The translations under genes and the position numbers were made by a program. 64,000 nucleotides of DNA from Ignavibacteriota bacterium (GTDB taxonomy: Bacteria; Bacteroidota; Ignavibacteria; UBA10030; BY39): contig QOQV01000005.1 in NCBI GenBank assembly GCA_003327435.1, positions 62,001 to 126,000 of the forward strand. Reading direction: 5' to 3'. The notes below the pieces were generated by a model. That model made no database searches and was not told the DNA's origin. It saw only the letters and a list, made by a program, of their open reading frames with translations. This document shows, one piece after another, positions 1 to 64,000 of this stretch. Numbering within the stretch: position 1 is the stretch's first letter; the number at the start of each line of letters is the position of its first letter.

Positions 1-603
1 ATATGTTGTAATAATTGATCTTTCAACATCAGCCATATATTTTCCATTAATAATTTTAGAACCACTGAATATCCAACAAGTATGTTGCATCGTTTGATTA
101 TTTTTTATATCCCATATACAATCCTCAAGCCGCACAACTGTGTCTAGGCCATTATACTTCCACATTACATATATTTCTAAAGAATCACCCTGAGGAGTCG
201 TTGAATCACCCTGATACTCTACTCCTCCTTTATAATCCAAACCAATTAGTAAAAGTGCCACATGTAAATAATATGGAACTATATTTAACAGGAAAATACT
301 TTCATGTAATTTCCCACCATCTGCACAAGCAGCTAATTCAATCATTCCTCTTTGTAAATTAACAATTCCTGGAATATGAATTTCTTTTGTCTCACTATTA
401 ATATATATATTATCCAATAAATATATATTATCAGAAATTTTAATTAAAGGAGATGAATTCGAATCTTTTTTCGTATGTATATGTTCCAGAAAGTTTAAAG
501 TTTCATACAAATTAAGCTTATTACTAGTAAAATATTCTGATTGGAAAATTAAAATATTACCTCCAATTAATACAAACATATATATTTTCTTTTTAAACCC
601 CAT
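1..603 (-). CDS. YdjY-domain protein, 3' end beyond window
   Basis: An open frame of 201 codons runs from an ATG at 603 to the window edge without a stop, so the C-terminus is missing. The N-terminus is basic then hydrophobic (MGFKKKIYMFVLIGG), a likely signal or anchor. Residues ~80-200 resemble the YdjY-like domain: an RGMIELAACADGGKLHES segment, then HVALLLIGL, a QGDS/PQGDS stretch, and W-F-S-G-S near the end. The function of that domain is unknown to me. The start is uncertain: the same ATGGGG stretch lies upstream of the neighbouring ankyrin gene, where it looks like a ribosome-binding region, so the ATG at 579 is an alternative. The gene lies downstream of the ankyrin gene on the same strand but has its own copy of the duplicated upstream region. 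Confidence 0.75.
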   Translation of the reverse strand, partial: MGFKKKIYMFVLIGGNILIFQSEYFTSNKLNLYETLNFLEHIHTKKDSNSSPLIKISDNIYLLDNIYINSETKEIHIPGIVNLQRGMIELAACADGGKLHESIFLLNIVPYYLHVALLLIGLDYKGGVEYQGDSTTPQGDSLEIYVMWKYNGLDTVVRLEDCIWDIKNNQTMQHTCWIFSGSKIINGKYMADVERSIITTY

Positions 604-692
604 GAGCTTTTTTTAAACATTTGGTTAATTATCTATAATACATATTCCCACAATCCATACCTTTACCAGAATATTTTAGGAAAAATTTTGTA
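589..692 (-). repeat. Duplicated upstream region, copy 1
   Basis: About 104 bp immediately upstream of and overlapping the start of the YdjY-domain gene closely matches 4192-4297 in front of the ankyrin gene. Shared blocks include CTTTTTAAACCCCAT, AGCTTTTTTTAAACATTTGG and a shared ATTTTAG/AAAATTTT end, with scattered substitutions between them. It covers the presumed 5' untranslated region and probably the promoter, although I see no clear -35/-10 pair in it. Confidence 0.8.
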
Positions 693-739
693 TTAATAAT
701 CACATAAAAAATCGCAAAATACTATTTATTTTCTTATTT

Positions 740-3700
740 TTACCTATTCTTAAATAATTCTGATGGATCTAATTTACCATATAAAATCCTGGTCATTTCT
801 ACTGGTTTTACTCCTTTTTTAATTACAAAATCTTCACTAAATTTAACCTCTCTTTTAGTTTCTATTAATATATCTGCACCATACCTAAATAATATTAAAG
901 CAACAGGTAAATTATTATTGAATATACTCCAATGTAATGGTGTCCAACCATTGTCATCTTGTTCATTAATATTTGCACCCGTTGTTAATTTATACCTTAT
1001 AATATTACCATAGTGTGGAATGTACAGACAAATATTAGATAATGTTAATTGTACATTTTTCATAATATTGCTATTTACAGTATCTAATAAACTCTTGATC
1101 ACAAGGGAATCATTATTGTAAGTAGCCAGGTGTAGTGGAGTTAATCCATCACTTGTTTTTATATTTGGCGATTCTCCACTTCGTAACAATGATTGTACAA
1201 CACTACTATTACCTGAATATGCAGCAATATGAATGGGTTTCCATCCAGTAGAATAGTTATTTGCAAATAATAAATATAAGGCTTGAAAACCTGCAATAAT
1301 GTCTGGTGTATTGAAGGAATTTAAACTTCTTATTCTTTCATACCTATCCCACAATTTAATTTTTGCATCAAGTTGTTTTGCTCCAAATCTCAATAATAAT
1401 TCTACTACATCTACTTTTCCAAATAATGATGCAATATGTAACGGTGTTAAGTCATACGTATTCTCTTTTACATCTATATTGGCACCATATTCAATTAATA
1501 TTTTAACAATCTCTGTATCCCCAGTAGCAGCTGCTATATGTAGTGGAGTCAAATTTGCATTTTTAAATAATGGTAAATTGAACAAATTCGATTCATTACA
1601 AGTGTACACATCTAATTTAGCCCCATTGTTTAATAGTAACTTTACATTTTTTCTATCACAATTCAATGTAACAAGATGTATAGGACGAATGCATTTATTG
1701 CTATAATTGCAATCAACATTTTTTGTTTTCAATAATAGTTCTAAAATGTTTTCATCTTTCATATATGCAGCATAATATATATGCCTTCCTGTTACTTTTG
1801 CTCCATTTTTAAGCAATAGGTCAACCATCTGTATATCTTTTTTAATCACAGCAATCTCCAATGGGGTAAAATCGCCAACAGCTTCCAATTCATACTCCGA
1901 ACCAAATAAAAAGAATTTTCCTACAATGTTACCTGTTCTATAATAAAATGTATAAGAACGAGCTGTTTCATCAGGCTTATTCTTGATTATATATTGAATT
2001 AATTCAAGGTCATTGGTTAAAACAGCAAAAATCAAGAGAGGAACTCCATCGTTCAATAACTTGTCAATTAAATTCTTATCTTTTTTTATAAAGTTCAATA
2101 ACTCATTAGTTACAAATATCATAGAATTATATGAATTGATTAATTCCAATGAATCGGTTTGATCTTCTACTCCAATTTTTCTTATGAGTGGATCTAATAA
2201 TAGATCAAACACTGTTTGCCCATTGACATTTTTGTCACTTATGTTAATCCCATAATCTAAAAGTAATTTTATACAAGAAGTTGAAAAATTTAAAACAGCC
2301 AGATGTAAATAATTATCATCATAATCATTTTTAAGTTTAAAATTCACTCCAAGTTTTACTAAGTATTCGACTACCGCTGCTTGATTACCTTTAATTGCTG
2401 AATATAATGGTGATTTCTTAAAGTCACTTATATTTACCTGTAATCCTTTTGAAACTAAATATTTTAATATGTCTATTTCTCCATTATATGCAGCAACATT
2501 GACAAGTGGAACACTGTAATTCCTAAATTTCGCACTTTTTTCGACAATTAATTCTACAATATCTAATTTACCTTCACTAACAGCATAATGTAAAGCTGTC
2601 CAATCATCACTATCTGTTTCGTCAATATCGATACCTTTATCGATAAGTAATCTTACAACATCAATACAACCATTTTTTGCAGCATAATGCAAAGCTGTCC
2701 AACCATAATTATCTTCTTCATTAATATCGGCACCATTTTTTAATAATAATTCAACTATTTTAATATTACAGTTATTAGCCGCTATATGTAATGGAGTTAT
2801 ACCTATTGTATCCTGTACATTTGTTTTCGCCTTTTTCAATAATAATAATTCAACAAATTCTTGATTATCTTTAGCTACAGCTAGGTGTAGTGGTGTATAA
2901 CCTCTATTATTTTCTGTATTTATTTTTGAGCTATGTTTTATTAATAATTTTATGATTTCATTTTGTTGTATTAAGAAATTGTTTGATAATGCTATATGCA
3001 AAGGTGTATCTCCTTCAGAATTTTTCACATCAACATTTGCACCATTTTCTATTAATAGTTTGATGATATCTATATATCCATTCTCAACAGCAATGTGTAA
3101 TGGAGTCATTTTAGAATCTAATAATTCGATATTTGTTCTTACTTTTTTACTCAATAAATTTTTCACTAAATCAAGATTATTGTACTCAACTGCTAAATAT
3201 AATGGGGTAATTCCAATTTTATTTCTACTATCCGTATTTGCATTCTTTTCTATTAAATAATTTACAATATCAAAATGCTTATTATAAATTGCAATAAGAA
3301 GAGGACTATTACCATCCTTATTATAAACATTAATATCTGCTCTTTTTTCAAGTAATTTAATAACAAATTGAATGTCACCTAATTCCGCAGCATAATGTAA
3401 TGGTGTAAAACCATCCCGATTAACTTTATTTACCTTAATGTCATAATTTAATAATAAACTTGATGCATCTACTCTATTATTAACCAATGCTAAATGAAGT
3501 GGTGTATTTCCATCCTCATTTTGAATATTCAAATCTGCTTTATAGTCCAAAAGCAACTTAATCAAATTAGTATCAGCATTTACTACAGCAATATGTAAAG
3601 GCGTATTACCGTATATATTTTGATCATCAATATCCAATTTATATTTAATTCCAATTTTTATTAAATCAATGTCATTTAAAGCTGCACCAAGATGTAATAA

Positions 3701-4192
3701 ATTATTTTTAAATTGATCTTCTTCATCTATTGTATTGGCTATCACTTTCCTATCCATTAAATCAAGTAAATAATAAACTATATCTTTTCTTTTTTGCTCA
3801 CAGGCTAATAAAAAAGCTGTTTTCCCATCTTTTGTTCTTATTTTTGTGTCGACCTTTTTGCTTATAAAATATTCTATTATTTCTCGATATCCCTCTTGTA
3901 CAGCAATATGAAAAGGAGTTAAATTAATATCATCCCTTGAGTCAACAAGTGCACCGTTTTCTACAAGATATTTGACAATCTCAATATTACCTCGAAATGT
4001 CGCAATATGCAATGGAGACATTCCATTTTTATCTTTAATTAACAAATTCATGTTTTTAATATCTAAAGATTTCAACGCATTAAAATTACCATTCCAACAG
4101 TATTCAAATAACAACTTTTCACTTTGATTTTGTGAATTTGAAAAATTAAATAGATTAACTAAGAAGAAAAAATAAAAAAATATTTTTTTCAC
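740..4192 (-). CDS. Exported ankyrin-repeat protein, 1150 aa
   Basis: The protein starts at GTG 4192 with a signal peptide (KKIFFYFFFLVNLFNFSNS) and is otherwise an almost uninterrupted array of ankyrin repeats of about 33 residues. The repeated core is G-x-TPLHxA followed by a helix and LLxxGAxxN. Repeats are clean at ~50-640 and ~850-1130, with a degenerate middle (~650-780). Ankyrin arrays are protein-binding scaffolds, and no catalytic domain is visible. Export to the periplasm or surface is inferred from the signal peptide. No T9SS sorting domain is seen; the C-terminus ends just after the last repeat. A GGGG about 8 nt upstream of the GTG could serve as ribosome-binding site. The gene lies between an anti-sigma-like gene upstream and the YdjY-domain gene downstream. 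Confidence 0.93.
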   Translation of the reverse strand: MKKIFFYFFFLVNLFNFSNSQNQSEKLLFEYCWNGNFNALKSLDIKNMNLLIKDKNGMSPLHIATFRGNIEIVKYLVENGALVDSRDDINLTPFHIAVQEGYREIIEYFISKKVDTKIRTKDGKTAFLLACEQKRKDIVYYLLDLMDRKVIANTIDEEDQFKNNLLHLGAALNDIDLIKIGIKYKLDIDDQNIYGNTPLHIAVVNADTNLIKLLLDYKADLNIQNEDGNTPLHLALVNNRVDASSLLLNYDIKVNKVNRDGFTPLHYAAELGDIQFVIKLLEKRADINVYNKDGNSPLLIAIYNKHFDIVNYLIEKNANTDSRNKIGITPLYLAVEYNNLDLVKNLLSKKVRTNIELLDSKMTPLHIAVENGYIDIIKLLIENGANVDVKNSEGDTPLHIALSNNFLIQQNEIIKLLIKHSSKINTENNRGYTPLHLAVAKDNQEFVELLLLKKAKTNVQDTIGITPLHIAANNCNIKIVELLLKNGADINEEDNYGWTALHYAAKNGCIDVVRLLIDKGIDIDETDSDDWTALHYAVSEGKLDIVELIVEKSAKFRNYSVPLVNVAAYNGEIDILKYLVSKGLQVNISDFKKSPLYSAIKGNQAAVVEYLVKLGVNFKLKNDYDDNYLHLAVLNFSTSCIKLLLDYGINISDKNVNGQTVFDLLLDPLIRKIGVEDQTDSLELINSYNSMIFVTNELLNFIKKDKNLIDKLLNDGVPLLIFAVLTNDLELIQYIIKNKPDETARSYTFYYRTGNIVGKFFLFGSEYELEAVGDFTPLEIAVIKKDIQMVDLLLKNGAKVTGRHIYYAAYMKDENILELLLKTKNVDCNYSNKCIRPIHLVTLNCDRKNVKLLLNNGAKLDVYTCNESNLFNLPLFKNANLTPLHIAAATGDTEIVKILIEYGANIDVKENTYDLTPLHIASLFGKVDVVELLLRFGAKQLDAKIKLWDRYERIRSLNSFNTPDIIAGFQALYLLFANNYSTGWKPIHIAAYSGNSSVVQSLLRSGESPNIKTSDGLTPLHLATYNNDSLVIKSLLDTVNSNIMKNVQLTLSNICLYIPHYGNIIRYKLTTGANINEQDDNGWTPLHWSIFNNNLPVALILFRYGADILIETKREVKFSEDFVIKKGVKPVEMTRILYGKLDPSELFKNR

Positions 4193-4297
4193 TTTTTAAA
4201 CCCCATAAGCTTTTTTTAAACATTTGGTTAACTATCTACAATATATATATTTCCACGATCCACCCATTCACCAGAAAATTTTAGAAAAAATTTTATA
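4192..4297 (-). repeat. Duplicated upstream region, copy 2
   Basis: Second copy of the ~105-bp element at 589-692, sitting directly before the ankyrin gene start. In this copy ATGGGGTTTAAAAAG is followed by TGA, which overlaps the GTG start, so it cannot encode an N-terminal extension as it might in copy 1. The rest of the intergenic stretch to 4375 is AT-rich with no other feature seen. Confidence 0.8.
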
Positions 4298-4375
4298 AAA
4301 ATGTTTTTGTTGTGAAAATTCTTTAAAATTTAATTGTTTTGTGGGATTTTTAGGGAACTGAGAAGTGTTATTTCA

Positions 4376-5860
4376 TTACTTCTTAACGGTCTGATTACCG
4401 CTTAATTCTCTATTCATCTTTTCCAAATACCGTTTATTCATTGTCGGTGTGTAAACAAATGTCTCACCGTTCCAGTATTGAATGCCTCGCCTTAAATTTT
4501 CCAGGTATTGCTGATCTATTGCCCCTTTTAATCTTCCTTCCTTGACTAAACGATTCCTGAAGTTAGCAAATGTATCGCTTACATCTGTTTTATAACATTG
4601 CATTGTTGAATCAAAATAATACAATGCAAAACAATAATCGTTATGCGCAATGGATTCAAATATATCTATATTAAATAACTTATCATTAATAGGTTTCATT
4701 ATCCTTGCTTCATTCCTTTTATGTAATGCATAATTTTTAATATCCGGTCGATCTACTAATAGATAATATTTCTCCATACCAGCAGTTACATTGATTGGAG
4801 TGTAATTTAAAGGTGCTGGACTGTGCCCAATTATAAATTTAGGGTCCAAAACCGCAATAGATGCAAGGTCATAACCATTATTCAAACCGATTGCAAATAT
4901 TTCTTCTATTCCGTCATCATCAATATCTCTATGGTCTATTTGATATATAACACCTGAATGCCAATATTCACTTATTAATTTTCCATCTGAAGCATTTAGC
5001 AAGAATATGCAAGTAGGATATAGATTTTTATGTACTGCAACAACAACAATTTCCTTTTTCCCATTCTTATCAAAATCTCCAACACAGAATCTTGGGATAA
5101 CATAATTATCCTCAAATTTTTCATTTCCAAATTTCATTTCACGATTAAAAGTATATACCCATTTCTCCTTACCTGATGCATCATAACAATAAAGCTTGTT
5201 TTTATATTTCCAGTCAGAATAACTAAATGTGACTATAACTTCTCTGGTCCCGTCACCATCAATATCTTCGGTGTTTAAATATGTTTCTGGTTCCACATAT
5301 TGATACTGATACCTTTTAATTATTTCAAGATAATCGAAACCTGTCCCTATTTTCTTCCTCCATAATTCATTTCCATCTTTGTTATAAACAACGAGGAAAT
5401 CATCCTTTGCTTTTGCAAAATCTGGATTCTTATCACCGCATGCCCTAAAGAAGAATGTTATAATCATAAGCAAACATGCCGCAATGGCAAATCCTCCTAC
5501 ACTCTTTACAGGATGAACTTTCACATAATTAACTATCCGTTGTGGAAGTGGACGTTTAGGTTCTATTACTTCAAAAAATGTAGAGATTGCATCTTCAACT
5601 TTTTTTTGCTTAACAATGCTCCTATCCTGAGGAATCATTTCATTATAAAAGAATTTTAGAGCTTTTCCCTGTACCTGCTCGCTCTGACCTTCTGCGACCT
5701 CCTTTTCAAAATTTTCATAAAACTCCTTAGCTAATTCAAAATAGTCACGGCAGTAAGCACAGGATTTAAGATGCTGCAAATATTCTGATTTTTGCTCTGA
5801 ATTCAGCTCTTCCGGGGCAAAAATTAGCTTATCTAACTCTTTTGTATCTATATGCATCAT
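4376..5860 (-). CDS. Anti-sigma-like zinc finger / FG-GAP membrane protein
   Basis: The 494-aa protein begins with a putative anti-sigma zinc finger (HLKSCAYCRDYF, about residues 30-42, of the HxxxCxxC type). A single membrane span follows at about 120-140 (VGGFAIAACLLMIITFFF). The outer part has Asp-rich FG-GAP/VCBS-like repeats: DIDGDGTREVIV, DFDKNGKKEIVVV and DIDDDGIEEIFAI, which resemble calcium-binding propeller blades. The architecture suggests a cytoplasmic sigma-binding domain with an exported sensory or structural domain. It lies 60 bp downstream of a 343-aa gene on the same strand that could be its regulatory partner; that link is inference. The function has not been seen experimentally and no sorting domain is visible. 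Confidence 0.75.
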   Translation of the reverse strand: MMHIDTKELDKLIFAPEELNSEQKSEYLQHLKSCAYCRDYFELAKEFYENFEKEVAEGQSEQVQGKALKFFYNEMIPQDRSIVKQKKVEDAISTFFEVIEPKRPLPQRIVNYVKVHPVKSVGGFAIAACLLMIITFFFRACGDKNPDFAKAKDDFLVVYNKDGNELWRKKIGTGFDYLEIIKRYQYQYVEPETYLNTEDIDGDGTREVIVTFSYSDWKYKNKLYCYDASGKEKWVYTFNREMKFGNEKFEDNYVIPRFCVGDFDKNGKKEIVVVAVHKNLYPTCIFLLNASDGKLISEYWHSGVIYQIDHRDIDDDGIEEIFAIGLNNGYDLASIAVLDPKFIIGHSPAPLNYTPINVTAGMEKYYLLVDRPDIKNYALHKRNEARIMKPINDKLFNIDIFESIAHNDYCFALYYFDSTMQCYKTDVSDTFANFRNRLVKEGRLKGAIDQQYLENLRRGIQYWNGETFVYTPTMNKRYLEKMNRELSGNQTVKK

Positions 5861-5920
5861 ATTATTTTTCTACTATCTATATATATTATATCAACATCTT
5901 ATACCTTAACCGTAAAATTT

Positions 5921-6952
5921 TCACAATTCTTTCATTAAATGTTTCTTAAACTCTTCGATTGCTATTTTCTTCAAATATTCCATCTTTGACTTATATTTAA
6001 TCTCATATTGATTTTCATCAATTGGTAAATAAGTTTTCAAATATTTATAAAGCGATTCACATTGTTCAAAATTACTGCATAAGTCGTGAAACATATCACC
6101 AAAAGCTTTTATAAATGCCTGAACCTCTTCAAGATTTAATTTTCCCTGATAGTAATATGTAAATATAAGTTTCTGTTTAATAATTAATTCAACATCTGCA
6201 CGTATCCTATCAATGTCATATTGAGTCAATCCATCGCAATCGAATACCGGATAATCAGTTTCCACAACAATTTCATATGATTGAATTTTTTTAAAGATTT
6301 GAACTAAATCAATCAAAGGTACAGAAGTTCTGTAAATTTTATGTTCAACAAAAATGGAATGTAAGATATCCATCAAATAAGGTGTGTTCGTGTTGCGATG
6401 ATTTAGACGATTTAACATTTCTTTTTCGAGTAATTCGATTGGAAACTTCTCGAGATATTCGTCTGAATCACCATTTTTTAGTGAAACAACACAACCCCTA
6501 TAATCTTTTATTAACTTTAATTTAGGTGAGTTTTTTAAATATGCAACCAAATTCCTGTGAATTTTCGCGCCGATTGGATCAGCTATTGCGTATTGTTTTG
6601 CAAGTTCGTTATCTGCTAAACGAATTAAAAATCCCTTGTATATTAAAAATAATTCGCCACCAAGAATATCATCAAGCTTATCCTGAAATTTCGCGACAAA
6701 ATCCTGCAACCTTACGAATTGATTCTTAATGTTGCGTTCATAAATTTTCTCAAGGCACAACCCGACAAGGTCATCCAGTGTATAGTCGAGCTTCAACATT
6801 ATATTCAGTAACGAGCGTTTAAGTGTAGTAAGATAGGATTTGATAATTGCACAATTTATCCCATGAAACTCTAAAAACTCGGAATAAGATATGCTTTCTC
6901 CATTCCGAATCTTGTTCAATATTTTTTTTATATATAAAATATTCGGGCTCAT
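5921..6952 (-). CDS. Hypothetical protein, possibly distant sigma-like
   Basis: I do not recognise this 343-aa, soluble, helix-rich protein with confidence. Residues ~55-90 (TLDDLVGLCLEKIYER followed by RLQDFVAKF) recall region 2 of ECF-type sigma factors, where a DDLVQ-xx-F segment precedes helix 2.2. No convincing region 4 helix-turn-helix is seen. The downstream neighbour carries an anti-sigma-type zinc finger, which supports, but does not prove, a sigma/anti-sigma pair. The start ATG at 6952 has only a weak upstream GGAG. A strong promoter-like element lies about 130 bp upstream (7080-7108). Confidence 0.6.
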   Translation of the reverse strand: MSPNILYIKKILNKIRNGESISYSEFLEFHGINCAIIKSYLTTLKRSLLNIMLKLDYTLDDLVGLCLEKIYERNIKNQFVRLQDFVAKFQDKLDDILGGELFLIYKGFLIRLADNELAKQYAIADPIGAKIHRNLVAYLKNSPKLKLIKDYRGCVVSLKNGDSDEYLEKFPIELLEKEMLNRLNHRNTNTPYLMDILHSIFVEHKIYRTSVPLIDLVQIFKKIQSYEIVVETDYPVFDCDGLTQYDIDRIRADVELIIKQKLIFTYYYQGKLNLEEVQAFIKAFGDMFHDLCSNFEQCESLYKYLKTYLPIDENQYEIKYKSKMEYLKKIAIEEFKKHLMKEL

Positions 6953-7079
6953 TTTCTAAAAACAAAACTCCACCACCAGTCCCGTGAAAACTATTGAACA
7001 CTAAACTCAGGGTCTTTAAAAACAAAACTTCAAGTTATAGAACCACAAGGATCAGATCGGAAGCATAATTACCATATGA

Positions 7080-7108
7080 AATATAAAAAAACCACTTTAT
7101 ATTGTCAA
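7080..7108 (-). promoter_or_regulatory. Predicted sigma-70-like promoter
   Basis: On the minus strand TTGACA (7103-7108) is followed after exactly 17 bp by TATATT (7080-7085). It points toward the 343-aa gene at 6952 and leaves a leader of roughly 120 nt. The same arrangement appears before porU and before the polymerase operon. Confidence 0.6.
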
Positions 7109-7123
7109 GTTTTGGGCGAAGAT

Positions 7124-9910
7124 TTATTTTATTAGCAAAAACTTCCTTGTTTCTGAGAAGGTTTTCCCTACCCTTAATCTGTAGAAATAAACTCCGGAAG
7201 GGAGATTCAGGGCATCAAATCGTTCTCGATAAAAGCCAGGTTTTCTATAATCATTTAAAATTTCCCTTATTTCCTGCCCCAGAATATTGTAAATTTTTAT
7301 ATTTACCCAGCCCTCAAAAGGGATTTCATAACTGATTGTGGTACTGAAGTTAAATGGATTTGGATAGTTTTGATATAATTTTGGATTTTGATGGAAGAAA
7401 GGATTTGGTCCAAGTATCCCGGTAATGGTAGCAGGTTCGGTTGTTTTTATGATTGTTCCCGAAACTCCAGCAGAGATACCATAAGCTGAATTTAAAAAGT
7501 CAATTGCATAAAGATCATTCGAAATCGCAGTATACTGCGAATACCAGTTTTGTCCACCATCATTGGTAAAATAAATTTTCCCGTTCTCACCAGCAACATA
7601 CAAATTATCTTCATCCATTAAATATAAATCATACAACTTAATTTTTATTGGGATATTTATCAGGATCCAATCTACTCCACCGTTTGAGCTTTTAATTACA
7701 ACACCACTATCGCCAGCAGCAAATATGATATTGTCATTTAAAATTTGTACACAATGTAGTTTAGCATTTATGCCTGAAAAGATTTCCTGAAACGATGAGG
7801 CGTTTCCTGAGCTAATGAATATCTTTCCTCTATCTCCAACCAGAATAATTTCTCCATTTAAGAAACAATCAACATCAGTAATATTTATTGTAGAATCAAC
7901 AATCATAATATTCCATGTATTCCCACTATCATTCGATGTTGCAAATAATCCATCATCTCCGATAATAAAAATATTCCCATCAGGATTTATTTTTACAGAA
8001 TTTAATTTTGATGCAAAATTAAATTGTATTTTTTTCCAGCTTTCACCTTCATCTGTTGATTTAAAAATTGAGCCATGCTCTCCAACAGCGATTAAGTTAT
8101 TAAGATTGTAATAAGAAAATTTATAAAATGGTAAATTCACACCAATCGATTTTTGTATCCAGCTATTTCCACCATCAAAAGATTTTAGAAATAAACCATC
8201 TTCACCGACCGCACAAATTCTCAACGAATCCAGGATTTTTACATCAAAAAGCTTTTGCCATAATGAGGTTGGTTTTATGAACCATTTTTGTGTGTAATTT
8301 TCCGGAATTGCGGCTGTAAAATATTTATCCCACCCCACCATACCATCCGTGATATTTTCAATCGTTATAAAGTTACCGTAGGTATTTAGCTTGCTTTGCA
8401 GGATCTCAATGTTGTTACCATTATAATATACTGTTTTCAAAAGATGTTCGTCCTGAACACCTTTACCGACTTCAGTGTAATTTGTGTAAATATCCTGATA
8501 CATAAATTGTAATTTTGCATTAAATATCGCATTTTCAGGATATGGAATTATTTTCAAGAATCGTTTGATATACCTTTCTGAGATGTCATTGGAAAAGCAT
8601 GGTGGTATCGAATCAGGATATGCATATATTGTGATGCTATCAAGATTTTGGAAGTATTTAAACCACATTGTTGCAATTGTTCGCCCATCATAAGTTACAA
8701 AATGATATGGTATATTTGTTTGTGTGATCGGTAATGTAACTATATTGTAAATTCCTGATGGTTCATTTATAAAAGTTTTATAAAGATAATTTCTTCTGAC
8801 TGTGACATAATACTTAAGAGCTTCAATATGTTCATTAAAATCATTAACAGTACCCCACTTATAAAAATCATTAGCAACTTCTGTCTCTATTATATTTGCA
8901 ATACTATCTATTTTATGTTGGTATCTTACTTCTGTAAAAATTGAATCAAGTGTGCGTTTTAAATACAATCTAAATCTTTCACGAAGTTCAGGATTCGACA
9001 TCCAGCGATCTTTAAGTACATTCGATGGACCTGAAAGCGGTGGGAATGTATATGAAAAACCATCATTTAAAAGATCAGCTGGAAATGGAATTGATGGATC
9101 CCCATTTCTGCCAAAAGACAAATCATAATCCCACGGAATTATTATCCATTGTTGAGTGCTTCTTGTGGTGTCGCGATATAAATTATAATTTTTATTGTAA
9201 CTATCGCCCATCATTGTTATAGTATTTACCGTAAACCAATTCAACACACTTAATGTATCAAAAAGCTGAGTTACAACCTCTTCAAATTTTTCATCAGGTG
9301 TATTATTTAGAATTGAAATTAATTCCTTTAAATCAGAATAACCTGAGCCAATGCCAAGGTCATAATAAAGTGCAAGTAAGCTATCAGGTTGTGGTGTGAG
9401 GTCAGCCATTGTGTAAGTATCACTGGCTTCATAAAGCGGAGCGGGAGTAAAACCTCGATTAATTAGAAAGTACTTATCAACTTTATCTAAAACTACAAAA
9501 AGGCCCTTTGGATTATTATTTATAGTAAGTTTAGCGTGATAACAAAAGGGTGCGAGTGCATTTAAATCAGCGAACAAATCCCAGGCAAGCTTCTCCCTCA
9601 TCATCGATTTATCCGTATACATTGCGTTAAAATTCAAATCTCTAATTCCGTTATAAAGTTGTGTTGTGGACATTCTGATTCGGTACGATTTTTTAGGAAA
9701 ATAACGGGTGGAGTGCCCTTTGAAACGAATCTTAGAAGTTGGATAAATAGTATCGTTAGCATTAAAAATTGCATTCAAATAAACATCGCTCCAGATACTT
9801 CGTGTATAAAGCGACTCATAATCAGCTGAAGTCATCGTGACTTTGTAATCTGGTAATTGAGAAAAGAGTGGATAATGGAGCAAAAAAAATAATAGAAATT
9901 TCTTTTTCAT
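7124..9910 (-). CDS. CotH-kinase / YCF48 propeller protein, T9SS cargo
   Basis: The 928-aa protein has a signal peptide (MKKKFLLFFLLHYPLFSQ). A CotH-type atypical kinase domain spans about residues 25-370, with SKIRFKGHSTRYFPKKSYRIR-like strands, the KxMMREKLAWDLF segment and the catalytic-loop-like IIPWDYDLSFG. Residues ~560-850 form YCF48/BNR-like propeller repeats (S-xDGGxSW variants: SFDGGNSW, STDEGESW, SSNGGVDW, TNDGGQNW). The C-terminal ~75 residues are a type A T9SS sorting domain (YQNYPNPFNFSTTI, LPSGVYFYRL). CotH proteins phosphorylate secreted proteins in spore coats; a similar role on this cell surface is inference. It is separated by 7 bp from the amidohydrolase gene upstream. Confidence 0.9.
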   Translation of the reverse strand: MKKKFLLFFLLHYPLFSQLPDYKVTMTSADYESLYTRSIWSDVYLNAIFNANDTIYPTSKIRFKGHSTRYFPKKSYRIRMSTTQLYNGIRDLNFNAMYTDKSMMREKLAWDLFADLNALAPFCYHAKLTINNNPKGLFVVLDKVDKYFLINRGFTPAPLYEASDTYTMADLTPQPDSLLALYYDLGIGSGYSDLKELISILNNTPDEKFEEVVTQLFDTLSVLNWFTVNTITMMGDSYNKNYNLYRDTTRSTQQWIIIPWDYDLSFGRNGDPSIPFPADLLNDGFSYTFPPLSGPSNVLKDRWMSNPELRERFRLYLKRTLDSIFTEVRYQHKIDSIANIIETEVANDFYKWGTVNDFNEHIEALKYYVTVRRNYLYKTFINEPSGIYNIVTLPITQTNIPYHFVTYDGRTIATMWFKYFQNLDSITIYAYPDSIPPCFSNDISERYIKRFLKIIPYPENAIFNAKLQFMYQDIYTNYTEVGKGVQDEHLLKTVYYNGNNIEILQSKLNTYGNFITIENITDGMVGWDKYFTAAIPENYTQKWFIKPTSLWQKLFDVKILDSLRICAVGEDGLFLKSFDGGNSWIQKSIGVNLPFYKFSYYNLNNLIAVGEHGSIFKSTDEGESWKKIQFNFASKLNSVKINPDGNIFIIGDDGLFATSNDSGNTWNIMIVDSTINITDVDCFLNGEIILVGDRGKIFISSGNASSFQEIFSGINAKLHCVQILNDNIIFAAGDSGVVIKSSNGGVDWILINIPIKIKLYDLYLMDEDNLYVAGENGKIYFTNDGGQNWYSQYTAISNDLYAIDFLNSAYGISAGVSGTIIKTTEPATITGILGPNPFFHQNPKLYQNYPNPFNFSTTISYEIPFEGWVNIKIYNILGQEIREILNDYRKPGFYRERFDALNLPSGVYFYRLRVGKTFSETRKFLLIK

Positions 9911-9917
9911 TTAGAAA

Positions 9918-11261
9918 TTATTTTATTCTTTTAATAAGTTTTTTTAGCTCAATTTTCGATTTATGCAGAACCGATTCTTCGTCTATGGACACAAATTCTT
10001 TCTTACGATAAACCCATTTACCGTCGATCATCACTGAATCAACATTTGCAGGACTTGCTGAATAAACAATAGAGGAATAAATATCATTATCATTATTTCG
10101 TAGTAAAGGATTTGAGGTATCTTCAAGATTTAAAAGAACAATATCAGCTTTCTTACCAGCTTCTATGCTTCCCACTTCGTTTGCGATCCCCAATGCTCGA
10201 GCACCATCGATTGTTGCCATCTGGAAAATTTTTTTAACAGGCATTGCTTTGGGACCGTGAATTGGTTTCTGAATCAATCCTGCAAGTCGCATCTCCTGAA
10301 ACATATTCAAATTATTATTGCAAGGAGCTCCATCTGCACCAAGTGAAACTGAAATACCTTCTTTCAGATAAAGTGGAATATTAGCTATGCCTGAACCCAA
10401 TTTCAGATTTGAACTTGGACAATGAGCAATATGTGCTTTTCTGTCGCGCATTATTTTTATTTCTTTTTCACTCAAATGTATACAATGGGCAAGCACAGAT
10501 TTTTCGGAAATTACACCTAAATGATTTAGATACTCGACATTATTCATCTTACATCTTTTCCGAACTGCTTCGAGTTCGCCCCTGTTTTCAGATGCATGAG
10601 TATGAAAAAGCATTCCATCAAAATCCTGCAACATTTCGTGCGCTTCGATCATACATCTATCTGTACAGGAGAGAATGAATCTGGGAGCGGGTGCATACTT
10701 TACTCTGCCGTTAAAAGAGTTATGATATTTTTCAGCCAGTTCTCTTGTGGATTTTATAGCAGAACTTGTTGGTTCTTTTAGTTTTGAATAAGCGTTGTTA
10801 ATATCCATCATTGCTTTGCCGGTAAAAGCGCGGAAGTTAGTTTCGGCGATTGCTTTAATAATTTCTTCGTGATGATTTACGCTTCCCATATCTAGAATTG
10901 TTGTGGTTCCGCTTTTAACTAACTCGGTGATACCTAACAATGCCGAATAGTAGATAGATTTTTCGTTGTGAGCTGCTTCGAGCGGAAAGATTTTTAACTT
11001 GAGCCAATCGAGGAGTTCCATATCTTCAGCCATACCGCGAAAGAGTGTCTGGCAGAGATGGATATGAGTTTGGATAAAGCCGGGGATTGCGATGCAGTTC
11101 TTAGCATCAAATATTTGGTATTTTTTGTTATCAATGAGATTGAGGTCTCGAGCATTTAGAATTTTTCTAATGTAGTTATCTTCGATTAAGATACCTGCAT
11201 TTTCGATCAGTTCGGGGTTTGAGTTTGTGATTATTTTATCTACTAAAATCAGTTTAAGCAT
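9918..11261 (-). CDS. Amidohydrolase, MTA/SAH-deaminase-like
   Basis: The 447-aa protein is a metal-dependent amidohydrolase of the TrzA/AtzA/MtaD group. Visible metal and active-site motifs are HIHL in GFIQTHIHLCQTLFRG, HTHASEN, AHCIHLSEKE and SLGADGAPCNNNLNMFQE, in the expected order and spacing. The family deaminates or dechlorinates purine- or triazine-type substrates; 5'-methylthioadenosine/S-adenosylhomocysteine deaminase is the usual annotation, but substrate cannot be read from sequence. Length is normal for the family. It ends 7 bp before the CotH gene and may be cotranscribed with it, though no functional link is obvious. Confidence 0.9.
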   Translation of the reverse strand: MLKLILVDKIITNSNPELIENAGILIEDNYIRKILNARDLNLIDNKKYQIFDAKNCIAIPGFIQTHIHLCQTLFRGMAEDMELLDWLKLKIFPLEAAHNEKSIYYSALLGITELVKSGTTTILDMGSVNHHEEIIKAIAETNFRAFTGKAMMDINNAYSKLKEPTSSAIKSTRELAEKYHNSFNGRVKYAPAPRFILSCTDRCMIEAHEMLQDFDGMLFHTHASENRGELEAVRKRCKMNNVEYLNHLGVISEKSVLAHCIHLSEKEIKIMRDRKAHIAHCPSSNLKLGSGIANIPLYLKEGISVSLGADGAPCNNNLNMFQEMRLAGLIQKPIHGPKAMPVKKIFQMATIDGARALGIANEVGSIEAGKKADIVLLNLEDTSNPLLRNNDNDIYSSIVYSASPANVDSVMIDGKWVYRKKEFVSIDEESVLHKSKIELKKLIKRIK

Positions 11262-11349
11262 AGAAGTACCTAATTATTAAGCAAGCGGTATAAAAGATAG
11301 AAATTATTTATGAGGAAAGCAAGAAATTTGTTTTTTGGGGTAAATTTAG

Positions 11350-11423
11350 CACACCCGGAGGGAGTCGAACCCCCAACCCTCAGATCCGAAGTCTGATGCT
11401 CTATCCAGTTGAGCTACGGGTGC
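11350..11423 (-). tRNA. tRNA-Arg (anticodon TCG)
   Basis: A 74-nt cloverleaf reads on the minus strand from 11423. The acceptor stem is GCACCCG with CGGGTGT (one G-U pair). The anticodon stem TCAGA/TCTGA carries the loop CTTCGGA (anticodon TCG), and the T arm contains GGTTCGACTCC. The discriminator is G and CCA is not encoded. Confidence 0.95.
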
Positions 11424-11547
11424 GTTGTAAAAGCTAAAAAAGCTATTGAAATTTAAGAAAATTATAGGAACATTGCAATAATGAAGTAGTTATATAATTA
11501 ATTTTGTGTAAATTGCTTGTACAAAGATAAACCGTTTTTTTAAATTC

Positions 11548-11577
11548 TTGATTTGATAAATTTTAAATCTATATGAT
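11548..11577 (+). promoter_or_regulatory. Possible promoter of the 186-aa gene
   Basis: TTGATT (11548-11553) and TATGAT (11572-11577) are separated by 18 bp in the 250-bp AT-rich gap between tRNA-Arg and the next plus-strand gene. It would give a leader of about 90 nt. The match is moderate. Confidence 0.35.
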
Positions 11578-11676
11578 TATTATTACCCACCTCTCTCAAC
11601 TTGATTTTTTATAAAATTTAACTAATATTAAAAACAAATATATTAAAATTACTAAATATTTTAAGAGGAAGAAATT

Positions 11677-12237
11677 ATGAAAGCAAACCTCGAGTTTTCT
11701 AAATCTGAATTATTACAGGCATTTAAATCTCTAAAAATTGCTCTCCCTAAAAAGAAAGATGAAGCAGCGGCAATAAGATTAGAAATCGATGTTTTTTCTG
11801 ATACAGCTAAATTAAGTCTTATTGGGGCATCTTACACAATTAATTGTAAATCTAACAACTATCTAAAAATAGTAGTCCATTATTTATATTTTACGGAACT
11901 GGTAAGAAATTCAAAATCTGATAATATACAAATAATAATCGAAGATGACAAAGTATTTGTCGGCTCGATAATGGTCCTCTCACCAATATTTAAAGTTTGC
12001 CATCCAGAAGAACAAGGGGATGTTGATTTGTCAATCAATTATTCTAAAATAGATTTACTGAGGTTACGAAAAAATTTAACGCTAGAAGAACTTGAAACCA
12101 TGAATCTGCTTAAGAAAATTACTGAGGTTGAAGAATTATTACATACAAATCTAAAAAAAGCTGAACTTTTACTCAAGGACTTTGGAGTAAATTATAAGGA
12201 TTTAAAAAATTTGGTTACGAGTAAAATAAATGGTTGA
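11677..12237 (+). CDS. Hypothetical protein, 186 aa
   Basis: The ATG is preceded by a good ribosome-binding site (AAGAGGAAG, about 6 nt spacing). I do not recognise the family. The N-terminal two thirds look like a beta-rich fold (alternating strands such as AIRLEIDVFSDTAKLSLIG and IQIIIEDDKVFVGSIMVL). From ~130 the protein is helical and charged, probably a coiled coil (LTLEELETMNLLKKITEVEELL). No signal peptide or membrane span is seen. It is isolated: tRNA-Arg and DUF1015 flank it on the opposite strand. A 25-codon reading frame overlaps its stop codon. Confidence 0.75.
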   Translation: MKANLEFSKSELLQAFKSLKIALPKKKDEAAAIRLEIDVFSDTAKLSLIGASYTINCKSNNYLKIVVHYLYFTELVRNSKSDNIQIIIEDDKVFVGSIMVLSPIFKVCHPEEQGDVDLSINYSKIDLLRLRKNLTLEELETMNLLKKITEVEELLHTNLKKAELLLKDFGVNYKDLKNLVTSKING

Positions 12238-12307
12238 AAGAAAATGTTTACAAATACCTGGGGATGAGTTAGAAAAGAAGAAGGTATACATTAAAGGCAC
12301 TTTATAA
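12230..12307 (+). CDS. Possible small overlapping reading frame, 25 aa
   Basis: ATG at 12230 overlaps the end of the 186-aa gene by 8 nt and reads MVERKCLQIPGDELEKKKVY before a TAA at 12305. The overlap is typical of translational coupling, but the product is very short and without recognisable similarity. It could equally be the remnant of a longer downstream gene. Low confidence. Confidence 0.2.
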   Translation: MVERKCLQIPGDELEKKKVYIKGTL

Positions 12308-12329
12308 ATAAAAGACATATTAAAATAAT

Positions 12330-13571
12330 CTACTCAATCATATGTATCACAAGTCCATCCCTCAGTTTGGGTTCGAACCAGGTGGATTTTGGAGGCATTA
12401 TCTTGCCAGCATCTGCCACTGCAATCAGCTCCTCTATTGAAGTCGGATACAATGCAAATGCAACTTTCATCTCACCCGAATTGACTCGTCGCTCAAGCTC
12501 CTCCAATCCACGAATTCCACCAACAAAATCTATCCTCTTATCAGTTCGTGGGTCTTTTATTCCAAGTATTAAATCAAGTACATAATTCTGTAGAATCGAA
12601 ACATCTAACTTCGAAATCAAATCCTCACCTACCTTCAAATTCTTTGATACGCACAAGTGATACCAGTCACCTTCAAGATACATTGTGAACTCACCTTTAC
12701 CTGCCGGTTTCATCTTCTGTTCTAATTTTCTGACTTCAAAATTTTCTTTCAACTCATTCAAGAACTCTTCCTTCGTTCTACCATTCAGGTCTTTCACAAC
12801 ACGATTATAATCTAATATTTTAAGTTGATTGTGTGGGAAACAAACTGCAAGGAAATAATTATACTCTTCCTCACCTGTATGATTTGGATTTTTTTTCATC
12901 ATCTCCTGCGCAACTCTCACAGCTGATGCAGAACGATGATGACCATCAGCAACATATAAAGCTGGAATACTTTTAAATATTTCAACCAAATCGTTTACAT
13001 CTTTTCGATTCGAAATTACCCAGAATTTGTGTACAACACCATCCGATGCAATAAAATCATAAACAGGTTTCTGTTGAATAATTTTTGAAACAATTTCGTC
13101 TACAGAAGAAGATGCTTTATAAGTTAAAAAGATTGGTCCGGTATGAGCATTTGTGTATAAAATGTGTTTCGTTCTATCATCTTCTTTATCTTTGCGTGTG
13201 AGTTCGTGTTTTTTAATTTTATCATTTAAATATTCCTGAACAGAAACACACCCCACAATCCCATATTGAGTGTGATTATTCATAGTTTGGGAGTAGATGT
13301 AAAGATAAGGTTCGGGATCCTTCCTGAATATTCCTTTTGTGAGAAACCTTTCTAAATTTTCTTTTGCCTTCTCATAAACGCGAATATCATATATGTTTAT
13401 TGTGGGATCCAGATCAATTTCTGGTTTACCAACATGCAAGAAACTGAGCGGATGACCTTCAGCTTCTTTTCGAGCTTCATCTGAAGAGAGTACATCATAG
13501 GGTTTGGCTGCAACTTCAGCTACAAATTCCGGTAGTGGTCGCCAGCCACAGAAAGGTCTTAGTATTGCCAT
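12330..13571 (-). CDS. DUF1015 family protein
   Basis: The 413-aa protein matches the DUF1015 (SerB-like) family along its length. The N-terminus reads PFCGWRP followed by VAAKPYDVLSSDEARKEA. A central ADGHHRSASAVR (about 210-220) and a C-terminal IMPPKSTWFEPKLRDGLVIH close are hallmarks of the family. The molecular function is not established to my knowledge. The gene follows serA by 11 bp and the class V aminotransferase lies just before serA. That conserved context is why DUF1015 is often proposed to supply the missing phosphoserine phosphatase step; this is inference, and no other SerB is visible nearby. Confidence 0.9.
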   Translation of the reverse strand: MAILRPFCGWRPLPEFVAEVAAKPYDVLSSDEARKEAEGHPLSFLHVGKPEIDLDPTINIYDIRVYEKAKENLERFLTKGIFRKDPEPYLYIYSQTMNNHTQYGIVGCVSVQEYLNDKIKKHELTRKDKEDDRTKHILYTNAHTGPIFLTYKASSSVDEIVSKIIQQKPVYDFIASDGVVHKFWVISNRKDVNDLVEIFKSIPALYVADGHHRSASAVRVAQEMMKKNPNHTGEEEYNYFLAVCFPHNQLKILDYNRVVKDLNGRTKEEFLNELKENFEVRKLEQKMKPAGKGEFTMYLEGDWYHLCVSKNLKVGEDLISKLDVSILQNYVLDLILGIKDPRTDKRIDFVGGIRGLEELERRVNSGEMKVAFALYPTSIEELIAVADAGKIMPPKSTWFEPKLRDGLVIHMIE

Positions 13572-13582
13572 ACATTACCTGT

Positions 13583-14488
13583 CTATTTAAGTGCGTTAAT
13601 TACTTTTTGTGCAATTTCTTCGCCAACTCTTTCCTGTGCTTCTACAGTAGATGCACCAATATGTGGAGTTGCTGAAACATTTGGGTGATTGAGTAACTCT
13701 TTTTGAGCTTCCGTTGGTGGTTCGTTCTCAAACACATCAATACCTGCAGCTGCAACCTTACCACTCTTTAATGCCTCAAGCAAATCTTTCTCTGAAATCA
13801 CACCACCTCTTGCACAATTGATCAAGATGACACCTTTTTTCATCATATCAAATTCTTTTTTTGTAATCACCGCACCAACTTTTTTATCGTAAGGTATATG
13901 AAGTGTGATAATATCCGATTGAGTTAAAACTTCTTCCTGTGAAGTTAGTTTAACCTGCAGGTCGGTTTGTTTTACTATTGGATCATAAGCAATGACTTTC
14001 ATTCCAAGGCCAATTGCTCGTTTTGCGACTTCCCTACCAATATTGCCAAGGCCAAAAATTCCTAATGTTTTACCGGTAAGTTCAATACCTTTTGAATATT
14101 CTTTCTTGGGCCATTTCAGGTTTCTCATTTCTGAAGTTGAAACATGCAGGAAGCGGCATAGAGCAAACATATGAGCAATTGCAAGTTCCGCAACTGAAAT
14201 AGCTGAAGCACCTGGTGTATTAAGAACTTTTATTCCCTTACTTTCAGCGTAAGCAACATCAATGTTGTCAAGTCCAACTCCACCACGGGCAATTACTTTT
14301 AAATTTTTGCCTGCATCAATAACTTCTTTTGTAACTTTTGTTGCGGAGCGAACAATAATTGCATCATAATTCGGAATTTCTTTCAATAATTCTTCGGGAG
14401 TAAATTTTTTATCTACAACATTATGACCAGCTTCTGTTAATATTTTTTTCCCAATATCTTCAATACCGTCACTGACTAAGATATTCAT
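13583..14488 (-). CDS. serA: D-3-phosphoglycerate dehydrogenase-like
   Basis: The 301-aa protein is a D-2-hydroxyacid dehydrogenase of the short SerA type, without the C-terminal ACT domain. The NAD-binding motif GIFGLGNIGREVA lies near 145-157. The catalytic Arg is in INCARGGVISE, the Glu in FENEPP, and the His in TPHIGAST. It would oxidise 3-phosphoglycerate to 3-phosphohydroxypyruvate, the first step of serine synthesis. It lies 7 bp downstream of the aminotransferase gene and 11 bp upstream of DUF1015, which supports the serine assignment over other hydroxyacid dehydrogenases. The lack of an ACT domain suggests no allosteric serine feedback through that domain. Confidence 0.88.
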   Translation of the reverse strand: MNILVSDGIEDIGKKILTEAGHNVVDKKFTPEELLKEIPNYDAIIVRSATKVTKEVIDAGKNLKVIARGGVGLDNIDVAYAESKGIKVLNTPGASAISVAELAIAHMFALCRFLHVSTSEMRNLKWPKKEYSKGIELTGKTLGIFGLGNIGREVAKRAIGLGMKVIAYDPIVKQTDLQVKLTSQEEVLTQSDIITLHIPYDKKVGAVITKKEFDMMKKGVILINCARGGVISEKDLLEALKSGKVAAAGIDVFENEPPTEAQKELLNHPNVSATPHIGASTVEAQERVGEEIAQKVINALK

Positions 14489-14495
14489 AACGACC

Positions 14496-15572
14496 TCACT
14501 TTAAGTTTGGTAATATTTTTTCAATTGCCTGTGTAACTTCTTTTAAATCGTTTAGAGTTAATTCACCCATATGAGCAATTCTGAATGTTTTTTCTTTTAG
14601 ATCTCCATAGCCGTTTGAGATTTGCATTCCTAACTTACCCAATTCCGAGTTAAGGTTTGCAACAGAGATACCTTTTGTGTTTGTAATTGTGGTTAAGGTT
14701 ACGGAAGCGTATTTTTCTACTGGAAATAGTGCGAAGTGTTCTTTTGCCCAGGCGCGGGTATATTCAGCCATCTCCTGATGCCTCTTGAATCTATTTTCCA
14801 TACCCTCAGCAATAATTCTATCAAGCTGATAATTCATTGCAAACATATGCGAGAGTGAAGGTGTAAAAGCATATTGGTGATCTTTTGTTTCGATGTATTT
14901 ATAAAGTTCGAGCAAATCGAGATACATACCCCGATGTTTTACATTCTTTCCATATTCAAGTGCACGAGGAGTTATCGAACATATTGCCATACCAGGTGGT
15001 AGTGCAAGGCATTTTTGTGTTGAAGTGATGCACACATCAATTCCCAATTTATCGACTTCTATTTTTGCTCCTGCAAGCGAGCTTACAGCATCAACGAGCC
15101 AGAGAACATCAGGATATTTTCTTTTGACTTCAGCAATTTCTTCGAGATTGTTCATCACGCCTGTGCTGGTTTCGTTGTGTGTGATAGTCATTACATCGTA
15201 TTTACCAGTTGAGAGATATTTATCGACTATCTCTGGAGTAGTGGGATGACCTGGTTCTGCTTCGTGTTTATCGGCTGGGATTCCGTTTGCTTCAGCCATT
15301 TTGAACCAGCGGTTGCCAAATGCACCAACTGAAAAAACAACGGCTCGTTTTGCTGTCAACGAACGAATTGAGCCCTCCATTAATCCAGAACCCGAACTTG
15401 TAGATAGCAAAATCGGGTTTTGTGTAAACATTACTTTTCGTAATTTTTCAGTAATCTCCCGCTGCAAATTTGATGCATCTTTGGTTCTATGACCAATCAT
15501 AGGTGTAGCCATTTTAGCTAAAACCTCTGGGGCTACTTCTGTTGGACCAGGGATAAAAAGTTTTTTATGCAT
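14496..15572 (-). CDS. Class V aminotransferase, probable phosphoserine transaminase
   Basis: This 358-aa PLP enzyme belongs to the serine-glyoxylate/alanine-glyoxylate group of class V aminotransferases. The N-terminal IPGPTEVAPEVL and GHRT segments, the VDAVSSLAG strand and the Schiff-base lysine in STQKCLALPPG (near residue 190) are visible. Adjacency to serA suggests it converts phosphohydroxypyruvate to phosphoserine in place of a classical SerC; substrate assignment is inference, and alanine-glyoxylate transaminase is the alternative. The start is supported by AAAGGA about 12 nt upstream. It begins a three-gene unit after a 225-bp gap from the dehydratase gene. Confidence 0.85.
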   Translation of the reverse strand: MHKKLFIPGPTEVAPEVLAKMATPMIGHRTKDASNLQREITEKLRKVMFTQNPILLSTSSGSGLMEGSIRSLTAKRAVVFSVGAFGNRWFKMAEANGIPADKHEAEPGHPTTPEIVDKYLSTGKYDVMTITHNETSTGVMNNLEEIAEVKRKYPDVLWLVDAVSSLAGAKIEVDKLGIDVCITSTQKCLALPPGMAICSITPRALEYGKNVKHRGMYLDLLELYKYIETKDHQYAFTPSLSHMFAMNYQLDRIIAEGMENRFKRHQEMAEYTRAWAKEHFALFPVEKYASVTLTTITNTKGISVANLNSELGKLGMQISNGYGDLKEKTFRIAHMGELTLNDLKEVTQAIEKILPNLK

Positions 15573-15720
15573 ATGGTATTAATCCTTTCTTTTATGTTAA
15601 TGGTTAGTGATTTTTCGATTTAAGAACGGGGGATTTGAACAATTGCCGCTATTTTTTATTAATTACTGGGATATTTTACTTAATTTTTTGAAGATTTCCA
15701 AATAATTAAAGAGATTTGAT

Positions 15721-15777
15721 TTAGTAAGTTTTTCGAATAATTGACAAGTAAAAAACCTGAATTATTGTAAACGACAT
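15721..15777 (-). CDS. Possible 18-codon leader peptide
   Basis: On the minus strand a strong GAAGGAGAAT ribosome-binding site precedes an ATG at 15777 and an 18-codon frame, MSFTIIQVFYLSIIRKTY, ending at 15721. It sits in the 225-bp gap between the threonine/serine dehydratase gene and the serine-type cluster, and is rich in Ile, Thr and Ser codons. No clear terminator follows, so a leader-peptide role is only a possibility. The rest of the gap shows nothing else convincing. Confidence 0.2.
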   Translation of the reverse strand: MSFTIIQVFYLSIIRKTY

Positions 15778-15797
15778 AGATTATTCTCCTTCATATA

Positions 15798-16748
15798 TTA
15801 TCCAATCCACTGATTTAAGATTTTTAAATCGACATTCCCTCCCGATATTATCGCACAAACATTTTTATTTTTTAAAGATAACACATTTTTCAATAAAGCG
15901 GCTGATGCAACTGCGCCTGTGGGTTCTACAACAATTTTCATCCTCTCCAGAAAGAATTTCATCATTTCAATCACATCATCATCTTTAACTGTGACAATAT
16001 CATCAACATATTTCATTATAATCTCAAAATTCCTCCTGCCAACTGAAAGCGTTCTCATTCCATCTGCAATCGTGTTCGTGGAATTAAGTTTTACCAATTC
16101 CTTCTTCTTGAAAGATTGATAACAATCGTTAGCATCTTCAGTTTCAACTCCAATCACTTTTGTGTTTGGAGAAATAGACCTTGTTACAATACTGCACCCG
16201 GAAATCAACCCCCCACCACCGACTGGTATAAAAATGTAATCTAAATCTTTTAATTCATCAAAAATTTCCAGTGCAACCGTTCCCTGACCTGCAATAATAA
16301 AATCATCATCGTAAGGGTGTACAAAAGTATATCCATACTTATCAATGAGTTCCTGAGTGGCTTTTTCTCTGTCGTCGGTAGTTTCTCCGCAAAAAATTAC
16401 CTCAGCACAGTATGATTTCACGGCTTCAACTTTTTTCTGCGTTGAATTTGAAGGCATTACAACATAAGCTCTTGTGTTCAAAATTTTGCAGGAGAGTGCC
16501 ACACCCTGAGCATGATTTCCTGATGAATGTGTAATAATACCAACTTTTCTTTCTTTTTCATTAAGAGATGAGATTTTATTATAAGCTCCCCTAATTTTAA
16601 AAGCACCAATTTTCTGAAAGTTTTCCGATTTAAAGAAAACATTTAAACCAGTTAAATCATTAAATGTACTTGAGGTTAATATTGGAGTTTTATGAGCAAC
16701 ATTTTTAATTCTGCTTTGAGCAATCAGGATATCATTCAATGTTACCAT
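15798..16748 (-). CDS. Threonine/serine dehydratase or serine racemase-like
   Basis: This 316-aa fold-type II PLP enzyme has the lysine motif GAFKIRGAYNK (Schiff-base Lys near 48), the substrate loop SSGNHAQGVA and the phosphate-binding glycine loop PVGGGGLISG. The length matches catabolic threonine deaminase or serine racemase without a regulatory ACT domain. It would make 2-oxobutyrate or pyruvate, or racemise serine; these cannot be separated from sequence. It starts 1 bp after the preceding 315-aa gene, so it appears to be the last gene of the porU-porV transcription unit, an unexpected metabolic passenger. Confidence 0.88.
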   Translation of the reverse strand: MVTLNDILIAQSRIKNVAHKTPILTSSTFNDLTGLNVFFKSENFQKIGAFKIRGAYNKISSLNEKERKVGIITHSSGNHAQGVALSCKILNTRAYVVMPSNSTQKKVEAVKSYCAEVIFCGETTDDREKATQELIDKYGYTFVHPYDDDFIIAGQGTVALEIFDELKDLDYIFIPVGGGGLISGCSIVTRSISPNTKVIGVETEDANDCYQSFKKKELVKLNSTNTIADGMRTLSVGRRNFEIIMKYVDDIVTVKDDDVIEMMKFFLERMKIVVEPTGAVASAALLKNVLSLKNKNVCAIISGGNVDLKILNQWIG

Positions 16749-16749
16749 T

Positions 16750-17697
16750 TTAAAATTCCAATTTTATCGTTCCATAAGTTATAGGAATGTTTCCAAAAAT
16801 TGTGGGTTGTTCTTTATAATTAGCTTCGAGTTTAATTTTTCTGTTGTAGCTTAAAACAGTAAAGTATGCATCAAAGGCACTGATAACATGATTTACTAAA
16901 GCAACAGTTGCTGCTGTTTTTGCTTTATAATAATAGTCGTTTGCCAGTCCACGCATTTTTGAATATTCTTTAAATGTAGCAGTAAGCTGATCACCATAAG
17001 TAAAATTGTAACTATCAGCATCGAACCAGCCCTGATTATATTGTGGATATTTTCCAATCAACTCATAATACTGCTGCTCACCATAATGATGTAATGTATG
17101 CGAATACCATTTACCGATTGCACGTTCAAGAGCATTTAAACTCTCCCAATCAATTCTTTCCCAGGGCGGTAGAGTGATATCGTTATTTATGATTGCGTTT
17201 GAAATATCCGAAAAATCACCCTGAGGATTAATTATTGATTTGTTAGCATAAGACCACTCGTAGTATCTAATTACGTCCCATCGAGTTCGATATCTCTCTG
17301 GTTCATTAGTATCCCAGGTGGGTCTCAAATCAGTTCTGCCATCAGCAAAATTTTGAAAGAAGTTTGTTTGGTCATCTCCTTTTTTTAAATATTTAAAATA
17401 AAATACCCAGGCACCAGCTTCAACTGCTAAAAACAACCCTGCTTTAATATAACTTCCGGCATAAATCTCGCCAGCTCCTGGCACAAGAAGAGACATTCCT
17501 CCTGCAATAAAAGGAGATTTTTTCTGAGTAATCTGATTTTCCTGACTATCTGAATTCAAAACAGATTCCGATTGAAAAGTCATACTCTCATTAAACAAAT
17601 CTACCTTTGGGTTACCTGTAAAAATCTTTTTATCTATAGAAAAAACAGATTGAGAAAAAAGCAGAAATAATATGAGAAAATTAATTCTGATTAACAT
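16750..17697 (-). CDS. Membrane protein, DUF5683-like
   Basis: The 315-aa protein has a signal peptide (INFLILFLLFSQSVFS). Residues ~62-100 form a hydrophobic hairpin with small residues (AGGMSLLVPGAGEIYAG, then KAGLFLAVEAGAWVFYF), similar to proteins annotated DUF5683/TM2-like. A second hydrophobic stretch lies near 265-285. The remainder is rich in Tyr and Trp. Function is unknown. It lies 15 bp after the beta-barrel fusion gene, suggesting an envelope role within the same operon. Confidence 0.75.
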   Translation of the reverse strand: MLIRINFLILFLLFSQSVFSIDKKIFTGNPKVDLFNESMTFQSESVLNSDSQENQITQKKSPFIAGGMSLLVPGAGEIYAGSYIKAGLFLAVEAGAWVFYFKYLKKGDDQTNFFQNFADGRTDLRPTWDTNEPERYRTRWDVIRYYEWSYANKSIINPQGDFSDISNAIINNDITLPPWERIDWESLNALERAIGKWYSHTLHHYGEQQYYELIGKYPQYNQGWFDADSYNFTYGDQLTATFKEYSKMRGLANDYYYKAKTAATVALVNHVISAFDAYFTVLSYNRKIKLEANYKEQPTIFGNIPITYGTIKLEF

Positions 17698-17712
17698 AAA
17701 TCATCCTTTCTT

Positions 17713-20700
17713 TTAATCAAGTTCAAAACCGAATAATACTCCAAAGTAAAATCGCCACTCTTTTCCGTATGTAACCATTTCTTTTCCATCTCTGACAATT
17801 TTGTTAAACTTATCGAAGCCGTAGGACGCATTGAAAAATATTCGTGTTGGAAAAGAGTACCAGGAAAAAGATTCCAATCTGAGTTCAAATCCAGCATCAC
17901 GTTTAAATCTCACATCTTTCAACTTACCGCCCGTCCAGGCATTACCGATGTCGGTGTAAATTGAGCCATAAAGTTTATCGAAATAAAGGTGTAATATTTT
18001 GAAATCTATTTTCGAAAAAATTGGGAAGCGGTATGTTAGGTTAGTATGGAAGTATTCGTTACCGCCCAATGAATAGAAGGGATATCCCTTCATTCCGGTT
18101 AACCCACCAATATAAAAATCAAAGAAATTATCGACTGGTGGACCGAGTATACTGCCAGTATTAATTTGAATCCCCAATGAATGTTTGCGAATTGGAAGTT
18201 TGAAATATTCTTTCCAGTTTAACTCAACACGGTGGAATTTGAAATAGTTGTATTTAGGAAGCAACATCCCATTCTTTACTTCATATTCACCTTCAGAGTT
18301 AAATTTATTGAATTCATAATCATACTTTAACTTAATTTTTCTGCCTATGGGATTTATTTCGCTTGTAGTCGAAGGAATTACACCGTCAAGAGATAGGGTT
18401 GAACTGAGTACATTTCCGACTAAATACAACTCGTTTGAACCTGGAATTAAAACTGGAGTGTCGTTAATTCGTAAAACAAAACTTTCGATACCTGCGCTAT
18501 AACGACTGTGTGAAAAACGAATTTCCCAATTTATATTTTCTTTAAATACCTTTTGTTGTAATACAATATCGGCTTGGAGTAAGTTATAATTTACATCCAC
18601 ACCTATTGAATCTTCAGGTAGAGTAATTTTTGATGATGCTTTTCGTGTAATATTGTAAACTTCCAGACTTGTTTTAGGTTCCAATCCTAGCTGATAAAAA
18701 AGTGGTAATTTACCTGAATAATCAAAAATTAAAAACAGGTCGCGTTCAAACTTTCTATTTATCGCAGCTCCAGCAAAAAGTCCAACTTTTTCCAGAACAT
18801 CCCGTGAAAAAGCATACATTCCTGGTTTTACAATATCAATACCTTTATTGCGAGGATTATAATTATCAACCCTGAACACAGGAACAAATGTTAAACTTGT
18901 AAAAATATTTTTGTATCGTCGACTTGTTTTGACATCGTACTTTGTATCATCGTAAAAATTCAGCTTTTGCCAATCGAACTCTACATTGTTTGATGCAGAC
19001 GCTAAATGCGAATATTTAGCAGGTATGACTTTTGTTTCTTTCACATAAAAAGAATTTTCTACTGGCTGAACATTTTTCATTAAAGCAATTTTGTAACCTG
19101 TGGATTGATAGGTTGCATACACTAACTCATTATTCTGATTGATACTGGGCATGAAAGCCCCACCTAAAACGTTTGTCAGTTGTGTTTTCTGTTTTGTCTC
19201 AAGATTATACTTATAAATATTAAAAATTCCGCTTTCATCAGAAGAATAAAGAATATTTTCCCCATCGATTGTGTAAGTAGCTGAGCGCGTATCTTCGGGA
19301 CCTGAGAAGATAAAATCTAATTCTTTAGTAACAATATCAATTATTGCGATATCCCTACCATCTTTAATTGAATAATCAAATATAATCTTCTCACCATCTG
19401 GAGACCATTTTGGATTATAAACCTGCTCACCATTTGAAAAATTCGTAAGTAAAATTTCTTCTTTTAATTCTTTTAAAGAATCATCATATAATGCAATTGC
19501 AAGATTGGTTGTACCATCTTTGTTAACCACATATGCGATTTGTTTGCCATCAGGTTTAATGGCAGGATAACTTGCTCTTCTGCCTTTTGTTATACGTATC
19601 TCTTTTTCAGTTTCTAAATCATAATAATAAATGTCGTAAACATTTGACCAATGTTTATTATCGCTGGTGTTCTTTGAATAAAATATTTTCTTTCCATCCG
19701 GTGACCAGCTCAAACTTGAGCGTACACCTTCTTTTAATTTCTTCTCCTGCTTTTTTTCTAAGTCATACACATAGAGAGAAGATAGAAAAAAGTAATCGGC
19801 TTCTTTGTTTGAAACATAAGCAACTTTTTTACCATCAGGAGAGAATGTTGGATAAAAATTTCCAAAACCAACATTTGCAATTTTTTCCCCCTCGACCAAA
19901 TTATTCTTTATTGATTGAACTCTCAGGTTATATTCCTCTTCTAAACTTTTTCGCCAGTCGTTGTACAAAGTTTTCCCATCGACACCTATGGCACGTTTTA
20001 TAGCACCATCAATACTGTATTCAGTCAAACTTGAAAGGTTTCTCGAAATTTCCACAACTTTATCGATGCCATATTTGTTCGCGATATAACTTACAAAAGC
20101 AAATCCAGCGTTGTATGAAGATTCGTTTCCCAAGCTTGTTTTACCAAATACCGACATTTCTTCCCAGCTCAACATATTTCCATCAAGTGCGTACATCCTT
20201 AGAATCATATCACGATGAGTATCCCAGAAATCATATTCCAATTCTGCTCGATTAAATTGAGCAGTGCCTTCAGCAAACCAGGCAGGCACCACAAAACCAG
20301 ATAATGGATAGGAGACAATAACATTTGGAAAACCGTACAAAACATCAGGTCTGCGTTCTGCTTCATAACCCAACCACTGGAAATAAAATGCTGGAATTCT
20401 TCTACCAAACTTCATCGATGTTTGAATTTGAATGATATGTGTAAATTCGTGAGTGAGCACATTGCGTAACCAGTTGTGAGTCCCCCTGAGATCAAAATCC
20501 ATTGAAGTTGCCCATATTTCAATTTTATTATCATAAAAATATGATGCACCATTTGAGTAATCATCATAATCTTTTATTATCCAGGATACTTTCTGATCCG
20601 GTTTGTGATTGTATAACGATGTAACTGGTTCATATATTTCTTCTGCGATTTTTGCAGTTAGCTGTGCTGTTCGCTCCGCACCTTTATGATAATGTACATA

Positions 20701-20811
20701 AAAATGTTCTGTCTCAATTGTATACCATTCCAGTTCAGGATGTGGTGCTTCTTCCTGCGCAGTAACAATTGTAACAAACAAAAATAAGAATAATAATTTA
20801 TGAAATTTCAT
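17713..20811 (-). CDS. Peptidase-MA / TolB propeller / outer-membrane barrel fusion
   Basis: The 1032-aa protein has a signal peptide, then a metallopeptidase-MA-like domain (about 25-290) with an intact zinc site: HEFTH in LTHEFTHIIQIQ and a downstream Glu in PAWFAEGTAQF. Residues ~310-590 are PD40/TolB propeller repeats (YPTFSPDGKKVAYVS, SLSWSPDGKKIFYS, YPAIKPDGKQIAYV, NPKWSPDGEKIIF). The C-terminal ~350 residues look like a BamA/surface-antigen (D15) beta barrel, ending in aromatic strands (WRFYFGVLFGFELD). It probably sits in the outer membrane with the protease and propeller in the periplasm. The substrate is unknown. It is flanked by a lipoprotein gene (5 bp) and a membrane-protein gene (15 bp). 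Confidence 0.88.
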   Translation of the reverse strand: MKFHKLLFLFLFVTIVTAQEEAPHPELEWYTIETEHFYVHYHKGAERTAQLTAKIAEEIYEPVTSLYNHKPDQKVSWIIKDYDDYSNGASYFYDNKIEIWATSMDFDLRGTHNWLRNVLTHEFTHIIQIQTSMKFGRRIPAFYFQWLGYEAERRPDVLYGFPNVIVSYPLSGFVVPAWFAEGTAQFNRAELEYDFWDTHRDMILRMYALDGNMLSWEEMSVFGKTSLGNESSYNAGFAFVSYIANKYGIDKVVEISRNLSSLTEYSIDGAIKRAIGVDGKTLYNDWRKSLEEEYNLRVQSIKNNLVEGEKIANVGFGNFYPTFSPDGKKVAYVSNKEADYFFLSSLYVYDLEKKQEKKLKEGVRSSLSWSPDGKKIFYSKNTSDNKHWSNVYDIYYYDLETEKEIRITKGRRASYPAIKPDGKQIAYVVNKDGTTNLAIALYDDSLKELKEEILLTNFSNGEQVYNPKWSPDGEKIIFDYSIKDGRDIAIIDIVTKELDFIFSGPEDTRSATYTIDGENILYSSDESGIFNIYKYNLETKQKTQLTNVLGGAFMPSINQNNELVYATYQSTGYKIALMKNVQPVENSFYVKETKVIPAKYSHLASASNNVEFDWQKLNFYDDTKYDVKTSRRYKNIFTSLTFVPVFRVDNYNPRNKGIDIVKPGMYAFSRDVLEKVGLFAGAAINRKFERDLFLIFDYSGKLPLFYQLGLEPKTSLEVYNITRKASSKITLPEDSIGVDVNYNLLQADIVLQQKVFKENINWEIRFSHSRYSAGIESFVLRINDTPVLIPGSNELYLVGNVLSSTLSLDGVIPSTTSEINPIGRKIKLKYDYEFNKFNSEGEYEVKNGMLLPKYNYFKFHRVELNWKEYFKLPIRKHSLGIQINTGSILGPPVDNFFDFYIGGLTGMKGYPFYSLGGNEYFHTNLTYRFPIFSKIDFKILHLYFDKLYGSIYTDIGNAWTGGKLKDVRFKRDAGFELRLESFSWYSFPTRIFFNASYGFDKFNKIVRDGKEMVTYGKEWRFYFGVLFGFELD

Positions 20812-20816
20812 TTTTT

Positions 20817-21470
20817 CTATAGTGTTATACTAACTTTTGTGACTTTATTTATGTTCAAACTCACATAACCTCTTTTGATTATGTTTTTGTATTCAAGTTC
20901 CAGTAGAACTGTTTCAACAATTTTATAAGTGCCAATGTATCTGTTCAGGTAATCGTATCTATCATAAACTTTTCCTATGGGCAAGTTTTCATTAAATATA
21001 AAAAACTCACCTTTTTTGTTGCTTTCTGCTGTTTTGTTACCTTCAATTACAATAGGATATTCTTTTACCTGCTGGTTATTAAAATAAATAACCACTTTAT
21101 AATAGCCTGATGGTACAAAATTGTTTGAATCAATTTCACCATCCCAGTTGTATCTGGGAACTGGTCCAACTGGTAGGTTACCTGTAAAAATGTTGGCTAC
21201 AAATTCATTTCTAATATTCAGAACATCAACGCTAACATTAATATTTGGATCTGAAATGTACAACGGCACCGTGTCAAGAGGTATGGATGAAATTTTTATT
21301 TTATCGTACGACAGGTAAACTTTAACGCTTTCAATTGGGTTACCGCTCGCATCCGTTACAAAACCATTAATCTGGTAGCCAGAAATATTCTGTTCTTCTT
21401 CGACTGGTATTATTTCCCTGCACCCAAAAAAGGTTATTGAAAAGCAAATAAAAAATAATCTTAAGAACAT
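20817..21470 (-). CDS. Lipoprotein with carboxypeptidase-regulatory-like domain
   Basis: The 217-aa protein has a lipobox (SITFFGC, Cys 17). A beta-sandwich of the carboxypeptidase-regulatory type follows (GFVTDASGNPIESVKVYLS, about 35-53), then a FlgD-like segment (YNWDGEIDSNNFVPSGYYKVVIYF, ~120-145). It is likely anchored to the outer membrane. Its start lies 2 bp after the M6-like gene and its end 5 bp before the barrel fusion gene, so the three are probably made together, perhaps as an envelope complex. Its specific role is unknown. Confidence 0.8.
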   Translation of the reverse strand: MFLRLFFICFSITFFGCREIIPVEEEQNISGYQINGFVTDASGNPIESVKVYLSYDKIKISSIPLDTVPLYISDPNINVSVDVLNIRNEFVANIFTGNLPVGPVPRYNWDGEIDSNNFVPSGYYKVVIYFNNQQVKEYPIVIEGNKTAESNKKGEFFIFNENLPIGKVYDRYDYLNRYIGTYKIVETVLLELEYKNIIKRGYVSLNINKVTKVSITL

Positions 21471-21472
21471 AT

Positions 21473-24400
21473 CTATTTGATAACAGCAATTTTTATTAGA
21501 GTAGCATTTTTATTTGAACTACTTTCCGCATTTATGTGTGCATAATAAATTCCACTTTGAATGTTCGAGACATTCCATACGACTTCGTTATCTATTCCAC
21601 CTGTAGCGTTAGTTTTAATTTCATCAACAAGTGTTCCTGATACATCAAATATTTTAATTGTAATGATAGAATTTTCACTCACATAAAAGCGTATGTTCGT
21701 TTCGTTTCCATAAACTGGATTAGGCCAGTTGTAAGCACGATTTGATGGCAAATACTCGCTTATCGGAGAACCTATCAATTCTGAATCATCAAAAGAGGAA
21801 TGGAGGATGTCTCTCTTGAAATTTCCCCACAATAGATTTTTGGATTCAGGTAATTGCCAGGTGTACAGATCACCATCAGAATTCGTTAAAACCAAAATAG
21901 CACCGGAATCATTCTCTCTACTCGACAAACCTAAATGACTCATCGCACCTGTGCTTGCTGAATATGGAAAACCGCTTACATACTTACCACTTGCTGAATA
22001 TGCCGCTATCAAATTATTTTTGCAGGCAACAAGCACATCTAAAACATCATCGCCGTTAATATCTGCAACGATAGGAGAACTTACCGCAGTGTCAGGCAGT
22101 GTTATAGGGAAATTATCTAAGGTTACACCTTCATAATTAAATGCATACAATTTATTACCAGCACTTATAATTAAATCTCTTGTTCCGTTTTTATCAACAT
22201 CAGAAATTGCAAACCCTATTATATTTACATCTGATATTTTTAGATATTTAGATTTAATATTTTCCAGATCGCATACTACAAAATCAGAACCATTTTGTTC
22301 AACAGATACCACAAAATCATTATGCAGCTGACTTCGCTTACCAGAAAATAGAGACCATTTATCTGATGATTTTGATAGTTTAAAACCTGTGTTCTCCGAG
22401 AAAATTTTTAATGAATCAGCTGATACAACTAAGATATACTTATCAGAAATTGCAATATCACTAATTTTTGAGCTGGTAATTTTATTTGATACACCTTCAT
22501 AAACACTAAGAATGCTTCTGATTATATGAAGATTTCCATTGTGATCACCTGCATATATAATTACCGGTGTAATTAACGAGGGTGATAAAGACACTGAAGC
22601 TGGTGTAGTAATCGTTGCATTGGTTTTATATTCATAAACAACAAATATCGAATCATATATTTCATCAGAATTAAAATCTTGAGCATTTAAGATTAAGATT
22701 GAACTATCCGAGGTGAGTACGAAATTTTCATTTTCAAACGCAGACAACGGATATTTTCCCCCTGCAGGGAAAAACAGTCCATTCGAATTTCTTGTAGCAC
22801 TTTTCCCATCAACAAAAAAAGCAAACACTGAATCACCATTTGTGATAAATATTTTATCTCTAAAAACCTGTGGTGGATGTGGAACACTTTTGAAATTAAC
22901 TGCTTTTAAAACTCTTGCAATAGGTTTGATGACATCGCTTCCAAAATAAACTTCTGAAGTCATTACTGGAGAGCGTTCTGAAAAATTTTTAATTGTGATG
23001 TGTGTTTGAGCAAAATCATTACTAAGAGTGTTTGGGAAAGTTTTGCTGGAAAACTCGTTTTTATACACAGGAGCGGAATTATCCTTAAACCAGAAATCCA
23101 AACTTGTTCCGTCTTCACTTCCTGAACCTGGACTTAAAAATCCATATGATTGTCCGATGTCCTGTGAACCATCTGCTTCTTCGAGGTCAACACCCCGTCG
23201 CTTCGGATCAGCGTTAATTGTATTTGATGCTATATTTTGCTCAATTACATTTTCATCAATGTGCCAGATTAAAATACCTCCATCAAAAAATCTTCCATCC
23301 TTGGTAACTCCACCCGGTAAACTCCAATCGGGTTCATCAATATCAATCAAAGTTCCAAATATTTCCGATTGATTGAGATAGTTGAATTTATCTGTGTCGT
23401 ACTGAAAAGTTTTTTGTATCGTGATTCCGTTATGTATAAAAGTGACCTTAGCACCATCTCTATTAGCATCTCTACTTCGATTTTCAATTAAATAATATTC
23501 TTTAGAATTAATATTCACTTTAAATATTGTATCTGGAGAAGAAAAACCAACAGCTGGTAAATTTAATACTGCATTTGAATCCACTTCTACAATCTTTAAA
23601 AATCCCAAATTGTATTTTTTTTCTAAGAAATATTTTTCCCATGCTGAGGGTTCTGGTGGAAATAATCCATTCCAGCTGAACATTGATTGTCCATCCATCA
23701 AACCAAATCTTCCAATCGCCGTTCGACCCGTCCTGGTGTTGAATAAATCTGGCAATCCAAGATAACTTCCAAAAGTACCAGTCAATATCCCATTGATACT
23801 TAGTTGAAGCAAAGTTGTTCCACCTACGGTGGAAATTTTTCTGTTTTCAGTTGAGGGAATAACCAAACTGTTCTTAATGAAAAAGTTACCGTTTTTAACT
23901 CTCACACCTTCATAATCATAGCCAAATATCTGTTTAAGATTATTAAGATTCATATAAAGAGTTGGAATATCATAAGGTGTTGGATCATATCCATAAATAC
24001 TCGTTAAATCTACATCTCTACCTGTTCCTGCATGAAATATTATAAAGGCATCGAATGTTTCAAACGGGAAATTCGGATAGAGTGAATCCACAATTTTCCA
24101 GGTATCCTCTATCAAATAACCAATTTCGGAAAAAGTTGTGCTTTTCTTGGGTGGACTATAATACTTCATCTGATTCGGTAGTTGAAAAATACTATCTAAG
24201 ATGTGATAATCGATTATTATTTTATTGTTCGTAACTTTTTTCCAATAATTTTTTAAGAACAGTAAATGATTTTCAAAATAATTTTTGCTGTGAGGTGGAG
24301 AATCAATTATTGAATCGGGACTGGAAAGATTAAATTTGCCGTTACCTGTTGTTCTATCGTCATTGTCTTCCACGAATTCCACCATTACTGCAAGTACTTT

Positions 24401-24562
24401 TACTGTATCAATTTTTGTAACGGTAGTTAAATTCGATAAATGAAATGAATCATCCCTCGATGAAATTTTCAAGGGATGATTCAAATCATAGAGAATTTGA
24501 GAAATAGAAATATAAGAAACGAGTGTTGCAAGTATAATTGCAAACAGGAGTTTATTTTTCAT
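21473..24562 (-). CDS. M6-like pseudoprotease, T9SS cargo
   Basis: The 1029-aa protein has a signal peptide and an M6 (immune-inhibitor-A-like) protease fold in residues ~50-430. Landmarks are VKVLAVMVEF, FDAFIIFHAGTGRD, SYLGLPDLF and the Met-turn-like GLMDGQSMF. The zinc motif expected before LGLPDL (HEFGH) reads GTFGS: both zinc histidines and the catalytic Glu are replaced, so it is probably inactive as a protease. A propeller-like region (about 560-930, with FG-GAP-like DVDKNGTRDLIIS and DINGDDVLDVLVA) follows, then a T9SS sorting domain (NWPNPVYGNETNIRFYV to IQSGIYYAHI). It lies directly downstream of porV. Confidence 0.85.
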   Translation of the reverse strand: MKNKLLFAIILATLVSYISISQILYDLNHPLKISSRDDSFHLSNLTTVTKIDTVKVLAVMVEFVEDNDDRTTGNGKFNLSSPDSIIDSPPHSKNYFENHLLFLKNYWKKVTNNKIIIDYHILDSIFQLPNQMKYYSPPKKSTTFSEIGYLIEDTWKIVDSLYPNFPFETFDAFIIFHAGTGRDVDLTSIYGYDPTPYDIPTLYMNLNNLKQIFGYDYEGVRVKNGNFFIKNSLVIPSTENRKISTVGGTTLLQLSINGILTGTFGSYLGLPDLFNTRTGRTAIGRFGLMDGQSMFSWNGLFPPEPSAWEKYFLEKKYNLGFLKIVEVDSNAVLNLPAVGFSSPDTIFKVNINSKEYYLIENRSRDANRDGAKVTFIHNGITIQKTFQYDTDKFNYLNQSEIFGTLIDIDEPDWSLPGGVTKDGRFFDGGILIWHIDENVIEQNIASNTINADPKRRGVDLEEADGSQDIGQSYGFLSPGSGSEDGTSLDFWFKDNSAPVYKNEFSSKTFPNTLSNDFAQTHITIKNFSERSPVMTSEVYFGSDVIKPIARVLKAVNFKSVPHPPQVFRDKIFITNGDSVFAFFVDGKSATRNSNGLFFPAGGKYPLSAFENENFVLTSDSSILILNAQDFNSDEIYDSIFVVYEYKTNATITTPASVSLSPSLITPVIIYAGDHNGNLHIIRSILSVYEGVSNKITSSKISDIAISDKYILVVSADSLKIFSENTGFKLSKSSDKWSLFSGKRSQLHNDFVVSVEQNGSDFVVCDLENIKSKYLKISDVNIIGFAISDVDKNGTRDLIISAGNKLYAFNYEGVTLDNFPITLPDTAVSSPIVADINGDDVLDVLVACKNNLIAAYSASGKYVSGFPYSASTGAMSHLGLSSRENDSGAILVLTNSDGDLYTWQLPESKNLLWGNFKRDILHSSFDDSELIGSPISEYLPSNRAYNWPNPVYGNETNIRFYVSENSIITIKIFDVSGTLVDEIKTNATGGIDNEVVWNVSNIQSGIYYAHINAESSSNKNATLIKIAVIK

Positions 24563-24585
24563 TATAATTTTGTTCTAATGATAAT

Positions 24586-25686
24586 TCAGTTGAGAAAACC
24601 CCAGTTAATTAAGAGCGTAAAGCGTAATGTTTCTGAAAGTGGATGATTTTCTTCGATAGCAGAAAGATAACTGAAATCAAAGCCGTAAATATCGTATCTG
24701 ATTCCTGCGCCGAAGGTTAAGAATTTTCTGTTTCCAAAACTGGGATCCTCATAGAAGTATCCGAATCTAATTGCAACTAGTTTAGGTGAACCATACCAGT
24801 ATTCGAGTCCAGCACCGATCGTTACTTTTCTCAATCCCGTGCCATCACCCCAGGCAGAAAATATTGCTTTGAAAGCATTATCTGATGTACCATCTGAATA
24901 ACGGCGAACGAGCGTTCTCTGGAAATCCACATTTGCCATAATATTGTTAAATTCGCTTTTCAAGATATTAAAGCCAAGACCAAGTCGCAGATTGGTGGGA
25001 AGCGGATCAGCTTGAGCTTCGTCGATATAGACAACTTTTGGACCTAAATTAGCGAGGTTAACACCAATGTTCATATCAGTAAGAAATTCACCATCCAGCA
25101 GTGGCTGTTTATAAAGAGCGCCAATATCGAAACTAAATGTATTGGCTATGCCTTTTCCCTGCTCTTCCTCGGTTCCGAATGGAGCCAGAGCACTGCGTAT
25201 AAAGCGAAGGTTTACACCAAGACCTAAATTTTCCATAACTTTGGTTGCATAACCTCCAGTAATTGCAAATTCATACGCTTTAAATCTACCGACTTCTTCC
25301 GGTCCACTGGATAAAGTTTTAATGAATTCACCAAGGTTAAGATAAATGATATTTGCTCCGATGGTACCTCCGAGTGCATCGAAAGAACCCTTGTAGCCCA
25401 GATATTCATAGAACAGATCCGACATAGCAAACTGAGGTAGCCAGTTAGCATGTGTTAAGCTAATCTCCTGACCAGTTTGGAAAGCCAGACCAGCTGGATT
25501 CCAGAAAATTGCCGAAGCATCATCAGCTAAACCAGTACCGGATTCACCCATACCACTTGCTCTTGAATTAGGAGCAATTAATAGAAATGGCACAGCTGAT
25601 TCACCCTGAGAATAAACTGAATCGCTAAGAATAATTCCAAATACCATAACCATTAAAATAATTGCTTTGATTGATAAGCGTTTCAT
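24586..25686 (-). CDS. porV: PorV-like T9SS outer-membrane protein
   Basis: This is a beta-barrel protein of the PorV/PorQ (FadL-related) family. After the signal peptide comes the family hallmark PFLLIAPNSRASGMGESGTGLADDASAIFWNPAGLA, with further barrel strands to the end. In T9SS, PorV binds the C-terminal domains of cargo and delivers them to the PorU sortase. I chose the ATG at 25686 because AAAGGAT lies 7 nt upstream and the signal peptide MKRLSIKAIILMVMVFG begins there; a longer frame to 25749 has no such site. It lies about 70 bp after porU, which fits the PorU-PorV attachment complex. Confidence 0.9.
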   Translation of the reverse strand: MKRLSIKAIILMVMVFGIILSDSVYSQGESAVPFLLIAPNSRASGMGESGTGLADDASAIFWNPAGLAFQTGQEISLTHANWLPQFAMSDLFYEYLGYKGSFDALGGTIGANIIYLNLGEFIKTLSSGPEEVGRFKAYEFAITGGYATKVMENLGLGVNLRFIRSALAPFGTEEEQGKGIANTFSFDIGALYKQPLLDGEFLTDMNIGVNLANLGPKVVYIDEAQADPLPTNLRLGLGFNILKSEFNNIMANVDFQRTLVRRYSDGTSDNAFKAIFSAWGDGTGLRKVTIGAGLEYWYGSPKLVAIRFGYFYEDPSFGNRKFLTFGAGIRYDIYGFDFSYLSAIEENHPLSETLRFTLLINWGFLN

Positions 25687-25755
25687 TGTTTTATCCTTTA
25701 ATTTTGACACATTGTTATTTAATTTAAAATCTTTATTGATTAATAGCAAAATTCT

Positions 25756-28700
25756 TTATCTCATAATTGATAATTTTTGAATAGCTTCAGTTGAGAACCG
25801 TCCGTCTTGAGTTTTTACAATAACTTTATATAAATATACACCATTAGCCAATTTTCCACCTTCTCGATCTCTTCCATCCCATTCAATTCTAACAAAATTT
25901 TCATGAACACCATATTTACGAATAAAATTCAATAATCTTCCAGCTACCGAAAAAATTTTTATTTCAACATCCACAGGAACGATTTGATTTTGATAAAATG
26001 TGAAAAATGTATTTTCAGAAAATGGATTAGGATAATTATAGACATCGCTTATCATCAACCCCTGGCCTGACACAACATTAAATATTGTTGAACTAACGGA
26101 TGCGTTGTTATAAACATCCCATGCACGGATTTTAATTGTATGAGAACCAATACTTAATCTACCAAACTGATATTCAATTATTCCTTCTTGATAACTATCT
26201 AATTTACTCGAATAATAAGGATTAAGATTTATACTTTCAGTTTGCTCATCTAACCAGGCTTCAATTCGATGGCCAATTCCAGTTCCTGTGGAATTTATTC
26301 CCGATTCATCTTTTAAATCAACAATTAGAAGCGGAGATTCAGGAACCACATCACCCGGTCTGAATGTACGATCTCGGAAATATATTTTTATTTCTGGTCC
26401 TTCGTTATCAACTGTAGCAGTCGTATCAGTACCATCAATTTTAAAACTTTCTGTAAATCCCATACCATCTGTTTGAGGATTTGAGAAATATACAGTTATC
26501 CTTCCATTTAATGTATCGTACGAAATATCTTTTGGGATGATAAAAGTTGTATTAAACCTACTATTTGAGATTGAACTCTTTCCATTAAATATAACACCGC
26601 CGGGAATTATATAAGTAAAATTATACCAATCCTTGAGAGTTATTTTTTTACTTGCATCATAGACAACCACCTGAGCTGTAGCCGAAAAATCTGGATCGAC
26701 TGCATTGACACGACCTGTTAGCTGAATTTTTTGCAATGCTTTTACACTAACTGAATTGTTTGTTGGTATTCCATTTATTGAATCAACTGATGAATACAAT
26801 TCAGGAAGTGCAAGGCGTGTCGAGGGATCTCCAAGTAGAAAATATTTTTTATCATTATCGGATCTATAAATTTGTTTAGTTCTATAAATTCCGTCTCCAA
26901 GTCGGGTTGATTGTATACTGTTATCTGGATTTAGTTTAAAAATTTGTCTGAAGAGTTCAATATTCATCTGTCTATTAGGTGCAGCATAAACAGCTCTTGT
27001 TGCAGAAAATACACCGATAGCTCCTGAATTTGGATAATTCACAAGTATTTCCCCTCCACTTTGATCACCGATTCCATCAAACTGTGAGAAATTACAGGTT
27101 GCAGCAATCAAATAAAAATATTTGCCTCCGTTTTTAAGTGAAGGAAAATCTGTTTCTCTTACAAATACCTGCTCATGAGTCCAGAGTCGTGGATTACCAT
27201 GGCCGGAAAAATTAATTATTAGTGTTCCTTCGTCTATTTGGCGAACAATTGCTTCATTCACGGCAGGTTTTCGACGTCCAGTTGCAGTAACAACCGTAGG
27301 ATAAGCACCCAAATAAATTTTTCTTTTTTCAATCGAATTTGGTGTAACAGCTGCAACATCTTCTGCCTGAGCGGTATGGAATATTCCATCATTCTCATTT
27401 GGTCCTGCAAGATCATCATCGCCAATATATGTAACGCGCATTTTCCAGGGATCAAACTTGGGATTTTTCTCATACTCTATTATTTTATCAACCAACCCAT
27501 TGGCTTCCGTAACTGAGCGCACAGCCAATCTGCCAATGGCAAGTGAAATCCTATTTGTGTTATCAAAAATTACATAATTATCATCTGAGGAATAAGATTC
27601 TATATCAATAAACGATTCTGTCGTTTCCCAGGGTGGTATCCAGTTTTGCGAAGCTGATGTTGTAATTCGTTTATAATCAAAATCTCCATCACCAAATAGT
27701 AACACATATTTTAATGCATTATTTGGGATGGCGTTGTAAGCATATTTTAGAAAATTTCTGATAGCCATTGGAGAAGGAATACCACCACCAAATTCATTGT
27801 AAACTTCATCAACATCAACGACTAATGTTTTCAGTTTGTTTTTTTCAAAACTCTCCCGATGATTTTTTAACCTATCTGCTGCATTTTTAAAATCCCTGTG
27901 CGCGATTATTATAAACTCTATTGGTTCACCGGATGTAACAGCCCCATGAATATTTTGATTATTAACACGCACAATATCAGAAACATTTTTATAACCATTT
28001 TTACCGATAACAAATATTTCCCTCGGTACTCCTGTAATTCCTTGAATCTGAAACGAAATCGCATTTCCCACAATATCTGATGTTGTAATAATTTTTACAT
28101 TATCAAGATCTGTTACATCAAAAATTTGAACATCGTTTGATGAAAATCCTTCTATTTTATATTTTAATACGGTATTTGTATCATGCGTGTGAAAATCAAA
28201 GAAATCATTCAGAGCTACAAGATTTCGGCTGTAGAATATTTCATACCAATCAAGGTATCCGATACCTGATGGATTATTGCTCGTGAAATATAATTTCAAT
28301 TCGCTCCTTGGTTCTGTAAAATTCGGGATAAAAGAAGTGTTCAACTGAGCAAACTTTGCCTGGGGATCACTGTAACTACCAATGAATGTTCCTGTAATTG
28401 TTGCATTTCCAATAATTTGACTGTGCTCGTAAACTGTAAAATAGGATTGTTGTAAATGGGCACGTGCTGCTAATCGAATTTTATATTCAATTTTTTCCTG
28501 AGGATTTAATGCAGGTAATGCTATTACATATGTCATAGAATTTCCCACACTGAAAGGTTGCCCTAACCATTCAATCCCTGAACCTAAAATATTGATTTTA
28601 TCATCTTCTCTGAATGTTTTTCCAAGAACAGTAACTGGTTGAAAGTATTCTGTAACATTCAACGATGGAATTGTATACATCCTTTTACCATTTTCTCCAC

Positions 28701-29751
28701 CATAAGTGAGCCAGTAAATGTTATCATCAGAAAAATGATGAGTGTAATGAGAAAAAGTTTTGGTTGCTGCATTATATTTCCAGCCGCTTGTTCCTCTGCC
28801 ATAGAAAAGAATATAGTCATCTGCATCTAAAGCATTTTGATTCCCTACGTCGCTTACATAGATAGCATTTTCTATTAAATCATCAGGCATTAAGTCAGCT
28901 GGAGAAAATGAAGGTTCATAACCTCCATTATTATATATCTTAATTGTTTTTGGATTTGTGCTAGATGGAATTCCGAGTTGTAGTAATTGCGAGCCACTGA
29001 TTTTGTAAATTCCATTCTCTCTAATTTTAAAACGATACCAAATACCTGATGAAAGGACACTGTTTACTTGTGTAGTTGGCTTTCGGTAAGCTCGAGCAGA
29101 AAACCAATTCTTTGCAATGTCATAATTAATTCCGATGCCTTTCAACATTTCATCTTCTTTTAAGTAAGTGGAGGCAAATTCTCTTGAACCGAAGTTCATT
29201 CTTATCTGAATTCTGCTATATTTTCTTATTTGTGCTGCTGATGGATTATATTGAATTGGATAAATTTTAATATTTCCAAATCCTGCCCCGCGAACACTTC
29301 CAATGTCTACTAATGTTACAATATTTTCTGGTACGAATTTATTAACCCCATATTCATCATTATCAATAATATACTCTGAAGCTAAAAATTCAGATTCATT
29401 TCTATACAAAGTTTTTATTGGCGGTATTTTTACTCCTTCAATAACTTCAAACTCTGCATCCACAATTTCAATATTTATATTTTCAAGTCCGGGTAAGCGC
29501 ACAGGAAACAATCTAAATTTTAAATCTGGAATACCAGGTTTATATGTAGGTTCTGATATTGAACCTTCAAATAAAAATTCTGTAAATCTCTCACCATTAA
29601 TATCAAATGATATGCTCTCCTTATAAAATGGTGAATATTCCAGAAGTAACTTAGAGTCGTTGCTCTCTATAATACTTATATCTGATTGTTGAGAGTAAGC
29701 CTGTACTGTAATTATCAGTATTAGCAATAATGTTTTAAAAGAATTTTTCAT
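25756..29751 (-). CDS. porU: Type IX secretion sortase PorU (C25 family)
   Basis: The 1331-aa protein has a signal peptide, an N-terminal prodomain-like region, and a gingipain-type C25 cysteine peptidase core at about 610-1000. It shows LKYVLLFGDGDFDYK, AIGRLAVRS, the catalytic His in IINFSGHGNP and the catalytic Cys in LIAATCNFSQFD. The C-terminus is a FlgD-like/T9SS-type sandwich (YNYPNPFSENTFFTFY, GKLANGVYLYKV). PorU removes cargo sorting domains and attaches cargo to the surface. It has no obvious Shine-Dalgarno site, and an intrinsic terminator hairpin ends only ~20 nt before its ATG. It leads a seven-gene unit with porV. Confidence 0.92.
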   Translation of the reverse strand: MKNSFKTLLLILIITVQAYSQQSDISIIESNDSKLLLEYSPFYKESISFDINGERFTEFLFEGSISEPTYKPGIPDLKFRLFPVRLPGLENINIEIVDAEFEVIEGVKIPPIKTLYRNESEFLASEYIIDNDEYGVNKFVPENIVTLVDIGSVRGAGFGNIKIYPIQYNPSAAQIRKYSRIQIRMNFGSREFASTYLKEDEMLKGIGINYDIAKNWFSARAYRKPTTQVNSVLSSGIWYRFKIRENGIYKISGSQLLQLGIPSSTNPKTIKIYNNGGYEPSFSPADLMPDDLIENAIYVSDVGNQNALDADDYILFYGRGTSGWKYNAATKTFSHYTHHFSDDNIYWLTYGGENGKRMYTIPSLNVTEYFQPVTVLGKTFREDDKINILGSGIEWLGQPFSVGNSMTYVIALPALNPQEKIEYKIRLAARAHLQQSYFTVYEHSQIIGNATITGTFIGSYSDPQAKFAQLNTSFIPNFTEPRSELKLYFTSNNPSGIGYLDWYEIFYSRNLVALNDFFDFHTHDTNTVLKYKIEGFSSNDVQIFDVTDLDNVKIITTSDIVGNAISFQIQGITGVPREIFVIGKNGYKNVSDIVRVNNQNIHGAVTSGEPIEFIIIAHRDFKNAADRLKNHRESFEKNKLKTLVVDVDEVYNEFGGGIPSPMAIRNFLKYAYNAIPNNALKYVLLFGDGDFDYKRITTSASQNWIPPWETTESFIDIESYSSDDNYVIFDNTNRISLAIGRLAVRSVTEANGLVDKIIEYEKNPKFDPWKMRVTYIGDDDLAGPNENDGIFHTAQAEDVAAVTPNSIEKRKIYLGAYPTVVTATGRRKPAVNEAIVRQIDEGTLIINFSGHGNPRLWTHEQVFVRETDFPSLKNGGKYFYLIAATCNFSQFDGIGDQSGGEILVNYPNSGAIGVFSATRAVYAAPNRQMNIELFRQIFKLNPDNSIQSTRLGDGIYRTKQIYRSDNDKKYFLLGDPSTRLALPELYSSVDSINGIPTNNSVSVKALQKIQLTGRVNAVDPDFSATAQVVVYDASKKITLKDWYNFTYIIPGGVIFNGKSSISNSRFNTTFIIPKDISYDTLNGRITVYFSNPQTDGMGFTESFKIDGTDTTATVDNEGPEIKIYFRDRTFRPGDVVPESPLLIVDLKDESGINSTGTGIGHRIEAWLDEQTESINLNPYYSSKLDSYQEGIIEYQFGRLSIGSHTIKIRAWDVYNNASVSSTIFNVVSGQGLMISDVYNYPNPFSENTFFTFYQNQIVPVDVEIKIFSVAGRLLNFIRKYGVHENFVRIEWDGRDREGGKLANGVYLYKVIVKTQDGRFSTEAIQKLSIMR

Positions 29752-29770
29752 TTATAATTTTGCCATAAAC

Positions 29771-29806
29771 TAAAAAACCGAATGTTTTAACCTTTAACAT
29801 TCGGTT
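29771..29806 (-). terminator. Intrinsic terminator 20 nt before porU
   Basis: On the minus strand an 11-bp stem (AACCGAATGTT with AACATTCGGTT, 29776-29806) encloses a 9-nt loop and runs into six T residues. It could end readthrough from the glycosyltransferase gene. However, a promoter for porU lies upstream of it, so any transcript from that promoter must pass this hairpin: it behaves like an attenuator. Confidence 0.85.
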
Positions 29807-29916
29807 ATATTAATAAACCATATCGCTGGATGTTAAAGGTCGTTTTTAATCATAAAATAGCCAGTTAAAGCAATCTGGCTTTAAGAGAATTAAACCTTTA
29901 ACAATTTTACGATATG
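29787..29916 (-). promoter_or_regulatory. Candidate attenuator leader of porU operon
   Basis: Three segments in the leader are mutually complementary. Segment C (29894-29903 plus 29910-29916) pairs with segment B (29831-29840 plus 29819-29825) in a 10-bp and a 7-bp helix, enclosing a small hairpin (AGCCAG/CTGGCT, 29859-29880). Segment B (29830-29840) is also perfectly complementary over 11 nt to 29790-29800, which includes part of the terminator's 5' arm and its loop. C-B pairing would leave the terminator free; B-terminator pairing would block it. The ligand or signal is unknown; I see no riboswitch class I can name and no convincing leader peptide. Confidence 0.6.
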
Positions 29917-29952
29917 TTCAAATCCTTTTTAATTTTTATAAAATTCAAATCA

Positions 29953-29981
29953 AATATATTAAAAGTTTTTGAGATTGTCAA
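29953..29981 (-). promoter_or_regulatory. Predicted promoter of porU operon
   Basis: TTGACA (29976-29981) and TATATT (29953-29958) are separated by exactly 17 bp on the minus strand, directly after the glycosyltransferase stop codon. Transcription would begin near 29946 and produce a leader of about 195 nt before porU. Confidence 0.7.
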
Positions 29982-30001
29982 GTATCTGAAAATGCAGCAA
30001 A

Positions 30002-30661
30002 TCACAATTTAAGTTTGTTCAATAGGTAGTTCAATTTCCCAAGAATTCCTAAATTATAACCATACTTTGAAGCTGTACCTCTACCAAGATGAAAAATATA
30101 TTGATTCAAGTTAAAATTTATTAACTTTAGACCATTTTCCAGAGCATTTTGCATATTTTCAAGGCAGGGTGCACCATGTTTCTGGAAAGGTTTTAAGTCC
30201 AAATAATGCGCACGCTTAAGCATCATACAAATTGGTCGAATATATGGATATCCAGACGCTCTGTCATCAGTCAGAAAACCACGCTTATTTAAATAAACTA
30301 TCTCACCGATAGCGTAATTAGAATCGTCATGCTCTAACATATTTAACATTTCTTCAATGAATCCACCTTTAAGAACCTTACAATCTGAATCAATGAATAG
30401 CAAATAATCGGTATCAGAGAGAAGAATCGCTTGATGCATTGCAGGACCGTGATGTAAATTCTTCTTGTTTGTAATAAATTTTATATAATCAAAGTGATTT
30501 GATAATTTTTGTAGCTGTTCAACTGAATCATCGTTTGAACCGTTGTCGATTAATATCAGTTTTAAATCTGGATAAATATTTTTCAGTGAGCTTCCTGCTT
30601 CCAGTGTCAGCTCAGGTGTTTGATAATTAATAATTACAGATGTAACTTTATTTTGATACAC
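30002..30661 (-). CDS. Family 2 glycosyltransferase
   Basis: The 219-aa protein is a GT-A fold glycosyltransferase: SVIINYQTPELTLEAGSSL at the N-terminus, LIDNGSNDDS for nucleotide-sugar binding and a DxD-type motif in LLFIDSDCKV (near 88-97). It would add a sugar to an unknown acceptor. The start is GTG at 30661, 7 nt after the porZ-like stop. It is the last gene of the crp-PHP-ribH-porZ unit. Association with a PorZ-like gene may point to surface polysaccharide or lipopolysaccharide, since T9SS cargo can be attached to A-LPS; that is inference. Confidence 0.88.
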   Translation of the reverse strand: MYQNKVTSVIINYQTPELTLEAGSSLKNIYPDLKLILIDNGSNDDSVEQLQKLSNHFDYIKFITNKKNLHHGPAMHQAILLSDTDYLLFIDSDCKVLKGGFIEEMLNMLEHDDSNYAIGEIVYLNKRGFLTDDRASGYPYIRPICMMLKRAHYLDLKPFQKHGAPCLENMQNALENGLKLINFNLNQYIFHLGRGTASKYGYNLGILGKLNYLLNKLKL

Positions 30662-30668
30662 GACCGGA

Positions 30669-32882
30669 TTATTTAATTATTGCAATTTTCCCTAAACCCA
30701 CTGTGCTACCATCTGCTGATGAAGCGACTATAATATATATTCCGCTTGAAACCTTATTTCCATTTGTGTCACATCCATCCCATGAAGCCAGTCGACCACC
30801 GGGAGTTGGCAAATTTCTAACTAACTCGCCGCTTGAGGTCAAAATTTTTATTGAAGAATTTTCGACCAGTCCATCAATTAAGATTTGATTGTGAGTATTG
30901 ATAATAAATGGGTTAGGTGAAATTTTCAATTCAGTAAAACTTTGTACCGGAGTTATTGAATAAGTTTTTAGCACGGATAAACCTTTTTCGGTTCCAAAAT
31001 AAACAGTTCCATCATTGCCATTCATTGCAATTGAAACTACATTATTGTCCAAAAGTTTACCACCAGTGTTTTCAAAAGTGTATTGTTGAAGTATAGTTGT
31101 TCCGTCTGGATTCAGGACATAAACACCTAAAGAAGTTGCAACCCATTTTTGATTCAAAGGGTCTACTAAAATATCGTTTATCTTTTGACCTCTAAGCGGA
31201 CTATAAACTGCGATTCGATTTAATGGATTTAGTGCATCGTAAATTATGTTGATCCCGGCATCCATTGTACCAACCCAGATTTCACCGTCTCTATCTACTG
31301 CAATAACTGAAACATTGTCGCTATTAAGTCCATGCGATTTTGTTACTCTTCCCCATCTTGTACCGGGTTGCATACCACGAACTGTATCTTTTTCATTATA
31401 GAAAAATATTCCACCACCATTTCTTCCAGTCCAGAACCATTTTGTTCCATTATGATCCATCGTGATGCCGACAGATATAAAAGATAAAGGAGAAATTATA
31501 TATTCAAAACTTGAATCTGGATTCAACACAGCAAGAACAGTGTCTCTTCGCTCATTGAAAATATTAATCCATACTTTTCCATCACTATCAGTAACAGTCC
31601 CAGCACAAACAGTATAATTGGGATTCGTAACAACTGATGAAGGTAACCCATTTCTGGAATTGAACACTTTTTTTATTTCGCTATCACTTCCAACAAGTGC
31701 AATCCCAGGTCCCCAACCACTAATCCATTTAACATTATCCTTACCAACATTAACCTTGTAATAATCTGAACTGCCTAAAATTGGATATTTTGAAAAATTA
31801 TACTGATACCACAAATCATTTTCGAATCTTAAAAATCCCTTCCCGTTTACAGTTCCAGTTCCAGCCCACAAAGTACCTTTTTCATCCACAGCTAAACCGA
31901 GCAAATTATTTGTGGGTGGACAATTTGGTAAAATCCAATATTGAAGTGTATCCTCAAGGCATATAATTCCAGAATCTTCCGTTCCGATATAAATACTTTT
32001 ACTTGAAACTTTCAATGATTTTAAATTAGTCGAAAAATTACTGGAAATTAAAGTTAGATTACCATCTATGATTCTCCATACTTCAGAATTTGTGATGAAG
32101 AAAATTGTATCACCAAAAGTCTCGGCTGCGATAATCCTCTTTCCAGAAGTTCCATATGTAACATTCCATCGAATGCCATCAAATATTGCCAGACCATAAG
32201 AAGTTGCAGCATAAATTTGATCCTTAAAAATGAAAATTCTCATTACATTATTATCTGGTAATCCATCTAAAATTGTATAAACTTTCCATGCTTCAGGTGA
32301 AAGTAGATTTGGGTGTGATCGAAGAGCTCGTGCGACGCCTGAATTAGTCGCAACCCAGATCGTATCGTTTATAATTAAAACGGAGTTAACCTTACCACTT
32401 ATCTGCGGAGAAAGACCAAATTTTGTATAAGTATCGCTAAATTGTTCTCTTGCGATTAACAATGTATGTAAACCAATTTCTGAACATATATACATCGTAT
32501 CCTTAAACTGGAAAAAGCTGTTTATTCTTTTATTGATTTCAGTACTGAAATAGATATCGTTATAGTAAACCCATTTCTTTCTATTTTTTAGATGGTGGAT
32601 ATAGCCATTTTGAGCTCCAATCCAGATATTTCCCTGTTCATCTAAATAAATGCTTGAGACATCTGTTGTTTTTAATCCGTGAACTGTGGTGAATTCTCCG
32701 TAGGAATTATTCACAATATCGTAACTAAATACACCGCCTGTGGTAGCAGCCCAAAGCTCATTATTTTTCAAATCAATATCATTAACATTGTTTTTTGAAG
32801 TAAAAGCTTTCCACTCGCCAGGTTGAGCAAAAAGATGAAAAGATAATTGTAGAAAAAATATTAGGTAAAAGATTTTTGGCAT
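30669..32882 (-). CDS. porZ: PorZ-like two-propeller T9SS protein
   Basis: The 737-aa protein has a signal peptide (FYLIFFLQLSFHLFA) and then two seven-bladed propellers of the two-component-regulator type. Repeats resemble ExxNIWIGAQNG, DGEIWVGTMDAG and GTVYFGTEKGLSVL. It closes with a FlgD-like/T9SS C-terminal domain (ISPNPFIINTHNQILIDG to VSSGIYIIVAS). The N-terminus WKAFTSKNNVNDIDLKNNELWAA-type and the overall length match PorZ, a member of the PorU-PorV-PorQ-PorZ attachment complex that delivers A-LPS to PorU. The nearby porU and porV strengthen the call. A generic propeller cargo protein is the alternative. Confidence 0.75.
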   Translation of the reverse strand: MPKIFYLIFFLQLSFHLFAQPGEWKAFTSKNNVNDIDLKNNELWAATTGGVFSYDIVNNSYGEFTTVHGLKTTDVSSIYLDEQGNIWIGAQNGYIHHLKNRKKWVYYNDIYFSTEINKRINSFFQFKDTMYICSEIGLHTLLIAREQFSDTYTKFGLSPQISGKVNSVLIINDTIWVATNSGVARALRSHPNLLSPEAWKVYTILDGLPDNNVMRIFIFKDQIYAATSYGLAIFDGIRWNVTYGTSGKRIIAAETFGDTIFFITNSEVWRIIDGNLTLISSNFSTNLKSLKVSSKSIYIGTEDSGIICLEDTLQYWILPNCPPTNNLLGLAVDEKGTLWAGTGTVNGKGFLRFENDLWYQYNFSKYPILGSSDYYKVNVGKDNVKWISGWGPGIALVGSDSEIKKVFNSRNGLPSSVVTNPNYTVCAGTVTDSDGKVWINIFNERRDTVLAVLNPDSSFEYIISPLSFISVGITMDHNGTKWFWTGRNGGGIFFYNEKDTVRGMQPGTRWGRVTKSHGLNSDNVSVIAVDRDGEIWVGTMDAGINIIYDALNPLNRIAVYSPLRGQKINDILVDPLNQKWVATSLGVYVLNPDGTTILQQYTFENTGGKLLDNNVVSIAMNGNDGTVYFGTEKGLSVLKTYSITPVQSFTELKISPNPFIINTHNQILIDGLVENSSIKILTSSGELVRNLPTPGGRLASWDGCDTNGNKVSSGIYIIVASSADGSTVGLGKIAIIK

Positions 32883-33359
32883 CTACTTTTTCTTTTTAGA
32901 AAAAGATTTATACAAATTCAGAAGTTCAATAGCACTAAGTGCAGCATCCCAACCTTTGTTTCCGCTTTTAGAACCAGCACGCTCGATTGCTTGCTCAAGC
33001 GTTTCTGTTGTTAGAACTCCTAATGTAATTGGTATTTCAGAAGTCAAACCTAATTGTGCAATTCCTTTTGTTACCTCTGCTGCGATGTAGTCGAAATGTG
33101 GTGTATCACCTTTAATTACACAACCAAGACAAATCACTGCGTCATAATTATCAGATTGGATTATTCTTTGAGCCACCTGTGGGATTTCGAAAGCACCAGG
33201 GCAATATATTGCCGTTATATCGTTTAAATTTGCTTCATGCCTTTGAAGACAATCCAGAGCTCCTTCAAGTAGACGATTTGTAATAAATTCATTAAACCGG
33301 CTAACAATTATTGCAATTTTAAAACCTTTTGCATTCAGGTTTCCACTAATTGTATTCAT
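32883..33359 (-). CDS. ribH: 6,7-dimethyl-8-ribityllumazine synthase
   Basis: This 158-aa protein is a full-length RibH. Landmarks are [21 protein letters not shown], the substrate loop [25 protein letters not shown] with the proposed catalytic His, and the C-terminal [21 protein letters not shown]-type helix. It condenses 5-amino-6-ribitylaminouracil with dihydroxybutanone phosphate in riboflavin synthesis. Its stop directly abuts the porZ-like start (no gap), so the two are cotranscribed. No other riboflavin genes lie nearby. Confidence 0.97.
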
Positions 33360-33377
33360 AACTTCCTCATTATGTTT

Positions 33378-34226
33378 TTATTGTGAAAGATATAATCTTT
33401 TTTTCATAGCATTGATATATTTATAAGGAATTGTATACCTGCCAAGAGCTTCTTCGTCCCCTCTTAATCCTCCATGATAATCCGAGCCACCGCTTTCAAG
33501 TAAAAAATATTCGCTTGCTGTTTTATGCAGCATATCAACAACTGCGGGAGGGTGACTTGGATGAATTATTTCAATCCCATCAATACCCAATTCAATTAAT
33601 TGTGATATTATATTATCCTCTAAATAAGCACTTGGGTGGGCAATAAACGATAGTCCACCACATTGATTAATCAGTTTGATTGCTTGTTTTGGTGAGAATG
33701 TATACTTGGCTTCATAGGCGGGACCACCATTACGTATGTAGTTATCAAAAGCTTCTTGATATGAACCGACATATCCATTTTCCACCATTGCAGTGGCAAT
33801 ATGTGGCCTGCCAAGTGCAGAATTCTTGGACTTCTCAAGTAGTGATTCAAATTCAAGAGGTATATTCATCTTTTGTAACTTATCAATTATTCTTCGAGCT
33901 CTTTTAATTCTTTCTTCCTTAAAAATATGCAAATGTTCAAGTAAATTTTTGTTCTTGTGATCTATAAAATATCCAAGAATATGAACATCTATATCGCCAA
34001 TAGAACTGCTTAATTCAACTCCAGGGATCAGCTCAATATTTAATTTCTTTGCATACTCAATTGCTTCATCTAATCCATCAACATTATCGTGATCAACAAT
34101 TCCGACACATTGAATATTTAGTTGCTTAACTTTGTCAAGTAGTTCAATTGGAGAAAGTTTTCCATCTGAATAATTAGTGTGAAGGTGAAGATCAACAACT
34201 ATTTGAGATGAATTTTCGAGATTCAT
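33378..34226 (-). CDS. PHP-domain phosphoesterase
   Basis: The 282-aa protein is a PHP-type metal-dependent phosphoesterase. Motif 1 is DLHLHTNYSDG, motif 2 is GIVDHDNVDGL, with later metal ligands in GVELSS, ARRIIDKL-GRPHIA, FIAHPSAYL and SDYHG. The family includes RNase AM / nucleoside 3',5'-bisphosphate phosphatase (YciV/TrpH-like), the usual best match for this length. It is preceded by crp (24 bp) and followed by ribH (18 bp) in one unit. Confidence 0.92.
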   Translation of the reverse strand: MNLENSSQIVVDLHLHTNYSDGKLSPIELLDKVKQLNIQCVGIVDHDNVDGLDEAIEYAKKLNIELIPGVELSSSIGDIDVHILGYFIDHKNKNLLEHLHIFKEERIKRARRIIDKLQKMNIPLEFESLLEKSKNSALGRPHIATAMVENGYVGSYQEAFDNYIRNGGPAYEAKYTFSPKQAIKLINQCGGLSFIAHPSAYLEDNIISQLIELGIDGIEIIHPSHPPAVVDMLHKTASEYFLLESGGSDYHGGLRGDEEALGRYTIPYKYINAMKKRLYLSQ

Positions 34227-34250
34227 AGTTCCTCCCTATAATCACACTAC

Positions 34251-34976
34251 TTATAGATATAGACTTTTGAATTTCTCGTAATCGTTTATTATAAGTTTGT
34301 CACCCTGAAGTTCAAGATGACCTTTACGAATGAACATATGGACCACTCTTGAGATTGTCTCACGTGAAGTTCCAGCCATATTTGCCAGATCCTGCTGTAG
34401 AGGGAGTTGATCTATTTCAACCCGACCCTTGCGAATTTTTCCTATATCATCAGCAAGTTGAAGAATCACATTTGCAACTCGGCCTGTGGCATCTTTCAAG
34501 GATAAACTTTTGATTTGAGTATCTGCTTTTCGTAAACGCATGGTTAGTTCTTTCAATAAAGATATCGCTACCGCCGGGTAATCATTAAGAAGCTTAAGGA
34601 AATCTCTTCGATGAATCATGAACAATTCAGATTTGGTGATTGCCACAACGCTTGCTGAGCGTGCTAAACCATCAAGCAATGCCATCTCTCCAAAAAAGTC
34701 ATTCTCTCCTAAAATGGAAAGTATCACTTCTCTGCCGTCTTCATCACTACGAATAATTTTTACTTTACCAGAGATTATTACAAACAGAGCTGCACCTATT
34801 TCTTCCTCGAGTAATATAACATTACCTCGTTTGTACTTTTTTCGGACCCCAACTCGAGCAATTTGCATCAGTTCATTTTCGTCTATATCTGAAAATATTG
34901 GAACATTTCTTAAAAATTGCATGGCTTCAATTATTCCTGCATCATGTTTTTGATTTAATATTGTATTCGCTATCAT
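34251..34976 (-). CDS. Crp/Fnr family transcription regulator
   Basis: The 241-aa protein has an N-terminal cyclic-nucleotide-binding domain (about 20-140) with the phosphate-binding cassette FFGEMALLDGLARSASVVA, which keeps the Glu and Arg used for cAMP. A C-terminal Crp-type winged helix follows (LPLQQDLANMAGTSRETISRVVHMFIRKG, about 190-220). No Fnr-type cysteine cluster is present, so oxygen sensing via Fe-S is unlikely. It leads the unit PHP, ribH, porZ-like and glycosyltransferase. A promoter (35025-35053) lies 49 nt upstream of its ATG. Whether it controls the T9SS genes is unknown. Confidence 0.93.
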   Translation of the reverse strand: MIANTILNQKHDAGIIEAMQFLRNVPIFSDIDENELMQIARVGVRKKYKRGNVILLEEEIGAALFVIISGKVKIIRSDEDGREVILSILGENDFFGEMALLDGLARSASVVAITKSELFMIHRRDFLKLLNDYPAVAISLLKELTMRLRKADTQIKSLSLKDATGRVANVILQLADDIGKIRKGRVEIDQLPLQQDLANMAGTSRETISRVVHMFIRKGHLELQGDKLIINDYEKFKSLYL

Positions 34977-35024
34977 AGTTTTGATTCTTTTTTAATTGCC
35001 CAAACTATTTTGTAAATTCTCTTT

Positions 35025-35053
35025 AATATAGTAGAGTTTCAGCTTAAAATCAA
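35025..35053 (-). promoter_or_regulatory. Predicted promoter of crp operon
   Basis: On the minus strand TTGATT (35048-35053), 17 bp and TATATT (35025-35030) precede the crp-like gene. The remaining ~170 bp to lemA is AT-rich and should hold the divergent promoter, for which I see only a weak TTGCTT-17-TAATTT candidate. Confidence 0.55.
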
Positions 35054-35221
35054 GATTTTTATTATGCTCAAATTTATACCATTTGAAATCACCTGCTGCT
35101 AATCAAATTCATATTGAATTTAATGCAAAAAAATAATAAAAACAAACCTCATTAGATTTTTTGCTTATCTATATTTATTTGATTAATTTTATAAAAAAAT
35201 AAACAAAATTGGAGCAATAAT

Positions 35222-35785
35222 ATGTCCCTATTCATTATATTCCTGCTATTAGTTATCATTATCGGGTATGTAATCCTTAAATACAATTCCCTTGTAACCC
35301 TTAGAAATCAAGTAGAAAATGGCTGGAAGCAAATCGATGTACAGTTGAAACGCAGGCACGACCTAATTCCAAATCTTGTTGAAACAGTCAAAGGTTATAT
35401 GCAGTATGAGCAGGAAACACTTTCAAAAGTGATTGAAGCCAGGAATGCCGCTATTAATGCAAAAGGTGTTAAAGATGCAGCAGTAAAAGAAGGAGAACTT
35501 AGCTCTGTTCTTACACGATTGTTTGCACTTTTTGAAAATTATCCAAACCTTAAAGCTAACGAAAATGTATTACGACTACAAGAAGAACTTACCTCAACTG
35601 AAAACAAGATAAGCTTTGCCCGACAATTCTACAACGATATTGCAATGAAATTTAATATCGCACAGGAGGTTTTCCCGGCAAACATCATAGCTCGATTGTT
35701 CAATTTTAAACGAGCTGAGTTATTTGAAGTAACTTCAGAAGAGGAAAAACAGGTGCCTAAGGTAGACCTTTCTTTAAAAAAATAA
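35222..35785 (+). CDS. lemA: LemA family protein
   Basis: The 187-aa protein has one N-terminal membrane helix (FIIFLLLVIIIGYVILKYN) followed by the conserved LemA segment LRNQVENGWKQIDVQLKRRHDLIPNLVETVKGY and coiled-coil helices including SFARQFYNDIAMKFN. The function is poorly defined; LemA is usually paired with HtpX-like proteases in membrane quality control. The M48 protease gene begins 3 bp downstream, the usual arrangement. GGAG lies 8 nt before the ATG. Confidence 0.96.
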   Translation: MSLFIIFLLLVIIIGYVILKYNSLVTLRNQVENGWKQIDVQLKRRHDLIPNLVETVKGYMQYEQETLSKVIEARNAAINAKGVKDAAVKEGELSSVLTRLFALFENYPNLKANENVLRLQEELTSTENKISFARQFYNDIAMKFNIAQEVFPANIIARLFNFKRAELFEVTSEEEKQVPKVDLSLKK

Positions 35786-35788
35786 TCT

Positions 35789-36817
35789 ATGCCTCTAAAT
35801 AATTTTCCAAACATATACGAACAACAGAAGCGAAACAAATTTTTAACATTTGTAATTATGTTTGCTTTTGTTCTCTTTTTTATTTTCTTAGGATACGGTT
35901 TTGATTTGTTCTATTTTGGGAATGATCCGTTAGGAATATTTTACGAAAACATTGGCATACCTATTGGCACTTTCGCAGCTTTGGTAATTGGTGTTTTACT
36001 TGCTTTGAATGGATTAAGCAATGGTGCAAAAGCAGTACTAAATTCAACAGGTGCTTATCCAATAAATGAATCCTCGCAAGAGCATATCAGACTCAAAAAT
36101 GTTGTGGAAGAAATGAAGATTGCATCAGGTCTTCCAATGCCAAAAATTTATATTGTTCCAGATCCTGATCCAAATGCTTTTGCAACAGGAAGCAAACCAG
36201 AAAACTCTTACATCGCCGTAACAGAAGGATTACTAAAAACATTGAACAGGGATGAACTTCAAGCAGTGGTTGCTCACGAAATGGGACATATTCGAAATTA
36301 TGACATAAGATTGATGACAATTGTTGCTGCTCTGATTGGTGCGGTTGTGTTACTATCCGATTTTGCAATAAGAGGTTTAAGATTTGGAGCTGCAGGTAAA
36401 AGTACAAAAAGATCCCGCAGTTCAAGCTCCGGACCATTAGCAATTATTCTGATGATATTATGGATAGTTGGAATCATATTAGCACCTATCATAAGTAGAT
36501 TACTTGCGATGGCAATTTCCAGACAGCGTGAATATTACGCTGATGCAACTGCAGCTGAATTAACACGCAACCCACTTGCTCTCGCATCTGCATTAGAGAA
36601 ATTAGATAAAGCATCAGAACCAACAAAATCTATTAAACAAGGTTCAGCACATCTTTGTATTGTCGATCCATTAAATCTAAAGGTAAATAACAAAGAAGGT
36701 TTTCTTGCTGATCTCTTTGCAACTCATCCACCAATTCAGAAAAGAATAAATATATTAAAAGGAATGGCATATCAGTATGAAACAAAAAAAGAGCAAAAAA
36801 CTACCTCAAGCACTTGA
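35789..36817 (+). CDS. M48 metalloprotease, HtpX-like
   Basis: The 342-aa membrane protease has two N-terminal spans (FVIMFAFVLFFIFLGYG and GTFAALVIGVLLAL), then the cytoplasmic M48 core with zinc motif HEMGH in VVAHEMGHIRNYD, more spans (around 180-235) and the third ligand region SRQREYYADATAAEL. It is likely an inner-membrane quality-control protease working with LemA. Its last 41 nt overlap the queF gene in another frame. Confidence 0.93.
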   Translation: MPLNNFPNIYEQQKRNKFLTFVIMFAFVLFFIFLGYGFDLFYFGNDPLGIFYENIGIPIGTFAALVIGVLLALNGLSNGAKAVLNSTGAYPINESSQEHIRLKNVVEEMKIASGLPMPKIYIVPDPDPNAFATGSKPENSYIAVTEGLLKTLNRDELQAVVAHEMGHIRNYDIRLMTIVAALIGAVVLLSDFAIRGLRFGAAGKSTKRSRSSSSGPLAIILMILWIVGIILAPIISRLLAMAISRQREYYADATAAELTRNPLALASALEKLDKASEPTKSIKQGSAHLCIVDPLNLKVNNKEGFLADLFATHPPIQKRINILKGMAYQYETKKEQKTTSST

Positions 36818-37208
36818 CCGCCGATACGATACTCAAACCCCAGATGCAATAGATGTAAAAGTTCTGGACACATTCCCTTATGAATATCCAGGACGAGATA
36901 TTGTGATCGACATCGACACTGATGAATTCACAGCAGTTTGTCCGTGGTCTGGCTTACCTGATTTTGCAAGGATTGAAATTCATTACATACCTGATAAATT
37001 GTGCATTGAACTCAGATCCCTGAAGTATTATTTGATGTCGTATCGAAATGTGGGAATTTATCAGGAACATGCTGTGAACAGAATTCTTGAGGATCTTGTA
37101 AAATGTTGTAAGCCAAAATGGATGAGCGTTACAGCCGATTACACAATTAGGGGTGGAATTCATACAGTAACGAGTGTTGAATACCGAAGCAAAAAATCCA
37201 GGAATTAA
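36777..37208 (+). CDS. queF: NADPH-dependent preQ0 reductase
   Basis: This 143-aa protein is the short, single-domain (YkvM-type) QueF. It shows the nucleophilic Cys in TAVCPWSGLPDF, the QueF motif ELRSLKYYLMSYR and the conserved EHAVNRILEDL segment. It reduces 7-cyano-7-deazaguanine to preQ1 for queuosine in tRNA. The ATG at 36777 lies inside the M48 gene, a 41-nt overlap that implies translational coupling. No other queuosine genes lie in the window. Confidence 0.96.
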   Translation: MKQKKSKKLPQALDRRYDTQTPDAIDVKVLDTFPYEYPGRDIVIDIDTDEFTAVCPWSGLPDFARIEIHYIPDKLCIELRSLKYYLMSYRNVGIYQEHAVNRILEDLVKCCKPKWMSVTADYTIRGGIHTVTSVEYRSKKSRN

Positions 37209-37215
37209 ACCTCCT

Positions 37216-37243
37216 TTGAAGTTTAGGTAAAAAAGCGTATATT
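37216..37243 (+). promoter_or_regulatory. Predicted promoter of tRNA-Leu / tig
   Basis: TTGAAG (37216-37221), 16 bp and TATATT (37238-37243) precede tRNA-Leu by 33 bp. With no terminator seen between the tRNA and tig, the same transcript may include tig-clpP-clpX. Confidence 0.5.
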
Positions 37244-37276
37244 TATTCAGTTAAATCAGCAAAAATCTTGAATTTT

Positions 37277-37359
37277 GGGCGAATGGCGGAACTGGCAGAC
37301 GCGCTAGACTTAGGATCTAGTCCTGAGTAAGGGTGGGGGTTCAACTCCCCCTTCGCCCA
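37277..37359 (+). tRNA. tRNA-Leu (anticodon TAG)
   Basis: An 83-nt class II tRNA. The acceptor stem is GGGCGAA/TTCGCCC, the discriminator A, and the anticodon stem CTAGA/TCTAG has the loop CTTAGGA (anticodon TAG). A long variable arm and a GGTTCAACTCC T arm follow. CCA is not encoded. Confidence 0.96.
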
Positions 37360-37403
37360 CTCCCAAAATTTTCGAATAATTTTAAAAAGTAGAAAGGATT
37401 AAA

Positions 37404-38669
37404 TTGGAATTCAAAATTAAAGACATAACCGATTCTGAAAAAGAAATTGAGATTATATATACTCAAAGCGAACTCGAACCATACTTTGAAAAAGCTTATC
37501 GGGAATATCAGAAAAAAATAGAATTACCCGGCTTTCGCAAAGGAAAAGCTCCTATAGATATGATTAAAAAAATCTATGGAGAAGGTATTGAATACGAGTC
37601 ACTCGAAAAAATCGCAAACGACTCGTTCCAGAAAACTGCTGAGGAACAAAATATAAACTTCATCGGAACTCCAGCACTTGTAGATATGGATTATAAAAAA
37701 GGAGAATCCGTAACATTTAAAATTAAATATGAAATAACTCCTAACTTCGAATTAAAAAACTACAAAGGACTGGAATTTGAAAAACTTGTTCACGAAGTTA
37801 CTGAAGAAGAAGTTCAGGATGAGATTGATAGAATACTTTTCTATAATGCAGAGAGAGAAGATGTACAATCTACAGATGGTGAACAATACATCGTTCATTT
37901 TGATGTACAGGAACTTGATGAAAACGGAACTCCACTAATCGGTAGAGTTGCAAAAGACCAATCAATCTATCTTGCTGATAAGCATATATATAAGGAATTT
38001 AAAGATGCCTTAATGAACTGTTCTGTTGGGGACATGCGAAACATTAAACTGCCACAACATGAAAATCGACCACAGTTAAATTATCAACTTCAAATCAAAA
38101 AAATAGAGAAAATAAAATTACCTGAACTGAACGATGAATTTATCAAGAAAATTACACAACAAAAAACAACATCAGTGGAAGAATTCACTCAAAAATTGAG
38201 AAATGATATCGAAGATTATTGGGAGGATAAAAGTCGTAACAAATTGTTAAACGCTATTAAAGAAAAAATCGTATCGATGCATGAATTTAGTGTACCCAAT
38301 GTAATAATCGACAATATTCTTAATTCGTTTCTTGATGAACTAAAGGAAAGGTATCCAAACAGAAAACTTCCACAGAATTTTGATATTGAAAAGTTCAGAC
38401 AACAACAATATGAATTAGCCAAATTCCAGGCGAAGTGGTTACTTATCAGAGAAAAAATTATTCAAGCTGAAAATTTGCAGGTCGAAGATTCAGATATTGA
38501 AAAATTCGTAAACGAAGGAGTTGCTCAAACAGGAATTGACCGTGATAGATTGTTTGAATATTACAAAAATTCTCCAGAATTAAAGGATAACATTTTAAGC
38601 CAGAAAGTTAACCAGATTTTACTATCTCAAAATAAAATAAATGAAATTGTAACAGATAAAGAAATCTAA
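37404..38669 (+). CDS. tig: Trigger factor
   Basis: The 421-aa ribosome-associated chaperone starts at TTG 37404, supported by GAAAGGA 6-8 nt upstream; no better ATG is available. The N-terminal ribosome-binding signature appears as LPGFRKGKAPIDMIKKIYG (about 41-59). A shortened PPIase-like middle domain (about 150-230) follows and the long helical C-terminal domain ends the protein. The PPIase part looks divergent (no clear FKBP active-site signature). It is followed by clpP after 12 bp, the classical tig-clpP-clpX order. Confidence 0.93.
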   Translation: MEFKIKDITDSEKEIEIIYTQSELEPYFEKAYREYQKKIELPGFRKGKAPIDMIKKIYGEGIEYESLEKIANDSFQKTAEEQNINFIGTPALVDMDYKKGESVTFKIKYEITPNFELKNYKGLEFEKLVHEVTEEEVQDEIDRILFYNAEREDVQSTDGEQYIVHFDVQELDENGTPLIGRVAKDQSIYLADKHIYKEFKDALMNCSVGDMRNIKLPQHENRPQLNYQLQIKKIEKIKLPELNDEFIKKITQQKTTSVEEFTQKLRNDIEDYWEDKSRNKLLNAIKEKIVSMHEFSVPNVIIDNILNSFLDELKERYPNRKLPQNFDIEKFRQQQYELAKFQAKWLLIREKIIQAENLQVEDSDIEKFVNEGVAQTGIDRDRLFEYYKNSPELKDNILSQKVNQILLSQNKINEIVTDKEI

Positions 38670-38681
38670 AAGGAGAAAAAA

Positions 38682-39284
38682 ATGATAAATGATCAATTAG
38701 TTCCAATAGTTATCGAACAAAGCGGAAGAGGTGAAAGAGCATATGATATTTTTTCACGCCTCTTAAAGGAGCGTATAGTATTTATTGGAACCCCTATCGA
38801 CGACACAATTGCCAGTTTGGTAATTGCACAATTACTTTTCTTAGAATCGGAAGATCCTGACAAAGACATTCATCTCTATATTAACAGTCCAGGTGGTACT
38901 GTATCATCTGGTCTTGCAATTTATGATACGATGCAATACATCAGACCTGATATCTCAACAATTTGTATAGGTATGGCTGCAAGCATGGCAGCAGTACTTT
39001 TAGCAGGTGGGACGAAAGGTAAACGCACAGCTTTGCCAAACTCCCGTATAATGATTCATCAACCCTGGGGTGGTGTATCTGGTACTGCAACAGATATCAG
39101 CATTCAGGCTGAAGAAATATTAAAAATGAAGCGCAGAATTAACGAGATTCTTGCACATCACACAGGAAAAACTGTAGAACAGGTTGAAAAAGACACAGAT
39201 CGTGATTATTATCTGTCTTCGGAAGAAGCAAAGAATTACGGACTTATCGATAACATTCTTTATAAAAAGCAGCCAGTAAAATAA
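38682..39284 (+). CDS. clpP: ATP-dependent Clp protease proteolytic subunit
   Basis: The 200-aa serine peptidase is complete. The nucleophile Ser (about 101) is in [12 protein letters not shown], the His (about 126) in [10 protein letters not shown] and the Asp in [19 protein letters not shown] precedes the ATG. It forms the proteolytic barrel with the ClpX ATPase encoded immediately after it (the next ATG directly follows its stop). Confidence 0.98.
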
Positions 39285-40547
39285 ATGAATCAGAAAAACA
39301 GAACAGCTACAAATATAAGGTGCTCATTCTGCGGAAAACGCGCAGAAGAAGTTGAAGGAATGATAGCAGGTCCATCTGCTTACATATGCGACAGCTGCAT
39401 AGTAAGCTCATATGAAATATTAAAAGCTAAATCTTTCGGTTTTTCTTCAAAAAGAAGAGGCAGACGAGAAATACCAACACCCGATGTTATCAAAAAATCC
39501 CTCGACGAATATGTAATTGGTCAGGAACGGGCAAAGAAAATTCTTGCTGTTGCAGTTTATAACCACTATAAAAGAACACACTTCGCAGATTACACTTCTT
39601 ATCTTCAAGAGGTAGAAATTGAAAAAAGCAACATTCTATTTGTAGGACCAACCGGTACAGGAAAAACTTTACTCGCACAAACCCTTGCAAAAATTTTGGA
39701 TGTTCCTTTTGCAATCGCTGATGCTACCACACTCACAGAAGCCGGTTATGTTGGAGACGATGTTGAAACTGTTCTGGTACATTTACTACAAAATGCAGAT
39801 TATGATGTTGAAAGAGCCGAAAATGGCATCGTTTATATAGACGAGATTGATAAAATTGCACGGAAATCAGATAATGTTTCCATCACAAGAGATGTTTCTG
39901 GAGAAGGTGTTCAGCAAGCATTACTAAAAATACTTGAAGGTACAATTGCAGGCGTACCTCCAAAAGGCGGACGAAAACATCCTGAACAGCAATTAATTTA
40001 TATCAACACAAAAAATATTCTTTTCATTTGTGGAGGCGCATTCGAAGGAATCGATAAGATAATTTCGCACAGGTTGGATAAAAGTTCAATAGGATTTGGT
40101 GCAGATATTAAACCAAAAAATGAAAGAACACCTGATGAATATCTTGCTCTGATTGAACCGGATGATTTGCTAAAATTTGGATTGATTCCGGAGTTTGTTG
40201 GTAGATTACCCATTATTGCACCGTTGCACTCACTCGATGAACGGGCATTGATGAATATTCTTACACAACCAAAAAATGCTCTCGTTAAACAATACCAGAA
40301 ATTATTTATGATTGAAGGTGTAGAATTGGAATTCGAAGAAGACGCACTAAAAGCAGTTGTAAAAAAAGCAATCGAAAGAGGAACAGGTGCAAGAGCTCTT
40401 CGCTCAATTATTGAAGATACAATGCTGGATATAATGTATCATTTACCTTCTCACAAAAATTTAATTAAATGCGTGATCACAAAAGAAGTAATAACAAAAA
40501 AGAAAGATCCAATCTACATCTACGAGAAACAAAAAGCATTAGCATAA
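39285..40547 (+). CDS. clpX: ATP-dependent Clp protease ATP-binding subunit
   Basis: The 420-aa AAA+ unfoldase has an N-terminal zinc-binding domain ([18 protein letters not shown] and YICDSC), the Walker A GPTGTGKT, Walker [10 protein letters not shown], the pore loop AGYVGDDVE and the sensor 2 segment [13 protein letters not shown]. It unfolds substrates for ClpP. Its 3' end is 8 bp from the convergent polymerase gene. Confidence 0.98.
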
Positions 40548-40555
40548 GAAATTCT

Positions 40556-42841
40556 CTAATCAAACAAATTGAGTTCAGGTACTTTTTTAAATTTTTTCTT
40601 TTTTCGAACAATACCACACAGATTTTTTAATTTTTCAATATCATATCCAAAAGGTAACAGCATAGTTTCTGCCGTCTTAAGAGCAAGTTCAGTATATTTT
40701 TCTATATCGTAACCGTCTTCAAAGGCATAGAGCGAGAGGGGTTTTGCTTTCTCAGGTGTGCTTTTTCCCGATTGATCAATGATTATGAATTCAATACTTT
40801 CGCCAGGTGCAAGATTTATTCCTGAACTTTGCAACATCTTTGTTACGACTGCGCTAATACTGTTGTTTCCATATTCGTCTGCCTCCTGAGAAATATGCTT
40901 TTTGATTACTAACTCCATCGGATTAACCTCACCACTTCGAAGCACTGAAACATTACTTACAACAATTTCAAGTACCTGCGGTAAAAGATCATCAAGTTCT
41001 AAAAGAGATTTTGCCTCTGAAAATTTTTCCATCATTGCCATCTGCATATTTTTAATAAACCTGGGAGTATCTTTTCGACGCACCTCAATACCACGAATTT
41101 TCAACTCACCATTTCTGTAACAACCCACATATCGATTCGCTGTTGGTAAATGCACATCCATTTTTGAAGCCGGGAAAAGTATCCAGTTATAAATTCCCTC
41201 AAGCGAAATATCTATTCCAACCTTTGCTTCTATTTCCTTACAAAGCATCAGATAATCCGTCTCAGTTGCACCTTCTTTCTTCAACCACATACAATCAATA
41301 ATTGCATGCAGAAGTGTAAAGCCGTTCGATTCAGCAATTTCTTTTGCCTGCAGAATTGCATCCCGAGAGAAAGCATTAACAGATTCGTGGGCTTCAATTT
41401 TACCAAAGCGTGCATTTTTATACCCCAGATATCCAAAGCAGGTTACAAGCATCCACTTCAAAGCCGATTGTCTTCGATCATAAATTTGCCAGAGCGGATT
41501 GTTTGTAGCTTTAAGTTCCTGTTTCTTTTTCTTATAGTAAGCCCTTTTTTGTAGAACCGAGCGTAAAGTCTGAGGCACAATTCCCTGTCTTTTACCACAA
41601 ATTCTATAACCCAATTCTGGAACAGTTTTACCCTCTCCGTTACAGCATCTACAGTTAATAGTTTCCGGTGAAATATTATGCACAACCATAATTGTTGGAT
41701 ACATCGAAACAAAATCCAGTTCAGCCACATTTTCGTGATAACCAATTGGCGGTTGAAAAATTAATCCACCCCGATCAGCAAGTAAAAGAGTTGATGCTGG
41801 TTTAAACTCTTCGGGTTCACGCTTTTTAGCAGGTATCAACACACCATTTTGATGAGCCCAGGAAAGTTGAATTGATGACAGACCTGTTCCAATTGAAGCG
41901 CGAGCCTGCCTCTGAATCGGAATTTGAGTCAGTCGGGCAATATCATAAAGTCCATCCAAATACGATTCCGCAACCGTAAAAGAGTTGTGAATATCAATAT
42001 GCCATCTGCCTGCAAACTCAAAAGCACCATCCTTATGAACTACCCTGCCGTACTGGAAAAAACTTGACTCTCTTGTGGTTATATAATTAGCATTGACATC
42101 ACGATTGAACAATAAAGGAACTTCTAACCTTTCAGAAGCTGAAATAAGCAGAGGTATAAGTGTGGAATCTCCATACTCAGTTAAGATAATATCAGGATCA
42201 AAACGGTGAATATGCCAATTTAAAGTTTCAATTATCTCATCCTGTTGTTCGATTACATATGTCCGCCCCTCATAGGTTACTTCCAAAATAATTGCTGGTT
42301 TATATCTTGGAGGAACAAAATTGTTGGCATTACGCAATTGCATAATTGAAAGTGGTGGAAGCTTATATTCAAAAGCATCACGACTGTCCAGAAGATTATA
42401 TCCTGTAAGTTTGTTTCTTTCATCAATAAAATACTCTCCATAAGCAAGCGGGAAAAGTCCTCTACTATACAAATAAAGTTGAGCAATTGGCACATCCGAA
42501 TTGAAGAAAGCAAATGGTGGAAAATATTTTTCAAAAATACTCACAACCTCACGATGTTTTTGAGTATCCCGCACTTTTATACTCAACACCGTTAATTCTT
42601 CGTTGGAATATAATTCAATTTTTTTTGTTCGTTCAAAAGTAATTGGATACTGAGATTGCAGACAGGTTGCAATGTTTTCGGCTCTTTTTAGATCCTTATC
42701 ATTTAAATTAAGATAAAATTCTGGAGCAAACGAATCATAGCATAAATACTTAACACCATCTTCATCGATTAACCATATTGTTATTCCATTTTTTGAAGGA
42801 TAAACATCGAAGAGCCATCCTTTTAATGTTTTTCGCAGCAT
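40556..42841 (-). CDS. B-family DNA polymerase, exonuclease motifs lost
   Basis: The 761-aa protein is a family B polymerase. Motif A is ELDFVSMYPTIM (about 378), motif B KWMLVTCFGYLGYKNARFG and motif C AIIDCMWLKK, where YGDTDS is expected; the Asp corresponding to the essential second Asp remains, the first is Ile. The 3'-5' exonuclease motifs look degenerate: Exo I reads ILEVTYEG instead of DIE, and Exo II after DPDIILTEYGDSTL lacks the N-x3-FD pattern. A CRCCNGEG segment (about 400) could bind zinc. It is probably a proofreading-deficient repair or translesion polymerase rather than a replicase. It overlaps the 93-aa gene upstream by 19 nt. Confidence 0.85.
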   Translation of the reverse strand: MLRKTLKGWLFDVYPSKNGITIWLIDEDGVKYLCYDSFAPEFYLNLNDKDLKRAENIATCLQSQYPITFERTKKIELYSNEELTVLSIKVRDTQKHREVVSIFEKYFPPFAFFNSDVPIAQLYLYSRGLFPLAYGEYFIDERNKLTGYNLLDSRDAFEYKLPPLSIMQLRNANNFVPPRYKPAIILEVTYEGRTYVIEQQDEIIETLNWHIHRFDPDIILTEYGDSTLIPLLISASERLEVPLLFNRDVNANYITTRESSFFQYGRVVHKDGAFEFAGRWHIDIHNSFTVAESYLDGLYDIARLTQIPIQRQARASIGTGLSSIQLSWAHQNGVLIPAKKREPEEFKPASTLLLADRGGLIFQPPIGYHENVAELDFVSMYPTIMVVHNISPETINCRCCNGEGKTVPELGYRICGKRQGIVPQTLRSVLQKRAYYKKKKQELKATNNPLWQIYDRRQSALKWMLVTCFGYLGYKNARFGKIEAHESVNAFSRDAILQAKEIAESNGFTLLHAIIDCMWLKKEGATETDYLMLCKEIEAKVGIDISLEGIYNWILFPASKMDVHLPTANRYVGCYRNGELKIRGIEVRRKDTPRFIKNMQMAMMEKFSEAKSLLELDDLLPQVLEIVVSNVSVLRSGEVNPMELVIKKHISQEADEYGNNSISAVVTKMLQSSGINLAPGESIEFIIIDQSGKSTPEKAKPLSLYAFEDGYDIEKYTELALKTAETMLLPFGYDIEKLKNLCGIVRKKKKFKKVPELNLFD

Positions 42842-43104
42842 AGTATAAGTTTTTCCTTACAATCATTTAATTCTTTCTGGAGCTTCTTGATTAATTTTCT
42901 TTCTTCGATCAGCATTGAAATAATTATGCTTTCGAAAGGGACTGCTCGCATAGCATAGAAATTTTCAGCGAGGTGAATTTTTGCAGCGCGGAAGAGTTCA
43001 TCAAATATTTCCTGATCCTCTTTTCTCAGTCCGCGCCTGTACTTAGTCCAGCTTTCAATTTCACTGTCTATTATTCCTGTAAATGTAGGTAGTGTTCTTC
43101 CCAT
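42823..43104 (-). CDS. Small hypothetical protein of polymerase operon
   Basis: The 93-aa protein is mostly helical; the last ~30 residues look like a coiled coil (IEERKLIKKLQKELNDCKEKLILC). I do not recognise a family. A good ribosome-binding site (AAGGAGT) precedes the ATG. It overlaps the RecA-like gene by 44 nt and the polymerase gene by 19 nt, so all three products are probably made together. A role as a bridging subunit is speculation. Confidence 0.75.
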   Translation of the reverse strand: MGRTLPTFTGIIDSEIESWTKYRRGLRKEDQEIFDELFRAAKIHLAENFYAMRAVPFESIIISMLIEERKLIKKLQKELNDCKEKLILCCEKH

Positions 43105-43738
43105 AGTTATTACTCCTTATAGTTTTAGTATTTTTTTCAACGATTATTGAAACACTTTCATTTTCATCTGTGAGTTTATAAACTTCATCAGCGGTTTGTT
43201 TCAGCATTTCGAGGAAACGGTTGCGTTCTTTTGGTAAAACATTAAAATGTTCAACAGCAACAAGTAAGGAAAAATTTTGATTTTTCATTTTTTGAAGATT
43301 GAAGATTATACGTTTAAGCATATTATAAGCTTCTTTGAAGCGCACCTGTTCATCATAGAAAGTGTCGAGCAATCCAAAAATCATTGCTGTATTTGATTTG
43401 ATTTTTTTAAGAAAAGATACGAGTCGTTCATTAATTACAGCTTCCATTTGATATGGTGTGAAGCCGCGTGAAATGAAAATGCGATTCAATAAAATTTCCG
43501 GACTGATGTGTTTTTGTCGGGCGAACCTTGAAATAATATGCAGGTCGAATCTGCATCCGCCGTCGACAACGGCAATTCTTCCGCCCTGAAGCAGTATATG
43601 TGAAGCCAAAAGCAGCGAGAACTGGAATATCTGTTTACTGCCGTAAACTAAAATTACCTTACCGCCTGCAGTAGTTTCAAGCTGTTTGTGCAACAAATTT
43701 TGAAGCTCTGTGCTGTTATATATAATTAAATTATTCAC
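43061..43738 (-). CDS. RecA/KaiC-like protein with degenerate P-loop
   Basis: The 225-aa protein has the strand order of a RecA/Rad55-type ATPase: GGKVILVYGSKQIFQFSLLLASHILLQGGRIAVVDG (about 25-60), where GxxxxGKT is replaced by GSKQIFQF, and a Walker-B-like strand AMIFGLLD (near 140). ATP binding may be lost. The start is GTG 43738 with AGGA upstream. It is the first gene of the unit with the 93-aa protein and PolB. By analogy, ImuA is a RecA-like accessory of the ImuB-DnaE2 mutasome, so an accessory role for the polymerase is plausible. Confidence 0.7.
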   Translation of the reverse strand: MNNLIIYNSTELQNLLHKQLETTAGGKVILVYGSKQIFQFSLLLASHILLQGGRIAVVDGGCRFDLHIISRFARQKHISPEILLNRIFISRGFTPYQMEAVINERLVSFLKKIKSNTAMIFGLLDTFYDEQVRFKEAYNMLKRIIFNLQKMKNQNFSLLVAVEHFNVLPKERNRFLEMLKQTADEVYKLTDENESVSIIVEKNTKTIRSNNYGKNTTYIYRNNRQ

Positions 43739-43767
43739 CGGTAATTATCCTGAATTGTTTCTGCTAT

Positions 43768-43796
43768 AATATACGACAAAAATGTCGTATTGTCAA
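43768..43796 (-). promoter_or_regulatory. Promoter with palindromic operator for polymerase operon
   Basis: On the minus strand TTGACA (43791-43796), exactly 17 bp, and TATATT (43768-43773) form a near-consensus promoter 29 nt before the GTG start. A perfect inverted repeat ATACGACA-N4-TGTCGTAT (43771-43790) fills the spacer. A repressor bound there would block RNA polymerase, as LexA does at many SOS genes. The repressor is not in the window, so LexA is a hypothesis. Confidence 0.75.
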
Positions 43797-44270
43797 GTGC
43801 TAAATGACAAATATGTTGTTGACCGGTTTTGCTTATTCCAGTTTTATCTTCATAACTTTATGAGTTACAATCAGATATAGAGTTTAGTATGGTTAACTTT
43901 ACAAACAAAAGTTAGGTGTTTAATTAATTTTTTGTAACATTATAGCACCTTCCCAAAATTACTCGTATTTTGCGCAATTTTTATTGCAATGTCCTGCATC
44001 TATATACTTGATTTTTTTATAAAATTTAATTAAGATTAGCAAAGGAAATGTTAAATTTTGAATTAAAAGAATTATCCATAAGTCGATGAATGCAATGATG
44101 GGTGTTGGTACGGATGTTAATTGCAATTCGAAAACCTTCATTTCAAAGAAAGAAAACGGTAAATTACGACGATGAAAGTTAAACAAATTCTTTCTCTTAA
44201 TTTTACCGAATGAGCTCTTATTGATTTTAATAACAAAAAGATTTATAATAAAAGAACCCAAGATAATAAT

Positions 44271-44399
44271 ATGACCAGAGAACAAAAATTTTACAAAGCA
44301 TTACAGGATGTATTGAATGTTTCACGGGGTGAAGGTGTTGGTGGTATTGTCAATTCGATGCGAATAAAACAGGTATTACTAATTCCAATTCAAAGTTAA
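44271..44399 (+). pseudogene. Possible remnant of a DNA methyltransferase gene
   Basis: A 42-codon frame starts MTREQKFYKALQDV and continues with EGVGGIVNSMRIK. From memory this resembles the N-terminus of Eco57I-like restriction-methyltransferases, which continue for hundreds of residues, but here the frame ends almost at once. It lies in the 710-bp stretch (43797-44506) before hsdR, which otherwise shows no gene I can support. Confidence 0.3.
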
Positions 44400-44506
44400 C
44401 CTATGGGACGTTCTACTGTTCACTATACAGATAACGAGACAAATAATATCTTAAAAAGACTGCATAATTTACAATAATATAGGGGATCTAATTATAGGTT
44501 TTAAGC

Positions 44507-47029
44507 ATGGCAGAGAAAGAAGCAAAGGCAAGGATAAAGATAAATAAGCTTTTAGAAGAAGCAGGCTGGAGGTTTTTTGATACCGACGAAGGGAAAGCTA
44601 ATATATTGCTCGAAAACAATGTAAAAATCACTCGCAAAAAACTTAATGAGCTAGGCGAAAATTTTGAAAAAACGACCAATGGATACATTGATTTTTTATT
44701 GCTCGATGAGAACGGCTTCCCATTTATTGTTTTAGAAGCAAAGGCTGAAGACAAGAATCCACTTTTTGGGAAAGAGCAAGCTCGCAGATATGCACAATCT
44801 CAAGGTTGTAGGTTTGTTATTCTTTCTAATGGAAACATCCATTATTTTTGGGATTTAGAAAGAGGTAATCCTCATATCATTAGCAAAATTCCATCACCAC
44901 AAACCGTAAAAGGTTATGAGGCTTTTAAACCCGATAGAAATCGATTAGTGGATGAAATTGTAAATGAAGATTATATCGTTCTAACACAAAAGCCTGATTA
45001 CAAAAATTATCCATCTTATATTGATAAGCAGACTCGCAACCATTTTATAGAAGAGAACAAATTACGTTTTCTCCGTAAGTATCAATTGCATGCAATCAAG
45101 GCAATTCAGAATGCTGTTAGAGAAGGTAAAGACCGTTTCCTTTTTGAAATGGCAACAGGCACAGGTAAAACACTTGTTGCTGCAGCAGTTATCAAAATGT
45201 TCCTCCGTACCGGAAACGCACGCCGGGTATTATTCCTTGTAGATCGCATTGAACTCGAAGATCAGGCATACAATGCATTTGTTACTTACCTCAAGAACGA
45301 TTACAAAACAGTTATCTATAAAGAAAACCGTGATGATTGGCGAAAGGCTGAAATTGTTGTTTCTACTATTCAGACCTTTTTGTCAAAGAACAGGTACAAG
45401 AGATTATTTTCACCAGATGATTTTGATCTTGTAATTTCTGATGAAGCTCACCGCAGTATAGGCGGGAATAGTAGAGCTGTTTTTGAGTACTTTATCGGCT
45501 ATAAATTGGGTTTAACCGCCACACCAAAAGATTATTTGAAGCATATTGACCCTTCTGTCCTTGGAGAAAATGACCCTCGCCAGCTCGAGCGCCGATTGCT
45601 TCTTGATACTTATAAGACTTTCGGCTGTGAAAATGGAGAACCGACTTTCCGCTATTCTCTTGTTGACGGAGTAAAAGACGGATTTCTTGTTAATCCCATT
45701 GTAGTGGATGCTCGTACAGAAATAACTACCCAGCTCCTTTCCGATGAAGGCTATGCAGTTACCACACAAAACGAAGAAGGGGAAGAAGTAGAAGAAACGT
45801 TTATACATAAAGATTTTGAGAAAAAATTTTTTTCAGAAAATACTAATAGAGCTTTTTGTAAAGCTTTCCTCGAAAATGCACTTCGTGACCCCATAAGTGG
45901 AGAAATCGGCAAGACCATTATCTTCTGTGTTTCTCAAAATCACGCAGCCAAGATTACACAGATTTTGAATGAAATGGCAGATCAAATGTTCCCGGGTAAA
46001 TACCAATCAGATTTTGCAATACAAGTCACTTCAAGAATAGAAAATGCTCAGCAATTTACCATCAACTTTACAAATAATCGACTTTCCGGTTCCGGTAATT
46101 TCAATCCATCATACAAAACAAGTAAAACACGTTGTTGCGTAACTGTTGGTATGATGACTACGGGCTATGATTGTCCCGATATTCTCAACCTATGCCTTAT
46201 GCGTCCTATATTCTCGCCTACTGATTTTATACAGATTAAGGGGCGCGGAACAAGAAAGCACGATTTTTCAGAACAAATTATAGATCCAAACTTAAAATCT
46301 CAAATCGGTAAAAGACAAAAAGAAAACTTTAAGATGTTCGATTTCTTCGCAAACTGTGAATACTTTGAAGAAAAGTTCAATTATGATGAAGTGTTGGAAC
46401 TTCCCAAAACTAGTATTGGAGGAGAAGGTAATGGACCATCTCAACCTTCTTCGTCAGAATTCATATCAACCATACCCGATAAAATTATAACAATTGCTGA
46501 ATCTGCCGTTGGTTATGATGGGATGAAAATCGACAGAATGTATTTTGAGAAATTCGAAAGTAAGATTATAGAACATCCAGTAATTAAAGAAAAAGCAGAA
46601 GCGGGACAATGGGAAGAATTGCTGGATTATATTGAGAAAAATGTTTTAAATAAGCCAGAAGAATTTTTTACACTCGAAAAATTACGCCAATCTATCAATA
46701 TTGATCGTCGTATTACCCTGCGAGAAATCATTGAGAAAATACTTGGAATTATCCCCTACTTCAAGACAAAAAACGAGCTTCTTGAAGAAGAGTTTGATAA
46801 ATTCGATAGCCGATATTTACCAAAAGAAGAATATTTTGAGTATGCAAAAACTGTATTTAAGGCTTATATCATCGATAATGAATTCAGGCAGATTGTAGAT
46901 AGTGGAAATTTTGCCTTGCTAAATGTTTCACCATATGGTGAAGCATATAAGCGCTTACCAAAAGAACTCAGGAAAGTTATTCCAGAATATGTAAAAGATT
47001 TTGTTCAATTAAATAAGTTCGTTGCATAA
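44507..47029 (+). CDS. hsdR: Type I restriction enzyme R subunit (EcoEI-type)
   Basis: The 840-aa protein has the HsdR N-terminal nuclease domain with the PD-(D/E)xK residues in GYIDFLLLDE (Asp ~62) and IVLEAKA (Glu 77, Lys 79). An SF2 helicase motor follows: Walker A FEMATGTGKTLVAAAV (about 214-229), DEAH in VISDEAHRSIGG, TATPKD, and motif VI QIKGRGTRKHD. The C-terminal EcoEI-type domain ends the protein. It translocates and cuts unmodified DNA with HsdM/HsdS. It appears intact. Codon composition is AT-rich like the genome, unlike the hsdM part of the downstream partner gene, from which a transposase and a repeat cluster separate it. Confidence 0.95.
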   Translation: MAEKEAKARIKINKLLEEAGWRFFDTDEGKANILLENNVKITRKKLNELGENFEKTTNGYIDFLLLDENGFPFIVLEAKAEDKNPLFGKEQARRYAQSQGCRFVILSNGNIHYFWDLERGNPHIISKIPSPQTVKGYEAFKPDRNRLVDEIVNEDYIVLTQKPDYKNYPSYIDKQTRNHFIEENKLRFLRKYQLHAIKAIQNAVREGKDRFLFEMATGTGKTLVAAAVIKMFLRTGNARRVLFLVDRIELEDQAYNAFVTYLKNDYKTVIYKENRDDWRKAEIVVSTIQTFLSKNRYKRLFSPDDFDLVISDEAHRSIGGNSRAVFEYFIGYKLGLTATPKDYLKHIDPSVLGENDPRQLERRLLLDTYKTFGCENGEPTFRYSLVDGVKDGFLVNPIVVDARTEITTQLLSDEGYAVTTQNEEGEEVEETFIHKDFEKKFFSENTNRAFCKAFLENALRDPISGEIGKTIIFCVSQNHAAKITQILNEMADQMFPGKYQSDFAIQVTSRIENAQQFTINFTNNRLSGSGNFNPSYKTSKTRCCVTVGMMTTGYDCPDILNLCLMRPIFSPTDFIQIKGRGTRKHDFSEQIIDPNLKSQIGKRQKENFKMFDFFANCEYFEEKFNYDEVLELPKTSIGGEGNGPSQPSSSEFISTIPDKIITIAESAVGYDGMKIDRMYFEKFESKIIEHPVIKEKAEAGQWEELLDYIEKNVLNKPEEFFTLEKLRQSINIDRRITLREIIEKILGIIPYFKTKNELLEEEFDKFDSRYLPKEEYFEYAKTVFKAYIIDNEFRQIVDSGNFALLNVSPYGEAYKRLPKELRKVIPEYVKDFVQLNKFVA

Positions 47030-47032
47030 TTT

Positions 47033-47497
47033 ATGGCAAATACCTATTCTCAAATAAATATTCATTGTGTCTTCGCAGTAAAAGGACGTGAGAATATTTT
47101 AGCAGATCATTTTAGATATGATTTGTTCAGGTATATTTCTGGTATTTTAAAAAATGATAATGTTTTTCCTTTAGCAGTTGGTGGGTGGAAAGATCATGTT
47201 CATGTTTTTTTTGAATTAAAACCAGATTTAAAAATCTCAGATTTGATGAGGATGGTAAAAGCAACTTCATCAAAGTGGATAAATGAGAATCGCTTCTTGA
47301 AGGGTAAATTTAATTGGCAGGAAGGCTATGGAGCTTTTTCGTATTCTCGGTCACAAAGAGACGCTGTGATAAATTATATCATTAATCAGGAAAAGCATCA
47401 TAGAAAAAAGACATTTAGAGAAGAATATCTGGAATTGTTAAGAAGGTTTGAAATTGAGTATAAAGATGAATATGTTTTTGAATTTTATGATATATAA
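47033..47497 (+). mobile_element. REP-associated tyrosine transposase (IS200-like TnpA)
   Basis: The 154-aa protein is an HUH/Y1 transposase. The HUH motif is HVHVFFEL in WKDHVHVFFE (about 54-61) and the catalytic Tyr lies in GYGAFSYSRSQRDAVINYIINQEKHHRK (about 103-130). No TnpB is present. It starts 3 bp after the hsdR stop and is followed at once by a cluster of palindromic repeats of the kind that RAYT proteins act on. The gene looks intact. Confidence 0.93.
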
Positions 47498-47908
47498 TGT
47501 TCATAAGGTCGCTCCTACGGAGCTATATGGAATTGTTTGTTCTGCTTGTTACCATAATGTCGCTCCTACGGAGCTAAGAAAGGCTACGTTTGTGAATTAG
47601 TCCCGTTAGGGACGGTCTTATGGTAGTAGTAGTAGCCATATTAGGAACGATATTTTGGTAGCCCCGTAGGGGCGACCTTATGGTAGCTGTAGAAAACAAC
47701 ATTATGTTAGTCCCGTAGGGACGACCTTTTGGATACATTGATTGTGAGATGTGTCATTTTTCCAAATGGCCGCTCCTACGAAGATAAACAGGGGTATGAT
47801 GAGTAGCTGTAGAAAACAACATTATGTTAGTCCCGTAGGGACGACCATATGGTAACAACCCGACAGGGACAATAATATGGTAGCCCCGTTAGGGGCGACA
47901 TTATGTTG
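47498..47908 (+). repeat. Cluster of REP-like palindromic repeats
   Basis: About nine units with a 5-bp stem and a 3-4 nt loop occur in both orientations. Examples: GCTCC-TAC-GGAGC (47511-47523, 47562-47574), GTCCC-GTTA-GGGAC (47600-47613), GCCCC-GTA-GGGGC (47661-47673), GTCCC-GTA-GGGAC (47710-47722 and 47830-47842), GCCCC-GTTA-GGGGC (47883-47896), plus degenerate units near 47772 and 47860. Most are flanked by CGACMTTATGG. Stem changes are compensatory. A 44-bp block (47683-47726) is exactly repeated at 47803-47846. The spaced units are too irregular for a CRISPR array. The last ~85 bp before hsdM hold only its leader. Confidence 0.88.
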
Positions 47909-47994
47909 GCCATTTCGAAAAAAAATATAAAAATCGACATGTTTTTTTGATATCTCAAAAAAACTGATTTATTTATAGATAAAAAGGAGAAACC

Positions 47995-50610
47995 ATGCTT
48001 GATGCTGAAACCAAACGACGAATCGACACCGCTCGGGATATACTGGTAGGAAAGGTGCCTGACCCAAAGAGTCAGGTGGAGCAGATTACAATTGCCCTCA
48101 TTTACAAATTTATGGACGATATGGACAGAGAGTCCGTGGAGATGGGCGGTAAAAGAGGCTTTTTCATTGGCGAATATGAAAAATACAGCTGGAGCAACAT
48201 ATTTAACCCCCGACTTGGTGGCCATGAGATGCTCAATCTCTATACAGAGGCCATTACCCGGATGAGCCATAACCCAAACCTGCCCGAGCTTTTCCGCAAT
48301 ATCTTCAAAAATGCCTACCTGCCTTACCGCGACCCTGAAACGCTCAAACTCTTTCTGAAAACCATAAACGAATTTACCTACGACCATTCAGAGCGTCTCG
48401 GCGATGCCTTTGAGTATCTGCTTTCAGTACTTGGCAGTCAGGGCGATGCCGGGCAGTTTCGCACCCCACGTCATATCATCGACTTTATGGTGGAAATAGT
48501 GGCTCCTAAGAAAAACGAACTCATCCTTGACCCCGCCTGTGGCACTGCCGGATTTTTGATTTCAGCATATAAATATATAATGCGTGAAAATACTTCCGAA
48601 AAATACCGCTCCAGCAATGGCAATGGGCGAGGCGACCTGCTTACACCAGAGGAACGTAAAAAGCTACTCACCAATTTTAAAGGCTATGATATTTCGCCCG
48701 ATATGGTGCGGATTTCGCTTGTCAATATGTATCTGCATGGCTTTGTAAACCCTCAAATATTCGAATACGACACCCTCACCAGCGAAGACCGATGGAACGA
48801 ATATGCCGACGTTATCCTTGCCAATCCGCCCTTTATGACCCCGAAAGGAGGCATCAAGCCACACAAAAGATTCAGTGTACAGAGCAACCGAAGCGAGGTG
48901 CTGTTTGTGGACTACATCGCCGAGCATCTCACTCCCACCGGAAGGGCTGCTGTGATTGTACCCGAAGGCATTATCTTTCAGAGTGCCAATGCCTATAAGC
49001 AGCTTCGCAAGATGCTGGTTGAAAATTATCTGTATGCTGTTGTCTCATTACCTGCTGGAGTGTTTCAGCCCTACTCAGGTGTAAAGACTTCAATCCTGCT
49101 TATGGATAAGGTGCTTTCTAAAAGGACCGATAGCATTCTGTTTATAAAGATTGAAAACGATGGATTTGACCTTGGAGCTCAGCGCCGCCCAATTGATAAA
49201 AACGACCTGCCCGATGCCCTGCAGGTGATACGTGAATATATTGACAAAGTAAGAAATGGCAAAGCAGATGAATTTAATGCCGACGAAAAACCCTGCTCCG
49301 CCCTGCTGGTGAAGAAAGAAAAACTTGCCGAAAACGGCGAATACAACCTCACCGGCGATAGATACCGGGTGGTAGAAAAACGCAAACACCAGAAATGGCC
49401 AATGGTGAAGCTGGGGGATTTAGAAAAACAAGGAAAAATACAATTCTTGAGAGGTCAAGGAATTTCCAAAAAAGATATTGTAGAGAATGGCAAAAATAAA
49501 TGTATACATTATGGAGAAATATATACTTTATATCAGCCAATAATAAAAAATGTTATTAGTAGAACAAATTACGAAGGAAAAATATTTTCTAAAAAAGGTG
49601 ATGTTTTGATACCTTCAACAACAACAGCTGATGCTATGGGAATAGCTGTTGCAAGATCATTAAATGAAGACAATATAATTATAGGAGGAGATATAAACAT
49701 AGTAAGAACAGAAAATAAATTCATTTTATCTGATTATTTAGCTTTGTTGATAAGTAGTTCACCATTAAAAGATAACCTCGCCACTTATGCAAAAGGTGTA
49801 AATATTATGCATATATCTAATTCTGATATTAAGAATTTAACACTCCCCCTTCCTCCGCTTGAAGTGCAGCAAGAGATAGTGGCAGAGATAGAGGGCTACC
49901 AGAAGATAATCGACGGCTGCAGGCAGGTGATAGACGCCTGGAAGCCCGATATAGAAACCTACCTGGACGAAGAACTCAAAACCTACCTTGCTGAGCACCC
50001 CGAGAAACAGGAAGAACTCGCAGAAGGTTGGCCCATGGTAAAGCTGGGGGAGGTGTGTGAGATAAATCCAAAAAAATCTGAGGTTGCCAACCTTAATAGC
50101 GACATAATCGTTTCATTTTTGCCAATGGAAGATATTGGTACAGTACAGAATATTATACCTAAAAAAGAAAAAAAACTTTTAGAAGTATACAAAGGTTATA
50201 CATATTTCAAAGAAAATGACGTTTTAGTTGCCAAAGTTACTCCTTGTTTTGAAAATGGTAAGTCCGGGATTGCACGTAATTTAAAAAATGGAATAGGCTT
50301 TGGTTCAAGCGAGCTTCATGTTTTAAGACCAATTAAAGAAAAAATTGTTTCTGAATATATTTATCCATATATTTCGTCTAATAGATTTTTAAAAGAAGGT
50401 GCTAAAATGATGACAGGTACAGGTGGATTACAGAGAGTACCAGCTTTTTTTATACAGGAATATCAAATCCCTCTTCCGCCCCTTGAAGTCCAGCAGCGTA
50501 TTGTGGATAAAATCGAATCTGAGCGGAAGGTAATAGACACCCTGCGGGAGATGATTAAGACATACGAAGAAAAGATAAAACGGGTGATTGACAGAGTGTG
50601 GGGGGAGTGA
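47995..50610 (+). CDS. hsdM: Type I restriction HsdM-HsdS fusion
   Basis: The 871-aa protein fuses an N6-adenine methyltransferase to a specificity subunit. Residues ~1-450 are HsdM: SAM motif DPACGTAGFL (179-188) and catalytic NPPF (277-280). Residues ~460-871 are HsdS with two target-recognition domains, each introduced by WPMVKLG and followed by LPLPPLEVQQEIV / IPLPPLEVQQRIV and a long helix. It methylates and gives site specificity to HsdR. The methyltransferase part and the linkers are visibly richer in G+C than the two recognition domains and than neighbouring genes, suggesting transfer plus swapping of recognition domains. AAAAGGAG precedes the ATG. Confidence 0.95.
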   Translation: MLDAETKRRIDTARDILVGKVPDPKSQVEQITIALIYKFMDDMDRESVEMGGKRGFFIGEYEKYSWSNIFNPRLGGHEMLNLYTEAITRMSHNPNLPELFRNIFKNAYLPYRDPETLKLFLKTINEFTYDHSERLGDAFEYLLSVLGSQGDAGQFRTPRHIIDFMVEIVAPKKNELILDPACGTAGFLISAYKYIMRENTSEKYRSSNGNGRGDLLTPEERKKLLTNFKGYDISPDMVRISLVNMYLHGFVNPQIFEYDTLTSEDRWNEYADVILANPPFMTPKGGIKPHKRFSVQSNRSEVLFVDYIAEHLTPTGRAAVIVPEGIIFQSANAYKQLRKMLVENYLYAVVSLPAGVFQPYSGVKTSILLMDKVLSKRTDSILFIKIENDGFDLGAQRRPIDKNDLPDALQVIREYIDKVRNGKADEFNADEKPCSALLVKKEKLAENGEYNLTGDRYRVVEKRKHQKWPMVKLGDLEKQGKIQFLRGQGISKKDIVENGKNKCIHYGEIYTLYQPIIKNVISRTNYEGKIFSKKGDVLIPSTTTADAMGIAVARSLNEDNIIIGGDINIVRTENKFILSDYLALLISSSPLKDNLATYAKGVNIMHISNSDIKNLTLPLPPLEVQQEIVAEIEGYQKIIDGCRQVIDAWKPDIETYLDEELKTYLAEHPEKQEELAEGWPMVKLGEVCEINPKKSEVANLNSDIIVSFLPMEDIGTVQNIIPKKEKKLLEVYKGYTYFKENDVLVAKVTPCFENGKSGIARNLKNGIGFGSSELHVLRPIKEKIVSEYIYPYISSNRFLKEGAKMMTGTGGLQRVPAFFIQEYQIPLPPLEVQQRIVDKIESERKVIDTLREMIKTYEEKIKRVIDRVWGE

Positions 50611-50651
50611 AAAAAATTAACTATATTTGTAAAAAGAGGTAAAATAATATT

Positions 50652-52679
50652 ATGGGTAGATTGGTATTAAATAGGTTTAAGATTAGCTTATCAACCGATA
50701 AAGTAAGTGTATCTTTTTATGAAGAAAATGAATTAGAAAGTAATTTTATATTAAAAGAATATTTATACAGATTAAAGCCATCAATTGCTCTAAGAAAGTT
50801 TGAAAGTATATTAGATGAAACTATAAAAGAATGGCTTAATGGTTTAAAAAAAGAAAAAATTGAAGATGAAAAATATATTTTTATTTCTTTTTTACAAAAG
50901 AATGAAAACAGAATTCAGGAAAATGTGCTATTTAAAGATTTACCATATTCCTTAAAAAGAAGATATATAAAGGAAATAATAATAAATAAATTAAAAAATA
51001 AATATATAGTAGAACCATTTAAAGAGGGTGTTGATTTCTGTGTTTATAAAAAAGTTGAAGAAACAAGTAATAAGTATATTAGGTACGATTTTAATATTTA
51101 TATTGAGAAAGATATAGAACTATCATTAAGCATTGGCAGTACAGATACTTATATTGGGAAATTCAATTTAACCAACATCTCAACTAATAAAATTAAAATT
51201 GTAAGAGATAATCTGTTAATTAAAAAATCAAATACAGAGATTACTAGCAATGTCTTGGTAAAAGCGAATTTCCAAATTAGAAAAAATGAAAATATCTCTC
51301 CGAAACCAAAATTTTCCTTCTACAAAGAATATTATGAAAAAATTAAAGCGTTTTTAGAAGAAAATAATTCTTTTGATAATCTTACAATTCTAACTTCCTT
51401 TAAAGAAATAACCAAAGATAAATATGATGTTGTAGATTTTAATTCTAACAAAATGATATTTGGTAATAGTGAGGAAGATTACAGCCCAATAAATGGTATG
51501 CGTGACTATGGTCCATATAAAAAGCCTGAAAATATATCTAAATTTCAACTTCTGTTTATTTACCCTGATTCTGAGGCAGCAAACAAATTATTAGGTTACT
51601 TTTCAAGAGGATATCGTCATTTTCCCGGACTGGAAAGTTACGTAGGAATACCTGCTAATGTTAGTGGAATAAAGATTAAGTATAATAGTCTTAATAGCAT
51701 TGTTGATGAAATAAATAATAAATTAAATCAAAATAAATATGAAAATTTGATTGCTGTTTGTATAGTGCCATTTTCAAAAACTAATGCAACAAAAGAAGAA
51801 TCAAAAATATATTTTAAAATAAAACAAATACTTCTTGATAAAAATATCCCCTCACAATTTATTGAAAGAAATAAAATATTCCTTGAAAATTTTCATTTTA
51901 GCCTTCCAAATATTGCAATTGCAATGCTTGCAAAAATTGGAGGTATACCATGGAAATTATCAAAATCACGTTATGATGAATTAATTATTGGGTTTAATGT
52001 ATATTTAAAAGAAAGAAATGAATACATAGGTTCGTGCGTATTTTTTGATAATGAAGGAATTATACAGGAATTAAATTTTTATCCTACTTCAAGAATTGAA
52101 GAAATTTGTAAAGGGCTCATTCAATCCATAGATAAATATAAAATAGATAAATATAAAAAAGATAGAAATAAAGATATTGAAAGAATAGTTATTCACTATT
52201 ATAAACCCCTTAGCAATGAAGAGAATAGAAAAATAGAAAAAGCTTTACGCGAAAAATTTTCAAATATAAATTATGTTGTCGTAGAAATTAACGATACAAA
52301 AGCAACAACTGATCTATGTTTTGATCTTGAATATGAAAGATTGATGCCACAAAGCGGGATTTATATTGAGCTCGAAAAAAATGAATACTTAATATTTAAC
52401 AATTTAAGATATTGGGAAAAACCGCTTAATCCAATTAATCAGGAAGAATTTCCAATTAAGGTGAAAATTTACGATCCAAATAATACTTTTGATAACCAGC
52501 ATCATACATTAATAAGTCAGGTATATGAATTTTCGAGATTGTATTGGAAAAGCCTTAAACAAAAGGATCAACCTGTAACAACTATATATTCAAAATTACT
52601 TGCGGAATATGTTGCAAATTTTGAAAAGCAGGAGTTATGCGATAACTATGTTTCCAAAAAAACGGTGTGGTTTATATGA
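50652..52679 (+). CDS. Catalytically inactive long prokaryotic Argonaute
   Basis: The 675-aa protein has an N/PAZ-like first half, a MID domain (about 300-430) and a PIWI domain with the Argonaute signature LPNIAIAMLAKIGGIPWKL (418-436) and the C-terminal QVYEFSRLYWKS to PVTTIYSKLLAEY. The DEDX catalytic tetrad is lost: the first Asp position reads IIGFN (Asn ~449), the IHRDG position reads IHYYKP, and the last reads IYSKLLA. Length and inactivity fit long-B pAgos, which use a guide to sense invader nucleic acid and recruit an associated effector. The SIR2 gene downstream overlaps it (ATGA). It follows hsdMS by 41 bp. Confidence 0.88.
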   Translation: MGRLVLNRFKISLSTDKVSVSFYEENELESNFILKEYLYRLKPSIALRKFESILDETIKEWLNGLKKEKIEDEKYIFISFLQKNENRIQENVLFKDLPYSLKRRYIKEIIINKLKNKYIVEPFKEGVDFCVYKKVEETSNKYIRYDFNIYIEKDIELSLSIGSTDTYIGKFNLTNISTNKIKIVRDNLLIKKSNTEITSNVLVKANFQIRKNENISPKPKFSFYKEYYEKIKAFLEENNSFDNLTILTSFKEITKDKYDVVDFNSNKMIFGNSEEDYSPINGMRDYGPYKKPENISKFQLLFIYPDSEAANKLLGYFSRGYRHFPGLESYVGIPANVSGIKIKYNSLNSIVDEINNKLNQNKYENLIAVCIVPFSKTNATKEESKIYFKIKQILLDKNIPSQFIERNKIFLENFHFSLPNIAIAMLAKIGGIPWKLSKSRYDELIIGFNVYLKERNEYIGSCVFFDNEGIIQELNFYPTSRIEEICKGLIQSIDKYKIDKYKKDRNKDIERIVIHYYKPLSNEENRKIEKALREKFSNINYVVVEINDTKATTDLCFDLEYERLMPQSGIYIELEKNEYLIFNNLRYWEKPLNPINQEEFPIKVKIYDPNNTFDNQHHTLISQVYEFSRLYWKSLKQKDQPVTTIYSKLLAEYVANFEKQELCDNYVSKKTVWFI

Positions 52680-53935
52680 TGAAAAACGATTTTACTTATA
52701 TATTAAAAGAAACTCTTTTTTTTACAGGAGCAGGCTTTTCAAAGCCGGCTGGTTGTAAATTGTCCAGTGAAATGCTTGAAGATATTGAACAACGATCTCG
52801 ATTAGACAGCGATAGTATCTTTACGAAAGTTGAAAGAAAAACCATTAAATTTATTCTCTCTTGTCTCGAATATCATGCCAGATGGCGTAGCCTTGATTCT
52901 GATGGGAAATATATTTATATGCCAAACATCGAAGAGTTTGCCCTTTTATTGCGGAGAATTAAAAATAGGGAAAATTTATTGCCCTACCCTGTAACAGGTA
53001 ATTGGTCAGATAAAATAACATTGCTTGAACAAGAATTTAATAATGAATCTGAAAGCCATGAATTAGATTTATATTCCAGTATTGAAAATAAGATAAAAAC
53101 AAAATGTTACCAGGATTGGCTGAAAATTTCCAACTTAGATTTTATTGAACCTTTAAAGAATTTTATTGAAAATAATATGAGTCAAACGACAGAAAAACTT
53201 GATATTTTTACACTTAACAACGATTTAGTACTTGAAGAAGCATTTAAAGTTGAGAATGCTGTATATACTGGTTTTGTAAGCAATAAATGGGTTGGCTTTG
53301 ATAATATTCAGAATAATTCATATACAAATTCAAGAATTAATTATTACAAATTACACGGCTCTCTTGACTGGGCACGTATGTATGATGGGAACATTGTTAA
53401 AAGCGAAAATAATTCAGTTGAAAATATTGAAATAAAGCCATTTTTAATTTTTGGGCATGGGGTAAAAATATATACTGTAGAGCCTTTTTTTAATTTACTT
53501 GAAGAATTTGGAAAAAGTTTAAATAAAAAAAATTACTTTATTGTTGTTGGATATAGTTTTTTTGATCCTCACATTAATAACCTCTTTTTTAATGAACTAT
53601 CACTTCATCAAGAGAAAATAATGTTTATTATCAATCCCAAAATCACAGAAAACATTTCAGTAAAGAATATTGATAATGGTGAATATTTTGAGGAAAGAGA
53701 AAGTATTAAAATCTTGAAAAAAGAAAAGAAAAGCGAAATAGTTAATTATTTTGAAAACATTCAAAAAAATCCATTTTATTCAGAGAATTCAGAATTTAAT
53801 ATAAAGAAGATTTCACCTGATTCTTTTGAGTACATACCACTAAAGTCTGATGAGTTTTTATCTAATCTTAAGAACATTATAAATTTAATAGGAAAAATAA
53901 AAAAGGAAAGAGCAGATCAAATGAAGATTTTTTAA
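52676..53935 (+). CDS. SIR2-family effector of Argonaute system
   Basis: The ~419-aa protein has SIR2-like NAD-binding motifs: FFTGAGFSKPAG (about 15-26), TLNNDLVLEEA (~179-189), YYKLHGSLDW with the presumed catalytic His (~227) and GYSFFDPHINNLF (~292-304). I chose ATG 52676, which overlaps the Argonaute stop as ATGA; a GTG 9 nt upstream is the alternative. SIR2 domains in defence systems hydrolyse NAD+ and cause abortive infection, and in long-B pAgo systems SIR2 effectors are activated by the Argonaute. The C-terminal ~110 residues are charged and unrecognised; no APAZ domain is seen. Confidence 0.88.
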   Translation: MMKNDFTYILKETLFFTGAGFSKPAGCKLSSEMLEDIEQRSRLDSDSIFTKVERKTIKFILSCLEYHARWRSLDSDGKYIYMPNIEEFALLLRRIKNRENLLPYPVTGNWSDKITLLEQEFNNESESHELDLYSSIENKIKTKCYQDWLKISNLDFIEPLKNFIENNMSQTTEKLDIFTLNNDLVLEEAFKVENAVYTGFVSNKWVGFDNIQNNSYTNSRINYYKLHGSLDWARMYDGNIVKSENNSVENIEIKPFLIFGHGVKIYTVEPFFNLLEEFGKSLNKKNYFIVVGYSFFDPHINNLFFNELSLHQEKIMFIINPKITENISVKNIDNGEYFEERESIKILKKEKKSEIVNYFENIQKNPFYSENSEFNIKKISPDSFEYIPLKSDEFLSNLKNIINLIGKIKKERADQMKIF

Positions 53936-53946
53936 ATAACCAATGA

Positions 53947-54066
53947 ATTGTATCTATACTCGCATCTGAACGAAAGTTGATATACATCCTGCGGGAGATG
54001 GTGAAAACCTACGAGGAGAAGATTAAACGGGTGATTGACAGGGTGTGGGGAGAAAAGCCAGATTAA
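53947..54066 (+). pseudogene. hsdS 3'-end fragment, second copy
   Basis: This open fragment encodes IVSILASERK then LREMVKTYEEKIKRVIDRVW, GEKPD and a stop. It matches the last ~38 residues of the intact HsdMS (RIVDKIESERK and LREMIKTYEEKIKRVIDRVW), but with many synonymous and some amino-acid changes, so it is a diverged paralogue rather than a fresh duplication. It begins 11 bp after the SIR2 stop. Together with the intact hsdS end it brackets the Argonaute-SIR2 pair. Confidence 0.85.
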
Positions 54067-54069
54067 ATT

Positions 54070-54523
54070 ATGAAAAATCAAAAGAAAATAGTTAAAAAAA
54101 CAGGATGTAATAAATTACACCAACCTCATTGATTCTATTGGAACACTTTTAGAATCCGCAAGAAAACAGGTAGCGAGAACTATAAACAATATACTTGTTC
54201 AAACATATTGGGAAATTGGATTAAGTATCCAAAATTCCAGACACTGTCTGGAAAATTATCATGTAGCCACTATGTTGAACTATTAAGCGTTAGCGATGAT
54301 TTAGCAAGGTCTTTCTATGAAAAACAATGTATCAGCGAAAATTGGTCTGTAAGAGAGTTAATAAGACAGATAAATTCTATGCTTTTTGAGAGAATTGCAT
54401 TAAGCAAAGATAAAAAGGGAGTACTGAGTTGGTAAAATTACACATCAGGATATTGGACAGATGAATATGTATCTTAATTATTTCAACAAAGAAGCAAGAA
54501 GCAAAACTGATTGCACGCGATAG
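54070..54523 (+). pseudogene. Broken YhcG/DUF1016 nuclease gene
   Basis: Pieces of a YhcG-type (DUF1016, PDDEXK) protein appear in three frames. NYTNLIDSIGTLLESARKQV and TYWEIG come from 54113. KFQTLSGKLSCSHYVELLSV, SDDLARSFYEKQC and RQINSMLFERIALSKDKKGV run to 54435. HQDIGQMNMYLNYFNKEA follows to 54523. The central part is deleted, frameshifts separate the pieces and the C-terminal nuclease is gone. It is a dead relic of another island gene. Confidence 0.88.
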
Positions 54524-54562
54524 AAAATGAAAATTCCATTAAAGATAATATTAAACAACAAG

Positions 54563-54583
54563 CCAATTTGCATTACAAATTGG
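54563..54583 (+). terminator. Hairpin between convergent genes
   Basis: CCAATTTG, a 5-nt loop and CAAATTGG form an 8-bp stem followed on the plus strand by ATTTTGATTT. It lies between the YhcG relic and the convergent 1340-aa gene and could terminate plus-strand transcription. The T-run is imperfect. Confidence 0.45.
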
Positions 54584-54612
54584 ATTTTGATTTCAATCAC
54601 GATAAACAAAAC

Positions 54613-57600
54613 TTACTTTAACAATAGCATCTTCCTGGACTCAACAAAAATTTGTTTTAACCCGCTTTCATCTTCTGAAGTATACTCTGCGGTTATTCTA
54701 TAAAAATAAATTCCAGATGCTAAATCCCTTGCCTCAAATTCAACATAATTATGTCCTTCATCCATCTCCTGCCGATCGATTAATGTTACGACTTCCCTAC
54801 CAATGATATCATAAATTTTTAGTGTAACAATCGCAGAAACAGGAAAATAAAATTCGATAGTTGTTATCGGATTAAACGGGTTGGGATAGTTTTGATACAG
54901 CTCGAATTCATCTGGGATCGAATGTGCAATCTGGTCCTGTGATTTTATAACAGGTCTATATGTTTCATCACGTTCGAGAAATGGTACCTCAGCAATTGGT
55001 TTTACACCTGTAAATACTAATCGTGTAGCAAACGATACCGTATCAATAGTGCCAACGAAAGCACGATTTATTTTGTAAATTGCCGAGTAAAGTTCTTCAG
55101 CACTTCCAATTTGTGAACTATCTCCATAAGTCATGTAAATATTTGCAAGTGAGTCGATTTCGTGTAAATGTTTATTATTCAAAGCATGCCCTATCTCCTT
55201 ATATCGTAAAGTCCGCCATGGTGATGGTTCAACTCCAACAGATTTTTTAAAACTATTACCTGTTAATACTTCTTCCTTGAATGGTGGAGTTATACCCAGA
55301 TCACTTGCATACAGATTTAACTTAAATGCAATAAGTTCTGCAAATAGCCTATTATTTTGTTTATCTGGTGTAAGCTTTTTAATAGGACCAATCATTTTTT
55401 TACCATCATTAAAAAAATCTAACTTACGGGGAGGTCCATCGTGTGTTTTTCCACTTCTGCCCGTAGTAAGTGAGCCATATAAATCGTTATGTTTAGTGAA
55501 TGCTACATATGCAACTCTCTTACTTTTTGCATCTGGATCCTGTACACCAATAATTAATTGGTTTTCTTTGTTGAACGGCATTAAATTGAAAACTTCTTCT
55601 CTGAAATTTGCAGTATTAGGCATATTAACATTAGATAAAAAAGTTTCTGATAGTTTTTTACCATTAATTCCACATAAAATTCCTTCTCGTACTACTTCAA
55701 AATCATCTTCCCAGGTTGCAATATCAGCGATCCACCACCATTTTGTCACAATTTGTTCTTTAATTTTTTTGGTAACCACACAAATTCTTGCATTTGTTTC
55801 TTTATCCACCATTCCATCAAAAAACTTCCATTTTTTACCTTTTTCATCTAACTTTTCAAATTTATGAAAAGGATAAGAATCTAAAATTTCAAGAACAGTA
55901 TTTTTAAACTCGACATATAACCCCTTGGCACCATATCGGTTCTCACAATTATTATCAAAAACAAAACACCAGGTATTCGAACTTGTTTTACGATTCTTTC
56001 CTTTTTTCACAATTAAACTTTCTGGTGGGAAGGTACGGTAACTCGTGGGATCACCAACAAACCCACTAATACTAAACTTCTCTGGTGGACCACCTGCATC
56101 ATGCTCGAAAAATATTTCTTTATTGAAATTTCCAATTATCCTTTCAGGAACTACAAATGTAAAATAAAACTTTAAACTTTCACTTGGAAGAATCACACCT
56201 CCAATTGGTCTAATAATTATACTTGTGTCGGGACTATAAACTGATGTAATACTCAAATCCGCATTCCCAGTATTTTTTACCCATACGCTGCATTGTACAA
56301 TTTGTCCAAAATTTACGAATGGAAAATATTGCTTTTGAAATGATAGTTCTATATTTGGATTGATTCCAGAAATAGGACGCTCGAATGTACTCCTTCCCCA
56401 AGTTGCTGCAATTACATAATACTCCCCATTTTTATTGGTCAACTCTAAATCCTTCACCCTAACAGCTGCAGGCATTCCTGACGACCACCGCCACCAATTA
56501 GCGCCAGAATTTATTGATAAATAACATCCCATTTCAGTACCAATGATCAGTACATTATCAACTTCTGGATGATCAACAATATCATAGATACTCAATTTTG
56601 GAGGAAGATTCCCAGTAATGTTTTTCCAACTGAGACCCCTGTTTGTAGACATATAAATTCTACCCGTATCTACATTATTCATGAGAACATAAACAATATC
56701 ATTTGATTTATTTGATGTTGAGATACGCTTCAGAGTGTTTGATGTTGGCAATTTTGAATCGAGGTCTACCATTGACCAGGTTGTTACCATCTTATCAAAA
56801 CGCACTATTCTTTGAGAACTACCATTTGTTGGAGCGTATAAAGATGAACCATCTTTATTAATATTCACCTCACCAACAGTGCCAGCAAGCGGGCTTGAAT
56901 TCATTCTTGACCAATTATTACCATAATTAGTTGACCAATAAACATAGTTGTCAGCATTAGTATAAACTTTACTTTCAGATAATGGATCAACGCATATCCT
57001 TCCATTCCAGAAATTCATCATTGTATCTCCTGCTTGTAATATAGATTGATTTATTCCAACTATATTTGTTCCATCATAATAATATCTAACTCTGCTGACA
57101 TTTCCAGTTCCTCCATTACATACTCCATAGAAATAATTAGAGGGTAAGGCAGTAATAGAAGCATCAATCCCATCACCCTTAGTCGGCATTACCCAATAAT
57201 CTGGGTTCGTTCTTGAATTATGTGCAATTCCATTATCTTGCATTCCACCTACCTGCAATTTCCCATCAATTTTATCGATTGCAAAATTATGAAATATGGA
57301 TATTGGTAAGCACCTATTATAAGAATAAGACCAGCTTGCACCCTCGTTACTTGTAACAAATACTCCGCCATCACCTCCAACAAACAGACTATCTCCTACA
57401 TATAATAATGCATGGATATCTGGATGAACTAAACGAGGATAATTCGTAGTAGCCCCAACTTCATTCCAGGTTGATCCTCCATCTGATGTACGGATTAAAA
57501 GTACACCACCAGCCCAAACGACATTTGGATTTGATGGATTTATTAAAATAACATTATTAAAATTAGGTTGACCAAAAAACTTCGGAGTAACATTCGCAGT

Positions 57601-58635
57601 AGGTGATACATTTTTCCAGTTTAATCCTTTATCAGTTGTTTTATATATACCAATAAATGAAGCTTTATTACTATAACCTATTAACGCATATGCAATATTT
57701 TTATTACTCTTAGAAATTTGAACTGAAACTCTGCCTAAATTATCACCTGGGAGTGGTAACCCTGATGAAGTAAACGGTTCAACCAATAATTCCCAGGAAC
57801 TTCCTTGATCGGTGGATTTATAGACTCCATAAATTGGACATCCTGCTAAAAAATACGAACCATCAGATGCGTTGGAAATATCAGTTGTTTTTATATTTAA
57901 AACCCATTCCCAACTATTACCCATATTTGAAGATTTAAAAATACCAATATCGCTTGCTACCAATACTAAATTCCCTAAAATTAAAATTCTTGCAACACCA
58001 GATGGTGTTGATGGTAAAGACATTTGTTCCCAGTTTAATCCACCATCGTTTGTTCTAAATACACCAGCACCACCCGCTTCATGAATATGTCCAGTACCAA
58101 CAAAAATCCTATTGTAGTAACTAGGATCAATTGCCACCGCACCAATAAAAGGTGATGGTAATTTATCACCTATAGGAATAAAGTTTGAACCATCCTGTCG
58201 CCACAAACCACCACCACCAGCACCTACTAATAGCCCTTTGTAGAAAAACTCTGATTCACAGTAAGAAAGTGAAAAAACTCTACCTGAATAATAAATTTTT
58301 TCTGAGGTTGGTTGGGATATATCTTCAATTCCAATAGGTGCTTTTTGAACCCAGGGATTAATTGGTGATAGCAATAAATTTCTATTTTTATTTAAATAGG
58401 ATATATCTTCATCATTATCCAACTTCATAATTTCTTCAAATGTATGCAACCTTTCAACAGGTGTTAATATTGTATCATTTCCATTGAATCTTTCAGTTGT
58501 TGCAGAAGATTTACATTTTGTACAATTTTCTTGTGATCTAAGAGTTGTATCCTTGCCATCAAATTTTAAATTAATTATCAAACTACCAATCAAAAATATT
58601 GCTCCGACCAATATAATTATTACCTTTCTATTCAT
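54613..58635 (-). CDS. Large sortilin/BNR-propeller protein, T9SS cargo
   Basis: The 1340-aa protein has an N-terminal hydrophobic segment (VIIILVGAIFLIGSLII). Residues ~110-750 are YCF48/VPS10-like propeller repeats: RTNDGGLNWEQM, KSTDQGSSWELL, KTTDKGLNWKNV, RTSDGGSTWNEV, TSNEGASW, STNRGLSWKNI. An immunoglobulin-like domain follows (about 755-860), then an unrecognised region, then a type A sorting domain (YQNYPNPFNPITTIEF to LASGIYFYRITAEY, last ~80). It is probably secreted and surface-anchored; whether it binds sugars or proteins is unknown. AAGGAGG precedes its ATG. Confidence 0.88.
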   Translation of the reverse strand: MNRKVIIILVGAIFLIGSLIINLKFDGKDTTLRSQENCTKCKSSATTERFNGNDTILTPVERLHTFEEIMKLDNDEDISYLNKNRNLLLSPINPWVQKAPIGIEDISQPTSEKIYYSGRVFSLSYCESEFFYKGLLVGAGGGGLWRQDGSNFIPIGDKLPSPFIGAVAIDPSYYNRIFVGTGHIHEAGGAGVFRTNDGGLNWEQMSLPSTPSGVARILILGNLVLVASDIGIFKSSNMGNSWEWVLNIKTTDISNASDGSYFLAGCPIYGVYKSTDQGSSWELLVEPFTSSGLPLPGDNLGRVSVQISKSNKNIAYALIGYSNKASFIGIYKTTDKGLNWKNVSPTANVTPKFFGQPNFNNVILINPSNPNVVWAGGVLLIRTSDGGSTWNEVGATTNYPRLVHPDIHALLYVGDSLFVGGDGGVFVTSNEGASWSYSYNRCLPISIFHNFAIDKIDGKLQVGGMQDNGIAHNSRTNPDYWVMPTKGDGIDASITALPSNYFYGVCNGGTGNVSRVRYYYDGTNIVGINQSILQAGDTMMNFWNGRICVDPLSESKVYTNADNYVYWSTNYGNNWSRMNSSPLAGTVGEVNINKDGSSLYAPTNGSSQRIVRFDKMVTTWSMVDLDSKLPTSNTLKRISTSNKSNDIVYVLMNNVDTGRIYMSTNRGLSWKNITGNLPPKLSIYDIVDHPEVDNVLIIGTEMGCYLSINSGANWWRWSSGMPAAVRVKDLELTNKNGEYYVIAATWGRSTFERPISGINPNIELSFQKQYFPFVNFGQIVQCSVWVKNTGNADLSITSVYSPDTSIIIRPIGGVILPSESLKFYFTFVVPERIIGNFNKEIFFEHDAGGPPEKFSISGFVGDPTSYRTFPPESLIVKKGKNRKTSSNTWCFVFDNNCENRYGAKGLYVEFKNTVLEILDSYPFHKFEKLDEKGKKWKFFDGMVDKETNARICVVTKKIKEQIVTKWWWIADIATWEDDFEVVREGILCGINGKKLSETFLSNVNMPNTANFREEVFNLMPFNKENQLIIGVQDPDAKSKRVAYVAFTKHNDLYGSLTTGRSGKTHDGPPRKLDFFNDGKKMIGPIKKLTPDKQNNRLFAELIAFKLNLYASDLGITPPFKEEVLTGNSFKKSVGVEPSPWRTLRYKEIGHALNNKHLHEIDSLANIYMTYGDSSQIGSAEELYSAIYKINRAFVGTIDTVSFATRLVFTGVKPIAEVPFLERDETYRPVIKSQDQIAHSIPDEFELYQNYPNPFNPITTIEFYFPVSAIVTLKIYDIIGREVVTLIDRQEMDEGHNYVEFEARDLASGIYFYRITAEYTSEDESGLKQIFVESRKMLLLK

Positions 58636-58676
58636 ACATCCTCCTTATATATTAATTTTTATTTCAAGAATACCTA

Positions 58677-59673
58677 CTACCTTAACAATAACATTTTCTT
58701 CACATTAGTATAATTTCTTACATTTTTTATAGATGATGCTTCCATACGGTAGTAATAAACACCAGAAGATAATTTTTCATTTAATTTTAACTCTATCGTG
58801 TAATAACCTGCTTCCTTCTGCTCGTCAACCAATCTTATAACTTCCTGCCCCAGTATATTATAAATTGATATATGTACAATACATTCTTCAGGAATTGCGT
58901 ACTTAATTATTGTAGATGGGTTAAACGGATTTGGATAGTTTTGTTCAAGATTAAATTCAGTCGGTATGTTGAGCAAAATAGATTCACCTGGCGGATTTGG
59001 CGGATATTCGTTTATAGGAATAATCTTGATACATCTTTCTTCAGTTTTCTCATTCGATGCCGATAATATCAATTTACCTTTACTATTTACTTTAACCCAA
59101 TAAGCTTTACCTGGCAAAATTGTATTGCTTACAAAGTAACCATTATTATATCCGTAAAACTGAGATGTAATCATACCAGCAGGTTCAGATTGAATATGTG
59201 AAACAGGAATTTCCTGACTTATCGAGCCAATCATATTCCAGCCAACATTTACTGAAAGAGTATCATGGAGGTGCTGAGTTAATTTCAGTAAAGATATCAT
59301 TTTGATCATTACGATATATAATTTTAATACTGTTTGTGCCGACGTAACCGATTAGTAAAATGTCCAAATCCCCATCATTATCTTAGTCGCCCCACGAGAC
59401 TGTGTCATCGATTGATCCAACAAATGGTCCGGAAGCATTGATGAATGAATTTCCTCCTACATTTTTATAGAGCTTTGTTATCCTATTGGTTCCATCAAAA
59501 CCGGTTAATACAATATCGAGGTATCCGTCAAGGTTATAATCGCCCCAGGCAACTGAACTTTTACAAACACCCGGAAACGGAACATTTATATTAGTAAAAG
59601 CTTGAGGATAAATGTTGGAATGCGTTAATATCGTTGATAAAAATATCACCAATAATATTCCATAGTGTTTCAT
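58677..59673 (-). pseudogene. Disrupted FG-GAP T9SS cargo gene
   Basis: A signal peptide and first FG-GAP repeat (WGDYNLDGYLDIVLTGFDG) start at 59673 with AAAGGAG upstream. The second repeat is interrupted by TAA (59383-59385) where the first repeat has Tyr (WGD-stop-DNDGDLDILLIGYVG). The same frame continues past the stop to about 59290. A frameshift then leads to a C-terminal part (WNMIGSI segment, then NYPNPFNPSTIIKYAI sorting domain) ending at 58677. Most repeats expected between the two halves are absent. The two open parts (59383-59673 and 58677-59309) are therefore fragments of one gene. The 140 bp upstream of it show nothing further. Confidence 0.8.
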
Positions 59674-59814
59674 GATTTTATCTCCTTTAAAAATAAGTTA
59701 TAATATTTTTTAACCATCTACCGAACCATAGATTCTTTATATTTCATTTTCGATGTTGCTATCTTTATACTAAATTTTTCGTCTCTATCTTTTGAGTACA
59801 ATTAAATCATACAA

Positions 59815-62019
59815 CTATTCCATTTCAGGATTTGATTCTGATGGATTTTGTTTATTATCATTATCAATCTTCTGTGGTTTTAATATTTCATTATTTTTAA
59901 ATTCAATTTGTTGGAGATTTATTCTTTCAAGACGTTTATCTTCATAACCCAGTCGCTTAGCAACTATTCTATAACTAAATTCAATTGAAGAACTACCATT
60001 ATCCGACTCGATTACAGTAAAAGAATTTGGAGTTTTATTAGTTACATAAAGCTGTTTGCATTCACCATAAGGTGTGATGAAAACGTGGTAATCAGCATTA
60101 GTATTCACCGTTTTTGAGAAAATATTTTCTATTTGAATAGTGACCGATCCGTTGTTCAATTTCCCAAAACCAAAATCTTCAAACCATAACTCCGTAGCTT
60201 CAACACAATACAACGCTCTCCATTCTTCTGCATTCTTTTCAACATCAGCATTTTCAGGATTACTAACACCTATTGGTACCACAGCAGACTTTGAGCCATG
60301 AACATACAAATTTTTTCCCACATGTGCATTACCTTCAACCCAAAGAGCATAGGCGTTTGAGTTTGCATGTGACGCAACAAGTGCTTGCGTAAATGTGCTG
60401 GGATTTGTTTGTTGAAAAAGGCCAGCATAACCAGTTCCACTGTTACTACCAAAAACCGCTGTACCACTTCCATTCGTTACACCACCTATTGCAATCTTAT
60501 TGTTCGATATGTTTTTAATCTCAAACCATCCTCCATAGCCAGAAGTTGAACTACATTCTCCTCTTACTCCTACTCCAGAGCCACTAACAATACCCTGTAT
60601 ACCATCACCACTACCGTTTGTAACCCCGCTTAAAGCATCTTTTGGATTTGATGCATTGTTTATTTGAAACCAACCTGCTCTCCCATCTGTGGAGGTATTT
60701 CTAACTTCTACTGCAGTCCCGGTTGTATATTTATTAGCAAAAAGTGCATAACCAGTTCCATATGTTTCTAAATTAATTACAGGGTTATTATTGCTTGCGT
60801 TTGTGATCTTGAATTTTGCAGCAGAACCCCCCTGACCATTGGTTTCAACAAGAAGAGCATCTTTCGAACTACTTGTGTTGTTTATATGGAAGTGACCCGC
60901 CATCCCAGTTCCTGTCTGATATGCATATGCAGAAACTCCGGAACCATTTGTTTCTGTTCTTAACGCAGGCATATTGCTTGCGGAATTATTAATCAGTGCG
61001 TGCGCTGCCATACCAGTACCTGTTTGATAAGCATAAACAGCCGTGCCACTACCATTTGTTTGCCCTGAAAGTGCAACATTCGTATTAGAAGCATTATCAA
61101 TAGTAAACATTCCAGCTATTCCAGTTCCAGTATTAAGCCCATGAATAGATTTTCCAGATCCTGTTTGAACCCCGTAAATTGAATTTGCTGTACCAAAATT
61201 TGAAACCTTCAGAACACCACGTTCTGTATATGGAAATAATATGTTATTTAATGAATCACTGAAAGATAGTGGAACTTTAAGATTGACGGTTGCAGTAGGT
61301 CCGTTAGGGTTAGTGATGCTTAGTGTGTTATTAGTATTCTGAATGCCCTGTATACCTGTTCCACCCCCACCACTGCCAGCATTAATGTATATCGTATCAT
61401 TACTTGAATTGATTGTTGCACCACCAATTGCAGATAAATAAACATTATCTCGCAACCCATTTAAACTTTTCACAACCTGTCCTGATGCAATTTTCGGTGA
61501 TGTGATAGAATTTTCAGCGAAGTCAGATCCAATAATTGTTCCATCCGCTATCTTTGCAGATGTTATTGAATTATCGGCAATTTTTGAAGTTGTTACAATT
61601 CCATCAGGAATTGTGATTGCTAAACCAGCAGTATCTGCTTTTAATGAGTTTAAACTATATCCCACTGCTGTCAAAGGAATTCTTGGGGATAATTCAGGTT
61701 CTGAGGCAACCTGTAAGCTCATCCAATATTGTTTGTCAAATTTTACATCTGCATCAAAAGGATTTTGGTCACCAAGTATCGTGCTAAATAGCCCACGCTT
61801 TATCTCTAATGTTTTTTCTTCGCTCCAGATACTACTTCCCCCAACAGCTGACTCATACAGACGAAATGTTATCTGGTATGAACCATCGGGTTTGGGATTT
61901 CCCAAACTATCCGTCAAAACTCCCTGGTATGATAACAAGCGAGGAATTTGACCAAATGTTGATAAAGAAAATATCAACAAAATTATAATTGTTAACATCA
62001 AACTTGTTAAATATTTCAT
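59815..62019 (-). CDS. Repeat-rich secreted protein
   Basis: The 734-aa protein has a signal peptide (LMLTIIILLIFSLSTFG) and an N-terminal domain common in surface proteins of this lineage (IPRLLSYQGVLTDSLGNPKPDGSYQITFRLY, then FSTILG). A collagen-substitute-like segment (SKIADNSITSAKIADGT) follows. Residues ~270-580 hold about eight imperfect repeats of ~38-40 residues built on TNGSGTAVYAYQTGTGMAGHF-INNASN. The C-terminal ~170 residues form an unrecognised beta-rich domain (WFEDFGFGKLNNGSVTIQI). Function is unknown; an adhesin or fibre role is a guess. AAAGGAG precedes the ATG. Confidence 0.8.
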   Translation of the reverse strand: MKYLTSLMLTIIILLIFSLSTFGQIPRLLSYQGVLTDSLGNPKPDGSYQITFRLYESAVGGSSIWSEEKTLEIKRGLFSTILGDQNPFDADVKFDKQYWMSLQVASEPELSPRIPLTAVGYSLNSLKADTAGLAITIPDGIVTTSKIADNSITSAKIADGTIIGSDFAENSITSPKIASGQVVKSLNGLRDNVYLSAIGGATINSSNDTIYINAGSGGGGTGIQGIQNTNNTLSITNPNGPTATVNLKVPLSFSDSLNNILFPYTERGVLKVSNFGTANSIYGVQTGSGKSIHGLNTGTGIAGMFTIDNASNTNVALSGQTNGSGTAVYAYQTGTGMAAHALINNSASNMPALRTETNGSGVSAYAYQTGTGMAGHFHINNTSSSKDALLVETNGQGGSAAKFKITNASNNNPVINLETYGTGYALFANKYTTGTAVEVRNTSTDGRAGWFQINNASNPKDALSGVTNGSGDGIQGIVSGSGVGVRGECSSTSGYGGWFEIKNISNNKIAIGGVTNGSGTAVFGSNSGTGYAGLFQQTNPSTFTQALVASHANSNAYALWVEGNAHVGKNLYVHGSKSAVVPIGVSNPENADVEKNAEEWRALYCVEATELWFEDFGFGKLNNGSVTIQIENIFSKTVNTNADYHVFITPYGECKQLYVTNKTPNSFTVIESDNGSSSIEFSYRIVAKRLGYEDKRLERINLQQIEFKNNEILKPQKIDNDNKQNPSESNPEME

Positions 62020-62046
62020 TGTTATATCTCCTTTAAAATTTTTAGT

Positions 62047-62607
62047 TTATTTAATTAACAATATTTTTTTAGTTGATGTAAAAATGTATTTTGAACTTAA
62101 CGATGGATCTCTGGCAGTAATTCGATAAAAATAAATCCCACTAGTCAATTGCGAACCATCCAGCACAACATTATACTTGCCAGCTGTTTTATTTTCATTC
62201 ACGAGTGTAATTATTTCTTGGCCGAGTAAGTTGTAAACTTTTAGGGTCACATATGATGTAATTGGTAATTCGAAATTTATTGTTGTGGTAGGATTAAAAG
62301 GATTCGGGTAGTTTTGGTGCAATAAAAATTCTGTGGGTAACCCATCAATTAGTTTCAAACCGACTACTACCGTATAAAATAAGGTATCAGCAAGGAATCC
62401 ACTTATGATTTGTGTGTTGGATTGATTAGTTACGCCTACAAAGTTTTGTCCAACAACTGACTTTATAAAAGTATTATCTGAATTCATCTCAACATACCCC
62501 ATATCAAATGCCGACCAGTTAACTTTATTATTCTGTGGGAATGTTAAACTATTTAAAAAAACACACAGGAGTAAAATTATTTTTGATCGCACAATAAAAT
62601 ATATCAT
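62047..62607 (-). CDS. Small T9SS cargo protein
   Basis: The 186-aa protein has a signal peptide, a short ~75-residue domain (NTFIKSVVGQNFVG with IISGFLADT) and a type A sorting domain (HQNYPNPFNPTTTINFEL to LTSGIYFYRITA). The first domain is not recognised; similar short proteins appear often as secreted cargo. A very strong ribosome-binding site (AAAGGAG) precedes the ATG, and a promoter lies about 70 nt upstream. It is followed by the repeat-rich gene after 27 bp, perhaps one unit. Confidence 0.85.
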   Translation of the reverse strand: MIYFIVRSKIILLLCVFLNSLTFPQNNKVNWSAFDMGYVEMNSDNTFIKSVVGQNFVGVTNQSNTQIISGFLADTLFYTVVVGLKLIDGLPTEFLLHQNYPNPFNPTTTINFELPITSYVTLKVYNLLGQEIITLVNENKTAGKYNVVLDGSQLTSGIYFYRITARDPSLSSKYIFTSTKKILLIK

Positions 62608-62679
62608 ATGACCAACTCCTTTTTAGTTATAGGTTAATATGGAATTTCATATTTAACATTCTGTGTAAATTCAGTATTT

Positions 62680-62708
62680 AATATATTTTGGTGAGTCGTA
62701 AATGTAAA
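62680..62708 (-). promoter_or_regulatory. Predicted promoter of small cargo gene
   Basis: TTTACA (62703-62708), 17 bp and TATATT (62680-62685) on the minus strand precede the gene starting at 62607. The rest of the 300-bp gap up to 62906 is AT-rich and shows no gene or clear terminator. Confidence 0.5.
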
Positions 62709-62906
62709 TAGAACAAATTAACTATTTTTAAGATGGTAAAAATCAGAAGGTTTCTTGAATTTATAAATTACATTTAGAAGAAGGGATATAATTATTTAGG
62801 AATTTAATTTATTGAGGAATAAAATTTCAGATTTAAGTATGCAAAAATCGGTAACTTAATCAGATCGATATATATATTTTGCAAGCTTAATTCAACGGAG
62901 CATATT

Positions 62907-63551
62907 TCATTTCTTGGGTAGTAATCTCTCGCTTAGCACTTTTGAAACTGCCTGTGATTTGGAATGGACATGCAGTTTATCGTAAATATTTCTCAAATGT
63001 GCACGAACTGTAAAAACACTCAAAAAGAGCTTATCAGCAATTTGTTTATAATCATAGCCCTGAACAAGGCATTCTAAAACTTCAAGTTCTCGTGGAGTTA
63101 GGTGGTAATCAGCTTTTGGGGGTGGGGCAATTTGTTTGAATATTTCTATTACTTTTCTTGCTATATGAGGCGACATCGGTGTTCCTCCACAAAAAGCATT
63201 ATCTATTGCTTCTAATAACTGTTGGGGCATAACTGGTTTGGCAATATATCCAATAGCACCAGCACAAATTGCATTAAATATATTATCGTCATCCTCATAA
63301 ACTGATAAGATAATAATTTGTATTCTTGGAAATTTTTGCTTCAAAATCGCGGTGGCTTCAGTACCTGAAATTCCGGGCAGACCAATATCCATCAATACAA
63401 CATCTGGTTGAAGATCATCGACATCATCTAAAAAATCCTCTGCTGTAGCATATACTCCTACCACTTCAAAAGACTTTGTTGTCCGCAGAATATACGCAAT
63501 TCCATTTCTATAATCGGCGTTATCCTCAACTATTGCTACGCTAATTGGCAT
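62907..63551 (-). CDS. LuxR-type (NarL/FixJ) response regulator
   Basis: The protein has a receiver domain (acidic pair EDN near 9-11, phosphorylation Asp in VVLMDIGLPG, Lys in IAKPVMP) and a LuxR-type helix-turn-helix (LTPRELEVLECLVQGYDYKQIADKLFLSVFTVRAHLRNIYDKL). I use ATG 63551; a TTG frame start at 63560 adds three residues. It is downstream of, and 112 bp from, the histidine kinase whose C-terminus lies at the window edge, so the two form a two-component pair. The targets are unknown. Confidence 0.95.
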   Translation of the reverse strand: MPISVAIVEDNADYRNGIAYILRTTKSFEVVGVYATAEDFLDDVDDLQPDVVLMDIGLPGISGTEATAILKQKFPRIQIIILSVYEDDDNIFNAICAGAIGYIAKPVMPQQLLEAIDNAFCGGTPMSPHIARKVIEIFKQIAPPPKADYHLTPRELEVLECLVQGYDYKQIADKLFLSVFTVRAHLRNIYDKLHVHSKSQAVSKVLSERLLPKK

Positions 63552-63663
63552 AGGGAACAAAATATTGTTTTTATTAAAATGTATATTTATTACTTCAAAT
63601 TAGCAATAGAACAAATTAACTATGTTTTAAAAAATTATAATAAGTCAGCCAGAGCATTTAATT

Positions 63664-64000
63664 CTATTTTTCAATTTTTAATGAAACTAACAATTCCGTA
63701 CCAATATTACGCTCAGATTTTATTATTAATTTCCCCTTCAATTCTTTTGCTCTCATTTTTATTGAATTTATTCCCTTACCAGAAGTAATTTTGTTAGGGT
63801 CAAAACCTTTACCATTATCAACAATTTTAATATTTAAATAGCCCGAACTATAATTAGTAATAATTGTAAGGTCTGAACATCCAGAATGCTTACATACATT
63901 GTTTACTGCTTCCTTTAGAATCAGCCATAAATTTTTCCGTATTTCGGGTGATAAATTCATTGAAGGTAATATTTCTTTTGGAGGAATTTCGAAATTAAGA
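63664..64000 (-). CDS. Sensor histidine kinase, C-terminal part
   Basis: The frame stays open to the window edge; only the last ~112 codons are seen. They form a HATPase domain of the NarX/DesK type: N-box in LILKEAVNNVCKHSGCS, G1 box DNGKGFDPNKI, G2 box GKGINSIKMRAKEL. An internal ATG at 63960 is not the start, because the frame upstream (FEIPPKEILPS) continues in typical kinase sequence. It precedes the response regulator gene on the same strand. Confidence 0.92.
   Translation of the reverse strand, partial: LNFEIPPKEILPSMNLSPEIRKNLWLILKEAVNNVCKHSGCSDLTIITNYSSGYLNIKIVDNGKGFDPNKITSGKGINSIKMRAKELKGKLIIKSERNIGTELLVSLKIEK

Follow-up and report, generated by a model that had tools for sequence, protein, structure and literature searches.

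A leader RNA with competing helices precedes porU-porV in Ignavibacteria and is a candidate transcription attenuator of a T9SS operon

In the Ignavibacteriota genome considered here, the gene for the T9SS sortase PorU lies behind a short region in which a promoter and an intrinsic terminator precede the coding sequence, which raises the question of whether this region encodes a switch for the genes downstream or merely closes a neighbouring transcription unit. We addressed this question in a 64,000-nucleotide stretch of DNA, hereafter the window, for which an initial annotation had proposed an attenuator in front of porU and porV. All the features described are on the minus strand, and the leader is located between the stop codon of a glycosyltransferase gene and porU. 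The genes of this locus are the following:

30669-32882, minus strand: porZ, upstream of the glycosyltransferase gene
30002-30661, minus strand: glycosyltransferase gene, the co-directional upstream neighbour, which ends at 30002
25756-29751, minus strand: porU, T9SS C-terminal signal peptidase/sortase (Peptidase_C25, PF01364; NF033707, 1.8e-289), the gene proposed to be regulated
24586-25749, minus strand: porV, which follows porU as the second gene in a presumed operon (PF19572; NF033710, 2e-76)

The matches to NF033707 and NF033710 bear out the names that porU and porV had been given earlier. Both genes are separated by 6 nt, with porV downstream, and PorU was present in all 60 relatives among which it was searched. 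On the same strand, porZ, porU, porV and a T9SS-dependent inactive M6-like gene are clustered at 21473-33359; within this cluster, the glycosyltransferase, which is of family 2, separates porZ from porU, and ribH is found upstream of porZ.

The promoter is followed by a leader of around 195 nt with helices P1 and P2, the latter formed by segments C and B, and then a strong terminator. From the 5′ to the 3′ end, the following elements were distinguished:

29953-29981, minus strand: sigma-70-like promoter, with TTGACA at 29981-29976, a 17-nt spacer and TATATT at 29958-29953 (11 of 12 consensus matches; a sequence match only)
29923-29926, minus strand: AGGA(G) element, conserved close to the leader's 5′ end; about 33 of the 41 leaders in the alignment have GG here
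29910-29917, minus strand: 5′ strand of P1, which holds a conserved UAU(A/C)GA-type motif and pairs with 29818-29825 (supported by the swap test described below)
29892-29904, minus strand: segment C (UUGUUAAAGGUUU), the 5′ strand of P2, which pairs with B at 29830-29840
29859-29882, minus strand: variable hairpin within the loop of P2, which folds and differs in length and sequence among relatives
29830-29840, minus strand: segment B (ACCUUUAACAU), partner of C (P2) or of the 5′ arm of the terminator (antiterminator)
29818-29825, minus strand: 3′ strand of P1, which pairs with 29910-29917
29790-29800, minus strand: 5′ arm and loop of the terminator (T5), antiterminator partner of B, with 11 pairs to 29830-29840 (supported by coevolution)
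29772-29805, minus strand: intrinsic terminator, with a hairpin at 29805-29777 and TTTTT at 29776-29772 (paired in 96% of cells; compensatory changes in 6 of the 8 pairs)

This anatomy was observed on re-examination at the coordinates that had been proposed for the promoter, P1, P2 (C:B) and the terminator, and the pairing claimed between B and 29790-29800 was recovered with its 11 pairs, so that the pairings of B with C and with T5 are mutually exclusive. The terminator ends approximately 20 nt before the porU ATG (29751), a gap that leaves little room for a separate promoter. A simple terminator scan, restricted to loops of at most 8 nt, did not list this terminator because its loop comprises 9 nt in the fold.

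We consider it highly likely that the leader acts in cis to attenuate transcription of porU-porV, a reading in which termination at the hairpin and read-through in vivo, the use of the antiterminator, the direction of control and the very existence of a signal are inferred from the sequence. According to this model, transcription would start at the promoter (29953-29981), and in the emerging leader C would pair with B to form P2 while P1 would close the domain, thus making B unavailable. With B sequestered, the terminator (29772-29805) would form and most transcripts would stop before porU, i.e., the default state would be off. A signal that keeps B free of C, or of the P1/C domain, would instead let B capture T5; once B:T5 is formed, the terminator would be blocked and porU-porV would be transcribed.

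The predicted energetics are in line with such a default. The leader folded with -46.9 kcal/mol, compared to -28.4 +/- 3.8 kcal/mol for shuffled sequences (z = -4.8), and the form with P1, P2 and the terminator reached -42.5 kcal/mol versus -29.3 kcal/mol for the antiterminated form. As the terminated fold is thermodynamically favoured, porU would be off by default, to be turned on by an input that opened the P1/C domain or occupied it; given the difference of 13 kcal/mol, switching would need either a strong input or kinetic control. When C was held unpaired and transcription had reached the terminator loop, the antiterminator was the best computed fold. Measured against shuffled sequences, the structure of the leader exceeds chance, and it is the comparative evidence that is decisive.

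According to the initial annotation, the attenuator would have been refuted if the pairing were lost upstream of porU in relatives; this comparison was run, and the pairing proved to be kept, with compensatory changes present. We employed a swap test in which each genome's segment was paired with the partners of other genomes, both globally and within families, for 44 porU leaders of one order. Since the genomes, most of which are draft assemblies, are related, the permutation counts are not strict probabilities, and weight was hence placed on the within-family version and on controls. Duplexes with the genome's own partner were stronger than those with within-family swapped partners for P1 (-16.4 versus -13.4), for P2 (-18.7 versus -16.8) and for the antiterminator B:T5 (-12.6 versus -11.1), with 0/20000 permutations in each case, whereas two control segments of the same leaders showed no significant own-versus-swapped effect against T5. 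Furthermore, B was the best partner of T5 inside the leader, a median of 0% of other windows being equally good. The earlier proposal that C:B pairing permits termination and B:terminator pairing prevents it thus finds support in the own-versus-swapped prediction for B:T5 across these 44 leaders, although termination itself remains an inference.

Coevolution was also observed in the alignment of 41 leaders, from which RNAalifold recovered P2 and the terminator unguided. Compensatory changes on both sides were present in 12 of the 20 pairs of these two helices, cells with double changes numbered 49 against 16.3 in shuffles (0/500), and sliding the partner by a single column lowered pairing from 90% to about 50%. 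The sequence of T5 differs between families, and B changes along with it; what is conserved of the third segment (GTTAAAGG, in the terminator) is its pairing, which different sequences maintain, and not the sequence itself. The GC-rich member L056, for example, has GCUAACGGCGUGUUCC as C, GGAACAGUCCGUUGC as B and GGCUGUUCC in the terminator arm, which are completely different sequences. In some members (L020 and L062 among them), B and T5 pair only weakly. Judged from the sequences alone, this conserved folding choice very probably represents a real, previously undescribed gene switch.

A shared layout was found in all six families of the order, namely TTGAC(A)-N17-TATATT, GGAG, UAU(A/C)GA, UUGUUAAAGGUU (C), the variable hairpin, AACCUUUAACAA (B) and the terminator. 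A TTGAC-N17..20-TATNTT promoter occupies the equivalent site in 38 of the 44 porU leaders, and the terminators of the order have conserved CCGAA/UUCGG arms and reach almost to the porU start codon. Families f4 and f5 have porU leaders (e.g., L046 and L062) in which the closing stem P1 is followed by a U-run of its own, which results in two tandem terminator-like structures.

With regard to distribution, a covariance model of the leader found one match in the genome of origin (E 9e-17; next hit 0.84) and matched 117 of 391 genomes of the class; when 396 genomes of the phylum were searched with this model, no match was obtained outside the class at E <= 0.001. Linkage to porU was observed throughout the order, where 75 of the 82 matches (in 82 genomes) immediately precede porU and share its strand; for the remaining seven, porU was located on another contig, in most cases a broken one. 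Nearly all of the 75 linked leaders are at most 140 nt from the inferred start; four read as about 600 nt away since their PorU match starts well inside the protein. Two further arrangements were noted: in L113 (G066, family f13), around 1.3 kb including other coding sequence separates the leader from the porU-like gene, and L134 and L148 (G273:C47:9341-17524, family f24) are associated with two tandem porU-like genes approximately 250 nt apart.

The leader likewise precedes porU in families f12, f17, f9 and f20. In f17, the best partner of T5 is not B but the segment just 3′ of C (e.g., -17.2 kcal/mol, next best -4.9), and the antiterminator of this family is accordingly predicted to be wired differently. 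The leaders of f14, f24 and RBG_16_34_14 (L041) carry no terminator; here, codons 2-12 of porU are paired with the leader segment that runs from GGAG to CUAC, and in these sister families the own pairing was stronger than the swapped one (-21.5 versus -15.3 kcal/mol; 0/20000). Signal-peptide codon usage is a possible source of some of this complementarity, but hardly of such a gap. On the basis of this predicted pairing, the terminator-less leaders read as a form of the same switch that acts on translation. Terminator/antiterminator riboswitches and attenuators are likewise known to act on transcription in some lineages and on translation in others. The AGGA(G) element is found with both types of expression platform, and GGAG, UAU(A/C)GA and C are conserved across the two; no defined ligand pocket was identified in them. 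In three genomes of genus g150 (family f24), a related RNA also precedes an operon of a membrane protein gene and yceI (E values of 7.5e-8, 6.8e-5 and, for the third genome, 0.09). In f24, the leader homologues before this operon (L115, L116 and L123) consist of a single long hairpin followed by a U-run, and the membrane protein encoded upstream of yceI has around 265 aa and belongs to no Pfam family.

The leader matches no Rfam family: the Rfam 15 covariance models, which include T-box and known riboswitches, gave no match in the window or in 23 related loci. It resembles terminator/antiterminator riboswitches in its promoter, its 5′ domain, a segment shared by a domain helix and the antiterminator, and an intrinsic terminator just before the gene, but it has no known aptamer or ligand and precedes a T9SS sortase gene. 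With leader-peptide attenuators of the trp and ilv type it shares three competing segments (here C, B and the terminator arm); it differs from them in lacking a leader ORF, and a mechanism of this type was discarded given that none of 44 leaders has an AUG, GUG or UUG 3-12 nt after an SD-like element (only canonical starts were considered). The leader is also long, mostly paired and of similar size to 6S RNA (RF00013, RF01685). However, no 6S model matched this locus, and 6S-like candidates, with E values of about 1e-6 and under the Rfam cut-off, occupy loci away from porU in 6 of 31 relatives (among them G005:C6:595413-595612, G009:C47:22486-22713, G017:C199:519-759 and G023:C22:19724-19976); the search with RF01685 found nothing, but had no positive control. 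CsrA was rejected as a universal sensor, as the genome of origin has none and only 4 of 16 relatives have it.

Known control of T9SS genes, through PorXY-SigP and ECF sigma factors in Bacteroidia, operates at promoters. It also targets genes for T9SS components, but differs from the porU leader, where a sigma-70-like promoter is combined with a putative RNA switch. A literature search limited to open-licence papers found no RNA-based control of T9SS genes, including any RNA attenuator for a sortase. In Flavobacterium psychrophilum, porU is among the genes behind an ECF-type (SM6) promoter (PMC9723704).

Several other explanations have to be weighed against attenuation. That the hairpin is an ordinary terminator of the glycosyltransferase gene, accompanied by chance secondary structure, can practically be set aside: although that gene is co-directional in the window and ends at 30002, a consensus promoter intervenes between it and the hairpin, and the pairings coevolve. 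In addition, the arrangement is kept in two members examined in which a divergent glgA-like gene lies upstream of the leader, where the terminator cannot belong to the upstream transcript, and the comparative data therefore refute this reading. It is also very unlikely that the leader is a free-standing structured RNA, be it 6S-like or a trans-acting sRNA, which merely adjoins porU. Its own promoter and terminator, its single copy and the U-run behind P1 in f4 and f5 would suit such an RNA; the 6S-like candidates of relatives, however, are located elsewhere, and the leader precedes porU wherever the contig permits this to be seen, with little or no gap after the terminator. Moreover, the start region of porU is the pairing partner of the leader's 5′ element in sister families, which argues for control of porU in cis.

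Constitutive attenuation without a sensor, with a fixed, low read-through into porU and a ratio tuned kinetically by the alternative pairing, is unlikely but cannot be disregarded, as neither a ligand-like pocket nor a signal is known and the default fold is strongly the terminated form. Nevertheless, a fixed ratio would hardly require two competing helices that coevolve over six families, and GGAG, UAU(A/C)GA and C are kept in both the transcriptional and the translational form and recur in f24 ahead of a different operon. AU-rich competing helices in the leader studied here and in several families, together with a start region buried in a long hairpin in the translational version, would be expected of an RNA thermometer, in which heat melts P1/P2, or the porU start hairpin of sister families, and frees porU expression; we regard this as improbable, since P2 conserves sequence (UUGUUAAAGGUU) and not stability alone, and GC-rich members have much stronger stems (-31 kcal/mol for P2 of L056). 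Finally, a 30S subunit or ribosome at GGAG and a near-cognate AUA, AUC or AUU might cover P1/C and free B, or the porU start; such coupling to initiation is one possible input for the attenuator model rather than a full alternative, and a doubtful one. In 79 leaders, AUA, AUU or AUC occurred 95 times and AUG never at 3-12 nt after an SD-like element, with one canonical start versus around 43 predicted from the background of the same leaders, and SD-like sequences precede 17 of the 37 ORFs of the window versus 4.1 expected, which indicates that SD is used in this genome. Against it, AUN is absent from that spot in most f12 members and in several others, the downstream reading frames are not conserved, and the contrast is inflated by shared ancestry and by the conserved motif as such. 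The pattern of GGAG and AUA/AUC/AUU, which most leaders show, could reflect a ribosome-sensing step, though the conserved motif alone could explain it.

Attenuation thus remains the best reading, in which the leader would represent a new cis-acting RNA family attenuating porU-porV, its regulation in vivo not having been shown. More tentatively, and as a possibility to which we would not commit ourselves, it may define an orphan riboswitch-like class of Ignavibacteria, whose conserved 5′ element would sense a signal and set the level of the T9SS sortase, with an output shifted between antitermination and hiding of porU start codons and a reuse before the membrane protein-yceI operon in one genus. 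The leader is compact and conserved in dozens of genomes, and its promoter-leader-terminator format is suited to in vitro work, which makes a search for the signal feasible. If a class-wide RNA switch is indeed dedicated to PorU, the last step of the T9SS, i.e., cargo cleavage and anchoring, would be adjusted separately, and some internal signal would report on that step.
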